64,000 nt of DNA from assembly GCF_000969445.1 (NCBI RefSeq), contig NZ_JZEY01000054.1, positions 744,001-808,000 of the forward strand, given 5' to 3'. The notes under the pieces are model-generated. The model saw nothing but the letters and a program-made list of their open reading frames with translations, did not search any database and was not told the origin of the DNA. The number at the start of each line of letters is the position of its first letter. Position 1 is the stretch's first letter. Shown piece by piece: positions 1 through 64,000 of the stretch. The position numbers and the translations under genes are program-made. Source of the stretch: Devosia chinhatensis. Lineage in GTDB: Bacteria; Pseudomonadota; Alphaproteobacteria; Rhizobiales; Devosiaceae.

Positions 1-1434
1 AACATGGCCCCCAATCCGCTGATCCTGGGTCTCTCCAATCCCGTTCCCGAAATCATGCCGGAACTGGCCAAGCAAGCGCGCCCCGATGCGCTGGTCTGTA
101 CGGGTCGCTCGGACTATCCCAATCAGGTCAACAACGTTCTCTGCTTCCCCTTTCTCTTCCGCGGCGCGCTCGATTGCGGCGCCACCATTATCAACGAAGA
201 GATGAAGGCCGCCGCTGCCCATGCCATCGCCAGGCTTGCGCATGAGCCGGGCCTCGAAGCCACCGCTCATGGCGTCCCCGCCATCTTTGGACCAGATTAT
301 CTCATCCCCAACCCCTTCGATCAGCGCCTGATCCTGCGCATTGCCCCGGCCGTCGCCAAGGCGGCGATGGATTCCGGTGTCGCCGCTCGCCCCATCGCCG
401 ATTTCGATGCCTATCGCGACCAGCTCCGCCGCTTTGTCTTCCGGTCGGGCATGGTCATGAAGCCGATGATCGAGCGCGCCCAGGCCGCCGGAAAACGCAT
501 CGCCTTTGCCGAGGGTGAAGATGAGCGGGTACTCCGCGCCGCCCAGGTCATTCTCGAAGACGGTATCGGCAAGCCGATCCTGATCGGGCGGCCCTCGGTG
601 ATTGAATCAAGGTTGGAGCGTTTCGGCCTAACCATCCGTCCTGGCAGCGATTTCGAGATCATCAACCCCGAAGACGATCCTCGTTACCGCGACTATGTCG
701 CTGAATTTCATGCCTTGGTCGGCCGCAAGGGCGTCACGCCCGATACCGCCCGCACTATCGTGCGCACCAATACTACGGTCATTGGTGCGCTCGCGGTGCG
801 ACGCGGTGAGGCAGATGCCCTGATCTGCGGCTTGCAGGGGCGCTTTATCAAGCATGCTCGGGACATTCATTCCATCATCGGCCTTGCGGACAATGCCAGC
901 CAGCTCTCGGCGCTCTCGATGCTGCTACTCAATCGGGGCGTGTTCTTCCTGGCGGACACATATGCCAATATCGATCCGAGCGTGGACGAACTCGTCTCGA
1001 TCACACTGCAGGCTCGCGACCATCTCAAGCGCTTCAACATAGATGCCAGGGCCGCATTGCTGAGCTATTCGAACTTCGGTTCTCGCGATGGCGACACCTC
1101 CGTAAAAATGCGCGCTGTCTATGAGCGGCTGAAGGCCGTGGCGCCCGATCTCGTGGTCGAAGGCGAGATGCAGGGCGATCTGGCGGTCAATGCGGAACTG
1201 CGGTCGCGCTATATTCCCGACTCGGTCCTTTCGGGCGAAGCCAACCTGCTTGTCTTCCCCAATCTCGAGTCTGCAAATCTCTCGATGACCCTGCTCAAGG
1301 AGCTCAATAACGGGTTGCACATCGGCCCCATCCTGATGGGGACGCGCCAACCGGCACATATCGTCGCCCCGACGGTGACCTCCAGAGGGTTGGTCAATAT
1401 GGCAGCGATTGCCGCTACGGAAGCAGCAGGTTAG
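1..1434 (+). CDS. maeB: NADP-dependent malic enzyme, MaeB type (3' part, cut by window start)
   Basis: The frame is open from base 1, so the 5' part lies outside the window; the ATG at 4 is internal. About the first 130 residues are the end of the malic-enzyme NAD(P)-binding domain, with the family signature GRSDYPNQVNN near residue 34 and an FRGALD stretch. From about residue 145 to the end is a phosphotransacetylase-like domain, as in the long MaeB enzymes of proteobacteria. The family decarboxylates malate oxidatively to pyruvate with NADP; the PTA-like tail is usually regulatory (binding acetyl-CoA) rather than catalytic. It acts in the cytoplasm. The TAG stop is followed by 165 bp before the next gene, so it is probably its own transcript. 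Family assignment is firm; the cofactor preference is inferred from domain architecture. Confidence 0.93.
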   Translation, partial: NMAPNPLILGLSNPVPEIMPELAKQARPDALVCTGRSDYPNQVNNVLCFPFLFRGALDCGATIINEEMKAAAAHAIARLAHEPGLEATAHGVPAIFGPDYLIPNPFDQRLILRIAPAVAKAAMDSGVAARPIADFDAYRDQLRRFVFRSGMVMKPMIERAQAAGKRIAFAEGEDERVLRAAQVILEDGIGKPILIGRPSVIESRLERFGLTIRPGSDFEIINPEDDPRYRDYVAEFHALVGRKGVTPDTARTIVRTNTTVIGALAVRRGEADALICGLQGRFIKHARDIHSIIGLADNASQLSALSMLLLNRGVFFLADTYANIDPSVDELVSITLQARDHLKRFNIDARAALLSYSNFGSRDGDTSVKMRAVYERLKAVAPDLVVEGEMQGDLAVNAELRSRYIPDSVLSGEANLLVFPNLESANLSMTLLKELNNGLHIGPILMGTRQPAHIVAPTVTSRGLVNMAAIAATEAAG

Positions 1435-1599
1435 GCGGCTTCTTCGCTTTTTGCCGGATGTTTCCCGCCTGCCTGGAAATGATCCCTTGGGCCAAGGAAG
1501 AAGGATTGGAGACGCTGGGGACTGGTCACACCTCAGCGCGCTCCGTTAAGGTCGTCGACAACCGCTTCGGGGAGAGGAGCGGACCAGGAGGAAAAGCCC

Positions 1600-2592
1600 A
1601 TGACGTTCCGTGCCCTGCTGACTGAAAAGGCCGATGACGGCAGCGTTTCTTCGTCTGTGCAGCAGCTCGACGAAGGGCGCCTGCCTGAGGGCAATGTAAC
1701 GGTCGACATCGATTGGGCCGGACTCAACTACAAGGATGGATTGGCCCTGACTGGAAAGGGCGGGCTGGTGCGCGCCTATCCGCATGTTGCCGGCATCGAT
1801 TTTGCGGGGCGCGTGCGGGAAAGCAGCGATGACCGCTATCGCCCTGGCGATGGCGTGGTTTTGACCGGCTGGCGGGTCGGCGAAACCCATTGGGGTGGAT
1901 ATGCGCAAAGAGCCCGGGTCCTGGGCGATTGGCTTGTCCCGCTCACAGAAGGATTATCCACTCGCCAGACAATGGTCATCGGAACAGCCGGCCTCACCGC
2001 AATGCTGGCGATCAATCGGCTTGAAGCCCTTGGCATGACACCGGACGGAGGCGAGTTGCTCGTTACCGGCGCCGCCGGCGGCGTCGGCTCCATCGCAGTG
2101 GCGCTGGCCCACCGGCTCGGCTATTCGGTCACGGCACTTTCAGGGCGGCCGCAACATGCCCAGATGCTGAGAGCACTCGGTGCATCGACCATTCTCGACC
2201 GCACTGATTTTATGGCTCAGCCAGACAAACCCCTGGAAACCGCGCGCTTCGCAGCTGCCATCGATTGCGTGGGCGGAGATATTCTTTCCAAGCTGCTTCG
2301 CCAGATTGCCTATGGCGGTTCGGTGGCAGCTCTCGGCAATGCAGCCGGCATCGGCCTCAATACCAATGTCCTGCCTTTCCTGCTGCGCGGGGTGAACCTG
2401 CTCGGCATCGATAGCGTCATGCAGCCCTTTGAGTCCCGCGTCGCTGCATGGACTCGCCTCGCCGGACTGTTCGACTTTGCGGCTTATGAAGGCAATGTCG
2501 AGGTGATCGGCCTCGAGCAGTTGCATGATAAGGCCATGGATATTCTGGCTGGCAAGGTCCATGGCCGTGTCATCGTCGACCCATCACGCTGA
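1600..2592 (+). CDS. acuI: Acrylyl-CoA reductase-like MDR oxidoreductase (AcuI/YhdH family)
   Basis: A 330-aa medium-chain dehydrogenase/reductase. The N-terminal GroES-like half contains LNYKDGLALTG and the later GWRVGETHWGG stretch that are typical of YhdH/AcuI. The Rossmann half begins with the glycine-rich VTGAAGGVGSIAV segment around residues 152-164. No zinc-binding cysteine set is visible, as expected for the quinone-reductase-like branch. AcuI proteins reduce acrylyl-CoA to propionyl-CoA with NADPH and detoxify acrylate made from DMSP or 3-hydroxypropionate. An AGGAGG sits 8 nt before the ATG and fixes the start. It stands alone between maeB and the tct genes, so the context does not identify the physiological substrate. 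Confidence 0.88.
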   Translation: MTFRALLTEKADDGSVSSSVQQLDEGRLPEGNVTVDIDWAGLNYKDGLALTGKGGLVRAYPHVAGIDFAGRVRESSDDRYRPGDGVVLTGWRVGETHWGGYAQRARVLGDWLVPLTEGLSTRQTMVIGTAGLTAMLAINRLEALGMTPDGGELLVTGAAGGVGSIAVALAHRLGYSVTALSGRPQHAQMLRALGASTILDRTDFMAQPDKPLETARFAAAIDCVGGDILSKLLRQIAYGGSVAALGNAAGIGLNTNVLPFLLRGVNLLGIDSVMQPFESRVAAWTRLAGLFDFAAYEGNVEVIGLEQLHDKAMDILAGKVHGRVIVDPSR

Positions 2593-2617
2593 TGACGCCC
2601 TTCACTTTCTGTCTCAG

Positions 2618-2635
2618 TGACAGGACGGTGACAGG
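2618..2635 (+). promoter_or_regulatory. Two TGACAGG direct repeats 11 bp apart, upstream of tctC
   Basis: TGACAGG occurs at 2618-2624 and again at 2629-2635, an 11-bp period, 60 bp before the tctC start. The left copy also forms an inverted repeat CTGTC/GACAG with the preceding bases. OmpR-family response regulators usually bind as dimers to direct repeats spaced by about one helical turn, and a TctD-like regulator is encoded at 8659-9327. That this is its site is inference. Confidence 0.4.
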
Positions 2636-2694
2636 CAAGCCTGCATAAGCTCCCCGTACGGACGCAATGACGTTCGACTTGTTTGGGAGGAATT

Positions 2695-3639
2695 ATGAAC
2701 AAGCTGCTTCTTGCGGCGCTGGTTTCCGGCGCCCTTTCGGTGTCGGCCTACGCGGCCGACTACAATATCATCGCGCCAGCAGCACCGGGTGGTGGCTGGG
2801 ACCAGACGGCCCGCACGATGCAGGAGGCCCTGGTTTCGAGCGGTGTGTCCTCCAACGTGCAGGTGGTCAATGTTCCCGGCGCCGGTGGGACCATCGGTCT
2901 GGCCCAGTTCGCCACCCAGGAATCGGGCAACCCCAATGCCCTGATCGTCGGCGGCTACGTCATGGTCGGCGCGATCCTGACCAACGCGTCCCCCGTAACC
3001 TTGGAACAGGTGACCCCGATTGCACGCCTCACCGGCGAAGCCGTGGCGATTGTCGTTCCGGCTGCATCCGATATCCAGACGCTCGATGATCTTGTCGCCA
3101 AGCTGAAGGAAAACACCGGCGCCGTATCCTGGGCCGGCGGGTCAGCTGGTGGTGTCGATCACATCACGGCAGGCCTTATCGCTAAAACAATCGGGGCTGA
3201 TCCGACGCAGGTCAACTACATCGCCTATTCCGGCGGTGGTGAGGCCCTTGCCGCCGTACTTGGCGGCCAGGTGACGGTCGGCATTTCGGGCATCAGCGAA
3301 TTTGCGTCCCAGATCGAGGCCGGCGATCTCCGCCTGATCGCGGTTTCGTCCGAAGACCGCGTGCCGGGCGTTGATGGCCCCACCCTCAAGGAAGCCGGCG
3401 TCGATCTGGCTGTTCAGAACTGGCGCATGGTTGCCGCCGCTCCGGGCATCTCCGACGAGCAGAAGGTTGCCATTACAGCCGACATCCAGACAATGGTTCA
3501 GTCCGACGCCTGGCAGGCTGCTCTCGAAAGCCGCGGCTGGGTCGACACCTACCTTGATGGCGAAGCCTTCGATGCGCAGCTTGCTGCCGACATCGCCGCG
3601 ACCGAGACCATCCTGAAAGACATCGGCCTGGTCCAATGA
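2695..3639 (+). CDS. tctC: Tripartite tricarboxylate transporter, periplasmic binding protein TctC
   Basis: This 314-aa protein starts with a classic signal peptide ([15 protein letters not shown]..., cleavage near AYAA at residue 21) followed by the Bug/TctC fold: [14 protein letters not shown] near residue 27 and the [12 protein letters not shown] loop near residue 58, both characteristic ligand-binding motifs. It captures a carboxylate in the periplasm and delivers it to the TctAB membrane complex. I chose the ATG at 2695 because GGGAGGA sits just before it; an in-frame TTG at 2683 lies inside that ribosome site. tctB follows with an ATGA overlap, so the three subunits are translationally linked. 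Citrate, tartrate or another di/tricarboxylate is possible; the sequence does not decide. Confidence 0.94.
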
Positions 3640-4136
3640 CAACAGGCTCCTCCAGGCCCGAGCGCCGCCCCGATGGGGCGGCGCTCGTCATCGCGGCCAT
3701 ATTGGCAGGGTTGGCCATAATCATCTTCTGGCAGACCAGCCAGATGCGCGTACCCCCCATCCAGCAGCGTGTGGGGCCAACGGTCTTCCCCTATGTGATT
3801 GCCTCAGGCCTGCTCCTGCTGTCGATCGGCACCATCGTCTCGGCCCTGCGCAACGGGTTTCCCGAACGCAGCAAGGACGATTACCGCCCGATTTTCTGGA
3901 TCGTCGGTGGCCTTGTCGGTCAGATCCTTCTGCTGTCGACGGCCGGTTTCTCGGTGGCGACGGGCGTGCTCTTCGCCTTCACTGCCAAAGCGTTCGGGCG
4001 CGGACCTCTCTGGCAGACCATTCCCATAGGTATCGTCTTTGCCTTCATCGTCTGGTTCATTTTCGCCAAGGGCCTGATGCTGTCGCTGCCGGCGGGTGTG
4101 CTTGAACGGTTGCTGACCACGGGGAGCCTCGTCTGA
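3636..4136 (+). CDS. tctB: TTT transporter small membrane subunit TctB
   Basis: A 166-aa hydrophobic protein with about four membrane spans (around residues 15-33, 50-68, 88-115 and 130-150). It has the TctB/DUF1468 layout: a first helix, a short polar loop with [16 protein letters not shown], then three helices. TctB is the small, poorly conserved partner of TctA in the secondary, ion-driven uptake system. It overlaps tctC by 4 bp (ATGA), and its TGA shares one base with the tctA ATG. Position between tctC and tctA supports the call as strongly as the sequence does. Confidence 0.9.
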
Positions 4137-5683
4137 TGAATACGTTCGAACTCCTCGGCCAGGGTCTCATCGCGGCCTTGCAATGGCAAAACCTGATCTA
4201 CGCCCTGATCGGTGTGACCCTGGGAACAGCCGTGGGCGTACTGCCCGGCATCGGCCCGGCGTTGACCGTCGCGCTGTTGCTGCCCGTGACCTACAAGTTG
4301 GATCCGGCCGGGTCACTGATCATGTTTGCCGGCATTTATTATGGTGGCATGTATGGCGGGTCCACCACGTCCATCCTGCTCAACACGCCGGGCGAAAGCG
4401 CCTCGATCGTCACCGCGCTCGAGGGCAACAAGATGGCGCGCAAGGGCAGGGGCGGCCCAGCACTTGCCACGGCTGCCATCGGGTCCTTCGTCGCAGGCCT
4501 GATCGCCACCCTCGGCCTCGCCTTTATCGCGCCCTTCGTGGTCCGGTTTGCCCTGTCCTTCGGGCCCGCCGACTATTTCGCTCTGATGGTGCTGGCCTTT
4601 GTGACCGTTTCGGCCGCGTTCGGCGACAGCGCACTGCGCGGCCTGACGGCTTTGTTTATCGGTCTCGGATTGGGCTTGATCGGGATCGACCTGCAGTCGG
4701 GCCAGACACGCCTTGCCTTCGGGGTCATGGATCTGCTCGACGGCATCGAGGTGACCACGCTGGCCGTGGCTTTGTTCGCCATCGGCGAGACGCTCAAGAC
4801 CGCTTCGGATCGTGAGCAAGTTGCTGCCAAGGTGATGGCGGTCAAGGGGTCGGTCTGGATGACCCTTGGAGATTGGAAGCGCAGTTGGGCCGCCTGGCTT
4901 CGTGGCACGGCCATCGGTTTTCCGATCGGCGCCATGCCCGCGGGCGGGGCCGACGTGGCCAGTTTCCTGTCCTACAGTGCCGAAAAGAGCTTCACCAAGC
5001 ATCCCGAGGAATTCGGAAACGGGGCAATCGAAGGCGTCGCAGGACCCGAAGCAGCCAATAATGCCTCGGCGGCAGGCACGCTCGTGCCACTCCTGACGTT
5101 AGGCCTGCCAACTACGGCAACTGCGGCTATTATGCTGGCCGGCTTCCAGCAATTCGGGCTGCAGCCCGGCCCATTGCTGTTTGCCAACAATGCGCCGTTG
5201 GTCTGGGCGCTCATTGCCAGTCTTCTGGTCGCCAACTTCATGCTGTTGGTGCTCAACCTGCCGCTGATCGGTCTGTGGGTAAAGCTGCTGACCGTGCCCA
5301 AGCCATGGCTTTATGCCGGCATTCTCGTCTTCGCTACCCTCGGCACGCTGGGGGCAAATGGCGCGATGTCCATGGGGATCGGCCCGGTTCGGATTTCGTT
5401 CGAGCTCGTGCTGCTTTTGCTGTTCGGTATCCTGGGCTATTTCCTGCGCCGCTTCAGTTACCCGATCGCTCCGGTCGTGGTGGGCCTGATCCTCGGACCC
5501 ATGGCCGAACAGCAATTGCGCCGTGCCCTAGCGATCAGCCAGGGCGATCCTGCGATCCTCGTCAACTCGCCCATTTCCATGGTGCTCTATGTGGTTGCGC
5601 TGATCGCCGTGGGCCTGCCGCTCATCCTGCGTCTGCGCGGCAAGGGCAAGGTCCTTGGCCAGCTGGCAAGCGACGAGGACTAG
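4136..5683 (+). CDS. tctA: TTT transporter large membrane subunit TctA
   Basis: A 515-aa polytopic membrane protein, the usual length for TctA. The family signature [18 protein letters not shown] spans residues 70-87, and a related repeat ([17 protein letters not shown]) follows in the second half near residue 320, reflecting the internal two-fold repeat of the family. Other conserved parts are [11 protein letters not shown] at residue 34 and [12 protein letters not shown] near residue 304. It forms the translocation path with TctB, fed by TctC. It is the last gene of the tctCBA operon; a strong terminator follows 33 bp after the stop. The substrate is not readable from sequence. Confidence 0.95.
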
Positions 5684-5715
5684 CCGCCATAACAGGGGCA
5701 TGCGTGTTGACGCAA

Positions 5716-5754
5716 AAAGCCCGGATGCCAGACAGGAACTGGCACCCGGGCTTT
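5716..5754 (+). terminator. Rho-independent terminator after tctCBA
   Basis: A 16-bp stem with a single mismatch (AAAGCCCGGATGCCAG against CTGGCACCCGGGCTTT) closes a 7-nt ACAGGAA loop. The 3' arm ends in CTTTGT and the 5' arm starts with A residues, so it may also work for the convergent small gene at 5840-6013. Confidence 0.85.
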
Positions 5755-5839
5755 GTCATACCGGCAGATCCGCGCAGTTACCGCGAGATGAGGTAACGCG
5801 CGCAGGGAAAGCGGTCCGCAACGGCCGCGAGCGAAGCTC

Positions 5840-6013
5840 TTAGATCTTACCGATGGTGCGGAACGCGACCGGGTCGATGCCCAGGGATTCAAGGTGCTTC
5901 GCCTTGGGCGCCCGGCCAGCTTCGACAGCCGCCGAAACTGCAGCAGCGCTGCCGAACACGGTGGCAAAAGTGTCGAGTGTCGCAAAAAACTTGTTCTTGC
6001 GCGGGGTGCTCAT
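5840..6013 (-). CDS. Small conserved-looking protein, 57 aa, unknown function
   Basis: The - strand ATG at 6013 is preceded by AAAGGA with 8-nt spacing and opens a 57-aa frame ending in TAA. The peptide begins MSTPRKNKFFATL, has an Ala-rich amphipathic middle (around residues 20-35), then RAPKAKHLESLGID and ends FRTIGKI. The pattern of a basic N-terminus, helix and LGID-type tail resembles small cytosolic proteins common in alphaproteobacteria, but I cannot name a family. There is no signal peptide and no full membrane span. It is convergent with tctA and shares the terminator at 5716-5754. The good ribosome site and low-complexity-free composition make it a likely real gene. Confidence 0.6.
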   Translation of the reverse strand: MSTPRKNKFFATLDTFATVFGSAAAVSAAVEAGRAPKAKHLESLGIDPVAFRTIGKI

Positions 6014-6195
6014 GGTTAAATCCTTTCATCAGGACCTGGGATAATTCCCGGCCGTTTCCATGAACACAAGATGGGCGCGTCGGCGACTGACTTGTAGGGT
6101 TGGTTTGCTCACCCCAGCCATGCGCTGAGCGAAAAACTTGGCGCCTGGCGAATACCAGCCCTGCGTGTGGAACTGCATTGGCCTCGTGCGATCGT

Positions 6196-8658
6196 TCAGG
6201 GCTTGGGAGAAACGATCTCCTGCCAGGTGTCGATAAACCGCTGCCGTCTCAGCGTGTCGAGAGCGACCAGGAGCCCCGGGCCGATTGGAATTGGCTGGAT
6301 AACGCCACGCCCGCGGGCGGCAATGGCTTCGCTGGTCCAATCTCCTGAACCATCGGGCACAACGGCACCCAGGGCCGTCGGGCCGGCGGCCACTGCCTGG
6401 CCGGCTGGCGAGAGCGCGAAATCGATGAAGGCGCGCGCCAAGTCGGCATGTCCAGCGTCGCGGGGAATGAGCATGGATCGCGTCAGCACAAGAACGTAAT
6501 CGTCCGGCACCACGATCTCGATATTGGCGCCCTCTGCCTGTCGGGCAAAAGCGTACGAGCCCAGCACGTTATAACCCAAGGCAAGGGTGCCGTCGGCCAC
6601 GCCGTTGAGAATGGCCGGACTGGACCCGGAGAACTGTGCGTTGACACGTCCGAACGCGCTGGCCAGTCGCCAGAAGGTGGATGATATGGTCTGATCCTGC
6701 GCCGCCAGGAGATAACCCACGCCGGAGAGGGCGATGTCATAGGTGGCTATCCGGCCGCGGAACCGCTCGGTCTGGGTTTCGAGTAGTTCAGCCAGCGTGA
6801 GGTGACTGCGGGGTACTTCAGCCCCGGTGATGAGATCGGGATTGTAGATGATGACGGCCGGCTCGAAGGTGAAGCCAAAGACCTCGTTGCGCCAGTGCGC
6901 CCAGTCGGGCAATGCGTCCAGAAACGGACTGTCATGCGGCTGGGCATATCCGTCATTGGCCAGCTTCAGTTGAAGGTCGGATGCTGAGCTGATCAGCAGG
7001 TCCGGAAGGGCTGAAAGCGAGCCGGCAAGATAGTTCTCATAGAGTGGCCTTGAGTCCCACTCTTCGTAGATCACCCCAGTATCGGGATGCAGGTCCTGGA
7101 AGGCGGCGATGAAATACTCGAATAACGGCGTATCGGTGGTGCCAAAGATCGTCAGGACCTTTTCGGTGCTACCATCGGGCGCCGCGTGCACGCTGGTGGC
7201 GGCGTCGACGGACTGAGGTGGCAGGGTGATGAGCGCGCTGGCGAGAATAAGTGCCATCGCCAGCCCCGGCACGGCCGAGCTTCGTTTCGGAGTGGGCAGC
7301 GTGATGGCGACGATCAGCCCGCCACCATCCCGATCCTTCAGAGACAATTGGCCGCCATGCGCTTCGACCACCCGGCTGACAATGGAAAGTCCAAGGCCCG
7401 AGCCGGCCGTCCCTGCACTGGTCGCGCCGCGCTTGAACCGTTCGAGCACCATCGTTTTCTCGCTGGCGTCGATGCCCGGCCCGCGATCCTGCACAATGAC
7501 CTCCAGGCGACCCGCACCCAGCGTTCCGCTGATTTCGACAGGGCTGGACGAATACACCAGAGCGTTGTCGACCACATTGCGCATCATTTCCCGCAGGGCC
7601 ACCCTGTCACCGCGGATGATTGCCGTTCCGGCCCCGGTCGCCAAGTCCACTTGAATGCGGCTTGCCTGGTCCGGGTCCAGCCGCTGGCGGACATCGTCGA
7701 TCACGGCGCCCAGTGTCGTGGCGTCATTATCCTGGTTTTCGAGGCGATGGGAAATCGTAGCCTCCATGAGCAGCTGGCTGACCAGCTGACTTGCCTGCAC
7801 GGCACCGGTATGAATGCGACCGACGCGGCGGCGCAGTGCTTCGGGGTCCTGCTCATCCATCGCCACCTCCGCCTGGGCGCGCAGCGAGGCGAGCGGCGTC
7901 CGCACCTCATGAGCTGCTTCCGCCACAAGACCACTCACGCGCTCCATGGCGTTGCGCAGCCGGGCCATGAAGCCGTTGAGCGCTGACACTAGATGCTCGA
8001 CCTCGCTGGGCACGGGGACGGTAATGGCGGAAAGGTCGTCGGGCGCACGCGCGCGCAGGTCCTGTTCCAGCTGGGTGAGCGGCGCAAACATGCGGGTGAT
8101 ACCGAACCAGACGAGGCCCACGGCGAGGAAGGTCAGCGCGATCACGGGCAGCACGGCATTGGAGAGGATTTCGTTGGCCAGGGAATTGCGCTGGTTTTGC
8201 GTTTCGGCAACATGAATGGTGACCCATCCTGTGTCGCTGGGCGTGGAGATCAGGCGGCCAACGCTGACCACCCTTACGAGGTCTTCGCGATAGACGAGAT
8301 CGGAGAAATGCGGTTCTCCGGAAACAGTTTCGGGCATATGCGCGGCGAGGTCCTCATAGCCGGTCACGGTGCGCGCATAGGGGTCCTCTACTGCGTAAAA
8401 GACCCGGTCCTGGCCGGAAAACATCGCAAAGGCGGCAAACGGAATTTCGACGATCACTGCCTCGGCTTCCACCTGCACGGCTCCGGCGATGGTGAGCGCC
8501 GACGCGGCCAGAAGTCGATCGAAGGCCCGGTCTGCAGCACGTTCCGCATAGTCGCGGATGAAAACGATCAGGACCAAAGAGGCAAGCAGGAGCAGACCCA
8601 CCGCCAAAGCGAAAATCCGCCGGCGCAGGGAGAATGGCTTGATGGTTAGGGCGCGCAC
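6196..8658 (-). CDS. Histidine kinase fused to a C-terminal periplasmic substrate-binding domain
   Basis: This 820-aa protein is a TctE-like sensor kinase with an extra part. TM1 is about residues 15-34, a periplasmic sensor domain runs 35-165, TM2 is about 167-186, HAMP follows, then the H-box AAHEVRTPLASLR with phospho-acceptor His250. Next come the N-box (MMRNVVDNAL, about 358-367), G1 DRGPGID (391) and G2 GSGLGLSIV (419). After the ATPase domain a third hydrophobic stretch (about 463-480) ends in a signal-like junction. Residues 498-815 form a family-1 solute-binding domain of the AfuA/PgtC type (LTIFGTTDTPLFEYF, GYNVLGSYAFA). The binding domain should therefore be periplasmic. The GTG start directly abuts the regulator's TAG stop. 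Its neighbour tctCBA suggests carboxylate sensing. The whole reads in one frame, so it is not an artefact of joining two frames. Confidence 0.9.
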   Translation of the reverse strand: MRALTIKPFSLRRRIFALAVGLLLLASLVLIVFIRDYAERAADRAFDRLLAASALTIAGAVQVEAEAVIVEIPFAAFAMFSGQDRVFYAVEDPYARTVTGYEDLAAHMPETVSGEPHFSDLVYREDLVRVVSVGRLISTPSDTGWVTIHVAETQNQRNSLANEILSNAVLPVIALTFLAVGLVWFGITRMFAPLTQLEQDLRARAPDDLSAITVPVPSEVEHLVSALNGFMARLRNAMERVSGLVAEAAHEVRTPLASLRAQAEVAMDEQDPEALRRRVGRIHTGAVQASQLVSQLLMEATISHRLENQDNDATTLGAVIDDVRQRLDPDQASRIQVDLATGAGTAIIRGDRVALREMMRNVVDNALVYSSSPVEISGTLGAGRLEVIVQDRGPGIDASEKTMVLERFKRGATSAGTAGSGLGLSIVSRVVEAHGGQLSLKDRDGGGLIVAITLPTPKRSSAVPGLAMALILASALITLPPQSVDAATSVHAAPDGSTEKVLTIFGTTDTPLFEYFIAAFQDLHPDTGVIYEEWDSRPLYENYLAGSLSALPDLLISSASDLQLKLANDGYAQPHDSPFLDALPDWAHWRNEVFGFTFEPAVIIYNPDLITGAEVPRSHLTLAELLETQTERFRGRIATYDIALSGVGYLLAAQDQTISSTFWRLASAFGRVNAQFSGSSPAILNGVADGTLALGYNVLGSYAFARQAEGANIEIVVPDDYVLVLTRSMLIPRDAGHADLARAFIDFALSPAGQAVAAGPTALGAVVPDGSGDWTSEAIAARGRGVIQPIPIGPGLLVALDTLRRQRFIDTWQEIVSPKP

Positions 8659-9327
8659 CTAGCCGACGACCCGCATCAGGTAACCGACGCCGCGAACCGT
8701 ACCGATCTCAACCTGCGCACCATCGAGCTTCTTGCGCAGGCGGGAAATATGCAGCTCGAGCGCATTGATGGAAACGCTCTCGTCGAAATTGAACAGCTGG
8801 TTCATCAGCCGTTCCTTGGGCACGACCTTGCCCGCATGGGCCACAAGGATTTCAAGGAGCCGGAATTCCCTCCGGCCCAGTTCAAGGGCGCGCCCGTCGA
8901 TGGCCGCGTTGAGGGCCGAAAGGTCCAGTTCGAGATTGCCCAGGGTAATGGCGCTGGAGGCCTGGCCACCGGTGCGGCGCAGCAGGGCGCGCAGCCGCGC
9001 TTCGAGCTCGCGCAGATCGAACGGCTTGACGAGGTAATCATCGGCTCCAAGGTCCAGCAGGCTGACCTTGTCGTCAATCTCCGAACGCGCGGTGATGACC
9101 AGGATAGGGGCATTGAATTTTCGCTTGCGCAGGTCCGAGATCAGCCCGATGCCGTCGCGATTGGGCAGCATCAGATCGAGCGTCACCGCGTCGAATGGCT
9201 CGCTTTCCGCCATGGCCACGACCTGAGCGCCATCCTTGACCCATTCGACCGAATGGCCGGCGCTGCGCAGCCGCTTCTCGATGGCTTCGCCCAGGTCCTC
9301 ATTGTCTTCGACGAGCAGAATTCGCAT
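8659..9327 (-). CDS. OmpR-family response regulator, TctD-like
   Basis: A 222-aa two-domain regulator. The receiver domain has the acidic pocket (VEDNE at 6-10), phospho-acceptor Asp51 in TLDLMLPNRDG, and the conserved Lys in DYLVKPFD near residue 101. A winged-helix DNA-binding domain follows from about residue 125, with RREFRLLEIL and RLRKKLDG. It is cotranscribed with the kinase: its TAG stop touches the kinase GTG. TctD-type regulators activate tricarboxylate transporter genes, and the tct operon lies 3 kb away. The direct repeats upstream of tctC are a plausible target. A 60-bp gap separates it from the phosphatase gene upstream on the same strand, so read-through from that operon cannot be excluded. 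Confidence 0.92.
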   Translation of the reverse strand: MRILLVEDNEDLGEAIEKRLRSAGHSVEWVKDGAQVVAMAESEPFDAVTLDLMLPNRDGIGLISDLRKRKFNAPILVITARSEIDDKVSLLDLGADDYLVKPFDLRELEARLRALLRRTGGQASSAITLGNLELDLSALNAAIDGRALELGRREFRLLEILVAHAGKVVPKERLMNQLFNFDESVSINALELHISRLRKKLDGAQVEIGTVRGVGYLMRVVG

Positions 9328-9387
9328 GCATCCATCCCCAGCCCGAGTTTAAAGCCAGGGCTGGGCGGAGGGAAATGATTTCCGTAG

Positions 9388-10194
9388 TCACGGATTCTTC
9401 TGCGGCACGTCCTTGAGCTGCTCGATGAGATAGGCGTGGGTGGCAGGATTGGCGACGATCATCGCGCCGGTGGCCTCATAATATTCGGGGCCGCGCCCCC
9501 ACCAATCCGTTACGACGCCGCCGGCCTCGAGAACCATCAGGATGCCTGCTGCGGTGTCACCGAAGCCGGTTTCCTCGAAATAACCGGTCAGCCGGCCACA
9601 GGCCACATAGGCGCAGGAATTGGCGGCGCTGCCGACGATCCGCACCCCGCCGATGGGAGCGCGGATGGCGTCGAGCCGGGCATAGGCGCCGGGGTGCAGC
9701 GACAGGTTGGGCGTCGGCAGGCCGGTGCCCACCGCCATGAGCGCGACGTCCTGGCTCTGGCTCACCTGCAGCCGCTCGCCGTTGAGAAAGGCGCCGCCGC
9801 CCTGGATGGCGGTGAACATTTCGTCGCTGACCGGATTGTAGATCAGTCCGCACAATGTCTGGCGTCCATGGCGCAGCGAAATGGTGATCGTATAGTGCTG
9901 GCCATTGAGAAAATTGGTTGTTCCATCAATGGGATCGACCAAGAACCTATAGTCCTGGTTCTCGCCTTCGGTTGGGGGAAATTCCTCCCCGGTGAGGCTC
10001 CAGCCGGGATAGCGGGACAAGAGGTGATTTCGGATCAGCGTCTCGGAGTCCCGGTCGGCGTCGGAGACGAAATCGCCCGGGCCCTTGATGCCGATTTCGA
10101 GGTCACGGAAGCGTTTGAAATGCTCAAGCGTCAGCGCGCCGGCCTGGCGGGCGGCGTCAATCATGTCGTTCAGGATCTTGTCGATTTCGGTCAT
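9388..10194 (-). CDS. Inositol monophosphatase family phosphatase
   Basis: A 268-aa enzyme with the FIG/IMPase metal-site motifs in order: GEE at residues 69-71, DPIDGTTNF at 87-95 (Asp87 and Asp90 bind Mg2+), and GDTAAG with EAGG in the C-terminal half. The family removes phosphate from inositol-1-phosphate, histidinol phosphate, sugar phosphates or PAP. I chose the ATG at 10194 because it overlaps the upstream stop as ATGA; a longer in-frame extension to 10311 lies inside the neighbouring gene. It is the last gene of the ABC/phosphodiesterase operon. That context points to dephosphorylation of the product released by the phosphodiesterase, but the exact substrate is unknown. Confidence 0.88.
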   Translation of the reverse strand: MTEIDKILNDMIDAARQAGALTLEHFKRFRDLEIGIKGPGDFVSDADRDSETLIRNHLLSRYPGWSLTGEEFPPTEGENQDYRFLVDPIDGTTNFLNGQHYTITISLRHGRQTLCGLIYNPVSDEMFTAIQGGGAFLNGERLQVSQSQDVALMAVGTGLPTPNLSLHPGAYARLDAIRAPIGGVRIVGSAANSCAYVACGRLTGYFEETGFGDTAAGILMVLEAGGVVTDWWGRGPEYYEATGAMIVANPATHAYLIEQLKDVPQKNP

Positions 10195-11033
10195 GTGTCG
10201 AGGGCCGCTGCCAGCCCCTCCGGGTCGTCGGTGGTAATCTGGTCCACCCGGAGCGCGAGGAGCCGGGTGACCTGGGAAATTGTCGTGGAATTGACGTGGT
10301 TTATAGTCCACGCATCCACCTTGCGCCCTGCCGCGTGGACGGCGGCGATCATGTCGAAACCGGCATTGTCGGCGGCCAGCACGATCTCGTGGTGGAGATA
10401 GATGAAAGCGGCGTCAGGCGCGGTGCGAAGGGCGTTCTGAATGAAGGTCTCATGATCGCCCGTGGCCCTGAGCTGTTCGAGCGAGGCGCCGTAGCACGGA
10501 TCGTAGCCGTTCATTAGCCCGGGCGTGGAATTCGTTAGCAGACTGATAGCGTCGAACGCCCCACCAGATACGATAATGTTACGTTTGAACGCAGAAACGG
10601 CCAAAGCGAAGTTTTCGACCGTCAGGTCATCGAGCGCGGCAAGGTCTTCCTTGAAGTCGAGTTGCAGAAGCGCGTCCGGATGCGGCGGATTTTGCCCCAG
10701 CAGATCGCAAAGGTCTTCGAGAAGGAGAACGCGGTCGGGCAGGGGCGATCCGTCGGCTGCGCGCAGGTAAAGCTGGCGCAGGGACGCTGCACCCGTCTCT
10801 CGCACCAGGCCGGTCCCGGTGGTCTCCCGGTCGAGCGTCTTGTCATGCAGCACGGCGCAGCCGTGATCGGCGTGGATGACGAGATCGACCTCGACGCTGG
10901 CACCCAGCCGCATCGCTTCAAGAATGCGGGCGCCGGTGAAGGCGGGGTCTGACGCCTTCCGGCGGCCCCGGTGCCATTTGAGCCAGGTCCGGTGCCCATC
11001 CCGTTCGATATAGAGCGGATCGGTCATGCTCAC
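10191..11033 (-). CDS. Glycerophosphodiester phosphodiesterase family protein
   Basis: A 280-aa GDPD-fold protein without a signal peptide, hence cytoplasmic. The family's HRG catalytic start (WHRGRR near residue 20), the acidic pair in VEVDL (about 48-52) and LHDKTLDRETTG (about 62-73) are all present. The usual PENT after HRG is replaced by SDPAF. GDPDs cleave glycerophosphodiesters to glycerol-3-phosphate and an alcohol. The start may be GTG at 11033, which overlaps the ATPase stop as GTGA, or ATG two codons later. It sits between an ABC importer and an IMPase-like phosphatase, suggesting that the imported compound is an organophosphodiester. Glycerophosphoinositol would fit both enzymes, but this is inference. 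Confidence 0.87.
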   Translation of the reverse strand: MSMTDPLYIERDGHRTWLKWHRGRRKASDPAFTGARILEAMRLGASVEVDLVIHADHGCAVLHDKTLDRETTGTGLVRETGAASLRQLYLRAADGSPLPDRVLLLEDLCDLLGQNPPHPDALLQLDFKEDLAALDDLTVENFALAVSAFKRNIIVSGGAFDAISLLTNSTPGLMNGYDPCYGASLEQLRATGDHETFIQNALRTAPDAAFIYLHHEIVLAADNAGFDMIAAVHAAGRKVDAWTINHVNSTTISQVTRLLALRVDQITTDDPEGLAAALDT

Positions 11034-12067
11034 CCCTGATAGACAAGCGTGCCGTCGCGATAGCCGGCGACGGCCTTGGGCTTGAGATTGGCACCCTGGC
11101 CGGGCTTGAAGAGATCGGGATGGGCGACCATGGCCTTGACGCGCAGACCATCGGGGAGGTCGAGATCGACCAGGCCATGGGTGCCGAAATCGGTCACCCG
11201 GTGAACCTTGGCCTGACCGGGCTCGGCGGCCTCGAGATCGAGGGCCTCCGGGCGCACCGCCATGATGGCGGGACCTTCGAGGATCGGCATCGGCACCGAG
11301 AAGGTGCCATGGTGGAAAACGCCGTCACTGACCTGACCGTCCATGAGGTTCATGGTGCCGATGAAGCCGGCGACGAACGGCGTCTGCGGCTTGCGATAGA
11401 CGACGTCGGGCCGGTCGATCTGCTCGGTGCGGCCATCGCGCATGACAACGATGCGGTCGGCCATGGACAAGGCCTCGTCCTGACCATGGGTGACGAAGAG
11501 CGTGGTGATCTTGAGGCGCTGCTGGATGTCGCGCACTTCCTCGCGCAGGCGTTCGCGCAGGTGCTGGTCGAGACTGGCGAACGGTTCGTCGAGAAGCAGG
11601 ATCTTCGGCTCGAGCACCAGCGAACGCGCAAGCGCCACGCGCTGCTGCTGCCCGCCTGAGAGCTGGCTGACATGGCGATTGCCATAGCCGCCCAGACCGA
11701 CCAGTTCGAGCACGGCCTCGACCTTGCGCTTGATCTCGTCGGCCGGAATGCGGCGGAGCTTGAGGCCAAAGGCAAGGTTCTTGAAGACGTTCATGTGGGT
11801 CCAGAGCGCGTGGCTCTGAAACACCATACCTGTCGGCCGCTTTTCGGGCGGCAGCTGGGTGATGTCCTCGCCATCGATGGTGATCATGCCCGAGCTGGGA
11901 CGCTCGAAACCGCCGACCATGCGCAACAGGGTGGATTTGCCGGAGCCGGACGGACCGAGCAGGCAGACCAGCTCACCGTCGGCGACGTCGAGCGAGAACG
12001 TGTCGACAGCACGGACATTGCCGTTTGGAAAAACCTTGGTGACGTCTTTAATATTCAGAACGGACAT
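11030..12067 (-). CDS. ABC transporter ATP-binding subunit (Fut/Pot/YnjD-like, with TOBE domain)
   Basis: A 345-aa nucleotide-binding subunit. Walker A is GPSGSGKST near residue 37, the signature is LSGGQQQRVALAR near 135, Walker B is ILLLDEPFASLD, and the H-loop His lies in FVTHGQDEAL. After about residue 240 comes a regulatory TOBE-like region ending AVAGYRDGTLVYQG. CAGGAAC lies just before the ATG at 12067, supporting this start rather than the longer open frame. It energises uptake through the two permeases encoded upstream. A 199-bp gap holding a REP-like repeat separates it from the permease gene, while it is tightly coupled (GTGA) to the phosphodiesterase. Confidence 0.93.
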   Translation of the reverse strand: MSVLNIKDVTKVFPNGNVRAVDTFSLDVADGELVCLLGPSGSGKSTLLRMVGGFERPSSGMITIDGEDITQLPPEKRPTGMVFQSHALWTHMNVFKNLAFGLKLRRIPADEIKRKVEAVLELVGLGGYGNRHVSQLSGGQQQRVALARSLVLEPKILLLDEPFASLDQHLRERLREEVRDIQQRLKITTLFVTHGQDEALSMADRIVVMRDGRTEQIDRPDVVYRKPQTPFVAGFIGTMNLMDGQVSDGVFHHGTFSVPMPILEGPAIMAVRPEALDLEAAEPGQAKVHRVTDFGTHGLVDLDLPDGLRVKAMVAHPDLFKPGQGANLKPKAVAGYRDGTLVYQG

Positions 12068-12085
12068 TTTTAGTTCCTGATGCCT

Positions 12086-12140
12086 CCTCTTGCCTTTCCC
12101 CTGGGGGAGAGGTCGGCGCAACGCGCCGGGTGAGGGGGCC
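12086..12140. repeat. REP-like palindromic intergenic element
   Basis: In the gap between the permease and ATPase genes lie two adjoining dyads: a CCTTTCCCC/GGGGGAGAGG inverted pair and GGCGC-AAC-GCGCC, flanked by GGGTGAGGGGGCC. This CCTC...CCCAGGGG-type composition is typical of short dispersed palindromic repeats in rhizobial-type genomes. I see only this copy in the window. It lies between co-transcribed genes, where REP elements often slow mRNA decay. Confidence 0.6.
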
Positions 12141-12266
12141 TTGTCGATATTGGAGTGCAATGTGGGACAGAGGTGAGGCGCAAGGCTCCCGCGTCCGGCC
12201 TGCTGCGCAATCCGATCTCTTCCCCAAAGGCAGAGGTGGTGCGGAAACCGATAAGCTGTTGTCCCA

Positions 12267-13121
12267 TCATGCGCCGAACCCCCGGGCGAAGGCTCCGCCG
12301 CCGATGACACGACGTGCAAAGAGCAGGGCGATGAAGCTGGGGACCCAAAGCATGACCGAAAGGACGGCGCCGAACTGGATGACCATCTGATTGTTGATGA
12401 AGGAAATCATCAGTACCGGCATGGTGCGGATGCCAGGGGCCCCGATCAGCCAGGCGCCTTCGGTTTCGTAGAAGGTGCCGACAAAGCTCAGCAAAACCGC
12501 TGCCGCAATGGTCGGTCCGGCCTGGGGCAGGGTGACGGACCAGAAGACGCGGAAGGGACCGGCGCCGACATCGCGGGCGGCTTCTTCCATGCGGCGGTCC
12601 ACGGACTGGAACGCGGCCACCGGTATCCAGATCATGAAAAGCAGCGTGCCCACCAGCTGGATCAGCACGACGCCCCAGAAGGTGCCGATGAGATTGAGCT
12701 GGAGGAAGATCGCGGCGATGGCGATGAGAAGGCCGAACTTGGGAAAGGCATGGCCGGCCAAAAAAGAGAAGAAGAGGATCGTGCGTCCGGGGAAGTCCAT
12801 GCGGGCAAAGGCATAGGCTGCCGGAAGGCAGATGGCGGCCGAAAGCAGGGTGACCACCGTGGACAATTGCAGGCTGAGCGTCAGCGCCGACCAGACATCG
12901 GCCCGGCTGAGAGTCTGGTTCCAGAAGCGCAGGCCGAATTGCTGCGGAATGACATTGGGATAGCGCCATACCTCGGTAAAGGCCCAGGTGGCGACCACGA
13001 CCAGCGGAAAGATGATCGCAGCCGAGAGCAGGGCGGCAAACAGGATGCCGGTCCAGTCGGTGGGGGCGCGTCCGGCGTCGATCTTTTGTGGACCAAAAAT
13101 GGCGGGGATGAAGCGTTGCAT
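12267..13121 (-). CDS. ABC transporter permease (second membrane subunit)
   Basis: A 284-aa permease with six predicted spans. The EAA-type cytoplasmic loop reads EEAARDVGAGPFRVFWSVTL and ends in a proline-glycine (LPQAGP), around residues 170-195. It pairs with the permease encoded upstream and the ATPase downstream in a YnjBCD/FutB-like importer. I used the ATG at 13121; the open frame extends further but runs into the upstream permease. The start is 1 bp from the upstream permease stop at 13123, so the two are translationally linked. Family membership is clear; the substrate is not visible from the membrane subunit. Confidence 0.92.
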   Translation of the reverse strand: MQRFIPAIFGPQKIDAGRAPTDWTGILFAALLSAAIIFPLVVVATWAFTEVWRYPNVIPQQFGLRFWNQTLSRADVWSALTLSLQLSTVVTLLSAAICLPAAYAFARMDFPGRTILFFSFLAGHAFPKFGLLIAIAAIFLQLNLIGTFWGVVLIQLVGTLLFMIWIPVAAFQSVDRRMEEAARDVGAGPFRVFWSVTLPQAGPTIAAAVLLSFVGTFYETEGAWLIGAPGIRTMPVLMISFINNQMVIQFGAVLSVMLWVPSFIALLFARRVIGGGAFARGFGA

Positions 13122-13122
13122 G

Positions 13123-14007
13123 TCACTTCCCCTGATTGCGTGCGACCGAGCGCACATAGAACAGCCCGAAGGCAATGCAGAAACCGAAGGTGATGACCGC
13201 CTGCGTGATGGCGTTGAGCGGATCGTTCACCTCGCGGAAGGTGCGGTTCATGAACGGGCCCATCATTTCCGGTGAGGCCGGTCCCAGCAGATAGGGCAGG
13301 GTGAAGGACGAGAAGATGCCCAGCACCGCAAAGGAGATGGCGACCAGAACCGAATTGGAGATGCGCGGCAGGATGATGTACCAGAACACCTGGAAGCGCC
13401 TGGCGCCGACATCGCGGGCCGCCTCGATCGCCTGGTTGGAAACACTGCCAAGACCGGCGAGCAGGATGAGAACGGTCAGCGGAATATTGTCCCAGACCAG
13501 ACCGATAACCGGTCCCCAGGGCGTGAGATAGGGCGTGCGGATCTTGGGCAGGCCCACCGAATTGAGCAGGATGTCGACCATGCCGTTGGGCCCCAGCACG
13601 CGGATGAACGCGTAGGCCAGAATGATGGAGGGCACGAACATCGGAAAGATCGCCAGCGCCTGCACATAGGCGGGTAATCGCCCGGGCGAGAAACGCAGAT
13701 AGATGGCGATCGGCAGGCAGATCAGCAGCAGGAGCAGGGCGCACATGCCCGTGGTCCACAGCGTCACCATCAGATTGTTGATGCTGTACTGATCGGAAAA
13801 GAAGAACACATAGCTCGACAGGTTGAAGCCGTAATCGCCATCGACATCGGGGCGCCACACGGTGCGCCAGAAGGCGTTGAAGATCGGCCAGATGATCAAC
13901 CAGGCCATGAGCAGGACAGGCACGGCGACGAGCAGGAGGCCGGTGGGCCTCCTGCTGTCGGACTTTTCGATCAGGGGACGTGCCGCCCCTTCCGCCGCGT
14001 CGGTCAC
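13123..14007 (-). CDS. ABC transporter permease (first membrane subunit)
   Basis: A 294-aa membrane protein with six predicted spans and the EAA loop EAARDVGARRFQVFWYIILPRI near residues 190-211. The GTG start at 14007 overlaps the binding-protein stop in a GTGA arrangement, so the two are translationally coupled. The long periplasmic segment between the first two helices (around 45-75, DVDGDYGFNLSSYVFFF) is typical of the first permease in spermidine/iron/phosphonate-type importers. It forms a heterodimer with the following permease. Confidence 0.92.
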   Translation of the reverse strand: MTDAAEGAARPLIEKSDSRRPTGLLLVAVPVLLMAWLIIWPIFNAFWRTVWRPDVDGDYGFNLSSYVFFFSDQYSINNLMVTLWTTGMCALLLLLICLPIAIYLRFSPGRLPAYVQALAIFPMFVPSIILAYAFIRVLGPNGMVDILLNSVGLPKIRTPYLTPWGPVIGLVWDNIPLTVLILLAGLGSVSNQAIEAARDVGARRFQVFWYIILPRISNSVLVAISFAVLGIFSSFTLPYLLGPASPEMMGPFMNRTFREVNDPLNAITQAVITFGFCIAFGLFYVRSVARNQGK

Positions 14008-15155
14008 GAGTTGCGGTCGACGTTCGGAGCGACGTTACGGTACCAGCCATCGTTGATGGCCGCTTCCCACTGGCCACCGGGGAAGGTGGGGATGGTCTGC
14101 GGGATGATGTCGGCAAAGCGCTCGCGCAGCTCCGCCGAAACATATTCCCAGCTGACACCGGGGAAGCCGCCCAGTTCGGTGAGGATGGCGCTCTGGATTT
14201 CTTCCGAGAGAATGAAATCGGCCAGGAGCAGGGAGGCGTCCCGGTTGGTGCCGGTTTCGAGCACGACGGAGCGGGTGAAGCCACCCACCAGCGCCAGGTC
14301 CTGCAGCTGGACGAGGCCGGTCGTATCGGGCAGCACGCCCTGGTCGATGGCCTGCAGAATCTGGTCGGACCAGACCGGGGTCATGGTGACGACGCCCTGC
14401 GCCAGCAGCTGGATCGACTGGGTATTGCCCGACGAATAGGCGCCGTTGTCGTAGAGCGAGGGAGCGATGTCGCTGAGCAGTTCCCAGGCCTTGCCCAGAG
14501 CTTCGTCGCCGAATTCCTGGGTGTAATTGTCCACGGTGAACATGGACGGGTCCAGCCCATTGGCCTGATGAATGGCACGGCGCACGAAATTGCCGCCCGA
14601 GCCGCCCTTGTCGGGACGATTATAGACGAACTGGCCGGGATTGGCCTTGATCCAGGCGACGAGCTCGTCCCAGGTCTTGGGTGCATCGGCGGGATCGAGC
14701 TTGGTGGTATCGTAGGCCAGCAGGACCTGGCTGCCGCGATAGGGCAGGGAATAATCGGACTGGATGGCGGCGGGATTGACCTTGGAATAATTGGAAAGCC
14801 CGGCTTCCTTCATATTCACGAAAATGCCGGCATCGATAGCGCCGGCGGGCAGGAGCGGGTCGGCAGCCTCGAAGAAATCGGCCTGCGGATCGGTATTGGT
14901 CTGCTGGGCTGCCATGGCGCGTTCGCTGATGGCGATGATGCCGGCGCCGTCGCCCGCATCGACCAGGTTCAGCGTGACGCCGGGATGAGCGGCTTCGAAG
15001 GCGGGTTTGACCGTATTGGTCCAGAAGTCGAGAATATTGCTGTCCGAGCTGGTGTACCAGTCGATGACGCCTTCGGCGGCATAGGACATGCGGGGCAGGA
15101 TGGCCATGCCGGCAGTGGCGGCGGCAGCGGACATCATGAAGGTGCGGCGTTTCAT
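14004..15155 (-). CDS. ABC transporter periplasmic binding protein, family 1 (YnjB-like)
   Basis: A 383-aa secreted protein. The N-terminus MKRRTFMMSAAAATAG has a twin-arginine pattern (RRTFM) before a hydrophobic core, cleaved near SYAA at about residue 27, so Tat export is likely. The mature part has the family-1 fold (IDWYTSSDSNILDFW, YRGSQVLLAYD, TWDELVAWIKANPG), closest in style to YnjB. I chose the ATG at 15155 because GGGAGA precedes it by 8 nt; an ATG five codons upstream lies before that site. It is the first gene of the ABC-GDPD-IMPase operon, behind two LacI-type operators. The ligand is unknown; the downstream enzymes suggest a phosphodiester. Confidence 0.9.
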   Translation of the reverse strand: MKRRTFMMSAAAATAGMAILPRMSYAAEGVIDWYTSSDSNILDFWTNTVKPAFEAAHPGVTLNLVDAGDGAGIIAISERAMAAQQTNTDPQADFFEAADPLLPAGAIDAGIFVNMKEAGLSNYSKVNPAAIQSDYSLPYRGSQVLLAYDTTKLDPADAPKTWDELVAWIKANPGQFVYNRPDKGGSGGNFVRRAIHQANGLDPSMFTVDNYTQEFGDEALGKAWELLSDIAPSLYDNGAYSSGNTQSIQLLAQGVVTMTPVWSDQILQAIDQGVLPDTTGLVQLQDLALVGGFTRSVVLETGTNRDASLLLADFILSEEIQSAILTELGGFPGVSWEYVSAELRERFADIIPQTIPTFPGGQWEAAINDGWYRNVAPNVDRNS

Positions 15156-15377
15156 TTCAAAGTCTCCCATTACGTGACCCGGCGAGCCACGGCGCTTTCC
15201 AGCCGATTGCGGAGGCAGCGTACGGTCTTGGCGACCGAATGGCGAAACCGGATCGGCACCGGTTCGCCCGCCTCATGGGCCTCCTCCCTGCTTCAGCGTG
15301 ACGCGGAAGGGTCCCAATCTGCGCTGGGTGGCCATCCGCGATACGTCATCGCTTCGACAAGACAACACCCATTCTCG

Positions 15378-15395
15378 AATGCACACAAGTGCAAT
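15378..15395. promoter_or_regulatory. LacI-type operator candidate 1
   Basis: The dyad TGCAC-ACAA-GTGCA at 15380-15393, flanked by A/T on both sides, matches the second site at 15457-15474 in 12 of 18 positions when read on the - strand. It sits about 220 bp upstream of the binding-protein start. Confidence 0.5.
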
Positions 15396-15456
15396 ATTCA
15401 AGAATTTCGACTGGCTTCTTAAGCGCGGCGGATAACGCTTTTATGACAGGCAGGGC

Positions 15457-15474
15457 TTTGCGCACGTGTGCAAA
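15457..15474. promoter_or_regulatory. LacI-type operator candidate 2
   Basis: A near-perfect 20-bp palindrome (15456-15475; CTTTGCGCACGTGTGCAAAG) with central CACGTG and only one mismatched pair position per arm. LacI-family sites are typically 16-20 bp palindromes with a central CG, as here. It lies 12 bp past the LacI-type stop codon. Confidence 0.6.
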
Positions 15475-15486
15475 GATTTGAGCAGA

Positions 15487-16503
15487 TCAGGCCGGGCCAG
15501 GCCTGACGGACTGGCGCCAGCGCGGAATGGGCTCGAAAAGAATCCGCCCTGAACCCGCGGAATCGGGGGCTTGCAACAGCTCGAGCACCTGGTCGGCCAT
15601 GGCCTTGAGCGGCTGGGCAAAAGTGGTCAAACGATAGGATTGCCAATCGGCCTGTTCTATATCGTCGAAACCGACGACGCAGAGATCATCTGGAATGCGC
15701 AGGCCGAATTCGTGCACGGCGGCATCCATGAAGCCGAGCGCCAGAAGATCGGTGACGCAGAAAACGCCATCGGGCGAGTTGGAGCGGCCGAAGGCGCGCC
15801 GGCCGGCCTCGAGGCCCGAGGGATAGCCGGTGGGGCCGGTTTCGAACACCGCCACCTCGAGCCCCTCGGCGCCGGCGGCTTCGATGAACACACGCTTGCG
15901 CTCCACAAGGCTGGCCGTATTGGCGGTGGAGGTCACGAGGCCCAGCCGCCGGCAGCCCGCCCGGCGCAGCAGGTAAAAGGCCTCGCGCCCGGCCATGGCA
16001 TTGTCCACGCCCAGATTGTGGCTACCTACGAGCTTGTCGTCGCGATTGATGAGAACGACCTGCTGGCCATTGGCGAGGCAGGTTTCGATCAGCGAGGCGG
16101 GCGGGGTGCCGGAGAGCACCACGGTGGCATCGGCGCGATAATTGAGCGTTTGCCTGAGGGCCTTGGACACGCTTTCCGTATCGGCCTTGGTGTTGATCAC
16201 CATGGTGATCTTGCCCGAGGCCTGCAGCTCGCGGGTGAGCACGTCGACCATGCCGGCGCGGATCGGGGTGGTCATGTCGGCGACCACCAGGCACACGATG
16301 TTGCTGCGTTCGCGCAGGCCACGGGCCAGGTGGTTGACGTGATAGCCCAGGGCGCCGGCCGCCTCGAGCACGCGCCGGCGGGTCTCCTCGGACACGCTCG
16401 CGCCATCGGTGAAGGTGCGCGACACGGCCGAGCGCGACACCCCGGCCTTTTCCGCGACCATGCGGGCGCTGACGAAGGAGCGCGGTTTAATGTCTGACGT
16501 CAT
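15487..16503 (-). CDS. LacI-family transcriptional regulator
   Basis: A 338-aa repressor-type protein. The helix-turn-helix (MVAEKAGVSRSAVSRTF, about residues 15-31) and hinge helix (NHLARGLRERS, about 57-67) are standard. A periplasmic-binding-protein-like effector domain follows, including GVFCVTDLLALGFMDA and the C-terminal VVGFDDIEQADWQSYRLTTFAQP. It presumably controls the ABC/GDPD/IMPase operon immediately downstream on the same strand through the two palindromes in between; autoregulation is not evident. No clear ribosome site precedes the ATG at 16503, so the start is moderately certain. Confidence 0.92.
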   Translation of the reverse strand: MTSDIKPRSFVSARMVAEKAGVSRSAVSRTFTDGASVSEETRRRVLEAAGALGYHVNHLARGLRERSNIVCLVVADMTTPIRAGMVDVLTRELQASGKITMVINTKADTESVSKALRQTLNYRADATVVLSGTPPASLIETCLANGQQVVLINRDDKLVGSHNLGVDNAMAGREAFYLLRRAGCRRLGLVTSTANTASLVERKRVFIEAAGAEGLEVAVFETGPTGYPSGLEAGRRAFGRSNSPDGVFCVTDLLALGFMDAAVHEFGLRIPDDLCVVGFDDIEQADWQSYRLTTFAQPLKAMADQVLELLQAPDSAGSGRILFEPIPRWRQSVRPGPA

Positions 16504-16568
16504 CGGAAGGGTCCCGAAAGTGCGGCGCGCAATGGTGGCACGGCCTTGCGGGCCGGTCCAGACAAGCC

Positions 16569-16931
16569 TCAGGCGTCTGGAGCCGGGGCGGGCGTGATCC
16601 GCTTGGGAACCCCGTCATTGCCCTCGACGCGGTCGCGGAAGAGGCTGGCGCGGGCCAGCAGCATCAGCGTCACGGGCGTGGTGATGGTGATGAAGAGGAA
16701 GATGACCATTTCATGCACCACGAGGCGTTCGCGGGTGATGGTGAAATAGAGCACCGAGGCCAGAAGGATCAGCCCGCCGCCCATGCTGGTGCCCATGGTG
16801 GGGGCATGGATGCGCAGATAGAAGGTCTTGAGGCGAACGAGGCCGAAACAGCCGGCCATGGTCAGCAGCGCCCCGCCGACCAGGCAGATCGAGACAATGA
16901 TGGACAGCCACAGCGGCAGGTCGTTGATCAT
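16569..16931 (-). CDS. mrpG: Mrp/Pha Na+/H+ antiporter subunit G
   Basis: A 120-aa membrane protein with three hydrophobic spans and the MnhG/MrpG core: GCFGLVRLKTFYLRIHAPTMGTS at about residues 27-49 and ITTPVTLMLLARAS in the third span. It is the last subunit of the operon, overlapping mrpF by 4 bp. MrpG is needed for assembly of the multi-subunit cation/proton antiporter in the inner membrane. A Pro-rich tail (about 108-120) is unconserved. Confidence 0.93.
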   Translation of the reverse strand: MINDLPLWLSIIVSICLVGGALLTMAGCFGLVRLKTFYLRIHAPTMGTSMGGGLILLASVLYFTITRERLVVHEMVIFLFITITTPVTLMLLARASLFRDRVEGNDGVPKRITPAPAPDA

Positions 16932-17209
16932 TCAATCACCTCGCCGCGCATGAGGAACTTGGCCAGGGCCACCGTGCCCACGAAACCCAGAAGCCCGATC
17001 AGCATCGCAAGCTCGAAATAGACCTGCGAATTGGTGCGGATGCCAAGGGTGACCAAGAGGAGCAGCGCCACGACGTAGAGTGCGTCCAGCGCCAGGATGC
17101 GGTCCTGTGCGCGCGGGCCGATCACCATGCGATAGAGCGTTGCGAGCATGGCGATGCCCAGCAGGAGCTGGGACGCCAGAAGGCTCCATTCGAGAATGGC
17201 CGTACTCAT
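16928..17209 (-). CDS. mrpF: Mrp/Pha Na+/H+ antiporter subunit F
   Basis: A 93-aa protein with three membrane spans and the MrpF signature YRMVIGPRAQDRILALD at residues 26-42, then GIRTNSQVYFELAMLIGLLGFVGTVALAKF. The ATG at 17209 was chosen because it overlaps the mrpE stop by 4 bp; an 18-codon upstream extension lies inside mrpE. It belongs to the membrane-embedded accessory core of the antiporter. Confidence 0.94.
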   Translation of the reverse strand: MSTAILEWSLLASQLLLGIAMLATLYRMVIGPRAQDRILALDALYVVALLLLVTLGIRTNSQVYFELAMLIGLLGFVGTVALAKFLMRGEVIE

Positions 17210-17687
17210 TGGAAAATCTCCATCAGCAGGGACTCGTAGCGGGTCTTGATGGTCTTCACCCATTCATCGGCGTCCACGAGGTCGAAGACGTGGATCAGAA
17301 CGGTGCTGCGTTCGCGGTCATATTCGAGCCAGGCGCTGCCCGGCGTGGCGGTGATGAGGCAGGCCAGCACTGCCAGCCCGAACGTATTGGTCAATTCGAG
17401 CCTCATCTCGAGGAAGTCCGATGTCGGCTTGGGCCGCGGATTGAAGAGAATGAGCATGACGGCGATGTTGGACCGGACGATGTCGACGCCGGCGACGGCA
17501 AGCAATTGCAGGATCTTGAGCGGTCGCTTTACCGAAACCGGCTCGGGCAGGATGAGATTGGCCCCCAGCGAGGCGAGGATGGCGATGAGCCCGCCCAGCA
17601 GGATATGACCCAGCCCTGCCGATTGCTGCAGGATCAGCCAGAAGATCAGCAGGAACGCGGCGAGGATCGGATGGGGCAGCAGCCGTC

Positions 17688-17691
<4 letters not shown>
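17206..17691 (-). CDS. mrpE: Mrp/Pha Na+/H+ antiporter subunit E
   Basis: A 161-aa protein with two N-terminal membrane spans and a cytoplasmic C-terminal domain. Family features are the VDIVRSNIAVMLILFNPRP segment around residues 69-87, LTNTFGLAVLACLITATPGS around 100-119, and the IHVFDLVDADEW stretch. The ATG at 17691 overlaps the mrpD stop by 4 bp. MrpE is an assembly and function subunit of the antiporter. Confidence 0.93.
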
Positions 17692-19286
<1,595 letters not shown>

Positions 19287-19287
19287 C

Positions 19288-19623
19288 TCAATTCCCCTTT
19301 CCGTCGACGTGATCGTTGCCCGTAAGACCGCGAGCGACGAGAAGCACGACAAGGAAAAGGGCAGTCATGGCGAAGCCGATGACGATGGCGGTGAGCACCA
19401 GGGCCTGTGGCACCGGGTCGGTATAATCGGCCGGATTGGCATTGGCGCCCGACAGGATCGGGGCCGCATCCATGCGCAGCCGTCCCATCGACATGATGAA
19501 GAGATTGACGGCGTAGGAAATCAGCGACAGCCCGATAATCACCTGGAAAGTGCGCGGACGGAGCACGAGATAGACGCCGGAAGCCGCAAGGACGCCGATG
19601 GCGATGGCAAGGGTCAGTTCCAT
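19288..19623 (-). CDS. mrpC: Mrp/Pha Na+/H+ antiporter subunit C
   Basis: A 111-aa NuoK-like protein with three membrane spans. The MrpC features are GVYLVLRPRTFQVIIGLSLISYAVNLFI at about residues 16-43 and DPVPQALVLTAIVIGFAMTA around 69-88, including the DPxPQALVLTAIVI signature. It overlaps the end of mrpA by 10 bp, so it is translationally coupled to it. It is part of the membrane core linking the A and D modules. Confidence 0.95.
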   Translation of the reverse strand: MELTLAIAIGVLAASGVYLVLRPRTFQVIIGLSLISYAVNLFIMSMGRLRMDAAPILSGANANPADYTDPVPQALVLTAIVIGFAMTALFLVVLLVARGLTGNDHVDGKGN

Positions 19624-22544
19624 TTGTCGAGCCCCTCCCGTGCTTTCGGCTTGGCCATTGCGGCCGGTTTGGGCCTGCGAACCGATTGGTGCGCCAGGGC
19701 GATGAGCATGAGCACGACTGCGCCCACGACCAGGGCGAAGACACCCAGGTCAAAGATCAGCGCCGTGGCCATGGGCACGCGGCCAATAAGGGGAATATCG
19801 GCATAGGCGAAAGCCGAGGTGAGGAATGGCTGGCCCAGCAGCATGGCGCCGAGACCGGTCAGCAGCGCCAGCAACAGGCCCCAGCCGATCCAGAGCACGG
19901 GCAGGATGCGCAGACGCTCTTCGACCCAGCGCGTTCCGCTTGCCAGATATTGCAGGATGAAGGCCAGCGACATGACGATGCCCGCGATGAAACCGCCGCC
20001 CGGCAGATCGTGGCCACGCAGGAACATGTAAGCGGCCACCACGATGACGATGGGGAACATCCAGTTGATGATGAGCGCCGGAATGCGCAGGAAATCGTCG
20101 GTGACGTGCTGACCGGCGCCGGGGGCGTAATCGTCGAGGACGCGCTGCTGTTCCGGCCGCTCGGCACTGTCGGCTGCCGGACGGAAGCGCCGCAGCAGGC
20201 CGAAGACGATCAGCGCCACGACGCCGAGCACGGTGACTTCACCCAGCGTGTCGAAGCTGCGGAAATCCACCAGCATGACGTTGACGACATTGGTGCCGCC
20301 GCCCTGGCTATAGGCGTTGGCGAGGAAGAATTCCGAAATGCCCTCAGGCGCAGTGCGGGTCATGACGGCATAACTGGCAATGGTCACGCCGAGCCCGACC
20401 ATGACGGCCAGTCCCACGTCGCGATAGCGGCGGAAGCGCACCGACCAGTTGAGGTCGGCAGCCACAGGATTACGCTTGGGCAGCCAGCGCAGGCCCAGAA
20501 GGATCAATACGGTCGTCGCGATTTCCGCAAGGAGCTGGGTAAGGGCCAGATCGGGCGCGGAGAACCAGGCAAAGGTGAGACAGGTGGCAAGACCCGCACC
20601 GCCCAGAAGGATCATGGAGGCGAGACGGTGGAACTTGGCCTGGTAGGCAGCGGCAATGGCGCTGCCCCCGCCCAGAACCCAGACCATGGCCAGGATCGGA
20701 TCGAAATTGCTCGGCATAGGCAAATTGCCCAGACGACCCCAGCCGGCACCGATGCCGGCGGCGCTCGCCAGGAAAATGACGGTGAAAATCTGTGGCTGCA
20801 GACGAGACGTGCCGAATGCCTGCACCACGCGGCGCGCCCAGCGATTGGTGGCCGTGACCAGGATACGCTCGAAAATGCGCTGTCCGCGCCAGCCACGGGT
20901 CAGCGGCACGCCGTCAATGTTCCGCAGGCGGCGATAATAGGGAACATAGATGATCGCCCCGCCTACCAGCGCCACGATGCTCATCACCAGCGGCAAGTTG
21001 AAGCCATGCCAGACCGACAGGCTGTAATAGGGGCTTTCGCCACCCAGAACCGACGTGACGGCAGCGGCCAGATAGGGGCCGACGGTGATGCCGGGAATGA
21101 TGCCGACGGCAAGGCAGACCAGAACCAGAAACTCGATGGGACGACGCATCAGCGCCGGCGGCTCGTGCGGGACCTTTTCGAGCTCGGTGGGCGGCGGGCC
21201 GAAGAACACGCCGTGCACGAACTTGATCGAATAGGCAACGCTGAGCATACCCGCCAGTGTCGCGCCGATGGGCAGCGACAGGTTGACGAAGACATTGGGA
21301 TTGAACACCGCCGTCTCGGTGAAGAACATTTCCTTGGAAAGGAAGCCGTTCAGCAGGGGAACGCCGGCCATGGCGCCGCTGGCGATGATCGCGAAAGTGC
21401 CGGTGAGCGGCATAAACTTGAAGAGGCCGCTGAGCTTGCGCACGTCGCGCGTGCCGGTCTCGTGGTCGATGATGCCCACGGCCATGAACAGCGACGCCTT
21501 GAAGGTGGCGTGATTGGCGATGTGGAAGATGGCCGCCACGGCAGCGAGCGGGGTGCCCATGCCCAAAAGCGTGGTGATGAGACCGAGATGGGAAATGGTC
21601 GAATAGGCCATGAGGCCCTTGAGATCGCGCTGGAACAGCGCGGCATAGGCCCCGAAGATGAGTGTTGCGAGCCCCGTATAGGTGACGATCCAGAACCAGA
21701 GCTGGCTGTCGGACATGACGGGCCAGAACCGGGCGAGCAGGAAGACGCCCGCTTTCACCATGGTCGCCGAGTGGAGATAGGCCGAGACCGGGGTCGGCGC
21801 CGTCATGGCGTTGGGGAGCCAGAACTGGAACGGGAATTGCGCGCTCTTGGTGAAGGCGCCGAGCAGGAACAGGATCAGCGTCAGCGGATAGAGCGGGCTT
21901 TCGACCAGCGTACGGCCCGAAGCCAGGACCACGTCGAGCTCATAGCTGCCCACGATATGGCCGACCAGCATCATGGCCACGAACAGCGCGAGGCCACCCG
22001 TGCCGGTGATGATCAGCGCCATGCGCGCACCATCGCGCGCCTCGCCACGGTGGTACCAATAGCCGATGAGCAGAAACGAAACGAGGCTGGTCAGCTCCCA
22101 ATAGACGGCCAGCTGGATGATATTTCCCGAGAGCACGAGGCCCAGCATGGCGCCCATGAAGGCGAGCAGCAGCGAATAAAACCGCGCAATCGGGTCCTTG
22201 GGCGACATGTAGTAGCGCGCATAAAGCACGACGAGGAAGCCGATCACGGTGATCAGCACCGAGAACATCCACGCAAACCCGTCCATGCGCAGGACGATAT
22301 CGAGGCCGAGTTGTGGAATCCATTCGAAGCGGGTGATTATGACCCCGCCATTGGCCACCGAGGGAAACAGGGTGAGCGAAATCAGGCTCAGCACACCTGC
22401 AACCACCGCCGCTATCCAGACCGCTCCGCGATATCCTCTGCCCGGCAGGGCAAGCACCAGCGCGCAGGCGACGAAGGGCAGCGCGGCAAGCAGGATCAGT
22501 GCAAGATCGGTCGATAACTGGGGCAGGGGCGGGTCCTCACGCAA
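19614..22544 (-). CDS. mrpA: Mrp/Pha Na+/H+ antiporter fused subunits A and B
   Basis: A 976-aa protein. The first ~750 residues are MrpA, NuoL-like, with Glu150 in LAVYWELTSLVSF and Lys233 in AFTKSAQFPFQFWLP. From about residue 800 an MrpB-type domain follows (DDFLRIPALIINWMFPIV, RGHDLPGGGFIAG). This A/B fusion is usual for PhaAB in rhizobial relatives and explains why no separate mrpB gene exists. The six-gene operon exports Na+ or K+ in exchange for protons, for alkaline and salt tolerance. The open frame starts at a TTG (22544) with only a weak GAGA upstream; the true start may be a few codons away. The preceding 195 bp must hold the promoter. Confidence 0.94.
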   Translation of the reverse strand: MREDPPLPQLSTDLALILLAALPFVACALVLALPGRGYRGAVWIAAVVAGVLSLISLTLFPSVANGGVIITRFEWIPQLGLDIVLRMDGFAWMFSVLITVIGFLVVLYARYYMSPKDPIARFYSLLLAFMGAMLGLVLSGNIIQLAVYWELTSLVSFLLIGYWYHRGEARDGARMALIITGTGGLALFVAMMLVGHIVGSYELDVVLASGRTLVESPLYPLTLILFLLGAFTKSAQFPFQFWLPNAMTAPTPVSAYLHSATMVKAGVFLLARFWPVMSDSQLWFWIVTYTGLATLIFGAYAALFQRDLKGLMAYSTISHLGLITTLLGMGTPLAAVAAIFHIANHATFKASLFMAVGIIDHETGTRDVRKLSGLFKFMPLTGTFAIIASGAMAGVPLLNGFLSKEMFFTETAVFNPNVFVNLSLPIGATLAGMLSVAYSIKFVHGVFFGPPPTELEKVPHEPPALMRRPIEFLVLVCLAVGIIPGITVGPYLAAAVTSVLGGESPYYSLSVWHGFNLPLVMSIVALVGGAIIYVPYYRRLRNIDGVPLTRGWRGQRIFERILVTATNRWARRVVQAFGTSRLQPQIFTVIFLASAAGIGAGWGRLGNLPMPSNFDPILAMVWVLGGGSAIAAAYQAKFHRLASMILLGGAGLATCLTFAWFSAPDLALTQLLAEIATTVLILLGLRWLPKRNPVAADLNWSVRFRRYRDVGLAVMVGLGVTIASYAVMTRTAPEGISEFFLANAYSQGGGTNVVNVMLVDFRSFDTLGEVTVLGVVALIVFGLLRRFRPAADSAERPEQQRVLDDYAPGAGQHVTDDFLRIPALIINWMFPIVIVVAAYMFLRGHDLPGGGFIAGIVMSLAFILQYLASGTRWVEERLRILPVLWIGWGLLLALLTGLGAMLLGQPFLTSAFAYADIPLIGRVPMATALIFDLGVFALVVGAVVLMLIALAHQSVRRPKPAAMAKPKAREGLDKWN

Positions 22545-22687
22545 GAATCTCGTCTAAATGTATAGGGTTACGAGATCATCTTGAGAAGACCGGTTTCAGA
22601 ATTCACCGGCCCGTGAGGCGAGTTTTTTTGTCGCGCCCGGCTTTTTGAGCCATTGCACGGAAGTCTCCGAGGCGCGATCCACAGTCA

Positions 22688-22712
22688 GACCGCCGGGCAA
22701 TGCCCGACGGTC
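22688..22712 (-). terminator. Hairpin downstream of the AraD1/GguC-like gene
   Basis: An 11-bp stem with one mismatch (GACCGCCGGGC/GCCCGACGGTC) and an AAT loop lies 28 bp past the stop at 22740. No U-tract follows on the - strand, so it is either a weak terminator or a 3'-end stabiliser ahead of the mrp promoter region. Confidence 0.45.
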
Positions 22713-22739
22713 GTTAAGCGCGAAGTCGGTCTAAGGGCC

Positions 22740-23735
22740 TTAAAGCGCGTTGATCTTCTTCAGTCCCTGGCGCGAGGGCACCATGACAATGGTATTGCTC
22801 AGCGGCCGGCCGAATTCGGGGATGCCTATCTCGAAGACGTCGCCCACTTCGGTCTTGATGCCGTCGCCGAACGAGGCGACCGAGGTGCCCATGAACTGGA
22901 CATGGACGTCGCCCGGACGCAGGAACTGGTCATACTTGAAGTGGTGATATTCGAGATTGGCCAGCGAGTGGCACATATTGTCCTCGCCGGTGGGGAAGGA
23001 CTTTTCCCACACGGTCTCGCCATTGCGGATGATGCGGGCATGGCCGGTCAGGTCAGAGGGCAGGTCACCGACGAAGAGCTCCGGCCCATAGGCGCAGAAG
23101 CGCAGCTTGGCATGGGCGAGATAGAGGTAGTTCTTCTTTTCGGTGACGTGGTCGGTGGTTTCGTTGCCCACGGCGAAGCCGACGCGCCAGGGCGTGCCGT
23201 CGTCCGCGATCACATAGAGGCCCACCACTTCGGGCTCCTCGCCCGAATCCTCGGCGAAATCGGGCATGGGCAGGCCCTGGCCGGGGCGGGCCACGATCGA
23301 GCCGTCGCCCTTGTAGAACCATTCGGGCTGCACGCCGGCCTTGCCGTCTTCCGGCTTGCCGCCTTCGACACCCCATTTGAACATGCGCATGGAATCGTTG
23401 AGGTCGGCTTCGGCGCCGGCGATCTTGGCATGCATCTGACCGCGGGCAGCCGCGCTGCCGATATGGGTGAGGCCGGTGCCGGCGATGACGCAATGAGCGG
23501 GGTCTTCGTGGTCGAGCGGCGGCAGCACGCGGCCATCGGCCAGGAGGGTGTCGTAATCCTCGGTGCCGGACGTGCCCCGGCTGGCGACTTCGTCAGTCAG
23601 CGAGCGGCCGGCGGCGATGGCATCGAGGGCAAGCCGACGGACGGTTTCGGTGTTCTGGACCACCTGGATCGTGTCGCCATCGACCACGCCGACGGCGCGT
23701 GTTCCATCTTTGCGCTCGAACTGAATCAGCCGCAT
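22740..23735 (-). CDS. FAH-fold enzyme of the AraD1/GguC type
   Basis: A 331-aa protein starting MRLIQFERKDGTRAVGVV, with GTGLTHIGSAAARGQMHAK near residue 85 and a C-terminal part rich in FAH-like turns (GTSVASFGDGIKTEVGDVFEI). This layout matches AraD1/GguC proteins, fumarylacetoacetate-hydrolase-fold enzymes linked to L-arabinose/galactose-type sugar acid metabolism (2-keto-3-deoxy sugar acid dehydration). GGAG lies 8 nt before the ATG at 23735. It follows the TRAP genes in the same direction, with an intervening hairpin, so the TRAP ligand is probably an aldonic acid or related sugar acid. The exact reaction is inferred from family and context. Confidence 0.75.
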   Translation of the reverse strand: MRLIQFERKDGTRAVGVVDGDTIQVVQNTETVRRLALDAIAAGRSLTDEVASRGTSGTEDYDTLLADGRVLPPLDHEDPAHCVIAGTGLTHIGSAAARGQMHAKIAGAEADLNDSMRMFKWGVEGGKPEDGKAGVQPEWFYKGDGSIVARPGQGLPMPDFAEDSGEEPEVVGLYVIADDGTPWRVGFAVGNETTDHVTEKKNYLYLAHAKLRFCAYGPELFVGDLPSDLTGHARIIRNGETVWEKSFPTGEDNMCHSLANLEYHHFKYDQFLRPGDVHVQFMGTSVASFGDGIKTEVGDVFEIGIPEFGRPLSNTIVMVPSRQGLKKINAL

Positions 23736-23792
23736 CACATATTCTCCGGTTTGGGTAGGGATCGGGTTGGGCGGCCACGCCGCCATCGGGTC

Positions 23793-23816
23793 GGGAAGCC
23801 GGCGAACCGGCTTCCC
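23793..23816 (-). terminator. Perfect hairpin with UUCG loop directly after dctP
   Basis: A 10-bp perfect stem (GGGAAGCCGG/CCGGCTTCCC) closes a tetraloop that reads UUCG in the - strand RNA, 9 bp after the dctP stop. There is no U-tract, so it is more likely a 3'-stabilising or attenuating hairpin between binding protein and enzyme genes than a full terminator. Confidence 0.65.
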
Positions 23817-23824
23817 CTGGTGCC

Positions 23825-24814
23825 TTAATTGGCAATTCCCATGTCTTCGCGCGCCTGCTGGATAAGGTCGGCGCCGATGGTCTCGGTGAATTCCTCGACC
23901 ACGGGGGCGACGGTCTCGCGCATGCGGGCCATTTCAGCGTCGGACAGGCGGGTGACTTCCATGCCTTCTTCCTCGAGCAGGCCGATCAGACGGTCGGCAT
24001 CGGTGCGCGAGAGGTTGCGCTGGTAAACGGCCGCTTCCTGGGCAGCTTCGCGCACCAGGGCCTGATCGTCGGCCGCAAGGCCATCGAACCAGGTCTTGGA
24101 AGCGAGGAGCAGGTAAGGCGTATAGACGTGGCCAGTCAGGGCCAGGTGATCCTGCACTTCATAGAAGCGGCTCGAATAGATGAGGCCGACCGGGGTCTCC
24201 TGGGCATCGACGGCGCGGGTCTCGAGTGCGGTGAAGAGCTCGGGATAGGGCAGCGGGACCGGGTTGGCGCCCAGCGTCTGGAATGTCGAGATGAAGAGCG
24301 GATTGGGGATCACGCGGATATTGAGGCCGGCGACGTCCTCGACGGTGTTGATCGGGCGCACCGCATTGGTCATGTGGCGGAAGCCATTATCCCAATAGGC
24401 CAGGCCCACCATGTTGAGTTCGTCGAGGCGCTCGAACAGCGCATCGCCGACGCGGCCGTCCATGACCTTATCGACCGCTTCGAAATCGGGATAGAAGAAG
24501 GGCAGGTCGAAGATCAGGTATTCGGGGATTGAGCCCACGAGGTTCGAGGTCGGGCCCACCATCACTTCGAGAATGCCGCCCTGCAGCGAAGACTGCATCT
24601 GCGGCTCGTTGCCCAGGGTGCCGTTCGAGAACTTCTGCAACTCGATGCGGCCACCGGTCTTTTCGGCAACCAGCTCGGCGAACTTGTTGACGCCCTGGCC
24701 GACCGGATGGTCCTCGGTGGGCACATAGCCGATGCGGGCGGCCTGCGCCGCAGCGGGAAGGGTCGCGGCAGCCAGCACAAGGGCGGTGGCGGCAAGCAGT
24801 CTTGCAAGTTTCAT
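23825..24814 (-). CDS. TRAP transporter periplasmic binding protein (DctP family)
   Basis: A 329-aa secreted protein with a clean signal peptide (MKLARLLAATALVLAAATL..., cleavage near AAAQAA at about residue 24). DctP-family features are EDHPVGQGVNKFAELVAEKTGGRIE near residue 34 and the ligand-binding arginine region GLNIRVIPNPLFISTFQTLGA (about 167-187) followed by ELFTALETRAVDAQETP. It delivers an acidic ligand to the QM membrane subunits. It is separated from dctM by 25 bp. The neighbouring AraD1/GguC-like gene suggests a sugar acid. Confidence 0.93.
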   Translation of the reverse strand: MKLARLLAATALVLAAATLPAAAQAARIGYVPTEDHPVGQGVNKFAELVAEKTGGRIELQKFSNGTLGNEPQMQSSLQGGILEVMVGPTSNLVGSIPEYLIFDLPFFYPDFEAVDKVMDGRVGDALFERLDELNMVGLAYWDNGFRHMTNAVRPINTVEDVAGLNIRVIPNPLFISTFQTLGANPVPLPYPELFTALETRAVDAQETPVGLIYSSRFYEVQDHLALTGHVYTPYLLLASKTWFDGLAADDQALVREAAQEAAVYQRNLSRTDADRLIGLLEEEGMEVTRLSDAEMARMRETVAPVVEEFTETIGADLIQQAREDMGIAN

Positions 24815-24839
24815 GGGGTCCTCCAGTTTTTGGTTTTGG

Positions 24840-26117
24840 TCAGTAGAAGAAGTCGAGCGGGATGGTGACGATGCCCGGGAAAAGGATCAGCAGCACCAGG
24901 ACCGCAATCTCGGCCAAGAGGAAGGGGATGATGCCCACGACCGCCTTTTCGAGGGGGATGCGCGCCACGCCGCTGACGGTGTTCAGCACCGCGCCGACCG
25001 GGGGCGTGATCATCCCGATTGCCGCGCAGATGATGAAGACGACGCCGAAATAGATCGGGTCGATGCCGGCGGCGACGACGACAGGCATCAGCACCGGCAC
25101 GAGGATGGTGATGGCCGGGGTGAAATCGAGCACGCTGCCGATCAGGAACACGCCAAGCATCATCATCGCCATCAGCAGGATGGGCTGGTCGATGAACGGA
25201 CCGAGCAATCCGATCACCTGGGCCGGCACATTGGCGACGGTGATCAGGAAGGCGGTGACGCTCGATGCTGCAACCAGAAGCATGATCACGGCCGTCAGTT
25301 TGGCGGAGCCGAGCAGGCAATCATAAAGCCCCTTCAGCGTCAGTTCGCGATAGATGACCATGCTGACAAACAGCGCATAGGCGGCCGCGACAATGCCCGC
25401 TTCGGTCGGCGTGAAGACCCCCATGCGCAGGCCCACGATGATGATGACCGGCAGCAGCAGCGCCCAGACGGCATCGCGCAGGGCCTTCAGCACGTCGCGC
25501 AGGCTGCGGCGCGGCAGGGTGGGGGTATTGTCCCGACGGGAAATGATGAACCAGGCGACGACCAGGCTGAGCGCCATCAGGAGCCCCGGCACGATGCCGG
25601 CGAGGAACAGCTTGACGATCGAGAGGTTGGCGGTGACACCGAGAACGACGAAACCGATCGATGGCGGGATGACGGGGGCAATGATGCCGGTTGCTGCCAT
25701 CAGGCCGGAGGTGCGACCCACCGGATAGCCGGCCTTGAGCATGATCGGCAGCAGCATGACGGCCAGCGTCGCGGTGTCGGCAATCGCGGAGCCGGACAGC
25801 GTTGCGAGCACGACGCCGGTGCCGATCACCACGTAGCCCAGGCCGCCGCGCAGATGGCCGAACAGGGCCATTGCGACGTCCACGATGCGGCGCGATAGAC
25901 CGCCTGCGGTCATCAGCTCGCCGGCCAGCATGAAGAACGGGATGGCCATCAGCGGATAGCTGTCGGCGCCGTCGATCATCTTCTGGGCGAGGATCTGCGG
26001 ATCCATCATGCCCAGCATCCACATCATGGCGACGGCACAGACCATCAGCGCATAGGCGACGGGAATGCCGATAGCCATGCCGACGCCGAGCGAGGCGAGA
26101 AAGATCACAAGGCTCAT
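24840..26117 (-). CDS. TRAP transporter large permease (DctM family)
   Basis: A 425-aa protein with about 12 membrane spans, the standard DctM length. Family motifs are IPFFMLAGELMTAGGLSRRIVDVA around residues 53-76, SGSAIADTATLAVMLLPIM around 101-119, and FTPTEAGIVAAAYAL. It catalyses Na+-driven uptake of the ligand supplied by DctP. The ATG at 26117 overlaps the dctQ stop by 4 bp; the longer open frame upstream is dctQ read in another frame. Confidence 0.95.
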   Translation of the reverse strand: MSLVIFLASLGVGMAIGIPVAYALMVCAVAMMWMLGMMDPQILAQKMIDGADSYPLMAIPFFMLAGELMTAGGLSRRIVDVAMALFGHLRGGLGYVVIGTGVVLATLSGSAIADTATLAVMLLPIMLKAGYPVGRTSGLMAATGIIAPVIPPSIGFVVLGVTANLSIVKLFLAGIVPGLLMALSLVVAWFIISRRDNTPTLPRRSLRDVLKALRDAVWALLLPVIIIVGLRMGVFTPTEAGIVAAAYALFVSMVIYRELTLKGLYDCLLGSAKLTAVIMLLVAASSVTAFLITVANVPAQVIGLLGPFIDQPILLMAMMMLGVFLIGSVLDFTPAITILVPVLMPVVVAAGIDPIYFGVVFIICAAIGMITPPVGAVLNTVSGVARIPLEKAVVGIIPFLLAEIAVLVLLILFPGIVTIPLDFFY

Positions 26118-26632
26118 TTTGCGGCCTCTTCGGTCGGCAGGACATTGGGCTGGAGCTGACTGTGATCGCCACGCGCCGAACGATAGAGATTGAAGCAGAG
26201 GATCAGCACCCAAAGGACGGCCGCAGCGACACCGGCGGCATACATCCAGCCGACCGAAATGCCCGAGAGCGGCATGTGATTGCCCCAGTTGAGCTGGGTC
26301 TGACGCAGGCTGCCCTGGAACACCATCCAGCACACGCCGAGCATGCAGAGATGGGCCACCCACAAAAAGGCAACGCGCACCCGCGGCGGCAGCCGGTTGA
26401 TGACGGCATCAACGGAGATATGGGCACCCTGGCGCAGGGCGACGACGCTGCCCAGCATGATGATCCAGACGAAAATCAGGCGCGAAATTTCCACGGAGAT
26501 GGGGATGCCCGACCGCATGCCGTAGCGCAGCACGACGTTCCAGAACACCAGCAGGCACATGACCGCCATGCCTAGGACGAGCAGGTGCTCCATCCACCTA
26601 AATATAAAGAATTTGGATTTCTCCACCGCCAT
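26114..26632 (-). CDS. TRAP transporter small permease (DctQ family)
   Basis: A 172-aa protein with four membrane spans (around 16-33, 48-66, 87-105, 128-147) and the DctQ consensus FWNVVLRYGMRSGIPISVEISRL followed by GSVVALRQGAHISVD. It pairs with DctM. GAGGAGG lies only 1-2 nt before the ATG at 26632 but 7-8 nt before the GTG that is codon 3 (26626), so translation may start at the GTG. A long perfect inverted repeat sits immediately upstream of this ribosome site. Confidence 0.92.
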   Translation of the reverse strand: MAVEKSKFFIFRWMEHLLVLGMAVMCLLVFWNVVLRYGMRSGIPISVEISRLIFVWIIMLGSVVALRQGAHISVDAVINRLPPRVRVAFLWVAHLCMLGVCWMVFQGSLRQTQLNWGNHMPLSGISVGWMYAAGVAAAVLWVLILCFNLYRSARGDHSQLQPNVLPTEEAAK

Positions 26633-26642
26633 GCCTCCTCAA

Positions 26643-26689
26643 ATGCACAAGGGCCGCCTTGATGTGGCGGCTCTTCATCCCTTGTGCAT
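26643..26689 (-). promoter_or_regulatory. Long inverted repeat in the dctQ leader, abutting the ribosome site
   Basis: ATGCACAAGGG at 26643-26653 is the exact reverse complement of CCCTTGTGCAT at 26679-26689. Nested inside are GCCGCC (26653-26658) and GGCGGC (26666-26671). In the - strand transcript the structure ends 3 nt before GAGGAGG, so it could control ribosome access; as DNA it could be a LysR-regulator site in the divergent region. Confidence 0.6.
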
Positions 26690-26721
26690 GCTGGTTTTTC
26701 TAGCGGCGGGGAAGCAAGCTG

Positions 26722-26727
26722 TATAAT
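26722..26727 (+). promoter_or_regulatory. Possible -10 box of the LysR-type gene
   Basis: A perfect TATAAT lies 39 bp before the lysR-type ATG. No convincing -35 element is found 16-18 bp upstream, so it may rely on an activator. Confidence 0.3.
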
Positions 26728-26765
26728 GATGTGATCTGATAATGATATGAGGGGGAGTTATATCT

Positions 26766-27731
26766 ATGCTGCCATCACTGGACTCCATGACCAGCCGGTT
26801 GCGCCTCAGGCACTTCCGCCTTTTGATGGCCATCGACGAGCACGGAACCATCCTCAAGGCGGCTGAGGCGGTTGCACTGACGCAACCCGGCGCCACCAAA
26901 GCCTTGCAGGAAATAGAAAATGCGATGGGCGAGACGCTGTTCGTGCGCACGCGGCGCGGGCTGGAGCCGAACGAGCTGGGCCATTGCGTGATCCGCTATG
27001 CACGGCTGATCATGACCGACATGCGCCATCTCCGCGACGAGATGAAAGCCGCGCTGGAGGGGGCGGGCGGGCGCCTGTCGGTGGGCATGATCATGGGCGC
27101 GGTGCCGCTGGCCATGGAGGGATTGTCGCGCCTGCTCACGCGCCAGCCGCAATTGTCGGTGCAGGTGCATGAGGAAACCAGCGCCCGGCTGCTGCACCTG
27201 ATCGACGATGGTCGGCTCGACATCGCCATCTGCCGCACGAGCGTCAGCCATCGTCCCGAGCAATACCGCACGATCAAGGTCAAGGAAGAGGTGCTGTGCA
27301 TCGCGGTCAGTTCCGACCATCCCTGCGCCAGCATGGGCGAGGTAACCCTCGACGACGTGGCCAGCTATCCCTGGATCGTCTGTTCGGCAAACATGCCGAT
27401 GCGACGGCTGCTGGAGCGGGAATTCAACGAATACGGGCTGCAATTCCCTCATAACCTTGTCGAGACCACGTCGGCCTTCGCGACCATGTCGCTGATGCGC
27501 CACAGCCACCAGATGGTGGCGCTGCTTTCCACAGACGTGGGCAATTTCTTTGCGCAGTCGGCCGCAATCCGCGTGCTGCCGGTCAATCTGCGGACCAAGT
27601 CGGAGCCCTATATGCTGGTGACGCGGGGCGACCGCATGGAATCACCGGTCATGCGCATGTTCATCGAGGAAATGACCGGCCAGAAGGCGCCGTTACTCGA
27701 CGACGAAGCCATGCTGGTCGCCGCCGAGTAA
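26766..27731 (+). CDS. LysR-family transcriptional regulator
   Basis: A 321-aa LTTR. The winged HTH spans about residues 11-68 (LRLRHFRLLMAIDEHGTILKAA... QPGATKALQEIENAMGETLFVRTRRG), followed by two effector-binding subdomains (KVKEEVLCIAVSSDHP and the later QMVALLSTDVGNFF). GGGGGAG with 8-nt spacing supports the ATG at 26766. It is divergent from dctQ across 133 bp, the classic arrangement for a regulator of the TRAP operon, with the sugar acid or an intermediate as likely inducer. It resembles the GbpR/CbbR-like branch only loosely; I do not assign a symbol. Confidence 0.93.
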   Translation: MLPSLDSMTSRLRLRHFRLLMAIDEHGTILKAAEAVALTQPGATKALQEIENAMGETLFVRTRRGLEPNELGHCVIRYARLIMTDMRHLRDEMKAALEGAGGRLSVGMIMGAVPLAMEGLSRLLTRQPQLSVQVHEETSARLLHLIDDGRLDIAICRTSVSHRPEQYRTIKVKEEVLCIAVSSDHPCASMGEVTLDDVASYPWIVCSANMPMRRLLEREFNEYGLQFPHNLVETTSAFATMSLMRHSHQMVALLSTDVGNFFAQSAAIRVLPVNLRTKSEPYMLVTRGDRMESPVMRMFIEEMTGQKAPLLDDEAMLVAAE

Positions 27732-27770
27732 CAGGTTCACATGGCTTTGCGCTGGTGCTTGGCCGGTGCC

Positions 27771-28940
27771 TCAGCGGCCCTGCCAATGGCGGCGCAGCGT
27801 GCTGGGCGTATGCATGTTGTCATAGAGATAGGCCCAGAAGTCGCGCCGCTGCTCGGGCTGCACCGTCTTCCAGATCTCGTGCACGGCCATGTCGCCTCCA
27901 TAATAGGCATAGACGAAGGGCGCCCTGAGATTGTGGCCGAGAAAGGCCAGCCGGGACCGGGCGGTGACCGGGTCCTGAAGGGCCTTTTCGGCGACCACGG
28001 GCACGATCTCGTCGAGGCTCATCCCCTGTTCGTGCATCATCCAGGCGGCATTGCAGCGCATGGCGCTGCGCAGCCGCTGCAGGGCCACGCCAAGCTCGTC
28101 TTCCGGGCCATGGACCCAGTCGAGGAAGAACAGGCCATTATCGGCGATGCCTTCGAACAGGGCGCTGCTGGCCGAACTGGTGACCACCTGCGCGCCGTCG
28201 AGCGGCATGCGGCCTTCGGCTACGGCACGCTCGCGGATGTTCATATGCACGAGATGGCCGGGGAAGACCTCGTGTGTTGCCAGATGCTTGAGTGAAAAGC
28301 GCGTATAGGGGAAGTCGAGGTTGAGCAGCACCTTGCGCGTGGGATAGTCGCAATAGGCCGAGAAGGGGACCTGGGTGACGCCCTCGGGCTCCATCCATTC
28401 ATGCGCGAACGGATACATGCTGGCGCTGACCCGGTCACGACCCTCTGCGATGAGATCGCGCAGGACATCGAGCACCGATGAGGCCGGAATGCGGGCCTGC
28501 GCTTCCCAGCGCGCAAAGTCTTCGCCCAGGCTGCCCCCGCCATAGCCGAGTTCATCCAGCTTCTGCCGGATGATGCCGCGATAGGTTTCGAGTTCGGCAT
28601 CGGGCACCATTTGCTGCGGCACCCGGATCTGTCTGCGGACGCGGTCGGCGAAAGAGATCGGCCGCTCCTCGAACGTGTCCAAGAGGGCGAGCAGGGAATC
28701 GATCATCTCGCCCACATAATCGGCGCGCAGAGCACTTTCCGATTGGGTGGGGAGCCGTGCCGCCAGCGCGCTCAATTCCTCCCGGGCGTGGCCATAATCG
28801 CGCAAAGGGCGCGGGGCGACTTCGGCCATCGCCACCGGAATGAGGCCTTCCTTGTCGAGAAACCCGTCGCTGCGGGGCGTGCTGCGATAGAGCGCGTCGA
28901 TGCCGGCGGTCAGCTCTGCAAGGTCCTTGCCGATCTGCAT
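27771..28940 (-). CDS. DUF885-family putative metallohydrolase (short form)
   Basis: A protein of about 389 aa with the DUF885 zinc-site motif HEVFPGH (His225-His231 counted from the upstream ATG at 28946), a variant of HExxH/HExxPGH, followed by HLVHMNIRER and a downstream Glu-rich helix (SSALFEGIADNGLFFLDWV). Most DUF885 proteins are about 550-600 aa and secreted; this one is shorter and lacks a signal peptide, so it should be cytosolic. GGAG lies 8 nt before the ATG at 28940 and only 2 nt before that at 28946, so I prefer the former. It is downstream of the aldo/keto reductase in the same operon. The family is thought to contain peptidases, which fits the neighbouring peptide-uptake operon. 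Confidence 0.8.
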   Translation of the reverse strand: MQIGKDLAELTAGIDALYRSTPRSDGFLDKEGLIPVAMAEVAPRPLRDYGHAREELSALAARLPTQSESALRADYVGEMIDSLLALLDTFEERPISFADRVRRQIRVPQQMVPDAELETYRGIIRQKLDELGYGGGSLGEDFARWEAQARIPASSVLDVLRDLIAEGRDRVSASMYPFAHEWMEPEGVTQVPFSAYCDYPTRKVLLNLDFPYTRFSLKHLATHEVFPGHLVHMNIRERAVAEGRMPLDGAQVVTSSASSALFEGIADNGLFFLDWVHGPEDELGVALQRLRSAMRCNAAWMMHEQGMSLDEIVPVVAEKALQDPVTARSRLAFLGHNLRAPFVYAYYGGDMAVHEIWKTVQPEQRRDFWAYLYDNMHTPSTLRRHWQGR

Positions 28941-28951
28941 GTCCATTGCTC

Positions 28952-29923
28952 CTAGTGGTGTCCGGCAACCGGCTTGGGATGGTAGGGTGCTTCCATCAGC
29001 TTGACGTCATCCTCGCTGAGCTGAACCTCGAGCGCGGCGATGGCGTCATCGAACTGATGCAGCTTGGAAATGCCGACGATGGGGGCGGTGATGCCCGGGC
29101 GGGTCGCCACCCAGGCATAGGCGATCTGTGCAGCAGGGCGGCCATGGCGCTCCGCAACCTGCCGGACGGCGGCGACAACCGCGTCGTCCTGCTCCTTGCT
29201 GCGGTCATAGAGGGCGCCAGCGGTCTTGTCCGTCTGCGAGCGGGTGGTTTCGTCGCTCGTGCGACCGGCTAGCCGTCCGCGGGCGAGGGGGCTCCAGGGG
29301 ATGACCCCGACGCCCTCGGACCGGCAGAGGGGCAGCATTTCGCGCTCTTCTTCGCGATAGATCAGATTGTAATGGGGCTGCATGGACACGAATTTTGCCC
29401 AGCCATGCGCCTTTTGCAGGCCAAGGGCCTTCATGAATTGCCAGGCATGCATCGAGGAGGCGCCGAGATAGCGAACCTTGCCGGCGCGCACGACATCGTT
29501 GAGCGCATCGAGCGTTTCCTCGAGCGGGGTGTCGTAGTCGAACCGGTGCAGCTGGTAGAGGTCGATATAGTCGGTGCCCAGGCGCTTGAGGCTGCCGTCG
29601 ACCGCCTCGAAGATGTGCTTGCGCGACAGGCCGCGATCGTTGGGGTCGGTGCTCATCGGATTGTAGAGCTTGGTGGCAAGCACCAGCTTGTGGCGCGGAA
29701 TCGGCTTGAGGACCCGGCCCACGACGTCTTCGCTTGCCCCGGCCGAATACATGTCTGCCAAATCGAAGAAATTGATCCCCAGGTCGACCGCCTTGTCGAT
29801 GATCGGGCGCGAGGCCTCCTCGTCCAGCACCCAGGGCGCCCAGTTCGGGGAACCGAAGGTCATGCAGCCCAAGGCCAGCCGCGACACTTTGAGTCCAGTA
29901 CGACCGAGATTGACATAATCCAT
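28952..29923 (-). CDS. Aldo/keto reductase
   Basis: A 323-aa TIM-barrel oxidoreductase. The catalytic tetrad is recognisable: Asp in FFDLADMYSAGASE (about 54-67, with Tyr in the same stretch), Lys in VLATKLYNP (about 81-89), and His in LYQLHRFDYDTP (about 122-133). The NADPH site lies in the C-terminal third (GVIPWSPLARGRLAG). It resembles the YajO/Tas-like AKR group that reduces aldehydes and ketones, often with broad specificity. It is the first gene of the two-gene - strand unit with the DUF885 protein and is divergent from the GntR-type regulator, which may control both sides. Confidence 0.93.
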   Translation of the reverse strand: MDYVNLGRTGLKVSRLALGCMTFGSPNWAPWVLDEEASRPIIDKAVDLGINFFDLADMYSAGASEDVVGRVLKPIPRHKLVLATKLYNPMSTDPNDRGLSRKHIFEAVDGSLKRLGTDYIDLYQLHRFDYDTPLEETLDALNDVVRAGKVRYLGASSMHAWQFMKALGLQKAHGWAKFVSMQPHYNLIYREEEREMLPLCRSEGVGVIPWSPLARGRLAGRTSDETTRSQTDKTAGALYDRSKEQDDAVVAAVRQVAERHGRPAAQIAYAWVATRPGITAPIVGISKLHQFDDAIAALEVQLSEDDVKLMEAPYHPKPVAGHH

Positions 29924-29991
29924 TAGAACACCTCGCTTGTTTCAAAATGGGCCATTGCGAGCACGTGCCGCCCTTATGGCCTTCAAAATGC

Positions 29992-30019
29992 TTTATGTGC
30001 AGCAATCTGTGCACATAAA
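29992..30019. promoter_or_regulatory. Perfect 10-bp inverted repeat, likely GntR-type operator
   Basis: TTTATGTGCA (29992-30001) and TGCACATAAA (30010-30019) are exact reverse complements around an 8-bp spacer. It lies in the divergent region, about 70 bp upstream of the reductase start and 95 bp upstream of the GntR-type gene, so it is well placed to control both transcripts. Confidence 0.6.
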
Positions 30020-30113
30020 AGCGGCGAAATCAAATGCTGCGCGAAAGTTTCTCATCCCTATTGCGTCATCCCGAACTCATGGGTACGGTGGGTGTATCAA
30101 CGTGGTAGAACAC

Positions 30114-31118
30114 ATGTTCACATTCGACGCCTCCAGCATCGACAAGTCGCTCCCGGTTCCGGTGGGAACGCAGCTGCATGGACTTCTGAGCTATGTGCTC
30201 TCGTTCAGCGACATGCCCTATGGCACCAAGCTGCAATCGGTTCGTCAGCTCGCTGCCGAACTCGGCGTGGCGCCGATGACGGTGAGCCAGGTCTATCAGC
30301 AGCTGCGCGATGACGGCCTGATAGAGATGCGGGCGGGACTGGGCGCCTTCACGGTGCGCGATCCGCGTCGGGCGCTGGACGACAACCAGCCCATCAATGC
30401 CCTCAGCCGCGACATCGACGCCATCATCGCCAAGGCCGAAGCCCTGGGCGTGCCGGCCATGTCGCTGGTTGCCATGATCAATGCACGCGCGCACATGCGC
30501 CGGCCCGAACTGGGGCTCAACATCGTCTTCGTCTGCATCTTCGAGGGGCCCGGCCGCGATTATGTCGACCAGATCCGTCCCACGCTGTCGGTGCTCGATA
30601 CGATCGAGCTCGTTACGCTGGAGAGCCTGCGCCAGGAGGGCCCGCAACGCCGGGCATGCCTCGCGGCCGACCTGGTGGTGACCTTCGGGCATCGCGAGGC
30701 GGAAGTGCGGACCCTGCTCAAGGGTGCGGACGTGCTGGGACTGCGCTTCCTGCCGTCGCAGCGCACCCGACAGACCCTGGCCGGTCTCGACCCGCGGGCC
30801 CGCGTCGCCGCCGTCACCCACTTTCAGGAATACATCGCCATCATGAGGCCCAGCGTGCGCGAATTCGCGCCGCATGTCTCGGACATCCGCGTGACCTGGT
30901 CGTCCGCCCCGGACCTCACCGAGATCCTGGCGGCCTGCGATGCCGTGGTCTTTGCCTCGGGCGCCGATCACATCGCCCAGCTCGTCCGACCCGGCGTCCA
31001 GTGCTTCGAATATCGGCATGCCCCCGATCCGGGCGCGCTCGAAACAATCCTTGCTCCTCGACTGACGGCCCTGCGCCAATCCAAGGGCGGTCAGGGCGCG
31101 GAGCGGAATAGTGCCTAG
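30114..31118 (+). CDS. GntR-type winged-helix regulator with an unusual effector domain
   Basis: A regulator of about 334 aa. The GntR wHTH is clear near residues 25-82: LPYGTKL-like MPYGTKLQSVRQLAAELGV, then MTVSQVYQQLRDDGLIEMRAGLGAFTV. The C-terminal ~200 residues (LNIVFVCIFEGPGRDYVDQIRP..., AADLVVTFGHREAEVRTLL) look like an alternating alpha/beta binding fold, not the FCD, UTRA or aminotransferase domains of the main GntR branches. The start is uncertain: ATG 30114 lacks a clear ribosome site and a GTG at 30102 is an alternative. The peptide/amide operon begins only 21 bp after its stop, so it is probably the first gene of that operon and autoregulated. Confidence 0.8.
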   Translation: MFTFDASSIDKSLPVPVGTQLHGLLSYVLSFSDMPYGTKLQSVRQLAAELGVAPMTVSQVYQQLRDDGLIEMRAGLGAFTVRDPRRALDDNQPINALSRDIDAIIAKAEALGVPAMSLVAMINARAHMRRPELGLNIVFVCIFEGPGRDYVDQIRPTLSVLDTIELVTLESLRQEGPQRRACLAADLVVTFGHREAEVRTLLKGADVLGLRFLPSQRTRQTLAGLDPRARVAAVTHFQEYIAIMRPSVREFAPHVSDIRVTWSSAPDLTEILAACDAVVFASGADHIAQLVRPGVQCFEYRHAPDPGALETILAPRLTALRQSKGGQGAERNSA

Positions 31119-31139
31119 GTTTCAAGGAAGGGAACACAA

Positions 31140-32681
31140 GTGAAGCATTTTCTGTTGACCACCAGCGCCATCGTCGCGCTGAGTTTCATGCCCGTGCAGG
31201 CCGGCATGGCCCAGGACAGCAACACGCTGGTCGTGGGCATGGACGTCGATGCCGGAACGCTCGATCCGCGCCTGATGCGCGACACGACGGCATCGCGCAC
31301 CGCCGATCTCATCTATTCGGGCCTCGTGCACATCACGCCGAGCCTCGAGGCCGTGCCGGACCTGGCCGAAAGCTGGGAAACGCCCGATCCCACCACCTTC
31401 ATCTTCAAGCTGCGCCCTGACCTGACCTTTTCGGATGGCAGCCCGCTGACGGCAGATGACGTCGTGTTCACCTTCACGACGCTGATCGATCCCGACCTCA
31501 ACGCGCCCTCGCGCGCGCTCTATACCCCGATCAGCGCCGTGGAAGCGGTGGATGCGCAGACCGTCAAGTTCACCCTGAGCGCGCCCTATGCGCCGCTCCT
31601 GAGCTATCTCGATATCGGTATCGTTCCCAAGGCGCTGGTCGAAGGCGGCCACGACATCGCGCTCAACCCGGTCGGCGCGGGCCCGATGAAGCTGGTGTCC
31701 TGGAACCGTGGCAGCGAGATCGTCCTCGAAGCCAACGAGAATTACTGGGGCGAGGCTCCGGCCATCGAGAACGTCACGCTCAAGATCATCGGCGACAATT
31801 CCGCCCGCTCGCAGGCCTTCGAGGCCGGTGACCTCGACGTCGTGCAATCGCCGCTGGCGCCGCAGGATATCGAGCGTCTTTCAGCCGATGACCGCTTCGG
31901 CAATGTCATCACCGCTGGCCTGGGCGTGAACTACCTGAACTTCAACGCCAAGGACCCGCTCCTGGCCGACCCGAAGATGCGCCAGGCCTTCGCCATGCTG
32001 GTGGACCAGGACACCATCGTCAACGACATCTATGAAGGCGTCGACCAGGTCGCGACCTCCATCATCCTGCCCTCGTCCTGGGCCTATTCCGACAGCATCA
32101 CGCAGCCGACCTTCGACATCGACGGCGCCATCGCGCTGTTCAACGAGCTGGGCTGGTCGGACACCGATGGCGACGGCATCCTCGACAAAGACGGCAAGCC
32201 GCTCGAAGTGACGCTCGCCACCCACAGCGAAGACACCAACCGCGTCCAGACCGTGGAATTCCTGCAGGCCATGTTCGAGGCCGCCGGCGTCAAGGCGATC
32301 GCGCAGATCAGCGACTGGCCGTCCTTCTCGACCAATTACGTCCAGCAGGGCAAGCACCAGATCGCGCTGCTCGGCTGGCTGAACATCGTTGATCCCGATC
32401 GTCTGATGTTCGCGCAGCTGACCACCGACGGGCCGACCAATTGGGGTGGCTATTCCAACCCGCAGGTCGACGAGCTGCTGCAGCTGGGTCGCTCGACGCT
32501 GGACCAGGCCGGCCGCGCCGAAGCCTATCAGGACGCCGCGGCGATCATCGCCGAAGAGCTGCCCTATTATATCGTCTCGGCTCAGGGGTATCAGCTGTTC
32601 TACGCCAAGGATCTGCCCATCGATGAAGTGCAGGCCACCCCGCGCGGCAATCTGCGCGGCCTGATCGGCTACACCGACTGA
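31140..32681 (+). CDS. ABC transporter periplasmic binding protein, family 5 (DppA/OppA-like)
   Basis: A 513-aa secreted binding protein. The signal peptide runs to about MPVQAGMAQ (residue 24). The SBP_bac_5 fold is clear: LVVGMDVDAGTLDPRLMRD near residue 31, LRPDLTFSDGSPLTADDVVFTF near 94, and ENYWGEAP near 200. These proteins bind peptides, opines, nickel or amidated sugars. GTG at 31140 follows GGAAGGG by 8 nt. A strong hairpin lies 16 bp after the stop, probably allowing higher expression of this gene than of the rest of the operon. The companion enzymes (M24-fold, AstE-like, amidohydrolase) suggest an amide or peptide-like ligand. Confidence 0.93.
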   Translation: MKHFLLTTSAIVALSFMPVQAGMAQDSNTLVVGMDVDAGTLDPRLMRDTTASRTADLIYSGLVHITPSLEAVPDLAESWETPDPTTFIFKLRPDLTFSDGSPLTADDVVFTFTTLIDPDLNAPSRALYTPISAVEAVDAQTVKFTLSAPYAPLLSYLDIGIVPKALVEGGHDIALNPVGAGPMKLVSWNRGSEIVLEANENYWGEAPAIENVTLKIIGDNSARSQAFEAGDLDVVQSPLAPQDIERLSADDRFGNVITAGLGVNYLNFNAKDPLLADPKMRQAFAMLVDQDTIVNDIYEGVDQVATSIILPSSWAYSDSITQPTFDIDGAIALFNELGWSDTDGDGILDKDGKPLEVTLATHSEDTNRVQTVEFLQAMFEAAGVKAIAQISDWPSFSTNYVQQGKHQIALLGWLNIVDPDRLMFAQLTTDGPTNWGGYSNPQVDELLQLGRSTLDQAGRAEAYQDAAAIIAEELPYYIVSAQGYQLFYAKDLPIDEVQATPRGNLRGLIGYTD

Positions 32682-32697
32682 TCAACCGAACGAAAAT

Positions 32698-32720
32698 GGC
32701 CGGCGCTTCGTGCGCCGGCC
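32698..32720 (+). terminator. Perfect hairpin directly after the family-5 binding-protein gene
   Basis: A 9-bp perfect GC stem (GGCCGGCGC/GCGCCGGCC) with a TTCGT loop, 16 bp after the stop and 28 bp before the next ATG. No T-run follows, so it is probably an intra-operon stabiliser or attenuator. Confidence 0.65.
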
Positions 32721-32748
32721 TCCCCCACCCAGAACGGGAGTACCGGCG

Positions 32749-33921
32749 ATGGCCTTCAACCAGCGTCTGGGCGCGGATTTCTATGCGTCCGTCCAGCGTG
32801 ATCTCCGCACCGCGATGGCCCGCGATGGCATTGATGTGCTGTTGCTCGATAGCAATGACGACATCATCTATACGACCGGCTTTTCCCACTACACCACCGA
32901 ACGGCCCGTGGTCTTTGCCCTGACGCAGGACAAGGCCCTTCTGCTTGTACCTGAGCTCGAGCGCCACCATGCACTCGCCCAGGACAGTGCCGCCGAACTC
33001 GTGGTCTATTTCGAATTTCCCGGCCGCGACCGCCCATTTTCGGTTCTGGCGCGGACGCTGGGCGACATCGGTGGCGTCATCGGTCACTCGGCAGGCGTTT
33101 CCGTTGGACGCCTGGGCCAGATCGGCGCGGCCTTTCCCAATGCGCGTCTTTCGGCGTCGAGCATTGTTTCCACCATGCGGCTGCGCAAGCGTCCCGAAGA
33201 GGTGGTGTTGCAGCGCGAAGCGGCCCGTATCTCCGATTCCATGGTGCAGGCGGGCGTTGACCTCCTCAGCGAGGCGCTGACGACCGGCTCACGCATGCCC
33301 ACCGAGATCGAGATCGAGGCCCATATCATCCGGCATGCGCTCGACATCATGAACCACGAGCACGAAAACCTGATGCTGGTGCAGGGCATTGCCGGAGGCC
33401 TGGTCTATTCGGGCCTGCGCTCGGCGTTCCCCCATGGCATGCCCAGCGGGCATCGTCCGGCCCGGGGCGAGAGCATGATCCTGTCGCTGGGCTGCCGTGT
33501 CGGTGGCCGGGCAGCGGAAAGCGAGCGCACCTTCATTCTGGGCGAACCCAGCAAGGAGCAGGAGCGCTTCTATAATCTGGCACAGGAGGCGCAGGCTATC
33601 GGCACGGCCGGACTTGTGGCCGGGGCAACCTGTGCTTCGGCGGACGACCGGGCGCTGACCTTTTTGCGCGATGCCGGCATGAACCAGTATTGCCTGCACC
33701 GGGTGGGGCACGGCATGGGCGTCATGTTTCACGAGCCGCCCTGGGTCGAAGGCGGGGACGAAACCATTCTCGAGCCCGGCATGGTCTGTTCGTCCGAGCC
33801 TGCCCTCTACGTACCCGGACTGGGCGGTTTCCGCCTGGCCGATACGGTGCTGGTCACCACGGACGGGCCGGACAGCCTGACCAAATTCCCGCGCAAACTC
33901 GACGAGGTCATCCTTGGCTGA
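32749..33921 (+). CDS. M24-fold (pita-bread) enzyme with degenerate metal site, creatinase/EutD-like
   Basis: A 390-aa protein with an N-terminal creatinase-like domain (1-150) and a C-terminal pita-bread domain (155-390). Aligned to the metal-binding segments of Xaa-Pro aminopeptidase, only two of five ligands remain: His321 in RVGHGMGVMFHE and Glu350 in GMVCSSEPALY. The first Asp is Ser246 (ILSLGCR), the second is Glu257 (GRAAESERTF), and the last Glu is Ala364 (GFRLADTVLV). That pattern is expected for metal-independent members such as creatinase and the ectoine hydrolase EutD/DoeA, not for a working prolidase. A C-N bond hydrolysis of a non-peptide amide or amidine is likely. GGGAG precedes ATG 32749 by 9 nt. 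An AstE-like deacylase lies in the same operon, recalling the EutD-EutE pair. Confidence 0.82.
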   Translation: MAFNQRLGADFYASVQRDLRTAMARDGIDVLLLDSNDDIIYTTGFSHYTTERPVVFALTQDKALLLVPELERHHALAQDSAAELVVYFEFPGRDRPFSVLARTLGDIGGVIGHSAGVSVGRLGQIGAAFPNARLSASSIVSTMRLRKRPEEVVLQREAARISDSMVQAGVDLLSEALTTGSRMPTEIEIEAHIIRHALDIMNHEHENLMLVQGIAGGLVYSGLRSAFPHGMPSGHRPARGESMILSLGCRVGGRAAESERTFILGEPSKEQERFYNLAQEAQAIGTAGLVAGATCASADDRALTFLRDAGMNQYCLHRVGHGMGVMFHEPPWVEGGDETILEPGMVCSSEPALYVPGLGGFRLADTVLVTTDGPDSLTKFPRKLDEVILG

Positions 33922-33952
33922 CCCTGCACGCATTCCACGAGGCTAGACCGCT

Positions 33953-34933
33953 ATGCTCGCCTATGTCACCCGTCGCTTGCTGCTGCTGATCCCCATGGCG
34001 ATCGGCATGGTGATCGTTACCTTCGGCCTGTTGCTGCTCATCCCCGGCGATCCGGCCGCCGTGCTGCTCGGACAGGACGCGACACCCGAGGCCATCAACA
34101 ATCTGCGCAACAGCCTGGGGCTCAACGATCCCTGGTATATTCGGCTCTGGGACTATTTCGCGGCCCTGCTGCGCGGCGATATGGGCCAGTCCATCTTCCA
34201 GAACCAGCCGGTCGCGCAGATCATTGCCGGTCGCCTGGGCGCTACGGTCGAACTGGCCATCGTGGCCCTTCTTCTTGCCAGTATCATCGGCATCACGCTG
34301 GGCGTGCTGGCGGCGATCCGGCAGGGGTCCTGGGTCGATACGGTCACCATGCTCTTCGCCCAGCTCGGCGTATCCATGCCGGTTTATTGGCTGGGCCTGC
34401 TGCTGATGCTGCTTTTTGCCGTGCAGCTGGGCTGGCTGCCGTCTATCGGCCGCGGCGTGCCGATGCATGAAGCGATCTGGGCCGCCCTGACGGGGCGCCC
34501 GCAAGTGTTGTGGACCTCCATCAGCCATATCGCGCTTCCTGCTCTGGCGCTCGCTGCCAATTCGGCCGCGATCATTTCGCGGCTGGTACGCGCCTCCATG
34601 CTGGAAGTGCTGCGTGAGGATTTCGTGCGCACCGCCTATGCCAAGGGCCTGCGCAAGGGCAGGGTGGTGGTCCGCCATGCCCTGCGCAATGCGCTGCTGC
34701 CGGTGCTCAGCGTCATCGGCCTGCGCTTCGGCGCCCTGCTGGGCGGTGCGGTGCTCACCGAATCCATCTTTGCCTGGCCCGGCCTGGGCCAGCTGACCAT
34801 CGCCGCAATCAGCCAGCGCGACCTGCCTCTCATCCAGGGCATCGTCCTGACCTTCGCCATCGTCTACGCGCTGGTGAACCTGATCGTCGACCTTCTCTAT
34901 GCCGCGGTCGATCCGCGCGTGCGTCTGGGATAA
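33953..34933 (+). CDS. ABC transporter permease, DppB-like
   Basis: A 326-aa protein with six predicted membrane spans and the first-permease N-terminus MLAYVTRRLLLLIPMAIGMVIVTF. The large periplasmic loop (LLGQDATPEAINNLRNSLGLNDPWYIRLWDY, about 37-67) is typical of DppB/OppB. The EAA-like loop reads REDFVRTAYAKGLRKGRVVVRHALRNALLP (about 222-251). It forms the channel with the next gene product. The TAA stop shares a base with the ATG of that gene. Confidence 0.94.
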   Translation: MLAYVTRRLLLLIPMAIGMVIVTFGLLLLIPGDPAAVLLGQDATPEAINNLRNSLGLNDPWYIRLWDYFAALLRGDMGQSIFQNQPVAQIIAGRLGATVELAIVALLLASIIGITLGVLAAIRQGSWVDTVTMLFAQLGVSMPVYWLGLLLMLLFAVQLGWLPSIGRGVPMHEAIWAALTGRPQVLWTSISHIALPALALAANSAAIISRLVRASMLEVLREDFVRTAYAKGLRKGRVVVRHALRNALLPVLSVIGLRFGALLGGAVLTESIFAWPGLGQLTIAAISQRDLPLIQGIVLTFAIVYALVNLIVDLLYAAVDPRVRLG

Positions 34934-35793
34934 TGGCCATGCGACTGCCCAAGCCTCTCACCAATGTCTCGCTGGTCGTCGGCGCGCTGATTTCGCTGAC
35001 CATCATCCTGCTGGCCATCTTCGCACCCTATGTGGCAACCCACGGGGTCGAGCAGATGGACATGCGCAACCGCTTCGACGGCCCGACCTTCGAGCACATC
35101 CTGGGAACCGACAATTTCGGTCGCGATCTGTGGTCCCGCCTGGTTTTCGGTGCACGGATCTCGCTCACCATTGCGGTGATCTCGGTAACGGCCTCTGCCC
35201 TCATCGGCACCGTCGTGGGCCTCGTGGCTGGCTATTTCGGCGGCTGGGTCGACCAGGTGCTGATGCGCATCACCGACATTTTCCTTGGCTTCCCGGCCAT
35301 CGTACTAGCCCTGGCCATCGTCGCTGTCCTAGGGCCGGGCGTGCTCAACGTCTCGCTGGCCATCATCGTTGTGGCCTGGACCGAATATGCCCGTGTCGTG
35401 CGCTCGACCACGCTCGTGCTTCGCGAGCAGAACTACGTCCAGGCCGCCAAGGCCCTGGGCGCCAGCCCGCTGCGCATCCTGTTCCGCGAAATCCTGCCCA
35501 ATGCCATGGGGCCGATCATCGTCCTGGCCTCGCTGGGCCTGGGCACCGCGATCATCTCGGAATCGGCGCTGAGCTTCCTCGGCTTCGGCCTGCCGCCTCC
35601 GGAGCCGACCTGGGGCTGGACCCTGGCCTATGGCACCCGCTTCATGCGCGACGCCCCCTGGCTCTCCATCATTTCGGGCCTGACCATCATGGTCACCGTG
35701 CTCGGTTTCAATCTCCTCGGCGACGGATTGCGGGACGTGCTCGATCCGCGTCAGCTCTCCCGCGCTGGAGCAAAGGCCGCCAAGGCCAAATAA
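34933..35793 (+). CDS. ABC transporter permease, DppC-like
   Basis: A 286-aa six-span permease. Family features are LGTDNFGRDLWSRLVFGARISL near residue 55, GYFGGWVDQVLMRITDIFLGFP around 98-119, and the EAA loop EQNYVQAAKALGASPLRILFREILPN around 162-187. It is the partner of the DppB-like permease and directly overlaps its stop by one base. The segment GLPPPEPTWG near residue 220 is strongly conserved in DppC/OppC. The import specificity lies with the binding protein encoded at the operon's start. Confidence 0.95.
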   Translation: MAMRLPKPLTNVSLVVGALISLTIILLAIFAPYVATHGVEQMDMRNRFDGPTFEHILGTDNFGRDLWSRLVFGARISLTIAVISVTASALIGTVVGLVAGYFGGWVDQVLMRITDIFLGFPAIVLALAIVAVLGPGVLNVSLAIIVVAWTEYARVVRSTTLVLREQNYVQAAKALGASPLRILFREILPNAMGPIIVLASLGLGTAIISESALSFLGFGLPPPEPTWGWTLAYGTRFMRDAPWLSIISGLTIMVTVLGFNLLGDGLRDVLDPRQLSRAGAKAAKAK

Positions 35794-35810
35794 CCAAAGG
35801 AAAAACTTGA

Positions 35811-36755
35811 ATGGTCAAGTCCATCAACCAGCTTCGCCCGAAGTTCACCACGCATGCCGATGGCAGCGACGCGGTCCTCTATATCCACGAACTGGTCGGT
35901 GAGCAGGACGGCCCCACGATCGGTATCTCCGCCGCGATCCACGGCAACGAGAACACCGGCTCGCAGGCCATTCTGGAACTCTATCGGCTGCTCAAGGACG
36001 TGCCGCTCAAGGGACGTATCCTGCTGCTCCCGGTGGCCAACCCCTATGCCTTTGCCGTCAACGAGCGCTATTCGACCATCGACAAGGTCGATCTCAATCG
36101 TCAGTTCCCCGGCAATCCCAAGGGCACCTATAGCCAGCAGCTCGCCCATGCCATGACCGAGCACTATCTGAACGTCATCGATGTCCATATCGACCTGCAT
36201 TCGGGCACCGACCGGCCGACCGTCGACTACGTCTATATCTGGAATGACGAGCGCCTTTCGCGCGCCTTCGGCTCCAAGCTGCTCTACCGTCCGGTCGAGA
36301 ACAAGCAGGGCACCGTCTTTGGCGGCACCACCAAGTCGGTGACCATCGACACCCGCAACATTCCGGTTGCGGTGATCGAGCTGGGCGGCGGGATTGTCGA
36401 CCAGGGCCCCTATCTCAAGCGCACGGTCGACGGCGTCCTCAACATGCTCAAGACACTGGGCGCAATTCCAGGCGATCCCTGGACCAACCCGCAGCAAATC
36501 GTCGTCAACGAACTGGCCGGCATTCGTCCCAGCCAGGGCGGTTGGCTCGAGCCGCTGGCGCCCGCCAATGGCGAGATCATCAAGGGCGGCGAACTGCTCG
36601 GCCGGGTCGTCAGCCCCTATACGTTCGAGACGCTGGAAGAGATCCCGACGCCTTTCGAGAATGGCGTGATGATCATGCAGCACCTCACCCGCAACCTCGT
36701 CCATAGCGGCGATTATGGCTTCATGGTCGGCAATCTCGAAGGCGCCACCGACTGA
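35811..36755 (+). CDS. Succinylglutamate desuccinylase/aspartoacylase-like deacylase (AstE/EutE family)
   Basis: A 314-aa M14-fold zinc hydrolase. The zinc ligands are in order: His44 and Glu47 in AAIHGNENTG, His130 in HIDLHSGTD; Glu190 in VIELGGG is the probable catalytic base. DLNRQFPG (94-101) is the substrate-binding motif shared by AstE, aspartoacylase and the ectoine-pathway deacetylase EutE/DoeB. A beta-barrel C-terminal domain (from about 240) closes the fold. The family removes acyl groups from N-acyl amino acids. It lies between the permease and ATPase genes of the importer, so it probably deacylates the imported compound or the product of the M24-fold enzyme. Confidence 0.9.
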   Translation: MVKSINQLRPKFTTHADGSDAVLYIHELVGEQDGPTIGISAAIHGNENTGSQAILELYRLLKDVPLKGRILLLPVANPYAFAVNERYSTIDKVDLNRQFPGNPKGTYSQQLAHAMTEHYLNVIDVHIDLHSGTDRPTVDYVYIWNDERLSRAFGSKLLYRPVENKQGTVFGGTTKSVTIDTRNIPVAVIELGGGIVDQGPYLKRTVDGVLNMLKTLGAIPGDPWTNPQQIVVNELAGIRPSQGGWLEPLAPANGEIIKGGELLGRVVSPYTFETLEEIPTPFENGVMIMQHLTRNLVHSGDYGFMVGNLEGATD

Positions 36756-36801
36756 GTGAAGAGAATGGATCGGCTTTTGGCCGAGACTGGAGACGACGGC
36801 A

Positions 36802-37803
36802 ATGAGCCAGATCAGCACTGTGCAAGCACCCGCGATCGAGGTGAAGAACCTCGAAATCGAGATCATGGGCGGGCAGGGTCCGTTTTCCGTCGTCTCCGAC
36901 ATGAACTTGTCCGTGCGGCCGGGGGAAACGCTCTGCATCGTGGGCGAGAGCGGGTGCGGGAAATCCATGACCGCCCTGTCCCTGCTGCGCCTCCTGCCCG
37001 AGGCGGCCAAGGTGACGAAGGGCGAAATCCGCATAGATGGCGAGGATTTCCTGACCATGGGCCAGCGCCAGGTGGAGCAGTTCCGCGGCGAAAAGATCGC
37101 GATGATCTTTCAGGAGCCGCTGACCGCCCTCAACCCGGTGCTGCGCGTCGGCGAGCAGATTTCCGAGGCCGTGCGGGCCCACCGCAAATGCAGTGGCGCG
37201 GAGGCGCATGCGCGTGCCGTCGAGGTGCTGCGCATGGTGCAGATGCCCGACCCCGAACGCCGCGCCACCCAGTTTCCGCATGAATTGTCGGGTGGTATGC
37301 GCCAGCGCGCCATGATTGCGCTGGCTCTGGCTTGCGACCCCAAGATCATCATCGCCGATGAGCCGACCACGGCGCTCGACGTGACCATCCAGGCCCAGAT
37401 CCTGGGGCTGATTTCCGATCTCCAGAAGCGCCTGGGCACGGCCCAGATCCTGATCACGCACGATCTGGGCGTGGTCTCGGAGGTCGCCGACCGGGTGATC
37501 GTCATGTATGCCGGGCGCAAGATCGAGGAGGCGAGCATCTTCGACCTCTTCGACAACCCCATCCATCCCTATACGATCGGACTCATGGGCGCCGTTCCCG
37601 GCGCCGGGGCAGCCTCGGAAGACGGCGACCGGCTGGCTGACATTCCCGGCACCGTACCCCCGCTCTGGAACCTGCCCAAGGGATGCGCCTTCGCCCCGCG
37701 TTGCCCGACCGCCTCGGCGCGCTGCCTTGAGGAGCGTCCGCCACTTGTTGAAAAACGCCCGGGCCACTGGGCTGCCTGCTGGGATCATGTCGATGCAGCG
37801 TGA
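36802..37803 (+). CDS. ABC transporter ATPase, DppD-like
   Basis: A 333-aa ATPase. Walker A is GESGCGKSM near residue 51, the signature LSGGMRQRAMIALAL near 163, Walker B IIIADEPTTALD near 184, and the H-loop is in LITHDLG. The C-terminus carries the oligopeptide-type extension with cysteines (CAFAPRCPTASARCLEERPP), which bind an iron-sulfur cluster in some family members. It dimerises with the DppF-like ATPase. The stop overlaps that gene's start. A 46-bp gap separates it from the AstE-like gene. Confidence 0.94.
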   Translation: MSQISTVQAPAIEVKNLEIEIMGGQGPFSVVSDMNLSVRPGETLCIVGESGCGKSMTALSLLRLLPEAAKVTKGEIRIDGEDFLTMGQRQVEQFRGEKIAMIFQEPLTALNPVLRVGEQISEAVRAHRKCSGAEAHARAVEVLRMVQMPDPERRATQFPHELSGGMRQRAMIALALACDPKIIIADEPTTALDVTIQAQILGLISDLQKRLGTAQILITHDLGVVSEVADRVIVMYAGRKIEEASIFDLFDNPIHPYTIGLMGAVPGAGAASEDGDRLADIPGTVPPLWNLPKGCAFAPRCPTASARCLEERPPLVEKRPGHWAACWDHVDAA

Positions 37804-38767
37804 ACGCGAACCGCTCCTGAGCGTAGAAAACCTAGAGGTTCATTTCCCCATTCGCGCAGGCGTGCTCCAGCGCCAGGTGGGTGCGGTCAAGGCCGTGGAT
37901 GGGGTGAGCTTTTCGCTCGACCGTGGTGAGACGCTGAGCATTGTGGGGGAAAGCGGCTGCGGAAAATCCACCACCGGCCTCGCCCTGATGGGCCTCGTCA
38001 AGCCGACCGGCGGGCTGGTGCGCTTCGATGGCGAGGAAATCAAGGGCTTCAGCCGTGCGGCGCTCAAGAGCTATCGGCGGCGCATGCAGATCGTGTTCCA
38101 GGACCCGTTCTCCTCGCTCAACCCGCGCCAGAAGGTGAAGGACATCATCCGCGCGCCGCTCGATATCCATAAGGTCGGCACCCCGGCCGAACGCAACGAG
38201 CGCGTTGCCGAGCTGATGCAGCGAGTGGGCCTGAGGCCCGACCAGGCCGACAATTTCGCGCACCAGTTTTCCGGCGGCCAGCGCCAGCGTATCGGTATTG
38301 CCCGCGCCCTGGCGCTCAACCCCGACGTCATCGTCTGCGACGAGCCCGTCTCGGCGCTCGACGTCTCGGTGCAGGCGCAGATCCTCAACCTGCTGAGCGA
38401 CCTGCAGCGCGATCTGGGTGTTTCCTATCTCTCGATCTCGCACGATCTGGGCGTGGTCGAATTCATCTCCCATCGGGTGGCGGTGATGTATCTGGGCAAG
38501 ATCGTCGAGATCGCGCCCAAGAAGACCATTTTCGCCAATCCGCGCCATCCCTATACCGAGCTGCTGATGCGCTCCGCGCCCTCGCGCGACCCGCGCAAGC
38601 GGCACGCCTTCAGCGCCAGCAATGACGATATGCCGAGCGCCACCCGCAAGCCGGCGGGATGTCCGTTCCATACGCGTTGCCCGCTGGCCACCGATATCTG
38701 CAAGTCCGACGAGCCGGCGCTGACCGCGCGCGACGACGGCCAGCTCGTAGCCTGCCACCACCGCTGA
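37793..38767 (+). CDS. ABC transporter ATPase, DppF-like
   Basis: A 324-aa ATPase. Walker A is GESGCGKST near residue 54, the signature is FSGGQRQRIGIARAL near 160, Walker B VIVCDEPVSALD near 181, and the H-loop SISHDLG. The C-terminal oligopeptide-type motif GCPFHTRCPLATDICKSDEP is present. Two in-frame ATGs (37787 and 37793) lie inside the end of the DppD-like gene; the second has better spacing from GGGAT. It completes the five-subunit importer. The far longer open frame to 37508 overlaps the upstream ATPase gene and is not coding. Confidence 0.93.
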   Translation: MQREREPLLSVENLEVHFPIRAGVLQRQVGAVKAVDGVSFSLDRGETLSIVGESGCGKSTTGLALMGLVKPTGGLVRFDGEEIKGFSRAALKSYRRRMQIVFQDPFSSLNPRQKVKDIIRAPLDIHKVGTPAERNERVAELMQRVGLRPDQADNFAHQFSGGQRQRIGIARALALNPDVIVCDEPVSALDVSVQAQILNLLSDLQRDLGVSYLSISHDLGVVEFISHRVAVMYLGKIVEIAPKKTIFANPRHPYTELLMRSAPSRDPRKRHAFSASNDDMPSATRKPAGCPFHTRCPLATDICKSDEPALTARDDGQLVACHHR

Positions 38768-38776
38768 GTTGATCCC

Positions 38777-40009
38777 ATGACGCCTTCCTATCTCTTCACC
38801 AATGGCCGCATTCTCGATGCGGAGGCCGGTACGCTGCACGACGGGCTCGACGTGCTGGTGAATGGCCCGCAGATCGCGGCGATCGGTGCCGCTCTCGCAC
38901 GGTCCGAAGCGACCGAGGTGATCGACCTGGACGGCAGGACGCTGATGCCCGGCCTCATCGACTGCCACGTGCATGTCGTTGCCGAAACGCTCGATCTGTG
39001 GGGCAACATGATCGCGCCGGCCTCACTGTCGGCCTTGCGGTCGGCGCGGGTGATGACCGAGGCGCTGCACCGGGGTTTCACCACGCTGCGCGATCTGGGC
39101 GGAGCCGATTACGGCCTCGTGCGGGCGGTCAATGAAGGTCTGCTCGACGGGCCACGCCTCGTGATCTGCGGCAAGGGGCTGACGACGACAGGCGGCCATG
39201 CCGACCTGCGCCAGCGCACCGACGATCGCCCGGGACTGTTCTCGGACCGGCTAGGATCGATGGGCCTCATCGTTGATGGCGTGGACAACGTGCGCACGGC
39301 CTGCCGAACCATGATCAAGGAAGGCGCGCATTTCATCAAGGTGATGGCCAATGGCGGCGTGTCGTCGCCGAACGACCCCATTCACTCCATTCAGTATTCG
39401 CGCGACGAAATCGCGGCGATGGTGGAAGAGGCCGAAAATGCCGGCCTCTACGTCGCTGCCCATGTCTATACCGACAAGGCCATCCGCCGATGTGCCGAGC
39501 TCGGCGTACATTCGCTCGAGCATTGCAACCTCATCGAGCCGGAAACCGCGCGCATCGCCGCCGAAAAGGGCTGCATCGCGGTGCCGACGCTGGTGGCCTA
39601 CGATGCCCTCGCCCTGGAAGGGGAAGCACTGGGGCTCGGTGCCTCCGAGTTCGCGAAGATCGAGATCGTGCGCCAGGGGGGCCTGCGGTCGCTCGAAATC
39701 ATGCGCGATGCCGGATTGCCGATGGCATTCGGTTCCGATCTCCTCGGGCAGCTTCGCAAATATCACTGCATGGAATTCGAGCTCCTGGCCAAGGTGCTGA
39801 CACCGGCCGAGATCATTCGCTCGGCCACCATTATCGGCGCGCGGCTTTGCCGGCTGGACGGGCAGGTGGGTGTCGTGGCCGAAAAGGCCTTCGCCGATCT
39901 TCTGGTGGTCGATGGCAATCCGCTCGAGGACATCGCCTTGCTCCAGGATGACGGGGCGCATATGCCAATGATCATGGCCAATGGTCGCGTGGTAAAGTCT
40001 GCCCTCTAG
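38777..40009 (+). CDS. Metal-dependent amidohydrolase (Xaa-Pro dipeptidase/N-acyl-amino-acid hydrolase-like)
   Basis: A 410-aa amidohydrolase-superfamily enzyme. The binuclear metal site is complete: His64 and His66 in DCHVHV, Lys188 in HFIKVMANGG (carboxylated lysine), His229 in AAHVYTD, His249 in SLEHCN, and Asp321 in AFGSDLLG. The MANGGVSSPNDP loop is shared with the imidazolonepropionase/prolidase-like subgroup that hydrolyses L-Xaa-L-Pro and N-acyl amino acids. No signal peptide is present. It starts 10 bp after the DppF-like gene and is followed 24 bp later by lrgA. It is probably another step in cutting the imported substrate. Confidence 0.9.
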   Translation: MTPSYLFTNGRILDAEAGTLHDGLDVLVNGPQIAAIGAALARSEATEVIDLDGRTLMPGLIDCHVHVVAETLDLWGNMIAPASLSALRSARVMTEALHRGFTTLRDLGGADYGLVRAVNEGLLDGPRLVICGKGLTTTGGHADLRQRTDDRPGLFSDRLGSMGLIVDGVDNVRTACRTMIKEGAHFIKVMANGGVSSPNDPIHSIQYSRDEIAAMVEEAENAGLYVAAHVYTDKAIRRCAELGVHSLEHCNLIEPETARIAAEKGCIAVPTLVAYDALALEGEALGLGASEFAKIEIVRQGGLRSLEIMRDAGLPMAFGSDLLGQLRKYHCMEFELLAKVLTPAEIIRSATIIGARLCRLDGQVGVVAEKAFADLLVVDGNPLEDIALLQDDGAHMPMIMANGRVVKSAL

Positions 40010-40033
40010 CGCACCGGCCCGATGGAGGCTGCC

Positions 40034-40441
40034 ATGGCGGTGAATGCGGACCATCCCTTGCGGCCGGCTGATTGGGTCACCGGATTTGCGGTGCTGATCC
40101 TGTGCCAGCTTGCAGGCGAAGCCATGGTGCAGCTGCTACGCATCGTCTCGCCCGGCTTCGTCTTCCCCGGCCCTGTCGCGGGCATGCTGCTTCTGGTGCT
40201 GATCCTGAACCGGTTCGCCGAGCGCGCGCGGTCCACCATTGCAGTCGCCAATGGTCTGCTCGGCATCCTGGCGCTGCTGTTCGTTCCCTCCGCGGTGGGC
40301 ATCATGCAGCATTGGGCCGTCATCCAGGCCTGGGGACTGCCGCTTCTCTTGGCAGTGATCGGCTCGACCGTGCTGACATTGCTGGTCACGGTCTATGCTT
40401 TCATCGTCACCGACAGATGGGTCGAGAGGCGCAGGCGATGA
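40034..40441 (+). CDS. lrgA: CidA/LrgA family membrane protein
   Basis: A 135-aa protein with four membrane spans and the LrgA core GFVFPGPVAGMLLLVLIL (about 42-59) followed by NGLLGILALLFVPSAVGIM. The start at ATG 40034 is set by GGAGG 5 nt before it; an ATG at 40022 lies before that site. CidA/LrgA proteins were named as holin-like regulators of autolysis, but LrgAB-type pairs also work as carboxylate (pyruvate, glycolate) transporters. Placement at the end of a catabolic operon favours the transport role here. It overlaps lrgB by 4 bp. Confidence 0.88.
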   Translation: MAVNADHPLRPADWVTGFAVLILCQLAGEAMVQLLRIVSPGFVFPGPVAGMLLLVLILNRFAERARSTIAVANGLLGILALLFVPSAVGIMQHWAVIQAWGLPLLLAVIGSTVLTLLVTVYAFIVTDRWVERRRR

Positions 40442-41151
40442 GCGGATTATCCGGCATCTGGGTTTACCTAGCGGCCTCCCCGCTGACCTGGCTGGGCGTG
40501 ACGCTGGTGGCTTTCGTTCTGGCCATGCGGATCGGGGCCTTCCTCGGCAATTCGCCCCTGGCCAACAGCGTTCTGGTGTCGGCCGCGTTGATCATTCCAG
40601 CGCTGCTGGTGACGCGCACCCCGTATCAGATCTATTTCGAGGGCGCCCAGTTCGTGCATTTCCTGCTCGGACCGGCCACGGTGTCGTTGGCGGTACCGCT
40701 CTATCGCAATCGCGACGCGGTCAAGCGTTCGCGCCTTCCCATTGTCGTTGCCCTGATCGCCGGAGCCCTCACGGCCATCGGCAGCGCACTGGCCATTGCT
40801 GCCCTGTTTGGCGCGCCGCCAGATGTTCTCGCCTCCATCGCGCCCAAATCGGTCAGCGCGCCCATTGCCATGGAGCTGGCTAATGGCATTGGCGGCATTC
40901 CGTCCCTTGCGGCAGTTCTCGTCATCCTCACCGGCATCACCGGCGCCGTAATCGTTACGCCGCTGATGAACGCGCTCGGCATTACGGATTATCGGGCACG
41001 CGGCTTTGCAGTGGGCCTTGCAGCCCACGGCATCGGGACGGCCCGCGCGCTGCAGGTCAGCGATGTTGCCGGCGCCTTTTCGGGAATCGCCATGGCTCTC
41101 AACGGCGCCTTCACAGCCGCTCTCATCGTCGGCGTGATGCAGCTGCTTTAA
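40438..41151 (+). CDS. lrgB: CidB/LrgB family membrane protein
   Basis: A 237-aa protein with about seven membrane spans, the normal LrgB length. Family motifs are PLANSVLVSAALIIPALL (about 40-57), LGPATVSLAVPLY (about 80-92), and KSVSAPIAMELANGIGGIPSLAA (about 137-159), then AAHGIGTARALQ. It overlaps lrgA as ATGA, so the two are made together. This LrgB core is what plants carry fused to LrgA in the plastid glycolate/glycerate transporter PLGG1. It is the last gene of the GntR-led operon. Confidence 0.9.
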   Translation: MSGLSGIWVYLAASPLTWLGVTLVAFVLAMRIGAFLGNSPLANSVLVSAALIIPALLVTRTPYQIYFEGAQFVHFLLGPATVSLAVPLYRNRDAVKRSRLPIVVALIAGALTAIGSALAIAALFGAPPDVLASIAPKSVSAPIAMELANGIGGIPSLAAVLVILTGITGAVIVTPLMNALGITDYRARGFAVGLAAHGIGTARALQVSDVAGAFSGIAMALNGAFTAALIVGVMQLL

Positions 41152-41183
41152 CGCAGGGCCGCTTCTCCACACTATCGGCAGGC

Positions 41184-41205
41184 CCGCAGAACGCCTGCGG
41201 CTTCG
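41184..41205 (+). terminator. Weak terminator-like hairpin after lrgB
   Basis: CCGCAG-aacgc-CTGCGG forms a 6-bp perfect stem 33 bp past the lrgB stop, followed by CTTCGCGCTTTTG. The T-run is short and displaced, so confidence is modest; it is nonetheless the only hairpin between the two + strand operons. Confidence 0.4.
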
Positions 41206-41265
41206 CGCTTTTGTGCGCGCATTCAGCCCCTTAGCGTCCCAAATACAAGATGATGCAATGACAGG

Positions 41266-41284
41266 CAGATTGTCAGACAATCTG
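41266..41284. promoter_or_regulatory. FadR/FCD-GntR-type operator
   Basis: CAGATTGT-CAG-ACAATCTG is a perfect 8-bp-arm palindrome. Its core TTGTCAGACAA fits the known FadR-subfamily consensus TNGTNNNACNA. It lies 51 bp before the first gene of the following operon, which itself encodes an FCD-GntR regulator (46717-47424). A TTGACA hexamer starts 2 bp after it (41286), so the site could block a promoter. Confidence 0.7.
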
Positions 41285-41334
41285 TTTGACATCGTATTTT
41301 CGATCTGCTTTCTTGGTTTGGGACGGAGGACTTC

Positions 41335-41733
41335 ATGGATAGTGAACTTTACAAAAGCGGTCTCAAGACCCGGCGCGAGGTTTTGGGTGAGGAGCATGTG
41401 GCGCGGTCTCTCGCCAGCATGGATGACTTCACAGCTCCCATACAGAAGCTGGTGACCGAGTATTGTTGGGGCGAAATCTGGGGGCGGGACGGTCTTGATC
41501 GCAAGACGCGCAGCCTTATCAACCTCGCCATGCTTTCGGCGCTGAACCGCCCGCACGAAGTGCGCCTGCATGTGCGTGGCGCCCTCAACAACCAGGTGTC
41601 GCGCGAGCAGATCCAGGAAGTGCTTTTGCAGGTCGCAATTTACTGCGGCGTTCCGGCGTGCCTCGACAGCATGAAGGTCGCCGTCGAAGTCTTCAAGGAA
41701 GAGGACGCCAAGTCCGCACAGGCGGAGGGCTGA
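41335..41733 (+). CDS. Carboxymuconolactone decarboxylase (CMD) family protein
   Basis: A 132-aa all-helical protein of the PcaC/CMD type, cytosolic. The core reads EYCWGEIWGRDGLDRKTRSLINLAMLSAL (about 43-70), with the family's His79 in VRLHVRGALNN and a C-terminal helix containing YCGVPACLD (about 103-111). It lacks an AhpD-type CxxC redox pair, so it is more like decarboxylase/isomerase-type members than peroxidatic ones. GGAGG lies 7 nt upstream of ATG 41335. It heads a ten-gene operon; the other genes do not form the beta-ketoadipate pathway, so classical PcaC function is unlikely. Confidence 0.88.
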   Translation: MDSELYKSGLKTRREVLGEEHVARSLASMDDFTAPIQKLVTEYCWGEIWGRDGLDRKTRSLINLAMLSALNRPHEVRLHVRGALNNQVSREQIQEVLLQVAIYCGVPACLDSMKVAVEVFKEEDAKSAQAEG

Positions 41734-41736
41734 GCG

Positions 41737-42645
41737 GTGTCGGACAAGCAATCCATCGGTTTCATCGGCATCGGCGCGATGGGCTGGCCCATGGCGACGT
41801 GCCTTGTGCGCGCCGGCTATCGGGTGACGGTCTATGATGCCCGCACCGAGCAAAGCGAAAAATTTGCCAGCGAAGTCGGCGGCGCCGCAGCGGCCAGCCT
41901 TGCCGAGCTGGCACGGAATGCCGAAGTTCTGGTCACCATTCTTCCCAACAGCGATATCGTCGAAAGCGTACTTTTTGGCGAGGCCGGCATTGCCGCCGCT
42001 CTTCCCCAAGGCGCAACGATCATCGACATGACATCGGGGGTGCCGGCAAAGACCGTCCGCTTCGCGGAGCGCCTGGCAGAGGATGGTCGCGTGCTGTTCG
42101 ATGCGCCGGTTTCCGGCGGTGTCGCTCGCGCTCGCACCGGTGAGCTGACGATCATGGCCGGTGGTGAAGATGAGGTGGTGCAGGCTGCGCTCCCCGTGCT
42201 CAAGGCCATGGGTAACGTCATCCGCACCGGCGTTGTCGGCAGCGGGCACGCCATGAAGGCGCTCAACAATCTGGTCTCTGCCGGCGGGTTCCTGATCGGG
42301 GTCGAGGCCCTGCTCATCGGCAGCAAGTTCGGCATCGATCCCGAGGTCATCGTCGATACGCTGAACAGCTCGACCGGCATGAACAACAGCACCCAGAAGA
42401 AGTTCAGGCAGTTCGTGCTGTCTCGCGGGTTCAATTCCGGCTTTGCCCTCGAGCTGATGGTCAAGGATCTCGTCATCGCGCTCGGCGTCGCGCATGACGC
42501 CAAGGTCAACGCGCCCTTTGCCAATCTCTGCAAGGAAATGTGGTCCTCGGCGTCTGCCGTTCTCGGCCCCGGTACGGACCATACGGCGCTGGCACGTTTC
42601 TCCGAACTGCTTGCGGGCAGCCAGATCCCGGAGCGTCAGTCATGA
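41737..42645 (+). CDS. Beta-hydroxyacid dehydrogenase (3-hydroxyisobutyrate dehydrogenase family)
   Basis: A 302-aa NAD(P)-dependent enzyme. The Rossmann motif GFIGIGAMGWPMA is at residues 8-20, the substrate-binding DAPVSGGVARARTG at 122-135, and the catalytic Lys174 in GHAMKALNN. The N-terminal half binds the cofactor and the helical C-terminal half dimerises. Relatives act on 3-hydroxyisobutyrate, tartronate semialdehyde, L-serine or 2-(hydroxymethyl)glutarate. The GTG start at 41737 is preceded by GGAGGG with 9 nt spacing. The final gene of the operon, a GabD-like aldehyde dehydrogenase, could oxidise the semialdehyde produced here. Confidence 0.92.
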   Translation: MSDKQSIGFIGIGAMGWPMATCLVRAGYRVTVYDARTEQSEKFASEVGGAAAASLAELARNAEVLVTILPNSDIVESVLFGEAGIAAALPQGATIIDMTSGVPAKTVRFAERLAEDGRVLFDAPVSGGVARARTGELTIMAGGEDEVVQAALPVLKAMGNVIRTGVVGSGHAMKALNNLVSAGGFLIGVEALLIGSKFGIDPEVIVDTLNSSTGMNNSTQKKFRQFVLSRGFNSGFALELMVKDLVIALGVAHDAKVNAPFANLCKEMWSSASAVLGPGTDHTALARFSELLAGSQIPERQS

Positions 42646-43979
42646 GCGGCCGCTATTCCGAAGCGTTGGCGGCTCACATCGTCGCTAGCCAGCCAGGCGA
42701 CCTGAATGACGCCGATCGACACGAGGCCAAGCGCGCCCTCATCAACATCGTCGGTTGCGCCCTCGGCGGCGCGGATCATCCCGCCGTCGATATCGCGATC
42801 CGCGCCCTTGGTTCCTTCGCGGGCGCAGCCGATTGTGCCGTGATCGGCCGAAAGGAGAGGGTCGATCCTCTCCTCGCCAGCCTCCTCAACGGCATCAGCT
42901 CGCATGTCCATGATTTCGACGACACGACGCCGAGCAATTATATCCACCCCACTTCGCCCGTGGCATCGGCGCTCTTTGCCTATGCCAGCGTCAATGCGGT
43001 GAGCGGCGTCGATTTTCTCAATGCCTATGTTCTGGGCTACGAGACGGTGACCCGCATCGGCAATGCGACATACCCCGCCCATTACCAGCGGGGCTGGCAC
43101 AGTACCGGATCGATCGGCGTGTTCGGCGCCGCAGTGGCGGTGGGCAAGCTCATGGGACTGGACAAGGCCCGGATGCTGACGGCGATCGGCCTTGCGGCAA
43201 CGCAGGGGGCGGGTATTCGCGACAATTTCGGCGCGATGGCCAAGTCGTTTCATCCGGGGCGCTCAGCCCAGAGCGGCTATATGGCCGCTCTGCTCGCAGC
43301 AGAGGGCTTCACCGCAGGGCCACGGCCCCTGGAAGGGCCGCGCGGCTTTGCCGAGGTCACGGCGGGCGAATACGATCTCGATATCGTCACGGCCGACCTG
43401 GGCCGCGATCACCTGCTGGGGCTCAACACCTATAAGCCATTTCCCTGCGGAATTGTGGTGCATCCCACGATCGATGCCTGCCTGCAATTGCGTGCCGAGC
43501 ACGACTTTGCGCCCGAAGACGTGGTAGCGGTGCAATTGCGTGTCGCACCCCTCGTCCTCGATCTTTGCAATCAGCGCGAGATCACGCGGGGCCTCGAGGG
43601 AAAGTTTTCCATATATCACGCAGCGGCCCTGGCACTGGTGCGCAATCGGGCCAGCCTGGCCGAGTTCAGTGACGCGGCGGTGACAGACCCGGCCCTTGCA
43701 GCCATGCGGTCGCGCGTTACGCCGGTGGCCGACGGATCGGTCAGCGAAGACGGCGTCGAAATCGAACTGGTCTTGTCCGATGGCCGCCGGCTGCACAAGT
43801 CGCTGGAATTTTCGGTCGGCAATATTCGCAAACCCCTCTCCGACCAACAACTGGAAAGCAAATTCCGGGACCAGGTGAGGGTGATCGGGGAGCAGCAGGT
43901 GACGGGGGTGATCGAACGCCTCTGGGCCATCGATACGCTGGAGAACGTGCAGGGCCTGGTGGAAGCCACTCTGCCTTAA
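42642..43979 (+). CDS. MmgE/PrpD family protein 1
   Basis: A 445-aa protein of the 2-methylcitrate dehydratase/cis-aconitate decarboxylase/iminodisuccinate epimerase family. The conserved active-site segments are all intact: HVHDFDDTTPSNYIHPTSPV near residue 89, RGWHSTGSIGVFGAA near 150, AKSFHPGRSAQSG near 202, and KPYPCG-like YKPFPCG near 265, and FSIYHAAAL near 324. ATG overlaps the preceding stop (ATGA). It is followed by the binding-protein gene. The family dehydrates, decarboxylates or isomerises di- and tricarboxylates; the substrate here is unknown. It differs at key positions from the second copy at 48245-49609. Confidence 0.9.
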   Translation: MSGRYSEALAAHIVASQPGDLNDADRHEAKRALINIVGCALGGADHPAVDIAIRALGSFAGAADCAVIGRKERVDPLLASLLNGISSHVHDFDDTTPSNYIHPTSPVASALFAYASVNAVSGVDFLNAYVLGYETVTRIGNATYPAHYQRGWHSTGSIGVFGAAVAVGKLMGLDKARMLTAIGLAATQGAGIRDNFGAMAKSFHPGRSAQSGYMAALLAAEGFTAGPRPLEGPRGFAEVTAGEYDLDIVTADLGRDHLLGLNTYKPFPCGIVVHPTIDACLQLRAEHDFAPEDVVAVQLRVAPLVLDLCNQREITRGLEGKFSIYHAAALALVRNRASLAEFSDAAVTDPALAAMRSRVTPVADGSVSEDGVEIELVLSDGRRLHKSLEFSVGNIRKPLSDQQLESKFRDQVRVIGEQQVTGVIERLWAIDTLENVQGLVEATLP

Positions 43980-44000
43980 GGATCAACAAGGGAGGACTAA

Positions 44001-45005
44001 ATGAAGAGGTTTCTGATCGCCTGCGCCTTTGCCGCAACGGCACTGAGCCCGGTCGCCGCATCGGCGGAAGTGACGCAACTCAACGTGCCGCTGGGCGCAG
44101 GCGGGTTCGGCTTTTTGCCGCTGCACATGATGCGCGAGTTCAATCTGGTCGAAAAGCACGCCGAAGAAGCCGGCATCGAACTGACCGTGAACTGGGCCAA
44201 TGTCGGTGGGCCGGCAGCCATGAACGACGCGCTGCTGTCGGGTTCGGCCCACTTCATCTCGGCCGGCCCGCCGGCCTTTATCACGCTGTGGGATCGCACA
44301 CAGGGCAATATCGAGGTGATGGGCGCTGCGGCCATGAGCTCGATGCCGATGTATCTCAACACGACTGCCGAGCATATCGAGGCACTTGAGGACTTCACCG
44401 CCAACGACAAGATGGGCGTCACCAGCATCAAGGTGTCGATCCCCTCGATCATCATGCAGATGCATGCCAAGGCCCAAGGGGAACAGGACGTCTTCAAATA
44501 CGACCCGTTCACCGTCTCGATGGGTCATGCCGATGCCCTGATCGCACTTCTGTCGGGCAGCGGCGGCATCGTGGCGCATTATGCATCCTCGCCGTTCCAC
44601 GAAATCGAGATCAAGGACCCCAAGGTCCGTACCATCCAGAGCAGCGACGATGTCATGGGCGGGTCCACCACCTTCACCATGATCTCGACCACCACCCGCT
44701 TCTACGATGAAAATCCGGTGGTCTACGGCGTCTTCCTCGATGCGCTGGAGGAAGCCCAGCAGATGATCGAGGCCGACAAGGACGCAGCCATCGATGTGCT
44801 GGTCAAATCCATGGGCGGGGCCTCCGAGCTGACCAACGAGGAACTCAAGGCCATCCTCGAAAACCCAAGCACCAAGTACACAACGGTGCCGGAAAACGTG
44901 CTGAAATATGCCGAGTTCATGCGTGAGATCGGGTCCATCACCAACCAGCCGACCGCGATTTCCGACCTGTTCTTCGAAAGCGATCTTGTCGCCGGCGGGA
45001 ACTGA
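44001..45005 (+). CDS. ABC transporter periplasmic binding protein, NitT/TauT (NMT1-like) family
   Basis: A 334-aa secreted protein. The signal peptide runs to ASAEVTQ near residue 23. The mature part starts LNVPLGAGGFGFLPLHMMREFNLVEKHAEE, the classical NMT1/SsuA opening in which the protein contacts a small organic ligand, then LLSGSAHFISAGPPAFITLWD near 79-99. Ligands of this family include nitrate, sulfonates, pyrimidine precursors and aromatic acids. GGGAGGA precedes the ATG by 7 nt. A perfect hairpin 8 bp after the stop separates it from the ATPase gene. The two PrpD-type genes suggest a polycarboxylic or related ligand. Confidence 0.92.
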   Translation: MKRFLIACAFAATALSPVAASAEVTQLNVPLGAGGFGFLPLHMMREFNLVEKHAEEAGIELTVNWANVGGPAAMNDALLSGSAHFISAGPPAFITLWDRTQGNIEVMGAAAMSSMPMYLNTTAEHIEALEDFTANDKMGVTSIKVSIPSIIMQMHAKAQGEQDVFKYDPFTVSMGHADALIALLSGSGGIVAHYASSPFHEIEIKDPKVRTIQSSDDVMGGSTTFTMISTTTRFYDENPVVYGVFLDALEEAQQMIEADKDAAIDVLVKSMGGASELTNEELKAILENPSTKYTTVPENVLKYAEFMREIGSITNQPTAISDLFFESDLVAGGN

Positions 45006-45013
45006 CCGACTCT

Positions 45014-45039
45014 GCCGGCCGGTGAGGAGACCGGCCGGC
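45014..45039 (+). terminator. Perfect hairpin directly after the NMT1-like binding-protein gene
   Basis: A 10-bp perfect stem GCCGGCCGGT/ACCGGCCGGC with a GAGGAG loop. The true ribosome site (GGAGG) of the next gene lies further downstream. No T-run follows. It is the third hairpin of this kind in the window. Confidence 0.65.
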
Positions 45040-45059
45040 GCATTCACTGGAGGAGCGCC

Positions 45060-45851
45060 TTGAACAATCAGAACAATCCCTTGCTCAGCGTCGATGGCGT
45101 GACGCTGCAATATCGCACCAAGGAGCACCTTGTAACGGCGACTTACCGCGTCAGCTTCGACATCCTGCGCTCCGACCGCTTCGTGCTGCTGGGCCCCTCG
45201 GGCTGCGGCAAGTCCACCCTGCTCAAGGCGGTGGGCGGGTATATCAAGCCCGTCGAGGGAACGATCCGCCTTAACGGCACCGATGTTCGCAAGCCAGGGC
45301 CGGACCGCATGCTGGTGTTCCAGGAATTCGACCAGTTGCTGCCCTGGAAAACGGTGCGCCAGAACGTCGTCTTCGCGCTGACCGCGAGTGGTCGCATGTC
45401 GGGTCGCGAGGCCGACGAAAAGGCCATGCACTATATCGACAAGGTCAATCTGACCAAGTTCGCAGACAGCTTTCCGCATACGCTGTCGGGTGGCATGAAG
45501 CAGCGTGTTGCCATTGCCCGCGGCATGGCAATGGAGCCCGATATCCTGCTTATGGACGAGCCTTTCGCCGCCCTTGACGCGCTGACCCGCGTGAAGATGC
45601 AGGAAGAATTGCTGCGGCTCTGGGACGACACCAAGTTCACCCTGCTTTTCGTTACCCATTCCATTCCCGAGGCTGTGAAGGTGGGCAATCGCATCCTCCT
45701 GCTCAGCGCCCATCCGGGTCAGGTCCGCGCCGAGATGAACAGCGACGGCACCGATCCCGTCGATGCGAGCGGCCATAAGCTTTCCGAGCGCATCGAGGAG
45801 ATGCTGTTCCGCGAGCAACAGACCAAGGTCGAGGAACTTGAACATGCTTGA
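45060..45851 (+). CDS. ABC transporter ATPase, NitT/TauT family
   Basis: A 263-aa ATPase, the usual TauB/SsuB length. Walker A is GPSGCGKST near residue 46, the Q-loop is FQEFDQLLPWKTV, the signature LSGGMKQRVAIARGMAM near 144, Walker B ILLMDEPFAALD near 163, and the switch His is in FVTHSIPEA. A TTG start at 45060 is set by GGAGG 6-7 nt upstream; no ATG lies near. Its last 8 bp overlap the permease gene. Confidence 0.94.
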   Translation: MNNQNNPLLSVDGVTLQYRTKEHLVTATYRVSFDILRSDRFVLLGPSGCGKSTLLKAVGGYIKPVEGTIRLNGTDVRKPGPDRMLVFQEFDQLLPWKTVRQNVVFALTASGRMSGREADEKAMHYIDKVNLTKFADSFPHTLSGGMKQRVAIARGMAMEPDILLMDEPFAALDALTRVKMQEELLRLWDDTKFTLLFVTHSIPEAVKVGNRILLLSAHPGQVRAEMNSDGTDPVDASGHKLSERIEEMLFREQQTKVEELEHA

Positions 45852-46713
45852 GACCATGACGCAGAATCGTCCCGAACGGTTCCTCAATCCGTCCACGTCG
45901 GGCTTCGGCGTCGTGCAGAAGCCGCTCACCACCTGGGAGAAACTTTCCGGAAACGGCGCCTTCCGCAAGGCCGTGCTGCTGATCGTGCTGGCCCTGGCCT
46001 GGGAATTCTACGCCCGCTGGCTCAACAACAGCCTGGTGTTCCCGACGTTTACAGCGACAATCTCCGCGCTCTGGCAGGGAATTGTCTCGGGCCGGATTCT
46101 GGCCGCTGCAGGCGCCTCGCTCAAGGTCTTGATCCAGGGCTATGCCATTGGCCTCGTCTGCGCGGGACTGCTCACGGCACTGGCCAGCGCCACCCGCATC
46201 GGCGCCGATCTGCTCGAGACGCTGACCTCCATGTTCAATCCGCTGCCCTCCATCGCTCTTCTGCCACTGGCGATGATCTGGTTCGGCTTCGGCGATGGCA
46301 GCATCATCTTCGTGTTGGTCCACGCGGTGCTCTGGGCTGTGGCGCTCAATACCCATTCGGGCTTCCGTGGCGTCAGTCCGACATGGCGCATGGTCGGGCG
46401 CAATTACGGCCTGTCCCAGCCCGCTTATGTGTTCCGCATCCTGATCCCCGGCGCCTTTCCGAGCATCCTGACCGGCCTCAAGATCGGCTGGGCCTTCGCC
46501 TGGCGCACGCTGATCGCCGCCGAACTGGTCTTCGGCGCAAGTTCGGGCGGTGGCGGTCTCGGCTGGTTCATCTTCGAGAACAAGAATGCGCTGCAGATCG
46601 CTTCGGTTTTTGCCGGCCTGCTGACGGTGATCCTTTTCGGACTCTTCGTTGAAAATGTGATCTTTCGTACATTGGAACAGCGGACCATACAGCGCTGGGG
46701 AATGCAGAATTAG
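45844..46713 (+). CDS. ABC transporter permease, NitT/TauT family
   Basis: A 289-aa inner-membrane protein with about six spans after a 45-residue polar N-terminus. The EAA loop is visible as GRNYGLSQPAYVFRILIPGAFPSI around residues 185-208, and LPSIALLPLAMIWFGFGDGS around 136-155 is typical of the family. The ATG at 45844 overlaps the ATPase gene by 8 bp. It forms a homodimeric channel energised by the ATPase. The following GntR gene starts 3 bp after its stop. Confidence 0.93.
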   Translation: MLETMTQNRPERFLNPSTSGFGVVQKPLTTWEKLSGNGAFRKAVLLIVLALAWEFYARWLNNSLVFPTFTATISALWQGIVSGRILAAAGASLKVLIQGYAIGLVCAGLLTALASATRIGADLLETLTSMFNPLPSIALLPLAMIWFGFGDGSIIFVLVHAVLWAVALNTHSGFRGVSPTWRMVGRNYGLSQPAYVFRILIPGAFPSILTGLKIGWAFAWRTLIAAELVFGASSGGGGLGWFIFENKNALQIASVFAGLLTVILFGLFVENVIFRTLEQRTIQRWGMQN

Positions 46714-46716
46714 CCG

Positions 46717-47424
46717 ATGGAAGATGCAATGAGTGAACCGGTGCAAAAGAAGCAGGGCGTCGACATGTCCATGCGGGTCGTGGTTACCCCGGCGCCCGTG
46801 CGGCGGCAGGTGGCCGAGATCATTCGCACCGCGATCACCAGTGGCCGCTTTGCCCCCGGGCAGCGGCTGATCGAGAAGGACCTTTGCGAACTGACCGGCG
46901 TCAGCCGCCCGTCGGTTCGCGAAGCCTTGCGCCAGCTCGAGACCGACGGGTTAATCGAGGTGATCCCACATAAGGGCCCATCGGTGGCCCGGCTGACGCG
47001 AGAGGACGCCGCCGGGATCTACCAGGTGCGCGGCGCGCTCGAAGCCCTGGCGGCACAGAGCTTTGCCTCGGTTGCCACTGACGCCGAGGTCGCGCAGCTG
47101 CGCAACGCCGTAACGGCACTCAAGGCTGCCTATGGCACCGAGGATGTCGAGCAGATCCTTGTCGCCAAGCATGCCTTTTACCAGATCCTGTTTGCCGGAG
47201 CGGGCAATCCCACCATTCCCGCATTGTTGCGCACCCTGACGGACCGGATCACCTTATTGCGCCGCGTCACGCTCTCATCGCCTCAGCGCGGCGCGGCGAG
47301 CCTTGCGGAGATTGACGTGATCCTCGATGCCATCGAGCGCCGCGATGCTGCAGCCGCCCATGCTGCCACGCTGCACCACATCAACGAGGCATCCAAATCC
47401 GCGCTTCAGGCGCTGGATCCGTGA
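46717..47424 (+). CDS. GntR-family regulator with FCD domain
   Basis: A 235-aa regulator. The wHTH runs about residues 28-90 (APVRRQVAEIIRTAITSGRFAPGQRL..., TGVSRPSVREALRQLETDGLIEVIPHKGPSVA). The FCD domain follows with the metal/acid-binding helices (YQVRGALEALAAQSF, AKHAFYQILFAGAGNP, AAAHAATLHHINEASK; Asp/His ligands visible). FCD regulators sense carboxylates, which suits the operon. ATG 46729 (codon 5) has better spacing from GGAA than ATG 46717, so the first four residues may be untranslated. The palindrome at 41266-41284 is its likely operator. Confidence 0.92.
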   Translation: MEDAMSEPVQKKQGVDMSMRVVVTPAPVRRQVAEIIRTAITSGRFAPGQRLIEKDLCELTGVSRPSVREALRQLETDGLIEVIPHKGPSVARLTREDAAGIYQVRGALEALAAQSFASVATDAEVAQLRNAVTALKAAYGTEDVEQILVAKHAFYQILFAGAGNPTIPALLRTLTDRITLLRRVTLSSPQRGAASLAEIDVILDAIERRDAAAAHAATLHHINEASKSALQALDP

Positions 47425-48248
47425 CGCACGGCGACACATCGCCGGGCCCGGGGGTCGAGCCTTTCGAGGTCTTCGCCTTGCGCTACGCTGTCCATCGCGG
47501 CCGCAGGCAGGTGGATAATTTCATCGGCGCCGATCCGCATGAAGCCGGTTCGGACCTGTCCTATTATATCTGGGTGGCGCGTCGGTCCGACCGGGTGTTC
47601 GTCGTCGATACCGGTTTTGGGCAGGAGGCAGCAGCCGGTCGCGGGCGCACCCTGCTGGCCCAACCTGCCGATCGCCTGCGCCTGCTGGGCATCGACCCGG
47701 CGCGGGTGGAAGACGTCATTCTCACCCACCTGCATTACGACCACGCCGGAACACTGGGTGATTTCCCCCACGCCCGGTTTCACGTCCAGGACCATGAGGC
47801 GGCGTTCGCCACGGGTCGATGCATGTGCCATTCCGTGCTGCGCCAGGCCTATGATGTCGAAAATGTCGTCGGCTTCGTACGCGCGCTTTACGGCGGGCGG
47901 GTGCAATTCCACGATGGCAGCGCCGAGCTTGCGCCGGGACTTTGGGTTCACCGTATCGGCGGACATACGGCCGGTCTCCAGGTCGTGCGTGTCTGGACCC
48001 GTCGGGGCTGGGTGGTGCTGGCGTCCGACGCGGCCCATCTCTACGCCAACCTCCACCAGCGCTTGCCTTTCCCCATCGTCCACGATGTCGGTGCGCTGCT
48101 CGAAGGGTACCAGATGCTCCACACCCTTGCCGACACACCGGACCATATCGTTGTCGGGCACGACCCGCTGGTGGCCTCTATCTATCCCGGGCTTTCATCG
48201 TCCGGCGACATCGTCCGCCTCGACGCCCCGCCGAGGCCCCTGGCATGA
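47421..48248 (+). CDS. Metallo-beta-lactamase-fold hydrolase (lactonase-like)
   Basis: A 275-aa protein with the MBL zinc motif HLHYDHAG at residues 103-110 (His103, His105, Asp107, His108), a later zinc His in IGGHTAGLQ (about 182) and Asp in VLASDAAHLY, and His in VVGHDPL near 250. The spacing and the YDHAG form resemble AHL/pyridoxolactone-type lactonases rather than beta-lactamases. The GTG start at 47421 overlaps the regulator stop (GTGA). No signal peptide, so it acts in the cytosol. Within this operon it is likely to open a lactone or hydrolyse an ester intermediate, but the substrate is not known. Confidence 0.87.
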   Translation: MTHGDTSPGPGVEPFEVFALRYAVHRGRRQVDNFIGADPHEAGSDLSYYIWVARRSDRVFVVDTGFGQEAAAGRGRTLLAQPADRLRLLGIDPARVEDVILTHLHYDHAGTLGDFPHARFHVQDHEAAFATGRCMCHSVLRQAYDVENVVGFVRALYGGRVQFHDGSAELAPGLWVHRIGGHTAGLQVVRVWTRRGWVVLASDAAHLYANLHQRLPFPIVHDVGALLEGYQMLHTLADTPDHIVVGHDPLVASIYPGLSSSGDIVRLDAPPRPLA

Positions 48249-49609
48249 CCCGGCCTGTTTCAGCAGAACTCGCCGCCTTTGCGGTCGACACTTCGTGGTC
48301 GGATCTGCCGCATGACGTGCAGCAGGAAGCGCTGCGCGCCCTGACCAATGGCCTGGCGGCCGGGCTGGGCGGGGCAGGGGACCTGGCCGTCAAGGCCATC
48401 CTGCGCAGCCTGCGACCGATGTCTGCTGCCGGACAGTGCAGCCTGATCGGGGAGAGCGAAAGGGTCGACATGGGATTGGCGGCCTTCGTCAACGCCGCGG
48501 CGATCAATGTTCTCGATTTCGACGAAACCCATGTCGGCACCATCATTCATCCTGTGGCGCCTGTTGCCGGTGCAGCCCTCGCCCTTGCCGAGGAGCTGGG
48601 CGCGACAGGTTCGGACCTGCTGGGCGCAATCGTCATCGGTATCGAGGCGGCCTGCCGCATCGGCAACGCGATCTCGCCCGGACATTATGCCCGGGGCTGG
48701 CACATCACCGCGACCTGCGGAATTTTCGGCGCAGCGCTCGCCGCATCCCGTCTTCTGCGCCTCGACCATGGGCAGACGCTGCACGCTTTGGGGATCGCCT
48801 CGTCCCAGGCTTCCGGGCTTGTCGAGACGCTCGGCACGATGGCCAAGAGCGTTGGTGTTGGCCACGCGGCCCGCGGCGGCCTGACTGCCGCGCTCATGGC
48901 TCGTGAGGGTATCGAAGGGCCGTCAGCACCGCTCGAAGGGCGCCTCGCCTTTCTGGCGGTCACCTCCGATCGTTGGGAGCCCGAAAAGATTGTCGAAGGA
49001 CTGGGCGCGGATTGGGAAATCCAGCGGCTGATGTACAAGCCCTATCCCTGTGGCGTCGTCCTCAATCCAGTGATCGATGCCTGCCTCTGGCTGCGCACCG
49101 AGCCGGGCTTCGACGCCACGCAGATCAGGCTGGTCGAGGTTAGGGGAAGCGAGCTCCTGCGCGCTCGAACCGACAGGCCGGATGTGACCCGGGGCAGGGA
49201 GGCGCAGGTCAGCGCGCAGCATGCCGTTTCGATCAGCCTGCTACGCGGTGCGGCCGGAGCCGCCGAATTTTCCGATGCCGCAGTGAATGACCCGGACGTG
49301 ATCGCGCTCAGATCGAGGGTAGGCCATATCGTGGTTGCAGCAGATATGGCGGAGGACGAGGCGCATGTGCGCATTTGCTTCGCCGACGGCACGGTGATCC
49401 AACGCCTTGTGACGACGTCTCTCGGCAGCCTCGAAACCCCGCTCAGCGACGGCATGATTGCCGAAAAGATGCGGGCGCTGGCCGCTCATGGTGGGACCGG
49501 CGTCCATGCCGACGGGGTTCTGTCCGCCGTTTCGGCCCTGCCGGCTGCACCGGACAGCGCAGCGCTGATGCAGGCGCTGCGCGCCCAAGAACCATCAGTG
49601 GAGCCATAA
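48245..49609 (+). CDS. MmgE/PrpD family protein 2
   Basis: A 454-aa paralogue of the protein at 42642-43979. The fold motifs remain (LDFDETHVGTIIHPVAPV near residue 91, RGWHITATCGIFGAA near 151, YKPYPCG near 265), but two active-site segments differ. The AKSFHPG segment is AKSVGVGHAARGG here, losing the His, and FSIYHAAAL is QVSAQHAVSI, losing the Tyr. It may act on a different substrate or as a partner subunit. ATG 48245 overlaps the hydrolase stop by 4 bp. Confidence 0.88.
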   Translation: MTRPVSAELAAFAVDTSWSDLPHDVQQEALRALTNGLAAGLGGAGDLAVKAILRSLRPMSAAGQCSLIGESERVDMGLAAFVNAAAINVLDFDETHVGTIIHPVAPVAGAALALAEELGATGSDLLGAIVIGIEAACRIGNAISPGHYARGWHITATCGIFGAALAASRLLRLDHGQTLHALGIASSQASGLVETLGTMAKSVGVGHAARGGLTAALMAREGIEGPSAPLEGRLAFLAVTSDRWEPEKIVEGLGADWEIQRLMYKPYPCGVVLNPVIDACLWLRTEPGFDATQIRLVEVRGSELLRARTDRPDVTRGREAQVSAQHAVSISLLRGAAGAAEFSDAAVNDPDVIALRSRVGHIVVAADMAEDEAHVRICFADGTVIQRLVTTSLGSLETPLSDGMIAEKMRALAAHGGTGVHADGVLSAVSALPAAPDSAALMQALRAQEPSVEP

Positions 49610-49610
49610 G

Positions 49611-51068
49611 ATGAACCTCAATGACCCCTCTCTCTTGCGCGAGGCGGCCCTGGTTGGTCGCCGGTGGATCACTGCCCAAGAGGGGGAGTCGATCCCGGTG
49701 ACCAATCCCGCCACCGGAGCGATCCTCGGACATGTGCCCGATCTGGGAGCCGCCGAAACGCGCGAGGCGATCAGCGTGGCTGCCGAGGCGCAGAAGGATT
49801 GGGCCGCGCGCACTGCAAAGGAGCGCTCCGATATCCTGCGCGCCTGGTTTGACCTGATGATTGCCCATCGCGACGATCTGGGCGCTATCCTGACGGCCGA
49901 GCAGGGCAAGCCGCTCGCCGAAGCCAAGGGCGAGATCACCTATGGCGCCAGCTTCATCGAATGGTTCGCGGAGGAGGCGCGGCGCGTGCGCGGCGATGTC
50001 ATTCCCGGCCATGGCCGCGACAAGCGTATTGTCGTGCTCAAGCAGCCGATCGGCGTCGTAGGCGCGATTACGCCCTGGAATTTTCCCAATGCCATGATCA
50101 CGCGCAAGGCAGGCCCCGCGCTTGCTGCGGGCTGCGCCATGGTGCTCAAGCCCGCCGCGCAGACGCCCTTTTCGGCAATCGCGCTGGCTGTGCTGGCGGA
50201 GCGTGCCGGTCTGCCCCCGGGTCTTTTCAGCGTCGTCACGGGATCAGCGGCGGAAATCGGGGGTGAGCTCACCGCAAATCCGCAGGTGCGCAAGATCACC
50301 TTCACCGGCTCCACCGGGGTTGGAGCCAAGCTGATGGCGCAAAGCGCACCGACCATCAAGAAGCTCGGTCTGGAGCTTGGGGGCAATGCGCCCTTCATCG
50401 TGTTCGATGACGCAGACATCGACGCTGCGGTGGAAGGGGCGATGATCGCGAAGTATCGAAACAACGGCCAGACCTGCGTCTGCGCCAATCGCATCTACGT
50501 CCAGCGCAGCATCTATGATGCATTTGCCGAAAAGTTCCGCAATGCAGCGGCCCGTCTCAAGACCGGGGACGGGGCGGACGATGGCGTCGATGTCGGCCCG
50601 CTCATCGACGAGAAGGCGGTGTCGAAGGTCGAAGAGCATATCGCCGACGCTATCGCGAAAGGTGGCCACGTCACCCTGGGCGGACAACGCCATGCTCTCG
50701 GTCGGACCTTTTTCGAGGTAACCGTCGTCACCCAGGCCAGTAGCGACATGGCGCTGGCCACCGAAGAGACTTTTGGTCCGCTGGCGGCGCTGTTTCCCTT
50801 CGACGCCGAAGAGGATGTCATCCGGATGGCCAATGCGTCCGAATATGGATTGGCGTCCTATTTCTATGCGCGTGATCATTCGAGGGTCTGGCGCGTTGCC
50901 GAAGCCCTGGAATTCGGCATGGTCGGCGTCAATACGGGCCTGATTTCGACCCCGGAAGCGCCGTTCGGCGGCATCAAGTCGTCTGGGCTGGGCCGCGAGG
51001 GCAGCCATTACGGCATCGAGGAATTCACCGAAATCAAGTATGTCTGCCTGGCAGTGCAGCCGCACTGA
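49611..51068 (+). CDS. NAD(P)-dependent aldehyde dehydrogenase, succinate-semialdehyde dehydrogenase (GabD)-like
   Basis: A 485-aa ALDH. Catalytic Cys289 lies in NNGQTCVCANRIYVQ, with the neighbouring Cys291 seen in GabD-type redox-regulated enzymes. General base Glu255 is in LELGGNAPFIVF, the cofactor Lys180 in VLKPAAQTP, and FTGSTGVG at 231-238 forms the nucleotide turn. Length and motifs match E. coli GabD closely. It should oxidise succinate semialdehyde or a related semialdehyde to the acid, feeding the TCA cycle. It is the last gene of the operon, starting 1 bp after the PrpD stop, and is followed by a palindromic hairpin shared with the convergent katE gene. Confidence 0.92.
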   Translation: MNLNDPSLLREAALVGRRWITAQEGESIPVTNPATGAILGHVPDLGAAETREAISVAAEAQKDWAARTAKERSDILRAWFDLMIAHRDDLGAILTAEQGKPLAEAKGEITYGASFIEWFAEEARRVRGDVIPGHGRDKRIVVLKQPIGVVGAITPWNFPNAMITRKAGPALAAGCAMVLKPAAQTPFSAIALAVLAERAGLPPGLFSVVTGSAAEIGGELTANPQVRKITFTGSTGVGAKLMAQSAPTIKKLGLELGGNAPFIVFDDADIDAAVEGAMIAKYRNNGQTCVCANRIYVQRSIYDAFAEKFRNAAARLKTGDGADDGVDVGPLIDEKAVSKVEEHIADAIAKGGHVTLGGQRHALGRTFFEVTVVTQASSDMALATEETFGPLAALFPFDAEEDVIRMANASEYGLASYFYARDHSRVWRVAEALEFGMVGVNTGLISTPEAPFGGIKSSGLGREGSHYGIEEFTEIKYVCLAVQPH

Positions 51069-51079
51069 CCTGCCAGGCA
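51045..51079. terminator. Long dyad between the aldehyde dehydrogenase and katE genes
   Basis: TGCCTGGCAG (51045-51054) is the exact reverse complement of CTGCCAGGCA (51070-51079), with a nested CAGTGC/GCACTG dyad (51052-51057 and 51062-51067). It overlaps the end of the dehydrogenase gene and ends 9 bp before the katE stop. The genes converge here, so a bidirectional terminator is likely, though no T-run exists. Confidence 0.5.
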
Positions 51080-51087
51080 GGTGAGCC

Positions 51088-53205
51088 CTAAAGCTTGGTG
51101 GCGTCCTCGCGGGCCCAGAGCCGCAGGGACCGGCAGGCTTTTACAAACTCGGTCGCGGTCGCCGCATCCTCGAGCAGCATCACCCCCTCGTCGAGATCTT
51201 CGAGAATTCCCGCCTTGGCAAAGAGCGGCTTGGCTGCGGCGCTATGGGCTATGAACTTGCAATGGGCGAAGGCGTCGGCCACGAAGTCGCGGGCCGCAGC
51301 CTCACCGATCAGCAGGTCGGCCCCCTCCTCGGAGATGAGGACGGCAACGGCGTCGAACAGCACGGAGGGGCCGCCATCGATCATGTGATGGGCGATGATG
51401 GGCGTGCCGTCGCTGGCGGTGACGCCACCGATCTTGGGCGCGATGAACTCGAAGGTCGCGCCCTCACCCTCGAGAGCCGCGCCGAGCTGGTCGACCAGGG
51501 CCGCATCGCAACCATCGGTGACGAGAATACCCACTTTGCGGCCGGCAAAGCTCTCCGGCCCGTTCTTGATGATGCTGAGTGCGTCGGAGGCCGGAAGGTC
51601 GTCGCGCGGCGCCACGGCGGCGTCGGCCGGCTCGGGAAGCTCGTCCATTCCCAGTTTCTTGGCCACGGTCTCGGCGAGCCCCGGATCGATGTTGAGCAGG
51701 TGGGCAACCATCCGTTCGCGGATGACCGGCGTCTCCACCTTGCTCAGTTCGAAGGTCAAGGCCATGGCGATATGCTTTTGCTCATGCACGGTCTGGCTGT
51801 CGAAAAATTGCCTGGCCTGGCTATAGTGATCGGCAAAGCTTTCGGCCCGTAAACGCGTCTTGGCGCCCTCGATGGCTTCGGGATAGGCGCGATGGCCGCG
51901 TTTCGGATCTTCGCGCGGGCCGGCGTCCCACGAATTGGGCTGGTAATTTGCCCGGCCAACCGGATTGCGCTGGGCCATGTGCCCATCCTGCTGGAAATGA
52001 TGGAACGGGCATTTGGGCGCATTGATGGGCAGGTGGGTGAAATTGGTCGATCCCAGCCGCTTGATCTGGGTGTCGAGATAGGAAAAGTTTCGTCCCTGCA
52101 GCAGCGGATCGTTGGAGAAATCGATGCCGGGAGGCACGTTCTGCGTCATGAACGCGACCTGTTCGGTTTCAGCGAAAAAATTGTCTGGCATCCGGTCGAG
52201 CACCAGCCGGCCGACGGGGATGGGAGCGATGATCTCCTCGGGGATGATCTTGGTGGGGTCCAGGATGTCGAAATCGAACGTGTCGGCAAAATCCTGGTCG
52301 AACAACTGCACGCACAATTCCCATTCCGGATAATCTCCGGTCTGGATGGCGTTCCAGAGGTCGCGACGGTGAAAATCGGGATCGGCGCCGTTGATCTTGA
52401 CCGCTTCGTTCCACACCACCGATTGCAGGCCCTGCTTGGGCTTCCAGATAAACTTGACGAAGGTGGACTTGTCCTCCTCGTTGAGCAGGCGGAAGGTGTG
52501 TACGCCGAACCCTTCCATGAAGCGGAACGAGCGGGGAATGGCCCGGTCCGACATGGTCCACATGATCATGTGCATGGATTCCGGCGTCAGCGAAATGAAG
52601 TCCCAGAAATTGTCGTGGGCTGATTGGGCTTGCGGAAAACCGCGATCCGGCTCCGGTTTCACCGAATGGATGATGTCGGGAAACTTGATGGCGTCCTGGA
52701 TGAAAAATACCGGGATATTGTTGCCCACGAGGTCCCAATTGCCCTCTTGGGTATAGATCTTGACGGCAAAGCCGCGCACGTCGCGGGCTAGGTCGAACGA
52801 GCCTTTCGATCCGGCCACGGTCGAGAACCGCACGAAAGCCGGCGTTTTCTCACCGGGGCGCTGGAACAGGTCGGCCTTCGTGTATTTGGCCAGGCCTTCA
52901 TAAGCCTCGAAATAACCGTGGGCACCGTAGCCGCGGGCATGAACGACCCGCTCGGGAATACGCTCATGATCGAAATGGAAGATTTTCTCCCGAAAGTGAA
53001 AGTCCTCGAGCAGCACGGGCCCGCGGGTCCCGGCCTTGAGGCTGTTCTGGTCATCGCTGACCGGCACGCCATGGGCTGTGGTCAGGACGGGCGTCTCTTC
53101 GCCTGCTGTCTGATGCAGTTCGCCGCCATTGCCGCGTGTGAGCACCGTGTCGTGCACGCGCGCCTCGAGCGCGGCAGCACTGGTGGACTTGGATTTTCTG
53201 GCCAT
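51088..53205 (-). CDS. katE: Large-subunit catalase, HPII (KatE) type
   Basis: A 705-aa clade-2 catalase. His89 in [20 protein letters not shown] is the distal catalytic His, the catalytic Asn lies in [13 protein letters not shown] (about 162), and Tyr376 in [14 protein letters not shown] is the proximal heme ligand. After residue ~540 is the flavodoxin/DJ-1-like C-terminal domain ([18 protein letters not shown]) specific to large-subunit catalases. It destroys H2O2 in the cytoplasm. The ATG at 53205 was chosen since a longer open frame runs through the upstream terminator. It lies next to the YciE-like ferritin gene, a common stress pairing. Confidence 0.95.
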
Positions 53206-53228
53206 GTTCGGCCTCCGGTTTAGGAATA

Positions 53229-53258
53229 AAGAAAAGGGGCCCGGTGGCCCGGACCCCT
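53229..53258 (-). terminator. Rho-independent terminator after the YciE-like gene
   Basis: On the - strand AGGGG-T-CCGG / CCGG-G-CCCCT forms a stem ending in TTTTCTTT. It lies 9 bp after the ferritin-like stop and 24 bp before the katE start, separating the two transcripts. Confidence 0.75.
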
Positions 53259-53266
53259 CGTGAGGA

Positions 53267-53761
53267 TCAACCCTGCGCGGCTGCGTTGACCGAGCGTTCC
53301 GCCAATTGGTTGAGGTCTGCATCGGTCTTGCGCTCCTCATCGAGCGTGGCATCGAGCAATGTGGCGGCTTCGTCCATGCCAAGCTCTGTGGCCCAACGCT
53401 TGAGCGTGCCATAGCGGGTCATCTCGTAATGCTCGACAGCCTGCGCCGACGAAATCAGGCCGGCATCGAGCGCCGGAGAGCCCTTGAATTCCTCGATGAT
53501 GTCCTCGCCTTCGGACAAGATGCCCTCGATGGCGTCACAGGTCTTGCCGCGCGGGGACAGCCCCATGAGCTCGAAGACCTGTTGCAACCGCTCGATCTGG
53601 TCCTGGGTTTCTCCATGATGCTTTTCGAATGCCGCCTTGAGCGTATCCGACTGGGCAGCCCGCTTCATCTTCGGCAATGCCTTTAGGATCTTGCGCTCCG
53701 CATAGTAGATATCCTTGAGCGTATCTTCGAAGAGATCGTTCAGCGTCTTCTCGGCGGCCAT
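53267..53761 (-). CDS. Ferritin-like protein, DUF892/YciE family
   Basis: A 164-aa four-helix protein. The di-iron ligand pattern of YciE is present: Glu in [21 protein letters not shown] (about 9-29), Glu/His in [16 protein letters not shown] (about 43-58), and Glu-His in [18 protein letters not shown] (about 113-130), plus the last helix [15 protein letters not shown]. The family is linked to general stress responses in proteobacteria. AAGGAG with 9-nt spacing fixes the ATG at 53761; the longer open frame is non-coding. It is followed by its own terminator, then katE. Confidence 0.92.
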
Positions 53762-54055
53762 CGGGGCGCTCCTTGTTGGTTCGCTCACGAAATGGTGAGA
53801 GAAAGCCCAACGAACGCCCCCGACCCTCGTTCCGCTCTCTATCCTGTGTTGGTTCTGTCGAGAGCGTTCCCGCACGATCGCCCCAGCGCGCATGGAGCCG
53901 AACGTGACGGCCAAACCGCCTCACTAAATCAATCGCGGAAAGGTCGGCGTGCGCGTCAGCAACGCAGCACACCAAAATCAGCGAAGCCGGAATGCGCAAC
54001 ACCCATAACGCAGCCGCTCCGGCACGTTCGCTGTGTGATGTGAGACGGGGAGAAT
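53762..54055. other. Intergenic region between the YciE-like gene and tRNA-Gln
   Basis: About 294 bp with no frame that has a plausible start and ribosome site. It should contain the promoter of the YciE-like gene and the 3' end of the tRNA transcript. No convincing sigma-70 hexamer pair or hairpin is visible. Confidence 0.5.
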
Positions 54056-54129
54056 TGGCTGGGGAACCTGGATTCGAACCAAGATCGACGGAGTCAGAGT
54101 CCGCTGTTCTACCATTGAACTATTCCCCA
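54056..54129 (-). tRNA. tRNA-Gln (anticodon CTG)
   Basis: On the - strand the sequence begins TGGGGAA, pairing with TTCCCCA in a 7-bp acceptor stem, with discriminator G and encoded CCA at 54056-54058. The D-arm (GTTCAATGGTAGAAC), the anticodon loop CTCTGAC giving CTG (reads CAG), and the T-arm GGTTCGAATCC are all standard. Length is 74 nt including CCA. Confidence 0.97.
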
Positions 54130-54365
54130 GCAGGTGCCTGCTGGCAGGGCGGCGTGAGGAAGGGTGGGTGCTTCCGTTCGGCGCGGGGTCTCATTAGACA
54201 AAGCGGAATGAGATTGCAAGCGCTTCGGCGCATTCAGTGTGCAACATGGTTTGCATTGCGCTCGTGCGGCCCTTGCTCTACCTTGGTTTGTGACAACGCA
54301 ACATATGTGCGCTCGGGCGCGGCCGGTGATCCCGGACCAGGCGACCGCGCATGAAGGAGACAGAC

Positions 54366-55544
54366 GTGACCGATTCGAATCGGTCCGCCGCCGCTTCGGC
54401 ACCTCATGCCGAGGCGGGGTCTGGTGCACCTTCCGGTACGGGCCGGAAGGATCGCGGGAACATTTCCGCGCCTCGGCCGGACCAGCGGACGCCATCCGCC
54501 AGCACGCCGCGCCGCACGCGCGGGCCGCTCTATGCGGCTCTCGATCTCGGCACCAATAATTGTCGATTGCTGATCGCCCGCCCGCATGAGCGCGGCTTTC
54601 GCGTGCTTGACGGGTTCACCCGCATCGTGCGGCTGGGGGAAGGCGTGTCCGTCACCGGGCGCCTTTCGGAGGCTGCCATGGACCGCACCATGGAGGCGCT
54701 GCGGCAATGTCGGAACAAGCTGCGCGACCACCAGCCGACGCGCATGCGCCTTATCGCCACCGAAGCCTGCCGGGCCGCCGAGAATGGCGCTTACTTCCTC
54801 GCGCGGGTCAAGCAGGAGATCGGCCTTGACCTCGAAATCGTGGATCGCCGCACCGAAGCCGAATTGGCGGTGACCGGCTGCGCCGACCTCATCGACGGCG
54901 AGGCACAGGGCGCCTTGATGTTCGATATCGGCGGTGGCTCGTCCGAGCTGGCCTGGCTCGATTTCAGGGGCGGTCGTCCCCGGGCGCAGGGACGCATGTC
55001 GGCATCGATCCGGTCCTGGCAATCGCTGCCGGTCGGCGTCGTCTCGATCGCAGAGAAATTCGGCGGTGTCGATGTCACCCGCGACGTGTTCGAGGCCATG
55101 GTCGGCTATGTCGCCGAGCAGTTGCGGCAGTTCCGCGGCCGGGAAAAGCTTCGGCAGATGATCGCGACCCATAAGGTGCACCTGATCGGCACGTCCGGCA
55201 CGGTGACCACCCTGGCGGGGCTCCATCTGGGGCTTGAGCGTTACGAGCGCCAGAAGGTCGACGGCCTGTGGATGCGCCGCGAGGAGGTCGACGAAACCAT
55301 GCGTGCTCTGCTCGGCATGCCGTTCGACCGACGGGTGTCTCATCCCTGCATCGGCAAGGACAGGGCCGACCTCGTCCTGCCTGGCTGCGCCATTTTCGAG
55401 GCCATCCGGCGCGAATGGCCGACCGAGCGCGTGCGTGTTGCCGATCGCGGGCTGCGCGAGGGCATTTTGATTTCACTCATGGATGCGGATCGCGGCCAGA
55501 AGCGGCCGAACCGCTATCCCAGGAGGCAGGGCAATGGCCAATAA
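54366..55544 (+). CDS. ppx: Ppx/GppA phosphatase family protein (exopolyphosphatase-like)
   Basis: A 392-aa ASKHA-fold phosphatase with a ~45-residue disordered Ser/Ala/Pro-rich head. Motifs are [16 protein letters not shown] near residue 56 (phosphate-1), [12 protein letters not shown] near 130, [12 protein letters not shown] near 190 (phosphate-2) and [13 protein letters not shown] near 275. The family hydrolyses polyphosphate or pppGpp. GGAG lies 6 nt before a GTG at 54366, which I prefer to the ATG at 54351. The rlmE gene starts inside its last codons, a pairing common in alphaproteobacteria. Confidence 0.92.
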
Positions 55545-56262
55545 CAAGGCTTTGGGCACGGGCGGCCGCAAGTCCGACAAGGATCTCAAGATCCGCGTGA
55601 AAACGGCCAAGGGCCGCAAGGTCGCCTCGACCAAGTGGCTGGAACGCCAGCTCAACGATCCCTATGTGGCTCGGGCCCGATCCGAGGGCTATCGGTCGCG
55701 TGCTGCCTTCAAGATCAAGGAGATGGACGAAAAGCACAAGCTCTTCAAAAAGGGCATGCATGTCGTCGATCTGGGAGCGGCGCCCGGAGGCTGGTCGCAG
55801 GTGGCTGCTGCCGCCGTGGGCTCGACGGTTGAAAAGCCCCTGGTCGTGGGGATCGATTACCTCGACATGGACACTATTCCCGGCGTCATCCTGCTCAAGA
55901 AGGATTTTACCGAGGACGATGCCCCTGCCATGCTGATCGACGCCATGGGCGGCCATGGCGCCGACGTGGTGATGAGCGACATGGCCTGGCCCACGACGGG
56001 GCACCGCGCCACCGATCACCTGCGCATCGTCCACCTCATCGAGATCGCTGCCGATTTTGCCATCCAGGTTCTCAAGCCCGGCGGCTCCTTCGTCGCCAAG
56101 GTGTTCCAGGGCGGCACCGAGCATGAGTTGCTGCACATGCTGAAGCGGCATTTCTCGACCACGTTTCATGTCAAGCCGCCCTCGAGCCGCAAGGATTCGG
56201 CGGAGGCCTATCTGGTGGCCAAGGGCTTCAAGGGACGACAGGAGCCGGAAACCGAGCTTTAG
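55534..56262 (+). CDS. rlmE: 23S rRNA (uridine-2552) 2'-O-methyltransferase RlmE (FtsJ)
   Basis: A 242-aa SAM-dependent methyltransferase. The SAM motif [13 protein letters not shown] is at residues 78-90. The K-D-K-E catalytic tetrad is Lys60 (SRAAFK), Asp149 (MSDMAW), Lys189 (FVAKVFQ) and Glu224 ([11 protein letters not shown]). [10 protein letters not shown] replaces the enterobacterial SDMAPNMSG, as usual in alphaproteobacteria. It methylates U2552 in the A-loop of the large ribosomal subunit. AGGAGG 7 nt before the ATG fixes the start. The basic N-terminal 40 residues are an rRNA-binding extension. Confidence 0.95.
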
Positions 56263-56321
56263 GCGAAACCCGGCCGGACCTTGCCCGTTACCTCTGGTGT
56301 CATCAAGCAAGGAGAACCCGA

Positions 56322-56624
56322 ATGGCCGCCAATCGTCGTAGTGAAGATCGTCTTCTGGATGCCGATGAGAAGAAGCTCGTTGCTGGCACACGCCATCCCG
56401 AACTTGCCGACATGAAAGCGGACGACCTGCGCAAGCTGGCCCGCACCCTGCGTGAGCGCCGCGACAAGGCAAGCCGCGCCGTGCGCAAGGGCAACCGTGC
56501 CGCCAAGGGCAGTGACAAGGCCGGTGACGCCGAACGGGGCAACCGCGAAAAGGCGGGCCTGATCCAGTCTGCCATTGCCCGGGTCAACAAGGAATTCAGC
56601 CGTCGCGGCGAAGCCCGGGAATAG
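56322..56624 (+). CDS. Small basic conserved protein, unknown function
   Basis: A 100-aa highly charged, probably all-helical protein: MAANRRSEDRLLDADEKKLV, then DDLRKLARTLRERRDKASR, and IQSAIARVNKEFSRRG. It has no cysteine, signal or membrane span. AAGGAG with about 6-nt spacing precedes the ATG. Its position after rlmE and basic, Lys/Arg/Ala-rich middle (RKGNRAAKGSDKAG) suggest RNA or DNA binding, but I know no characterised family. Confidence 0.75.
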   Translation: MAANRRSEDRLLDADEKKLVAGTRHPELADMKADDLRKLARTLRERRDKASRAVRKGNRAAKGSDKAGDAERGNREKAGLIQSAIARVNKEFSRRGEARE

Positions 56625-56627
56625 CCG

Positions 56628-58013
56628 TCAGTGAACGTGCGGGCCGCCAAGCAATTGGTGGCCCGCATTTTTGGGCAGCCGCAGGAAGAGCAGGGTGGCG
56701 ACAGCGCCCACGGCGGCAACCACGTAAAAGGCCATGTGGAAATCGCTGAGGGCCAGTTCGTCGCCGCCCCGCAGGCGATGCGCCAGTTCCAGAACACCGC
56801 CGCCCAGCGCCACGCCCATGGCGAACATCAATTGTCCCCAGACCTGGCTCATCACATTGGCCTGGCCTGCATCCTTGTCTTCGATATCGGCAAAGGTAAA
56901 GGCGTTCGAGCCCGTCCAGAACGTCGACTGCCAGAAGCCGGTAAACACCAGGATCGCCAGCATCAGTGGAATGGGTGTGCCGGGCATGTAAAGGCCCATA
57001 GCCAGGATGCCCAGCGACGAAATTGCGGTCGAGATCACCAAGGGATACTTGAACCCCCAATGCGCGAAGATCCAGTTTGCGACGAATTTCGCAGCCAGCG
57101 CCCCGACGGCGCCGGCAAAGGTGACCATGCCGCTTTCAAACGGCGACAGCCCGAAGGCAAGTTGCAGCATCAGCGGAAACAGGAAGGGCGTCGCGCCCTG
57201 TCCAAGCCGGAAGAACGTGCCGGCAACGATGGCGATACGGAAATTGCGCACCTTGAGCAGTCGCAGGTCCAGCAGCGGATAGTCTGTGGCCAGCGCATAG
57301 CGGGTGTAGATATATCCCAGCCCGATGCCCAGCGTGGCGGCGATTACGCCATAGATCGGGGGCAGGGCGGGCAGGCTCACCACCGAGCAGCCGAAGGCAA
57401 AGAGCGCAAAGGCGAGGCCGGCCAGCACAAAACCCTTGCCATCGATGCGGCGTGGTTGGTTGCGCGTCTCGTTGGGCAGGGCGAAGCCGACCAGCACGAT
57501 CCCCAGGATGCCGATCGGGATATTGATGATGAAGATCCAGTGCCAGGAGAAATAGGTGGTGAGGAAGCCCCCGAATGGCGGGCCGACAATGGGCCCGATC
57601 AGGCCGGGAATGGTAAGCCAGGCCATGGCGTCCACTAGCTGATGGCGCGGTGTCATGCGCACCAGCACGAGGCGCGCCACCGGACCCATCATTGCTCCGC
57701 CCATGCCCTGTACGAAGCGCGCCACCACGAATTCCCCCAGCGAGCCGGAAAACGCGCAGCCGATCGAGCCGACCATGAAAACCAGCATGGCGATGCGGAA
57801 AACGCGGCGGGCGCCGAACCGGTCCGCCATCCAGCTCGAAATGGGAATGAAGATGGCCAGGGCGACCAGATAGGCCGTGAGGGCGAGCTTGAGGGAAATC
57901 GGGTCGGTGCCGATATCGCCGGCAATGGCCGCCAGCGAGGTGGCGATCACGGTGGAATCCATGTTCTCCATGAACACGGCCGTTGCCAGGATCAGCGGGA
58001 TCGTCCGGGACAA
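56628..58013 (-). CDS. MFS drug-efflux-type transporter (DHA2-like), copy 2
   Basis: A 461-aa protein with 12-14 predicted spans. The first helix motif D (MENMDSTVIATSLAAIA), the cytoplasmic MADRFGARRVFR loop (motif A, about 62-73) and motif C-like GPPFGGFLTTYFSWHWIFIINIPIG mark a DHA family H+-driven exporter. It starts at TTG 58013 behind GGAGG with 4-nt spacing; there is no good ATG. It lies 26 bp downstream of a close paralogue in the same direction, so the pair likely forms one transcript and may be a tandem duplication. Substrates are unknown. Confidence 0.9.
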   Translation of the reverse strand: MSRTIPLILATAVFMENMDSTVIATSLAAIAGDIGTDPISLKLALTAYLVALAIFIPISSWMADRFGARRVFRIAMLVFMVGSIGCAFSGSLGEFVVARFVQGMGGAMMGPVARLVLVRMTPRHQLVDAMAWLTIPGLIGPIVGPPFGGFLTTYFSWHWIFIINIPIGILGIVLVGFALPNETRNQPRRIDGKGFVLAGLAFALFAFGCSVVSLPALPPIYGVIAATLGIGLGYIYTRYALATDYPLLDLRLLKVRNFRIAIVAGTFFRLGQGATPFLFPLMLQLAFGLSPFESGMVTFAGAVGALAAKFVANWIFAHWGFKYPLVISTAISSLGILAMGLYMPGTPIPLMLAILVFTGFWQSTFWTGSNAFTFADIEDKDAGQANVMSQVWGQLMFAMGVALGGGVLELAHRLRGGDELALSDFHMAFYVVAAVGAVATLLFLRLPKNAGHQLLGGPHVH

Positions 58014-58039
58014 TTTTCCTCCAGGCCGGTGGACCGGCT

Positions 58040-59434
58040 TTATTCTCTGTGGCCGGTCCTGTGGCCCGAAACATTGTTGCCCGCATCGCGCGGCAGGCGG
58101 AAATAGATGAGGCCGGCAAGGGCGCTGAGGCCGCCGACGGCAAAAAATGCAATCTGGAAATCGAACAGGGTCAGCTGTCCGCCATTGAGCGTACTGGAAA
58201 TTTCAATGATGGCGCCGGCGACGGCCACACCGAAGGCGACCGACAATTGCTGGCCGACGGCCACGATGGCAGTGGCCTGGCTTGCTTCTTCGTCCGAAAT
58301 GTCGGCATAGCCGATGGCATTGGTGCCGGTGAAGAAGATCGACCGCAGCACCCCCCCCACGATCAGCACGGTCATCATGACCGGCACCGAGGTCTCGGCG
58401 GTGAACAGGCCCTGTGCCGCGATCAGCAGGCCCCCGAACAGGGCCGCGAAACCGAGGACGCGGGGAAAGCCAAAGCGCGCGAAGATGCGCTCGGCGATGA
58501 ACTTGCTCATGATTGCGCCAATCGCCGACACGAAGGTGATGGCCCCGGACTGGAAGGGATTGAGCCCGAAGCCGAGCTGCAGCATCAATGGCAACAGGAA
58601 CGGCACAGCGCCAACCCCGATGCGGAACAAGGAGCCGCCAGTGATCGACGCCCGGAAGAGCTTGTGGCGGAAGAGCCGGGGGTCGAGCAGCGGATACTTG
58701 GTTTTGCGGGCATGCAGCAGATAAAGGCATGCCGCCGTCAATCCGATGGCCAGGGTCAGGTAGCCATAGATGATCGGCAATGCAGGCAGGCTGACCACCG
58801 AGAGGCCGAACACCATGCCGGCAAAGGCCACCGCGGCAATGAAGAAGCCAACGAGATCGACAGGGCGAGGCGTGCGTTCGTCCGGCACCTGCAGGAAAAT
58901 GCCTGCCAGAATGATGCCGGCAATGCCGATCGGGATATTGATCCAGAAGATCCAGTGCCAGGACAGGTAGGTCGTGAGGAAGCCGCCGATCAGCGGGCCG
59001 GTGACCGGGGCGACGAGCGCGGGAATGGTAAGCCAGGCCATGGCCGAGACGAGCTCGTTGCGCGGCGTCGAACGCACCAGCAGCAACCGTCCGACCGGCG
59101 TCATCATCGAGGAGCCGATGCCCTGGAAGAAACGCGAGAAGACGAATGTTTCGAGCGAAAACGAAAAGGCACAGGCCAGCGAGCCCAGCATGAAGACGAA
59201 GATGGCCAGCCGGAAGATGTTCTTTGCCCCAAACCGGTCCGCCATCCAGCCGCTCACCGGAATGAAAATGGCCAAGGCGACGAAATAGGCAGTCAGCGCC
59301 AGCTTCAGCGCAATCGGCTCGGTGCCGATATCGGCAGCGATTGCGGGCAGTGACGTGGCTATGACGGTGGAATCCATCTGTTCCATGAACAGGGCCACCG
59401 CCAGAATGAGCGGGGTAACGCGGATAGGGGGCAT
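58040..59434 (-). CDS. MFS drug-efflux-type transporter (DHA2-like), copy 1
   Basis: A 464-aa paralogue of the next gene: MEQMDSTVIATSLPAIAADIGTEP and MADRFGAKNIFRL versus the matching stretches of copy 2, and GPLIGGFLTTYLSWHWIFWINIPIG. Both keep the basic loop-2/3 motif and the signature of proton-coupled multidrug exporters. ATG 59434 starts it. No regulator gene is adjacent. The two share helix patterns across their whole length, suggesting old tandem duplication; whether they work alone or as a heterodimer is unknown. Confidence 0.9.
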   Translation of the reverse strand: MPPIRVTPLILAVALFMEQMDSTVIATSLPAIAADIGTEPIALKLALTAYFVALAIFIPVSGWMADRFGAKNIFRLAIFVFMLGSLACAFSFSLETFVFSRFFQGIGSSMMTPVGRLLLVRSTPRNELVSAMAWLTIPALVAPVTGPLIGGFLTTYLSWHWIFWINIPIGIAGIILAGIFLQVPDERTPRPVDLVGFFIAAVAFAGMVFGLSVVSLPALPIIYGYLTLAIGLTAACLYLLHARKTKYPLLDPRLFRHKLFRASITGGSLFRIGVGAVPFLLPLMLQLGFGLNPFQSGAITFVSAIGAIMSKFIAERIFARFGFPRVLGFAALFGGLLIAAQGLFTAETSVPVMMTVLIVGGVLRSIFFTGTNAIGYADISDEEASQATAIVAVGQQLSVAFGVAVAGAIIEISSTLNGGQLTLFDFQIAFFAVGGLSALAGLIYFRLPRDAGNNVSGHRTGHRE

Positions 59435-61212
<1,778 letters not shown>

Positions 61213-61229
61213 CCGCCACTCCACACCAG

Positions 61230-61260
61230 GGCCGCGTCTGTCGACGTTCGCGGCCTTTTT
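61230..61260 (+). terminator. Rho-independent terminator after guaB
   Basis: GGCCGCG and CGCGGCC form a 7-bp perfect stem with a 12-nt loop, followed at once by TTTTT, 17 bp after the guaB stop. Confidence 0.85.
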
Positions 61261-61360
61261 CGTTCACGGTCAATATCTGGCCTGTCCAAGATTTAATAAT
61301 TGCCGGCAGTCTGAACGGTATATCCTGTCCTCGGCCCAACGAAGTTCCCCGGAGGTGGAA

Positions 61361-61855
61361 ATGGCCAGACGTCAGGGATATGCCAGCGCGCAGATTGCAA
61401 TGCACTGGCTGATTGTAGTGCTCGTCATTGTCCAGCTCGTCGTCGCCGAGAGCATGACGACGATGTTCGATGCCATGGAAGAAGGAGAGCCGATCGCCAG
61501 CCAGGTCGCGACGGGCGGCTCGATCCATTATTGGGTCGGCATCGCCATTCTCGTGCTCATGGCGGGTCGGCTGGTCATGCGGCTGGTTCTGGGGGCTCCG
61601 CCGCATGCACCAGGGTCATCGCCGATCCAGAACGTGGCGGCGACTGTGGTGCACGGTGCGCTCTACCTCGTGCTGCTGGCCGCACCGATTTCGGGCCTTG
61701 TCGCCTTTTATGGCCTTGCCGACGTGGGCGACGTCCATGGGCTGGTCCGCCCGGCGCTGTTCGTCCTGGTCTTGCTCCATGTTGCTGGAGCCTTCTTCAA
61801 TCAGTTCGTGCGCAAGGACGGAACGCTGCTGCGCATGATGCGCCCCGCGGCCTGA
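61361..61855 (+). CDS. Cytochrome b561 family membrane protein
   Basis: A 164-aa four-helix membrane cytochrome. Heme-ligand His candidates are in AQIAMHWLIVVL (near residue 14), SIHYWVGIAIL, VVHGALYLVLL, and VLLHVAGAFF, giving one pair per heme face as in bacterial CybB. It transfers electrons from the quinone pool to periplasmic acceptors. ATG 61361 is chosen because GGAGG is 5 nt upstream; a GTG at 61355 lies inside that site. It is between two terminator-type hairpins, so it is a single-gene transcript. Confidence 0.9.
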   Translation: MARRQGYASAQIAMHWLIVVLVIVQLVVAESMTTMFDAMEEGEPIASQVATGGSIHYWVGIAILVLMAGRLVMRLVLGAPPHAPGSSPIQNVAATVVHGALYLVLLAAPISGLVAFYGLADVGDVHGLVRPALFVLVLLHVAGAFFNQFVRKDGTLLRMMRPAA

Positions 61856-61869
61856 AACGCCCTGCTGAG

Positions 61870-61905
61870 AAGGCCGTCTCCTCGCAAGAGGAGGCGGCTT
61901 GTCTC
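61870..61905 (+). terminator. Hairpin with GCAA tetraloop after cytochrome b561
   Basis: GCCGTCTCCTC (61873-61883) pairs with GAGGAGGCGGC (61888-61898) through one G-U type position, around a GNRA tetraloop GCAA, then TTGTCTC. It lies 18 bp past the stop. The T-run is imperfect. Confidence 0.6.
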
Positions 61906-61994
61906 GCAAGCGCCTCCGCTGAAGTGGCCGCCAGGAAAACCGATTCCGTTTGAAGCCGTTATGATTGTATACGGATTCTCCAGCGGAACCTCAC

Positions 61995-62429
61995 ATGCCC
62001 CTCACAGCCAAGCTGCTCATCGCCGCGATTTCGGCGCAGGTCTTTCTCTCCATGGGCATTCTTCTGCTTATGGCCCGCGAGCGGGTACCCCGCGTCATGC
62101 GGGGGGAAATTCCCATGGCGAGCATTGCCGTCGAGCGGGACGCCTATCCCCTCAAGGCGCGGCTCCTGTCCAACAATTTCGATAATCAGTTCCAGCTGCC
62201 GGTGCTGTTCTACGTGGGGGCGCTGCTGGCTATCCTGTTTCAGCCCGGCTGGCCCGAAGTGGTTCTGGCCTGGCTCTTCGTTGCCACGCGCTATGTCCAT
62301 GCCTATATCCACGTCACCCACAATCGGGTCGGCAAGCGCTTCATGGCCTATGCGGCCGGCCTTGCGGTTCTGGCGCTGTTCTGGCTATGGCTGATCCTGC
62401 GTCTTCTCATCCTGGCTCCGAGTATCTGA
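61995..62429 (+). CDS. MAPEG family membrane protein
   Basis: A 144-aa four-span membrane protein. The MAPEG core is RLLSNNFDNQFQLPVLFYVGALL (about 56-78) with the conserved Asn and the VATRYVHAYIHVTHN stretch (about 96-110). Eukaryotic relatives are glutathione transferases or leukotriene synthases; bacterial members are poorly known. ATG 61995 has GGAA 6 nt upstream; an ATG-like start at 61965 is less likely. It is followed 3 bp later by the rRNA methyltransferase gene, so the two form a short operon. Confidence 0.87.
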   Translation: MPLTAKLLIAAISAQVFLSMGILLLMARERVPRVMRGEIPMASIAVERDAYPLKARLLSNNFDNQFQLPVLFYVGALLAILFQPGWPEVVLAWLFVATRYVHAYIHVTHNRVGKRFMAYAAGLAVLALFWLWLILRLLILAPSI

Positions 62430-62432
62430 CCT

Positions 62433-63719
62433 ATGCGTTTTCCCGGCCGTCTCTCCGCTGCCATTGCCGTCCTCGCCGATGTGGAGCAGCGCAAGCGACC
62501 GGTCTCGGAGGCGCTCAAGGCCTGGGGGCTCAACAATCGTTTTGCCGGGGCAGGGGACCGGGCAGCCATCGGCAATCTCGTCTATGACGCATTGCGCCGT
62601 CGCGCCTCGCATGCCGCGGCCATGGGGTCTGACACGCCACGCGCCTTGGTACTGGCGGTTGCCATGCGCGATTGGGGTGAGACACCGGAAAGCCTCAACC
62701 AAGCCTTTGCCTCCGACACACACGCGCCCGAACCGCTAAGCCCCCAGGAAGCGGCCGGCGCCGTTGCCGTTCTTGCTGCCGCGCCACTCGCGACGCAGGC
62801 CGATATGCCTGATTGGCTCGCCGCGTCGCTCGAACGTGCCCTGGGCCCGGACTGGGTTGCCGAAGGCCAGGCCATGGCCGGGCGGCCTTCACTCGACCTG
62901 CGCGTCAATGCGCTCAAGGCGACACCCGAAAAGGTCATGAAGTCGCTGGCCCGGTTCTCGCCGCAATCCGCAGCCATCGCTCCGTTTGGCCTCACCATGC
63001 CCGCAGGGCCACGCGATGCACGCACGCCGAATGTGACCACGGACGAGGGCTACCTCAAGGGCTGGTTCGAGGTGCAGGATCAGGGCAGTCAGATCGTCGC
63101 TGCCCTCGCCAATGCCCGCGAAGGCGAGCAGGTGCTCGACCTCTGCGCCGGAGCCGGGGGCAAGACGCTGGCCCTCGCGGCCAATATGGGCAATTCGGGC
63201 CAGATCTTCGCCTATGACAGCGACCGGTCGCGCCTTGCGCCGATCTACGATCGCCTCAAGCGCAATGGTGTGCGCAATGCGCAGGTTCGCGCTCCCAATG
63301 ACAATGCGCTCGATGATCTCGTCGGCAAGATGGATCGGGTGGTCGTCGATGCGCCCTGTACCGGCACCGGAACCTGGCGCCGCCGGCCAGACACCAAGTG
63401 GAAGCTGACGCCCGAGCTTCTGGCCCAGCGTCAGGCCGAACAGGCGGCGCTGCTGGTCGAGGCCGCGCGCTATCTCAAGCCGGGCGGCACACTGGCCTAT
63501 ATCACCTGCTCCGTCCTGCCGGAGGAGAACGACGACCAGATCGCCGCCTTCCTCGCTGAGACGCCCGGCTTCGCGTCTCTCGACATCGCTGCTGCCTGGC
63601 GGCAGGCGCTGATCACCGATCTGCCCGAAGGGCTCGCCACGGCCGGGGGTGGGCTATGCCTCACGCCACTTCGCACCGGCACGGACGGCTTCTACATTCA
63701 TCTCCTGCGCAAGGCCTGA
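62433..63719 (+). CDS. RsmB/NOP-family RNA (cytosine-5) methyltransferase
   Basis: A 428-aa protein. A NusB-like helical domain covers about residues 1-130 and the methyltransferase domain about 200-428. The SAM motif is DLCAGAGGKT at 236-245. The two catalytic cysteines are Cys309 in DAPCTGTGT (motif IV) and Cys359 in ITCSVLPEEN (motif VI), both intact. E. coli RsmB methylates C967 of 16S rRNA; this shorter branch may act on the same or another rRNA position. Confidence 0.92.
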   Translation: MRFPGRLSAAIAVLADVEQRKRPVSEALKAWGLNNRFAGAGDRAAIGNLVYDALRRRASHAAAMGSDTPRALVLAVAMRDWGETPESLNQAFASDTHAPEPLSPQEAAGAVAVLAAAPLATQADMPDWLAASLERALGPDWVAEGQAMAGRPSLDLRVNALKATPEKVMKSLARFSPQSAAIAPFGLTMPAGPRDARTPNVTTDEGYLKGWFEVQDQGSQIVAALANAREGEQVLDLCAGAGGKTLALAANMGNSGQIFAYDSDRSRLAPIYDRLKRNGVRNAQVRAPNDNALDDLVGKMDRVVVDAPCTGTGTWRRRPDTKWKLTPELLAQRQAEQAALLVEAARYLKPGGTLAYITCSVLPEENDDQIAAFLAETPGFASLDIAAAWRQALITDLPEGLATAGGGLCLTPLRTGTDGFYIHLLRKA

Positions 63720-63796
63720 CCGCACGAAACGCGTGTGAACCAGTGGGTGCCGGCCAACGTTCAATGGGCAAGACCCGTTCGAACAGGAGCGTTTCC

Positions 63797-64000
63797 ATGC
63801 ACGCGACCAGCACCAGCACCGATTACCGCAAGCCCCAGTCATGGGTCGTCCTCGCTATCTTCCTTGCCATCGTCGTAGGCATCGGGGCCCTTGTCGGCAC
63901 CCAGACGGCCCCAGGCGCCTGGTACGATCAGCTGCAGAAGCCTCCGCTCAATCCGCCCAACTGGGTTTTCGGCCCGGTCTGGTTCACGCTTTACGTGATG
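63797..64000 (+). CDS. tspO: TspO/MBR family protein (5' part, cut by window end)
   Basis: The ATG at 63797 is preceded by AGGAGC with 7-nt spacing and opens a frame that runs through the last base of the window (68 codons). After a short polar head comes a hydrophobic helix (WVVLAIFLAIVVGIGALVG) and the TspO signature: WYDQLQKPPLNPPNWVFGPVW, with the PxxxPPxWxFxPVW pattern in residues ~50-62. TspO proteins bind tetrapyrroles and cholesterol-like ligands in the membrane and respond to oxygen or stress. Confidence 0.9.
   Translation, partial: MHATSTSTDYRKPQSWVVLAIFLAIVVGIGALVGTQTAPGAWYDQLQKPPLNPPNWVFGPVWFTLYVM

Follow-up and report, generated by a model that had tools for sequence, protein, structure and literature searches.

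The window analysed here, a stretch of 64,000 nucleotides from Devosia chinhatensis, carries on its minus strand one uninterrupted frame of 820 codons, which starts with GTG at 8658 and ends with a stop codon at 6196-6198. The initial annotation had placed a TctE-like sensor kinase and a substrate-binding protein (SBP) together in this frame, naming no strand, and both parts are recognized in the encoded protein: the 2CSK_N, HisKA, HATPase_c and SBP_bac_6 domains (the last at residues 551 to 758) follow one another in order, and every match lies above its curated Pfam cut-off (Table 1). The N-terminal part has the composition of a TctE-type kinase, with two membrane spans (TM1 and TM2) flanking the sensor domain and the phospho-acceptor His250 lying within an AHEVRTPL motif, where it is invariant across 30 aligned fusions. 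For the C-terminal part, matches were obtained to two binding proteins of known structure, 3c9h (E value, 4e-68) and 7f6e (E value, 3e-44); its earlier designation as AfuA-like holds, in the sense of an SBP_bac_6 or MctA/AfuA-like protein, but the term "family-1" is imprecise. The hydrophobic stretch described at about residues 463 to 480 is present as well. A same-genome search with the SBP part returned one weak match only elsewhere in the genome.

Table 1. Features of the kinase-SBP locus in window coordinates
Feature	Position	Strand	Basis or remark
tctC, the transporter's own binding protein; probable target operon	2683-3639	+	PF03401
tctB	3636-4136	+	PF07331
tctA	4136-5683	+	PF01970, E 2.4e-149
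Whole kinase-SBP precursor gene (predicted precursor)	6196-8658	-	820 codons, GTG start; one copy in its genome
SBP, predicted mature form, residues 487-820, MctA/AfuA-like	6199-7200	-	Pfam and structure matches
Predicted signal peptidase I site, V484-D485-A486 / A487	7198-7209	-	Ala column 486, small residues in column 484
Internal signal-peptide-like junction, residues 458-486	7201-7287	-	Sequence pattern; pLDDT <50
HATPase_c, residues 350-457	7288-7611	-	PF02518, E 5.8e-22
HisKA, residues 243-302, phospho-acceptor His250	7753-7932	-	PF00512, E 1.2e-10
TM2, residues ~169-187	8098-8154	-	Inside confident AlphaFold helix 155-190
2CSK_N as matched, residues 23-164, overlapping part of TM1; periplasmic sensor domain	8167-8592	-	PF08521, E 6.7e-34
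TM1, residues ~16-34	8557-8613	-	Inside confident AlphaFold helix 11-59; strongly hydrophobic in relatives
OmpR-type response regulator, cognate	8659-9327	-	Best NCBIfam match TctD, under its cut-off

The response regulator gene directly precedes the fused gene, and the tctCBA genes (2683 to 5683) are transcribed toward it. Ninety-five fused frames were read, yielding 84 distinct fusions after removal of identical cores; a response regulator adjoins 83 of these, and TctA is found in the fetched stretch for 60 and is missing from it in 24. The kinase-SBP domain order thus recurs across genomes and often beside tctCBA, an association that the initial annotation had raised. Other lineages have other transporters at this place. 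In Alcaligenes (L150:6527-10577), a second SBP gene that stands alone, an ABC permease and an ATPase come after the fused gene in an AfuABC-like set, and in Bartonella a second SBP and an ABC permease lie next to separate kinase and SBP genes. Two divergent kinase-SBP fusions (L051:9086-12112 and L054:702-3577) stand beside genes for a phosphonate-type binding protein and an ABC permease; they belong to a set (L051 to L054, with the neighbourhood checked for L051 and L054) whose SBP is devoid of the MctA ligand residues described below. Because the neighbouring transporters differ between lineages, the partner transporter varies while the kinase-SBP unit is constant. Apart from these transporters, a gene for an AbrB-family (PF05145) membrane protein adjoins two separately placed fusion lineages (L048:2735-3808 and L157:1822-2853). 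The window also holds, at 9388-16503, a distinct operon for ABC uptake, which comprises a dedicated binding protein (14004-15170), a GDPD, an inositol-phosphatase-like gene and a LacI-type regulator and has no evident link to the fusion.

Among 75 genomes of the same genus, 58 have an SBP match of at least 65% identity over most of its length, and the match falls in a frame longer than 800 codons in 53 of them, in a broken or cut frame in G012, G052 and G056, and in a separate gene in G058 and G065. Of the other 52 intact fusions of the genus, 42 were read as full frames and 10 were assessed from the length of their open frame. Across the family (136 genomes searched, Devosia among them), other genera mostly have a separate SBP of about 40% identity, and in a sample of the order (397 genomes) fusions of 58 to 65% identity, confirmed at their loci, were found in three further families (G503, G267, G242, G309, G241 and G176). 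Among the best 80 of 570 public relatives, fused frames occur in Devosia, Pelagibacterium, Aureimonas, Pararhizobium, Paracoccus and Yoonia and also in Alcaligenes, Pollutimonas, Thorsellia, Skermanella, Roseomonas and Azospirillum, and separate genes occur in Xanthomonas, Stenotrophomonas, Lysobacter, Kiloniella and others. Groups with fused relatives are other Rhizobiales, Rhodobacterales, Azospirillaceae, Alcaligenaceae and Thorsellia. Plasmid records agree with this distribution; in those of Azospirillum, the fused frame is annotated as a single gene, "extracellular solute-binding protein," a name that conceals the kinase. No relative of the fusion was found in the viral contigs searched. 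The three broken or cut Devosia frames are what could be expected of a functionless product of chance fusion or faulty assembly, and in two of them (G012 and G052) the adjoining tct genes are broken too; however, the frame is kept open in 53 of the 75 same-genus genomes and in several other families. An isolated fusion or sequencing error, which had been named as a possible objection, is thereby excluded, and chance or error is refuted as a general account and exceedingly improbable here. The kinase-SBP and tct genes of two Devosia assemblies (L061 and L062) contain several broken frames, perhaps owing to assembly quality.

The best structural matches of the SBP are 3c9h and MctA (7f6e and others), with 34 to 36% identity in the structural alignment and a TM-score of 0.92 for 3c9h by target length; the MctA titles in the PDB bear (Mg-)citrate. 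A literature search on 3c9h and 7f6e brought up only papers on other subjects. We took six ligand positions of MctA from the mutant names in the PDB titles; the ligand positions named for the SBP of this gene are D509, S558, S645, S680 and Y702. In the 71 fusions of the main clade, D28 of MctA is matched by Asp in 69, S79, S164 and Y221 are kept in all 71, and T199 is replaced by Ser in 68 and kept as Thr in 3, with the S26 position being unconserved (V in 31, T in 30, A in 5, P in 3 and S in 2). The positions other than S26 are also kept in most of 68 separate SBPs, so that such residues do not single out the fused SBP. The fold is that of MctA and 3c9h, and the citrate-site positions are conserved for the most part. 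MctA, however, is a component of an ABC transporter according to its PDB titles, whereas here a kinase carries the SBP and tctCBA is the neighbouring transporter. Taken with the adjoining tctCBA genes, the conservation of most citrate-site residues makes (metal-)citrate, or something like it, the probable ligand.

How the SBP is connected to the kinase was read from the junction of the 84 distinct fusions, with the broken or cut frames L061, L062, L063 and L126 left out and L001 to L038 standing outside the counts. A median of 14 residues after HATPase_c is followed by a hydrophobic stretch and then by a polar end. Column 486 is Ala in all 84 fusions (entropy 0), within a linker that is variable around columns 484 and 486 (entropy 3.41 at column 485), although the aligner may have slid gaps to match this Ala; among the 64 rows with a YPA-like anchor, 56 have an Ala at one fixed distance before the anchor and 8 have it one residue farther away. 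Column 484 is occupied by A (59), V (8), T (7), S (4), G (2), Q (2) or others (2), so that 80 of 84 fusions have A, V, T, S or G there. Shortly past the hydrophobic run, 83 of 84 junctions have an Ala together with a small or aliphatic side chain at -3 (25 for TM1 and 34 for TM2), and 62 have the strict AxA pattern (14 for TM1 and 18 for TM2). After shuffling of the junction residues, the relaxed pattern was still met in a mean of 76.4 of 84 (maximum, 82) and strict AxA in a mean of 43.9 (maximum, 60; 500 shuffles). Ala is thus abundant at the junction to begin with, and AxA exceeds what composition predicts by a moderate margin only; the positional invariance of Ala486 is the stronger argument.

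Hydrophobicity points in the same direction. The median dG of the junction (0.16) shows no difference from that of the signal peptides of 67 separate SBPs (0.40; P = 0.15), whereas the junction is less hydrophobic than TM2 (median, -1.10; P = 7e-21) and TM1 (median, -2.39) of the 84 fusions. The charge is more positive before the junction than after it in 78 of 84 fusions (mean net charge, +2.4 before and -0.6 after), in agreement with the cytosol-to-periplasm orientation that the initial annotation gave to the C-terminal part. Together with this n-region charge and the h-region, the small residues at (-3, -1) complete the features of a signal peptidase I substrate. In an AlphaFold model (30 alignment rows; mean pLDDT, 82), TM1, TM2, the kinase and the SBP are confident, whereas residues 458 to 485 have a pLDDT of less than 50 and form no helix of 4 or more residues, a low value that may come merely from the variable, shallow alignment.

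The earlier model was a stable three-span protein, whose SBP stays anchored through TM3 and acts in cis on the kinase of the same chain. The charge pattern fits such an in-to-out span, a stretch of marginal hydrophobicity could still insert, and tethered SBPs occur in some ABC transporters; however, the invariant Ala at -1 with a small residue at -3 and a hydrophobicity that is that of cleavable signals and unlike that of TM1 and TM2 speak against it, the AlphaFold model shows no helix at the junction, and relatives have separate kinase and SBP genes. Taken together, the junction features are better explained by an internal, cleavable signal than by a stable third span, and we regard the tethered form as unlikely. 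Of the proposal that residues 463 to 480 span the membrane, the hydrophobic stretch is borne out, whereas the stable span is not supported, which goes part of the way to refuting the proposal.

Another possibility is that translation begins at an internal start codon and yields an SBP of its own, with or without the fusion. In 21 sequences of one Devosia subclade, the codon before an R-R/K-A-L-G signal is ATG (7), TTG (13) or CTG (1), against 68% CTG and 13% TTG among the Leu codons there. The subclade has, however, no conserved Shine-Dalgarno core; TTG fills at least half of the rows in 4 of 88 Leu/Met columns; in the junction of the window's gene, the only candidate start codons are GTG and ATG, all lying in or beyond the span, and nothing resembles a Shine-Dalgarno sequence; and a fully independent SBP gene would leave unexplained why the frame stays open across the junction in 84 distinct sequences. 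This alternative is accordingly rather improbable; separate translation may add a product in some relatives but is not evident in the window's gene. The ATG or TTG codon right before the signal-like stretch (20 of the 21 sequences; L046, L096-L097, L100-L102, L105-L116, L118, L124 and L128) may be a relic of the start codon with which an ancestral, still independent SBP gene began.

When 78 SBP rows were placed on a tree (L061-L063 left out; companion kinase tree by a quick method), 4 changes between the fused and the split state were required, at least 3 of them forced by well-supported branches. A quick tree of 151 rows (L061-L063, L126, L152 and repeated sequences left out) required 6, at least 4 of them forced; long branches make some placements unsure. 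The main clade comprises 74 rows, 71 fused and 3 split, and both trees place the two split Devosia loci within the fused clade. These two loci (L059:5256-8498 and L060:4623-8044) and Bartonella sp. M0177 (L148:4705-7887) have separate genes in the order regulator-SBP-kinase, which a simple stop codon does not explain. In the two split Devosia, the kinases end without a third span, and the predicted signal-peptide ends of the SBPs (VMA/ASTYPAP and ATA/ATTYAAP) align with the junction Ala of the fusions.

Because the junction resembles an export signal with its cutting site kept, the product is probably cut into a kinase and a free periplasmic partner. We put at roughly 0.7 the probability that the gene encodes a precursor cut by signal peptidase I into a kinase and a free SBP that act with the regulator on tctCBA. 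The N-terminal part, from TM1 through the periplasmic 2CSK_N domain and TM2 to HisKA and HATPase_c, would be the TctE-type kinase, and the 29 residues after it would serve as an internal Sec signal peptide that carries the SBP into the periplasm. Signal peptidase I would then cut after Ala486 and release an SBP of about 334 residues, while the hydrophobic stub may stay on the kinase. The SBP would bind (metal-)citrate or a similar carboxylate and, once loaded, dock on 2CSK_N, the proposed docking surface, and activate the kinase, a step modelled on citrate-bound BctC with BctE. By analogy with BctC/BctDE, the kinase would phosphorylate the adjacent regulator, which would control tctCBA.

The elements of this scheme have counterparts in known systems. 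Phosphoglycerate regulation by PgtA-PgtB-PgtC likewise pairs a kinase with a periplasmic binding-protein-like regulator, but from separate genes, where one gene is found here. FbcH, the cytochrome b/c1 protein of Bradyrhizobium, is likewise a single precursor of a membrane protein and a periplasmic protein that is cut at an internal signal; it serves a respiratory complex, whereas the product described here would serve signalling. An fbcH-type precedent within the D. chinhatensis genome was ruled out, because the cytochrome c1 frame has 433 codons and is too short for a cytochrome b fusion. TctDE and BctDE share with the present locus the 2CSK_N kinase, the OmpR-type regulator and the adjacent tctCBA, and in Bordetella a citrate-loaded binding protein, BctC, joins in and is required for BctDE signalling (PMC5812351); there, signalling is served by the TctC homologue that belongs to the transporter and has a gene to itself, whereas here an extra SBP of another family lies within the kinase gene. 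Other binding-protein-dependent kinases likewise have their partner encoded by a second gene, which mostly lies next to the first (in 10 of 11 characterised pairs; PMC11113362). A survey of Azospirillum gives SBP_bac_1 as an input domain of kinases (PMC4618731); these probably share the fused architecture, and fused frames were found in Azospirillum here; domain order, signal and cleavage are outside the discussion in the accessible part of that survey. No description of a kinase-SBP fusion cut by signal peptidase was found in a search of the open-licence literature, where the Azospirillum domain table came closest. Kinase-SBP pairs and internal signals are each already known.

More generally, we lean towards the view that these genes encode polyprotein two-component sensors, from which signal peptidase I would yield a kinase and a dedicated sensory SBP at a fixed 1:1 ratio. 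Such sensors would have arisen several times with different transporters (tripartite tricarboxylate, AfuABC-like ABC and phosphonate-type ABC) and have been undone at least once or twice by the SBP gene moving between regulator and kinase. If true, a bacterial signalling pair would come from one cut precursor and the ratio of sensor to kinase would be fixed, and the fused and split versions within one genus would be natural material for a direct test of this 1:1 supply.

Follow-up and report, generated by a model that had tools for sequence, protein, structure and literature searches.

The window analysed here, a stretch of 64,000 nucleotides from Devosia chinhatensis, contains a transport cassette that includes a gene for an M24-fold hydrolase of 390 amino acids (32749–33921, +). 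The first gene of the cassette encodes a GntR-type regulator (30114–31118, +) with a winged helix, an unassigned C-terminal part and an uncertain start codon (candidates from 29937), and it is followed by the gene for an SBP_bac_5 solute-binding protein of the peptide/opine/nickel class (31140–32681, +). A 9-bp all-GC hairpin (inverted repeat, 32698–32720) separates the binding-protein gene from the M24 gene; in ABC operons, such a position is a usual one for a hairpin of transcript processing or attenuation. The ATG of the M24 gene is preceded by a Shine-Dalgarno-like GGGAG, and downstream of the gene lie two ABC permeases, DppB-like (33953–34933, +) and DppC-like (34933–35793, +), an AstE/AspA-type zinc deacylase (35811–36755, +), two ABC ATPases, DppD-like (36802–37803, +) and DppF-like (37787–38767, +), and an M38 amidohydrolase (38777–40009, +). 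The nearest NCBIfam model for the deacylase is DoeB/EutE (TIGR02994), but its score of 78.8 bits is far under the cut-off of 402.7, and it is not a true DoeB. The nearest solved structures for the M38 enzyme are 3mkv and 3feq/3n2c, the prolidases Sgx9260b and Sgx9260c (E 7e-111 and 5e-107), both of which split Xaa-Pro dipeptides and N-acyl-prolines by hydrolysis (PMC11511702). These M38 prolidases have no homology to the M24 protein, and a prolidase-like function in the cassette may already be covered by the M38 enzyme. The order of the cassette (regulator, SBP5, one or two copies of M24, two permeases, AstE/DoeB-type deacylase, two ATPases, M38) recurs in Devosia, Pelagibacterium, Martelella and Rhizobiaceae. 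Further, genes for a divergently transcribed aldo/keto reductase (28952–29923, −) and a DUF885-like protein with an HExxPGH motif (27771–28946, −) stand beside the cassette in most genomes; the Pfam match of the latter protein, which may add another metallopeptidase to the pathway, is under cut-off (E 0.003).

Along its full length, the M24 protein matches the Pfam families Creatinase_N and Peptidase_M24 (7e-13 and 4e-39; PF01321 and PF00557, both above cut-off), and structure matches support a pita-bread fold with a Creatinase_N domain, which bears out the M24 fold assigned by an earlier, sequence-only reading. The best PDB matches by sequence are prolidases. When the protein was aligned with Pyrococcus furiosus prolidase 1pv9, the alignment ran gapless through VVIDLGALYNHYNSDITRT / MILSLGCRVGGRAAESERT and on to the C-terminus, and the ligands Asp/Asp/His/Glu/Glu of 1pv9 fell on Ser246/Glu257/His321/Glu350/Ala364. 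This agrees with the sequence-only reading, which had Ser246, Glu257 and Ala364 replacing Asp, Asp and Glu, with His321 and Glu350 remaining; it had also held that the losses are real, and an alignment error as their source can be rejected, as the alignment is gapless and every relative shows the same columns. Codons 246–261 (SLGCRVGGRAAESERT, 33484–33531, +) cover the lost first ligand (Ser246), the conservative Glu257 and a new Glu259; codons 317–329 (HRVGHGMGVMFHE, 33697–33735, +) retain the prolidase-like His317, His321, His328 and Glu329; and codons 350–366 (EPALYVPGLGGFRLADT, 33796–33846, +) keep Glu350 and Arg362, with Ala364 in place of the bridging Glu. The sequence-only observation is thereby confirmed, with one nuance: side chains able to bind metal have been removed at positions 246 and 364, while the change from Asp to Glu at position 257 is conservative, and a count of three lost ligands out of five may overstate the loss. 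Apart from the lost bridging Glu, Glu257, His321 and Glu350 make up the protein ligands at the metal site with the histidine, and could possibly form a half-site that holds one metal ion. A metal-free protein is likely. Glu259, two residues past the second ligand position, aligns with the catalytic Glu262 of metal-free creatinase, Arg52 aligns with Arg64 of the creatinase partner subunit, and the position of creatinase His376 is occupied by Ala.

The replacements proved to be fixed in orthologues: every full-length orthologue or paralogue reads SEHEA or SEHES at the five positions (more than 40 rows from Devosia to Oceanicola, some genomes being represented twice; the first set comprised 20 rows from named genomes), and an orthologue with the five canonical ligands was sought among these full-length rows and not found. 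The pattern is incomplete only in L020, a frameshifted draft, and in L044, which is truncated. Comparison of the M24 gene with five Devosia orthologues gave dN/dS values of 0.10–0.15, indicating purifying selection. Because the pattern is fixed and dN/dS is low, we conclude that the ligand losses date far back and have been maintained by selection; a decaying gene is rejected on the same dN/dS values and on intact copies in most genomes. In L020, the draft genome of Devosia aurantiaca, several genes of the locus are frameshifted (those for M24, the binding protein, AstE, the ATPase and the DUF885-like protein), probably through sequencing errors. Several genomes carry two tandem M24 genes in the cassette (L013 7816–10167, L018 7815–10167, L027 8198–10536, L028 and L088), with SEHEA in both copies wherever readable; as the active site in the M24 fold involves the partner subunit, a heterodimer of the tandem copies is conceivable, and they might form one. 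The genome from which the window comes encodes other M24 proteins as well, one of which is PepQ-like and has the canonical DDHEE (L024).

The ligand pattern [S/G/I/A/V]-E-H-E-[S/A] is also found in relatives from other alphaproteobacteria, Deinococcus, haloarchaea, Persicobacter and Cytobacillus. Plasmid-borne relatives at 23–35% identity, from Deinococcus, haloarchaea, Leisingera, Persicobacter and Cytobacillus, have neither the first nor the last ligand and read G/I/A/S-E-H-E-S, and one further genome (L098) has IEHED with Glu259 present. Thirty clade rows were set beside 16 canonical, 4 creatinase and 4 EutD rows (the creatinase sequences being confirmed against PDB entries); His229, Glu257, Glu259, Arg260, Thr261, His317, His321, His328, Glu329, Glu350, Arg362 and Asp365 were invariant throughout the clade. 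At position 259, canonical rows have Thr or Ser and EutD has Ser, but creatinase and all 30 clade rows have Glu. A third sub-clade, reading GEHEI (L068 1309–2643, L080 1381–2646 and L097) is without Glu259. We note that Gly takes its place there and that Asn replaces Asp365 in L068 and L080. Class- and phylum-wide searches of a thin genome sample, with few candidates per genome scored, yielded few further members at strict E-values.

In the creatinase numbering of Coll et al. 1990, Glu262 and Glu358 reportedly hold the guanidinium group and His232 is the catalytic histidine; we take Glu259 and His229 of the clade to be the counterparts of Glu262 and His232. The clade protein thus resembles creatinase (1chm, 1kp0 and 7yto) in the correspondence of His229, Glu259 and Glu350 to His232, Glu262 and Glu358 and in the absence of the metal-site Asp residues, but the two proteins share 25% identity, creatinase reads NAHEH where the Devosia protein reads SEHEA, and the Devosia protein keeps the prolidase His317, where creatinase has Phe. 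With M24B prolidases and aminopeptidase P (1pv9, 1wy2 and 4r60), the Devosia protein shares the fold, the N-terminal domain, His229, His317, His321, His328, Glu350 and Arg362, but these enzymes combine D-D-H-E-E with Thr or Ser at 259, whereas the Devosia protein combines S-E-H-E-A with Glu259. Against the prolidase equivalog NF040821 (NCBIfam), the M24 protein scored 140.5 bits, below the cut-off of 630. By the features tested, the clade is an M24 group without a characterised member and is neither prolidase, creatinase nor EutD. As the sequence-only reading had anticipated, relatives carry the name “Xaa-Pro peptidase family protein,” and this name is probably wrong for the clade. We found no paper on such an M24 clade in the literature, which is weak evidence of absence, subscription papers being mostly outside the coverage.

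An AlphaFold2 model built from the window and orthologue sequences had a mean pLDDT of 85.3 and a pTM of 0.86, with a weak stretch at 330–333. When the predicted model was compared with known structures by VIA-align, three creatinases came top (Z 42.5, 42.2 and 42.0, rmsd about 2 Å; the best match, 2.0 Å over 374 residues), above the best prolidase (Z 39.9) and EutD (Z 37.3). Foldseek placed prolidase 1wy2 first by E-value, but the TM-score was 0.90 for creatinase and 0.79 for prolidase. The predicted fold therefore appears nearer to creatinase than to prolidase, and a common fold proves no function. In a tree with long creatinase and EutD branches and no firm root, one branch separated the canonical rows from every noncanonical row, including creatinase and EutD (99/89), and a single loss of the metal site shared by the clade, creatinase and EutD is possible. 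The canonical rows still grouped when the ligand columns were removed (SH-aLRT 88); with distant outgroups added and creatinase dropped, the SH-aLRT of this grouping fell to 54. The four creatinase rows formed their own 100/100 group, with the query outside.

Because two metal-binding side chains are gone and Glu259 and His229 are present, creatinase-like hydrolysis is the simplest reading, and we consider the chances evenly balanced that the M24 protein is an active hydrolase working in the manner of creatinase and not as a two-metal peptidase. With half of the two-metal centre lost and a creatinase-type Glu gained, it would probably cleave a C–N bond in another way than prolidase. The peptide-groove residues of prolidase and aminopeptidase P (His317, His328, Arg362 and Arg52) are kept, the Arg52 position being supplied in the M24 fold by the partner subunit, and with this groove retained, a peptide-like compound seems a likelier substrate than creatine. 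A homodimer would close over the substrate, as in creatinase; the carboxylates of Glu257, Glu259 and Glu350 would hold a cationic nitrogen (amidine, guanidine or ammonium) at the former place of the metal; Arg52 of the partner subunit and Arg362 would bind a substrate carboxylate; and His229 would shuttle a proton while water attacks the C–N bond. From the make-up of the cassette, the SBP5 transporter would import a peptide-like compound as the substrate, the product of the M24 enzyme would be deacylated by the AstE/DoeB-type enzyme, and the M38 prolidase-like enzyme would cleave an imide bond to proline or to a residue resembling it. The M24 and AstE enzymes would be a counterpart of the EutD-EutE ectoine pair but not identical with it. 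Points against a creatinase-type enzyme include the prolidase-like His328 and HE motif, the Ala at the creatinase His376 position and the room for one metal at Glu257, His321 and Glu350.

The main alternative, to which we give well under an even chance, is a one-metal M24 hydrolase, in which the first site has been destroyed (Asp to Ser and bridging Glu to Ala) and the triad Glu257-His321-Glu350 carries a single Mn, Fe or Zn, making the protein a mononuclear amidase or dipeptidase. This triad is invariant in 30 of 30 clade rows and also in the GEHEI sub-clade that is without Glu259, and is in that respect the more constant feature; further, the histidine site is the tight metal site in Escherichia coli methionine aminopeptidase. 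Against this, the bridging Glu is always gone, the residue in place of the first Asp is in every case not a usual metal ligand, creatinase works metal-free with His and Glu at the same places, and the gain of Glu259 beside the site would be left unexplained. The DMSP lyase DddP, in which the M24 fold likewise serves a nonpeptidase reaction, offers a precedent, being first reported without metal and later shown to be an iron enzyme (PMC4108388), but DddP keeps all five metal ligands, as the clade does not, and binds two metals (PMC4108388).

That the protein is a pseudoenzyme, i.e. a noncatalytic M24 fold that serves to bind a peptide or partner, perhaps as a regulatory or transporter-associated subunit, seems to us improbable. 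The metal centre is broken, nonpeptidase M24 proteins exist (FACT Spt16 and Ebp1, with Spt16 structures among the fold matches) and tandem M24 copies occur in several genomes, but the groove and general-base residues, which pseudoenzymes rarely keep, are invariant across bacteria and archaea, and the M24 gene is located among catabolic enzymes. About equally improbable is an ordinary Xaa-Pro dipeptidase whose unusual ligands nonetheless function, as annotation pipelines assume: prolidases are the closest PDB sequences and the peptide-binding His and Arg are kept, yet two of the five ligand side chains are not normally metal-binding, the cassette has a prolidase-like M38 enzyme and the genome has the canonical DDHEE PepQ-like M24 protein. 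Lastly, an ectoine hydrolase (EutD/DoeA; 6twk and 6yo9), which the AstE/DoeB-like gene in the same operon, the fold, the lost metal ligands and weak matches (36.7 bits for the M24 protein to TIGR02993 and the above score of the AstE gene) might recall, is almost certainly wrong, with cut-offs of 613 and 403 bits, EPYMT at the ligand positions and Ser in place of Glu259 in EutD, another transporter type and a separate 100/100 clade for EutD, so that membership of this family is refuted by score and active-site pattern. No gene above the EutD model cut-off was found in the Devosia genome, and relatives have a separate EutD gene.

The neighbourhoods of the relatives bear on the substrate. In a second M24 group (46–50% identity) and in Terrarubrum (52%), the M24 gene belongs to a different SBP5 operon; behind it comes an alpha/beta hydrolase whose best models belong to the proline-iminopeptidase family, with a score under cut-off; in Deinococcus, the M24 gene is paired with such an alpha/beta hydrolase and an M19 dipeptidase; and proline-catabolism genes lie near the M24 gene in two far relatives. 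From this, we infer that imported peptide-like, perhaps proline-containing, compounds are a recurring theme. M24 relatives outside the family adjoin other transporters (SSS, TRAP and BCCT), and our substrate assignment is a guess. Tentatively, and with less confidence than we attach to a creatinase-type mechanism, we place a large M24 clade between metal-dependent prolidases and metal-free creatinase, in which the peptide shell has been kept, half the metal centre lost and the creatinase Glu gained. If true, this would show a route from a metallopeptidase active site to a metal-free hydrolase and define a new C–N hydrolase reaction on an imported peptide-like compound; a metal-free clade would possibly be a living intermediate between two-metal peptidases and creatinase, with the change of mechanism addressable via residues 246, 257, 259 and 364. 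Both the clade and the cassettes around it also point to a class of imported peptide-like nutrients. We also note that, in L044, an M24-fold protein near the cassette (1746–2930, −) reads E-T-Y-E-I at the ligand positions, a different kind of ligand loss.
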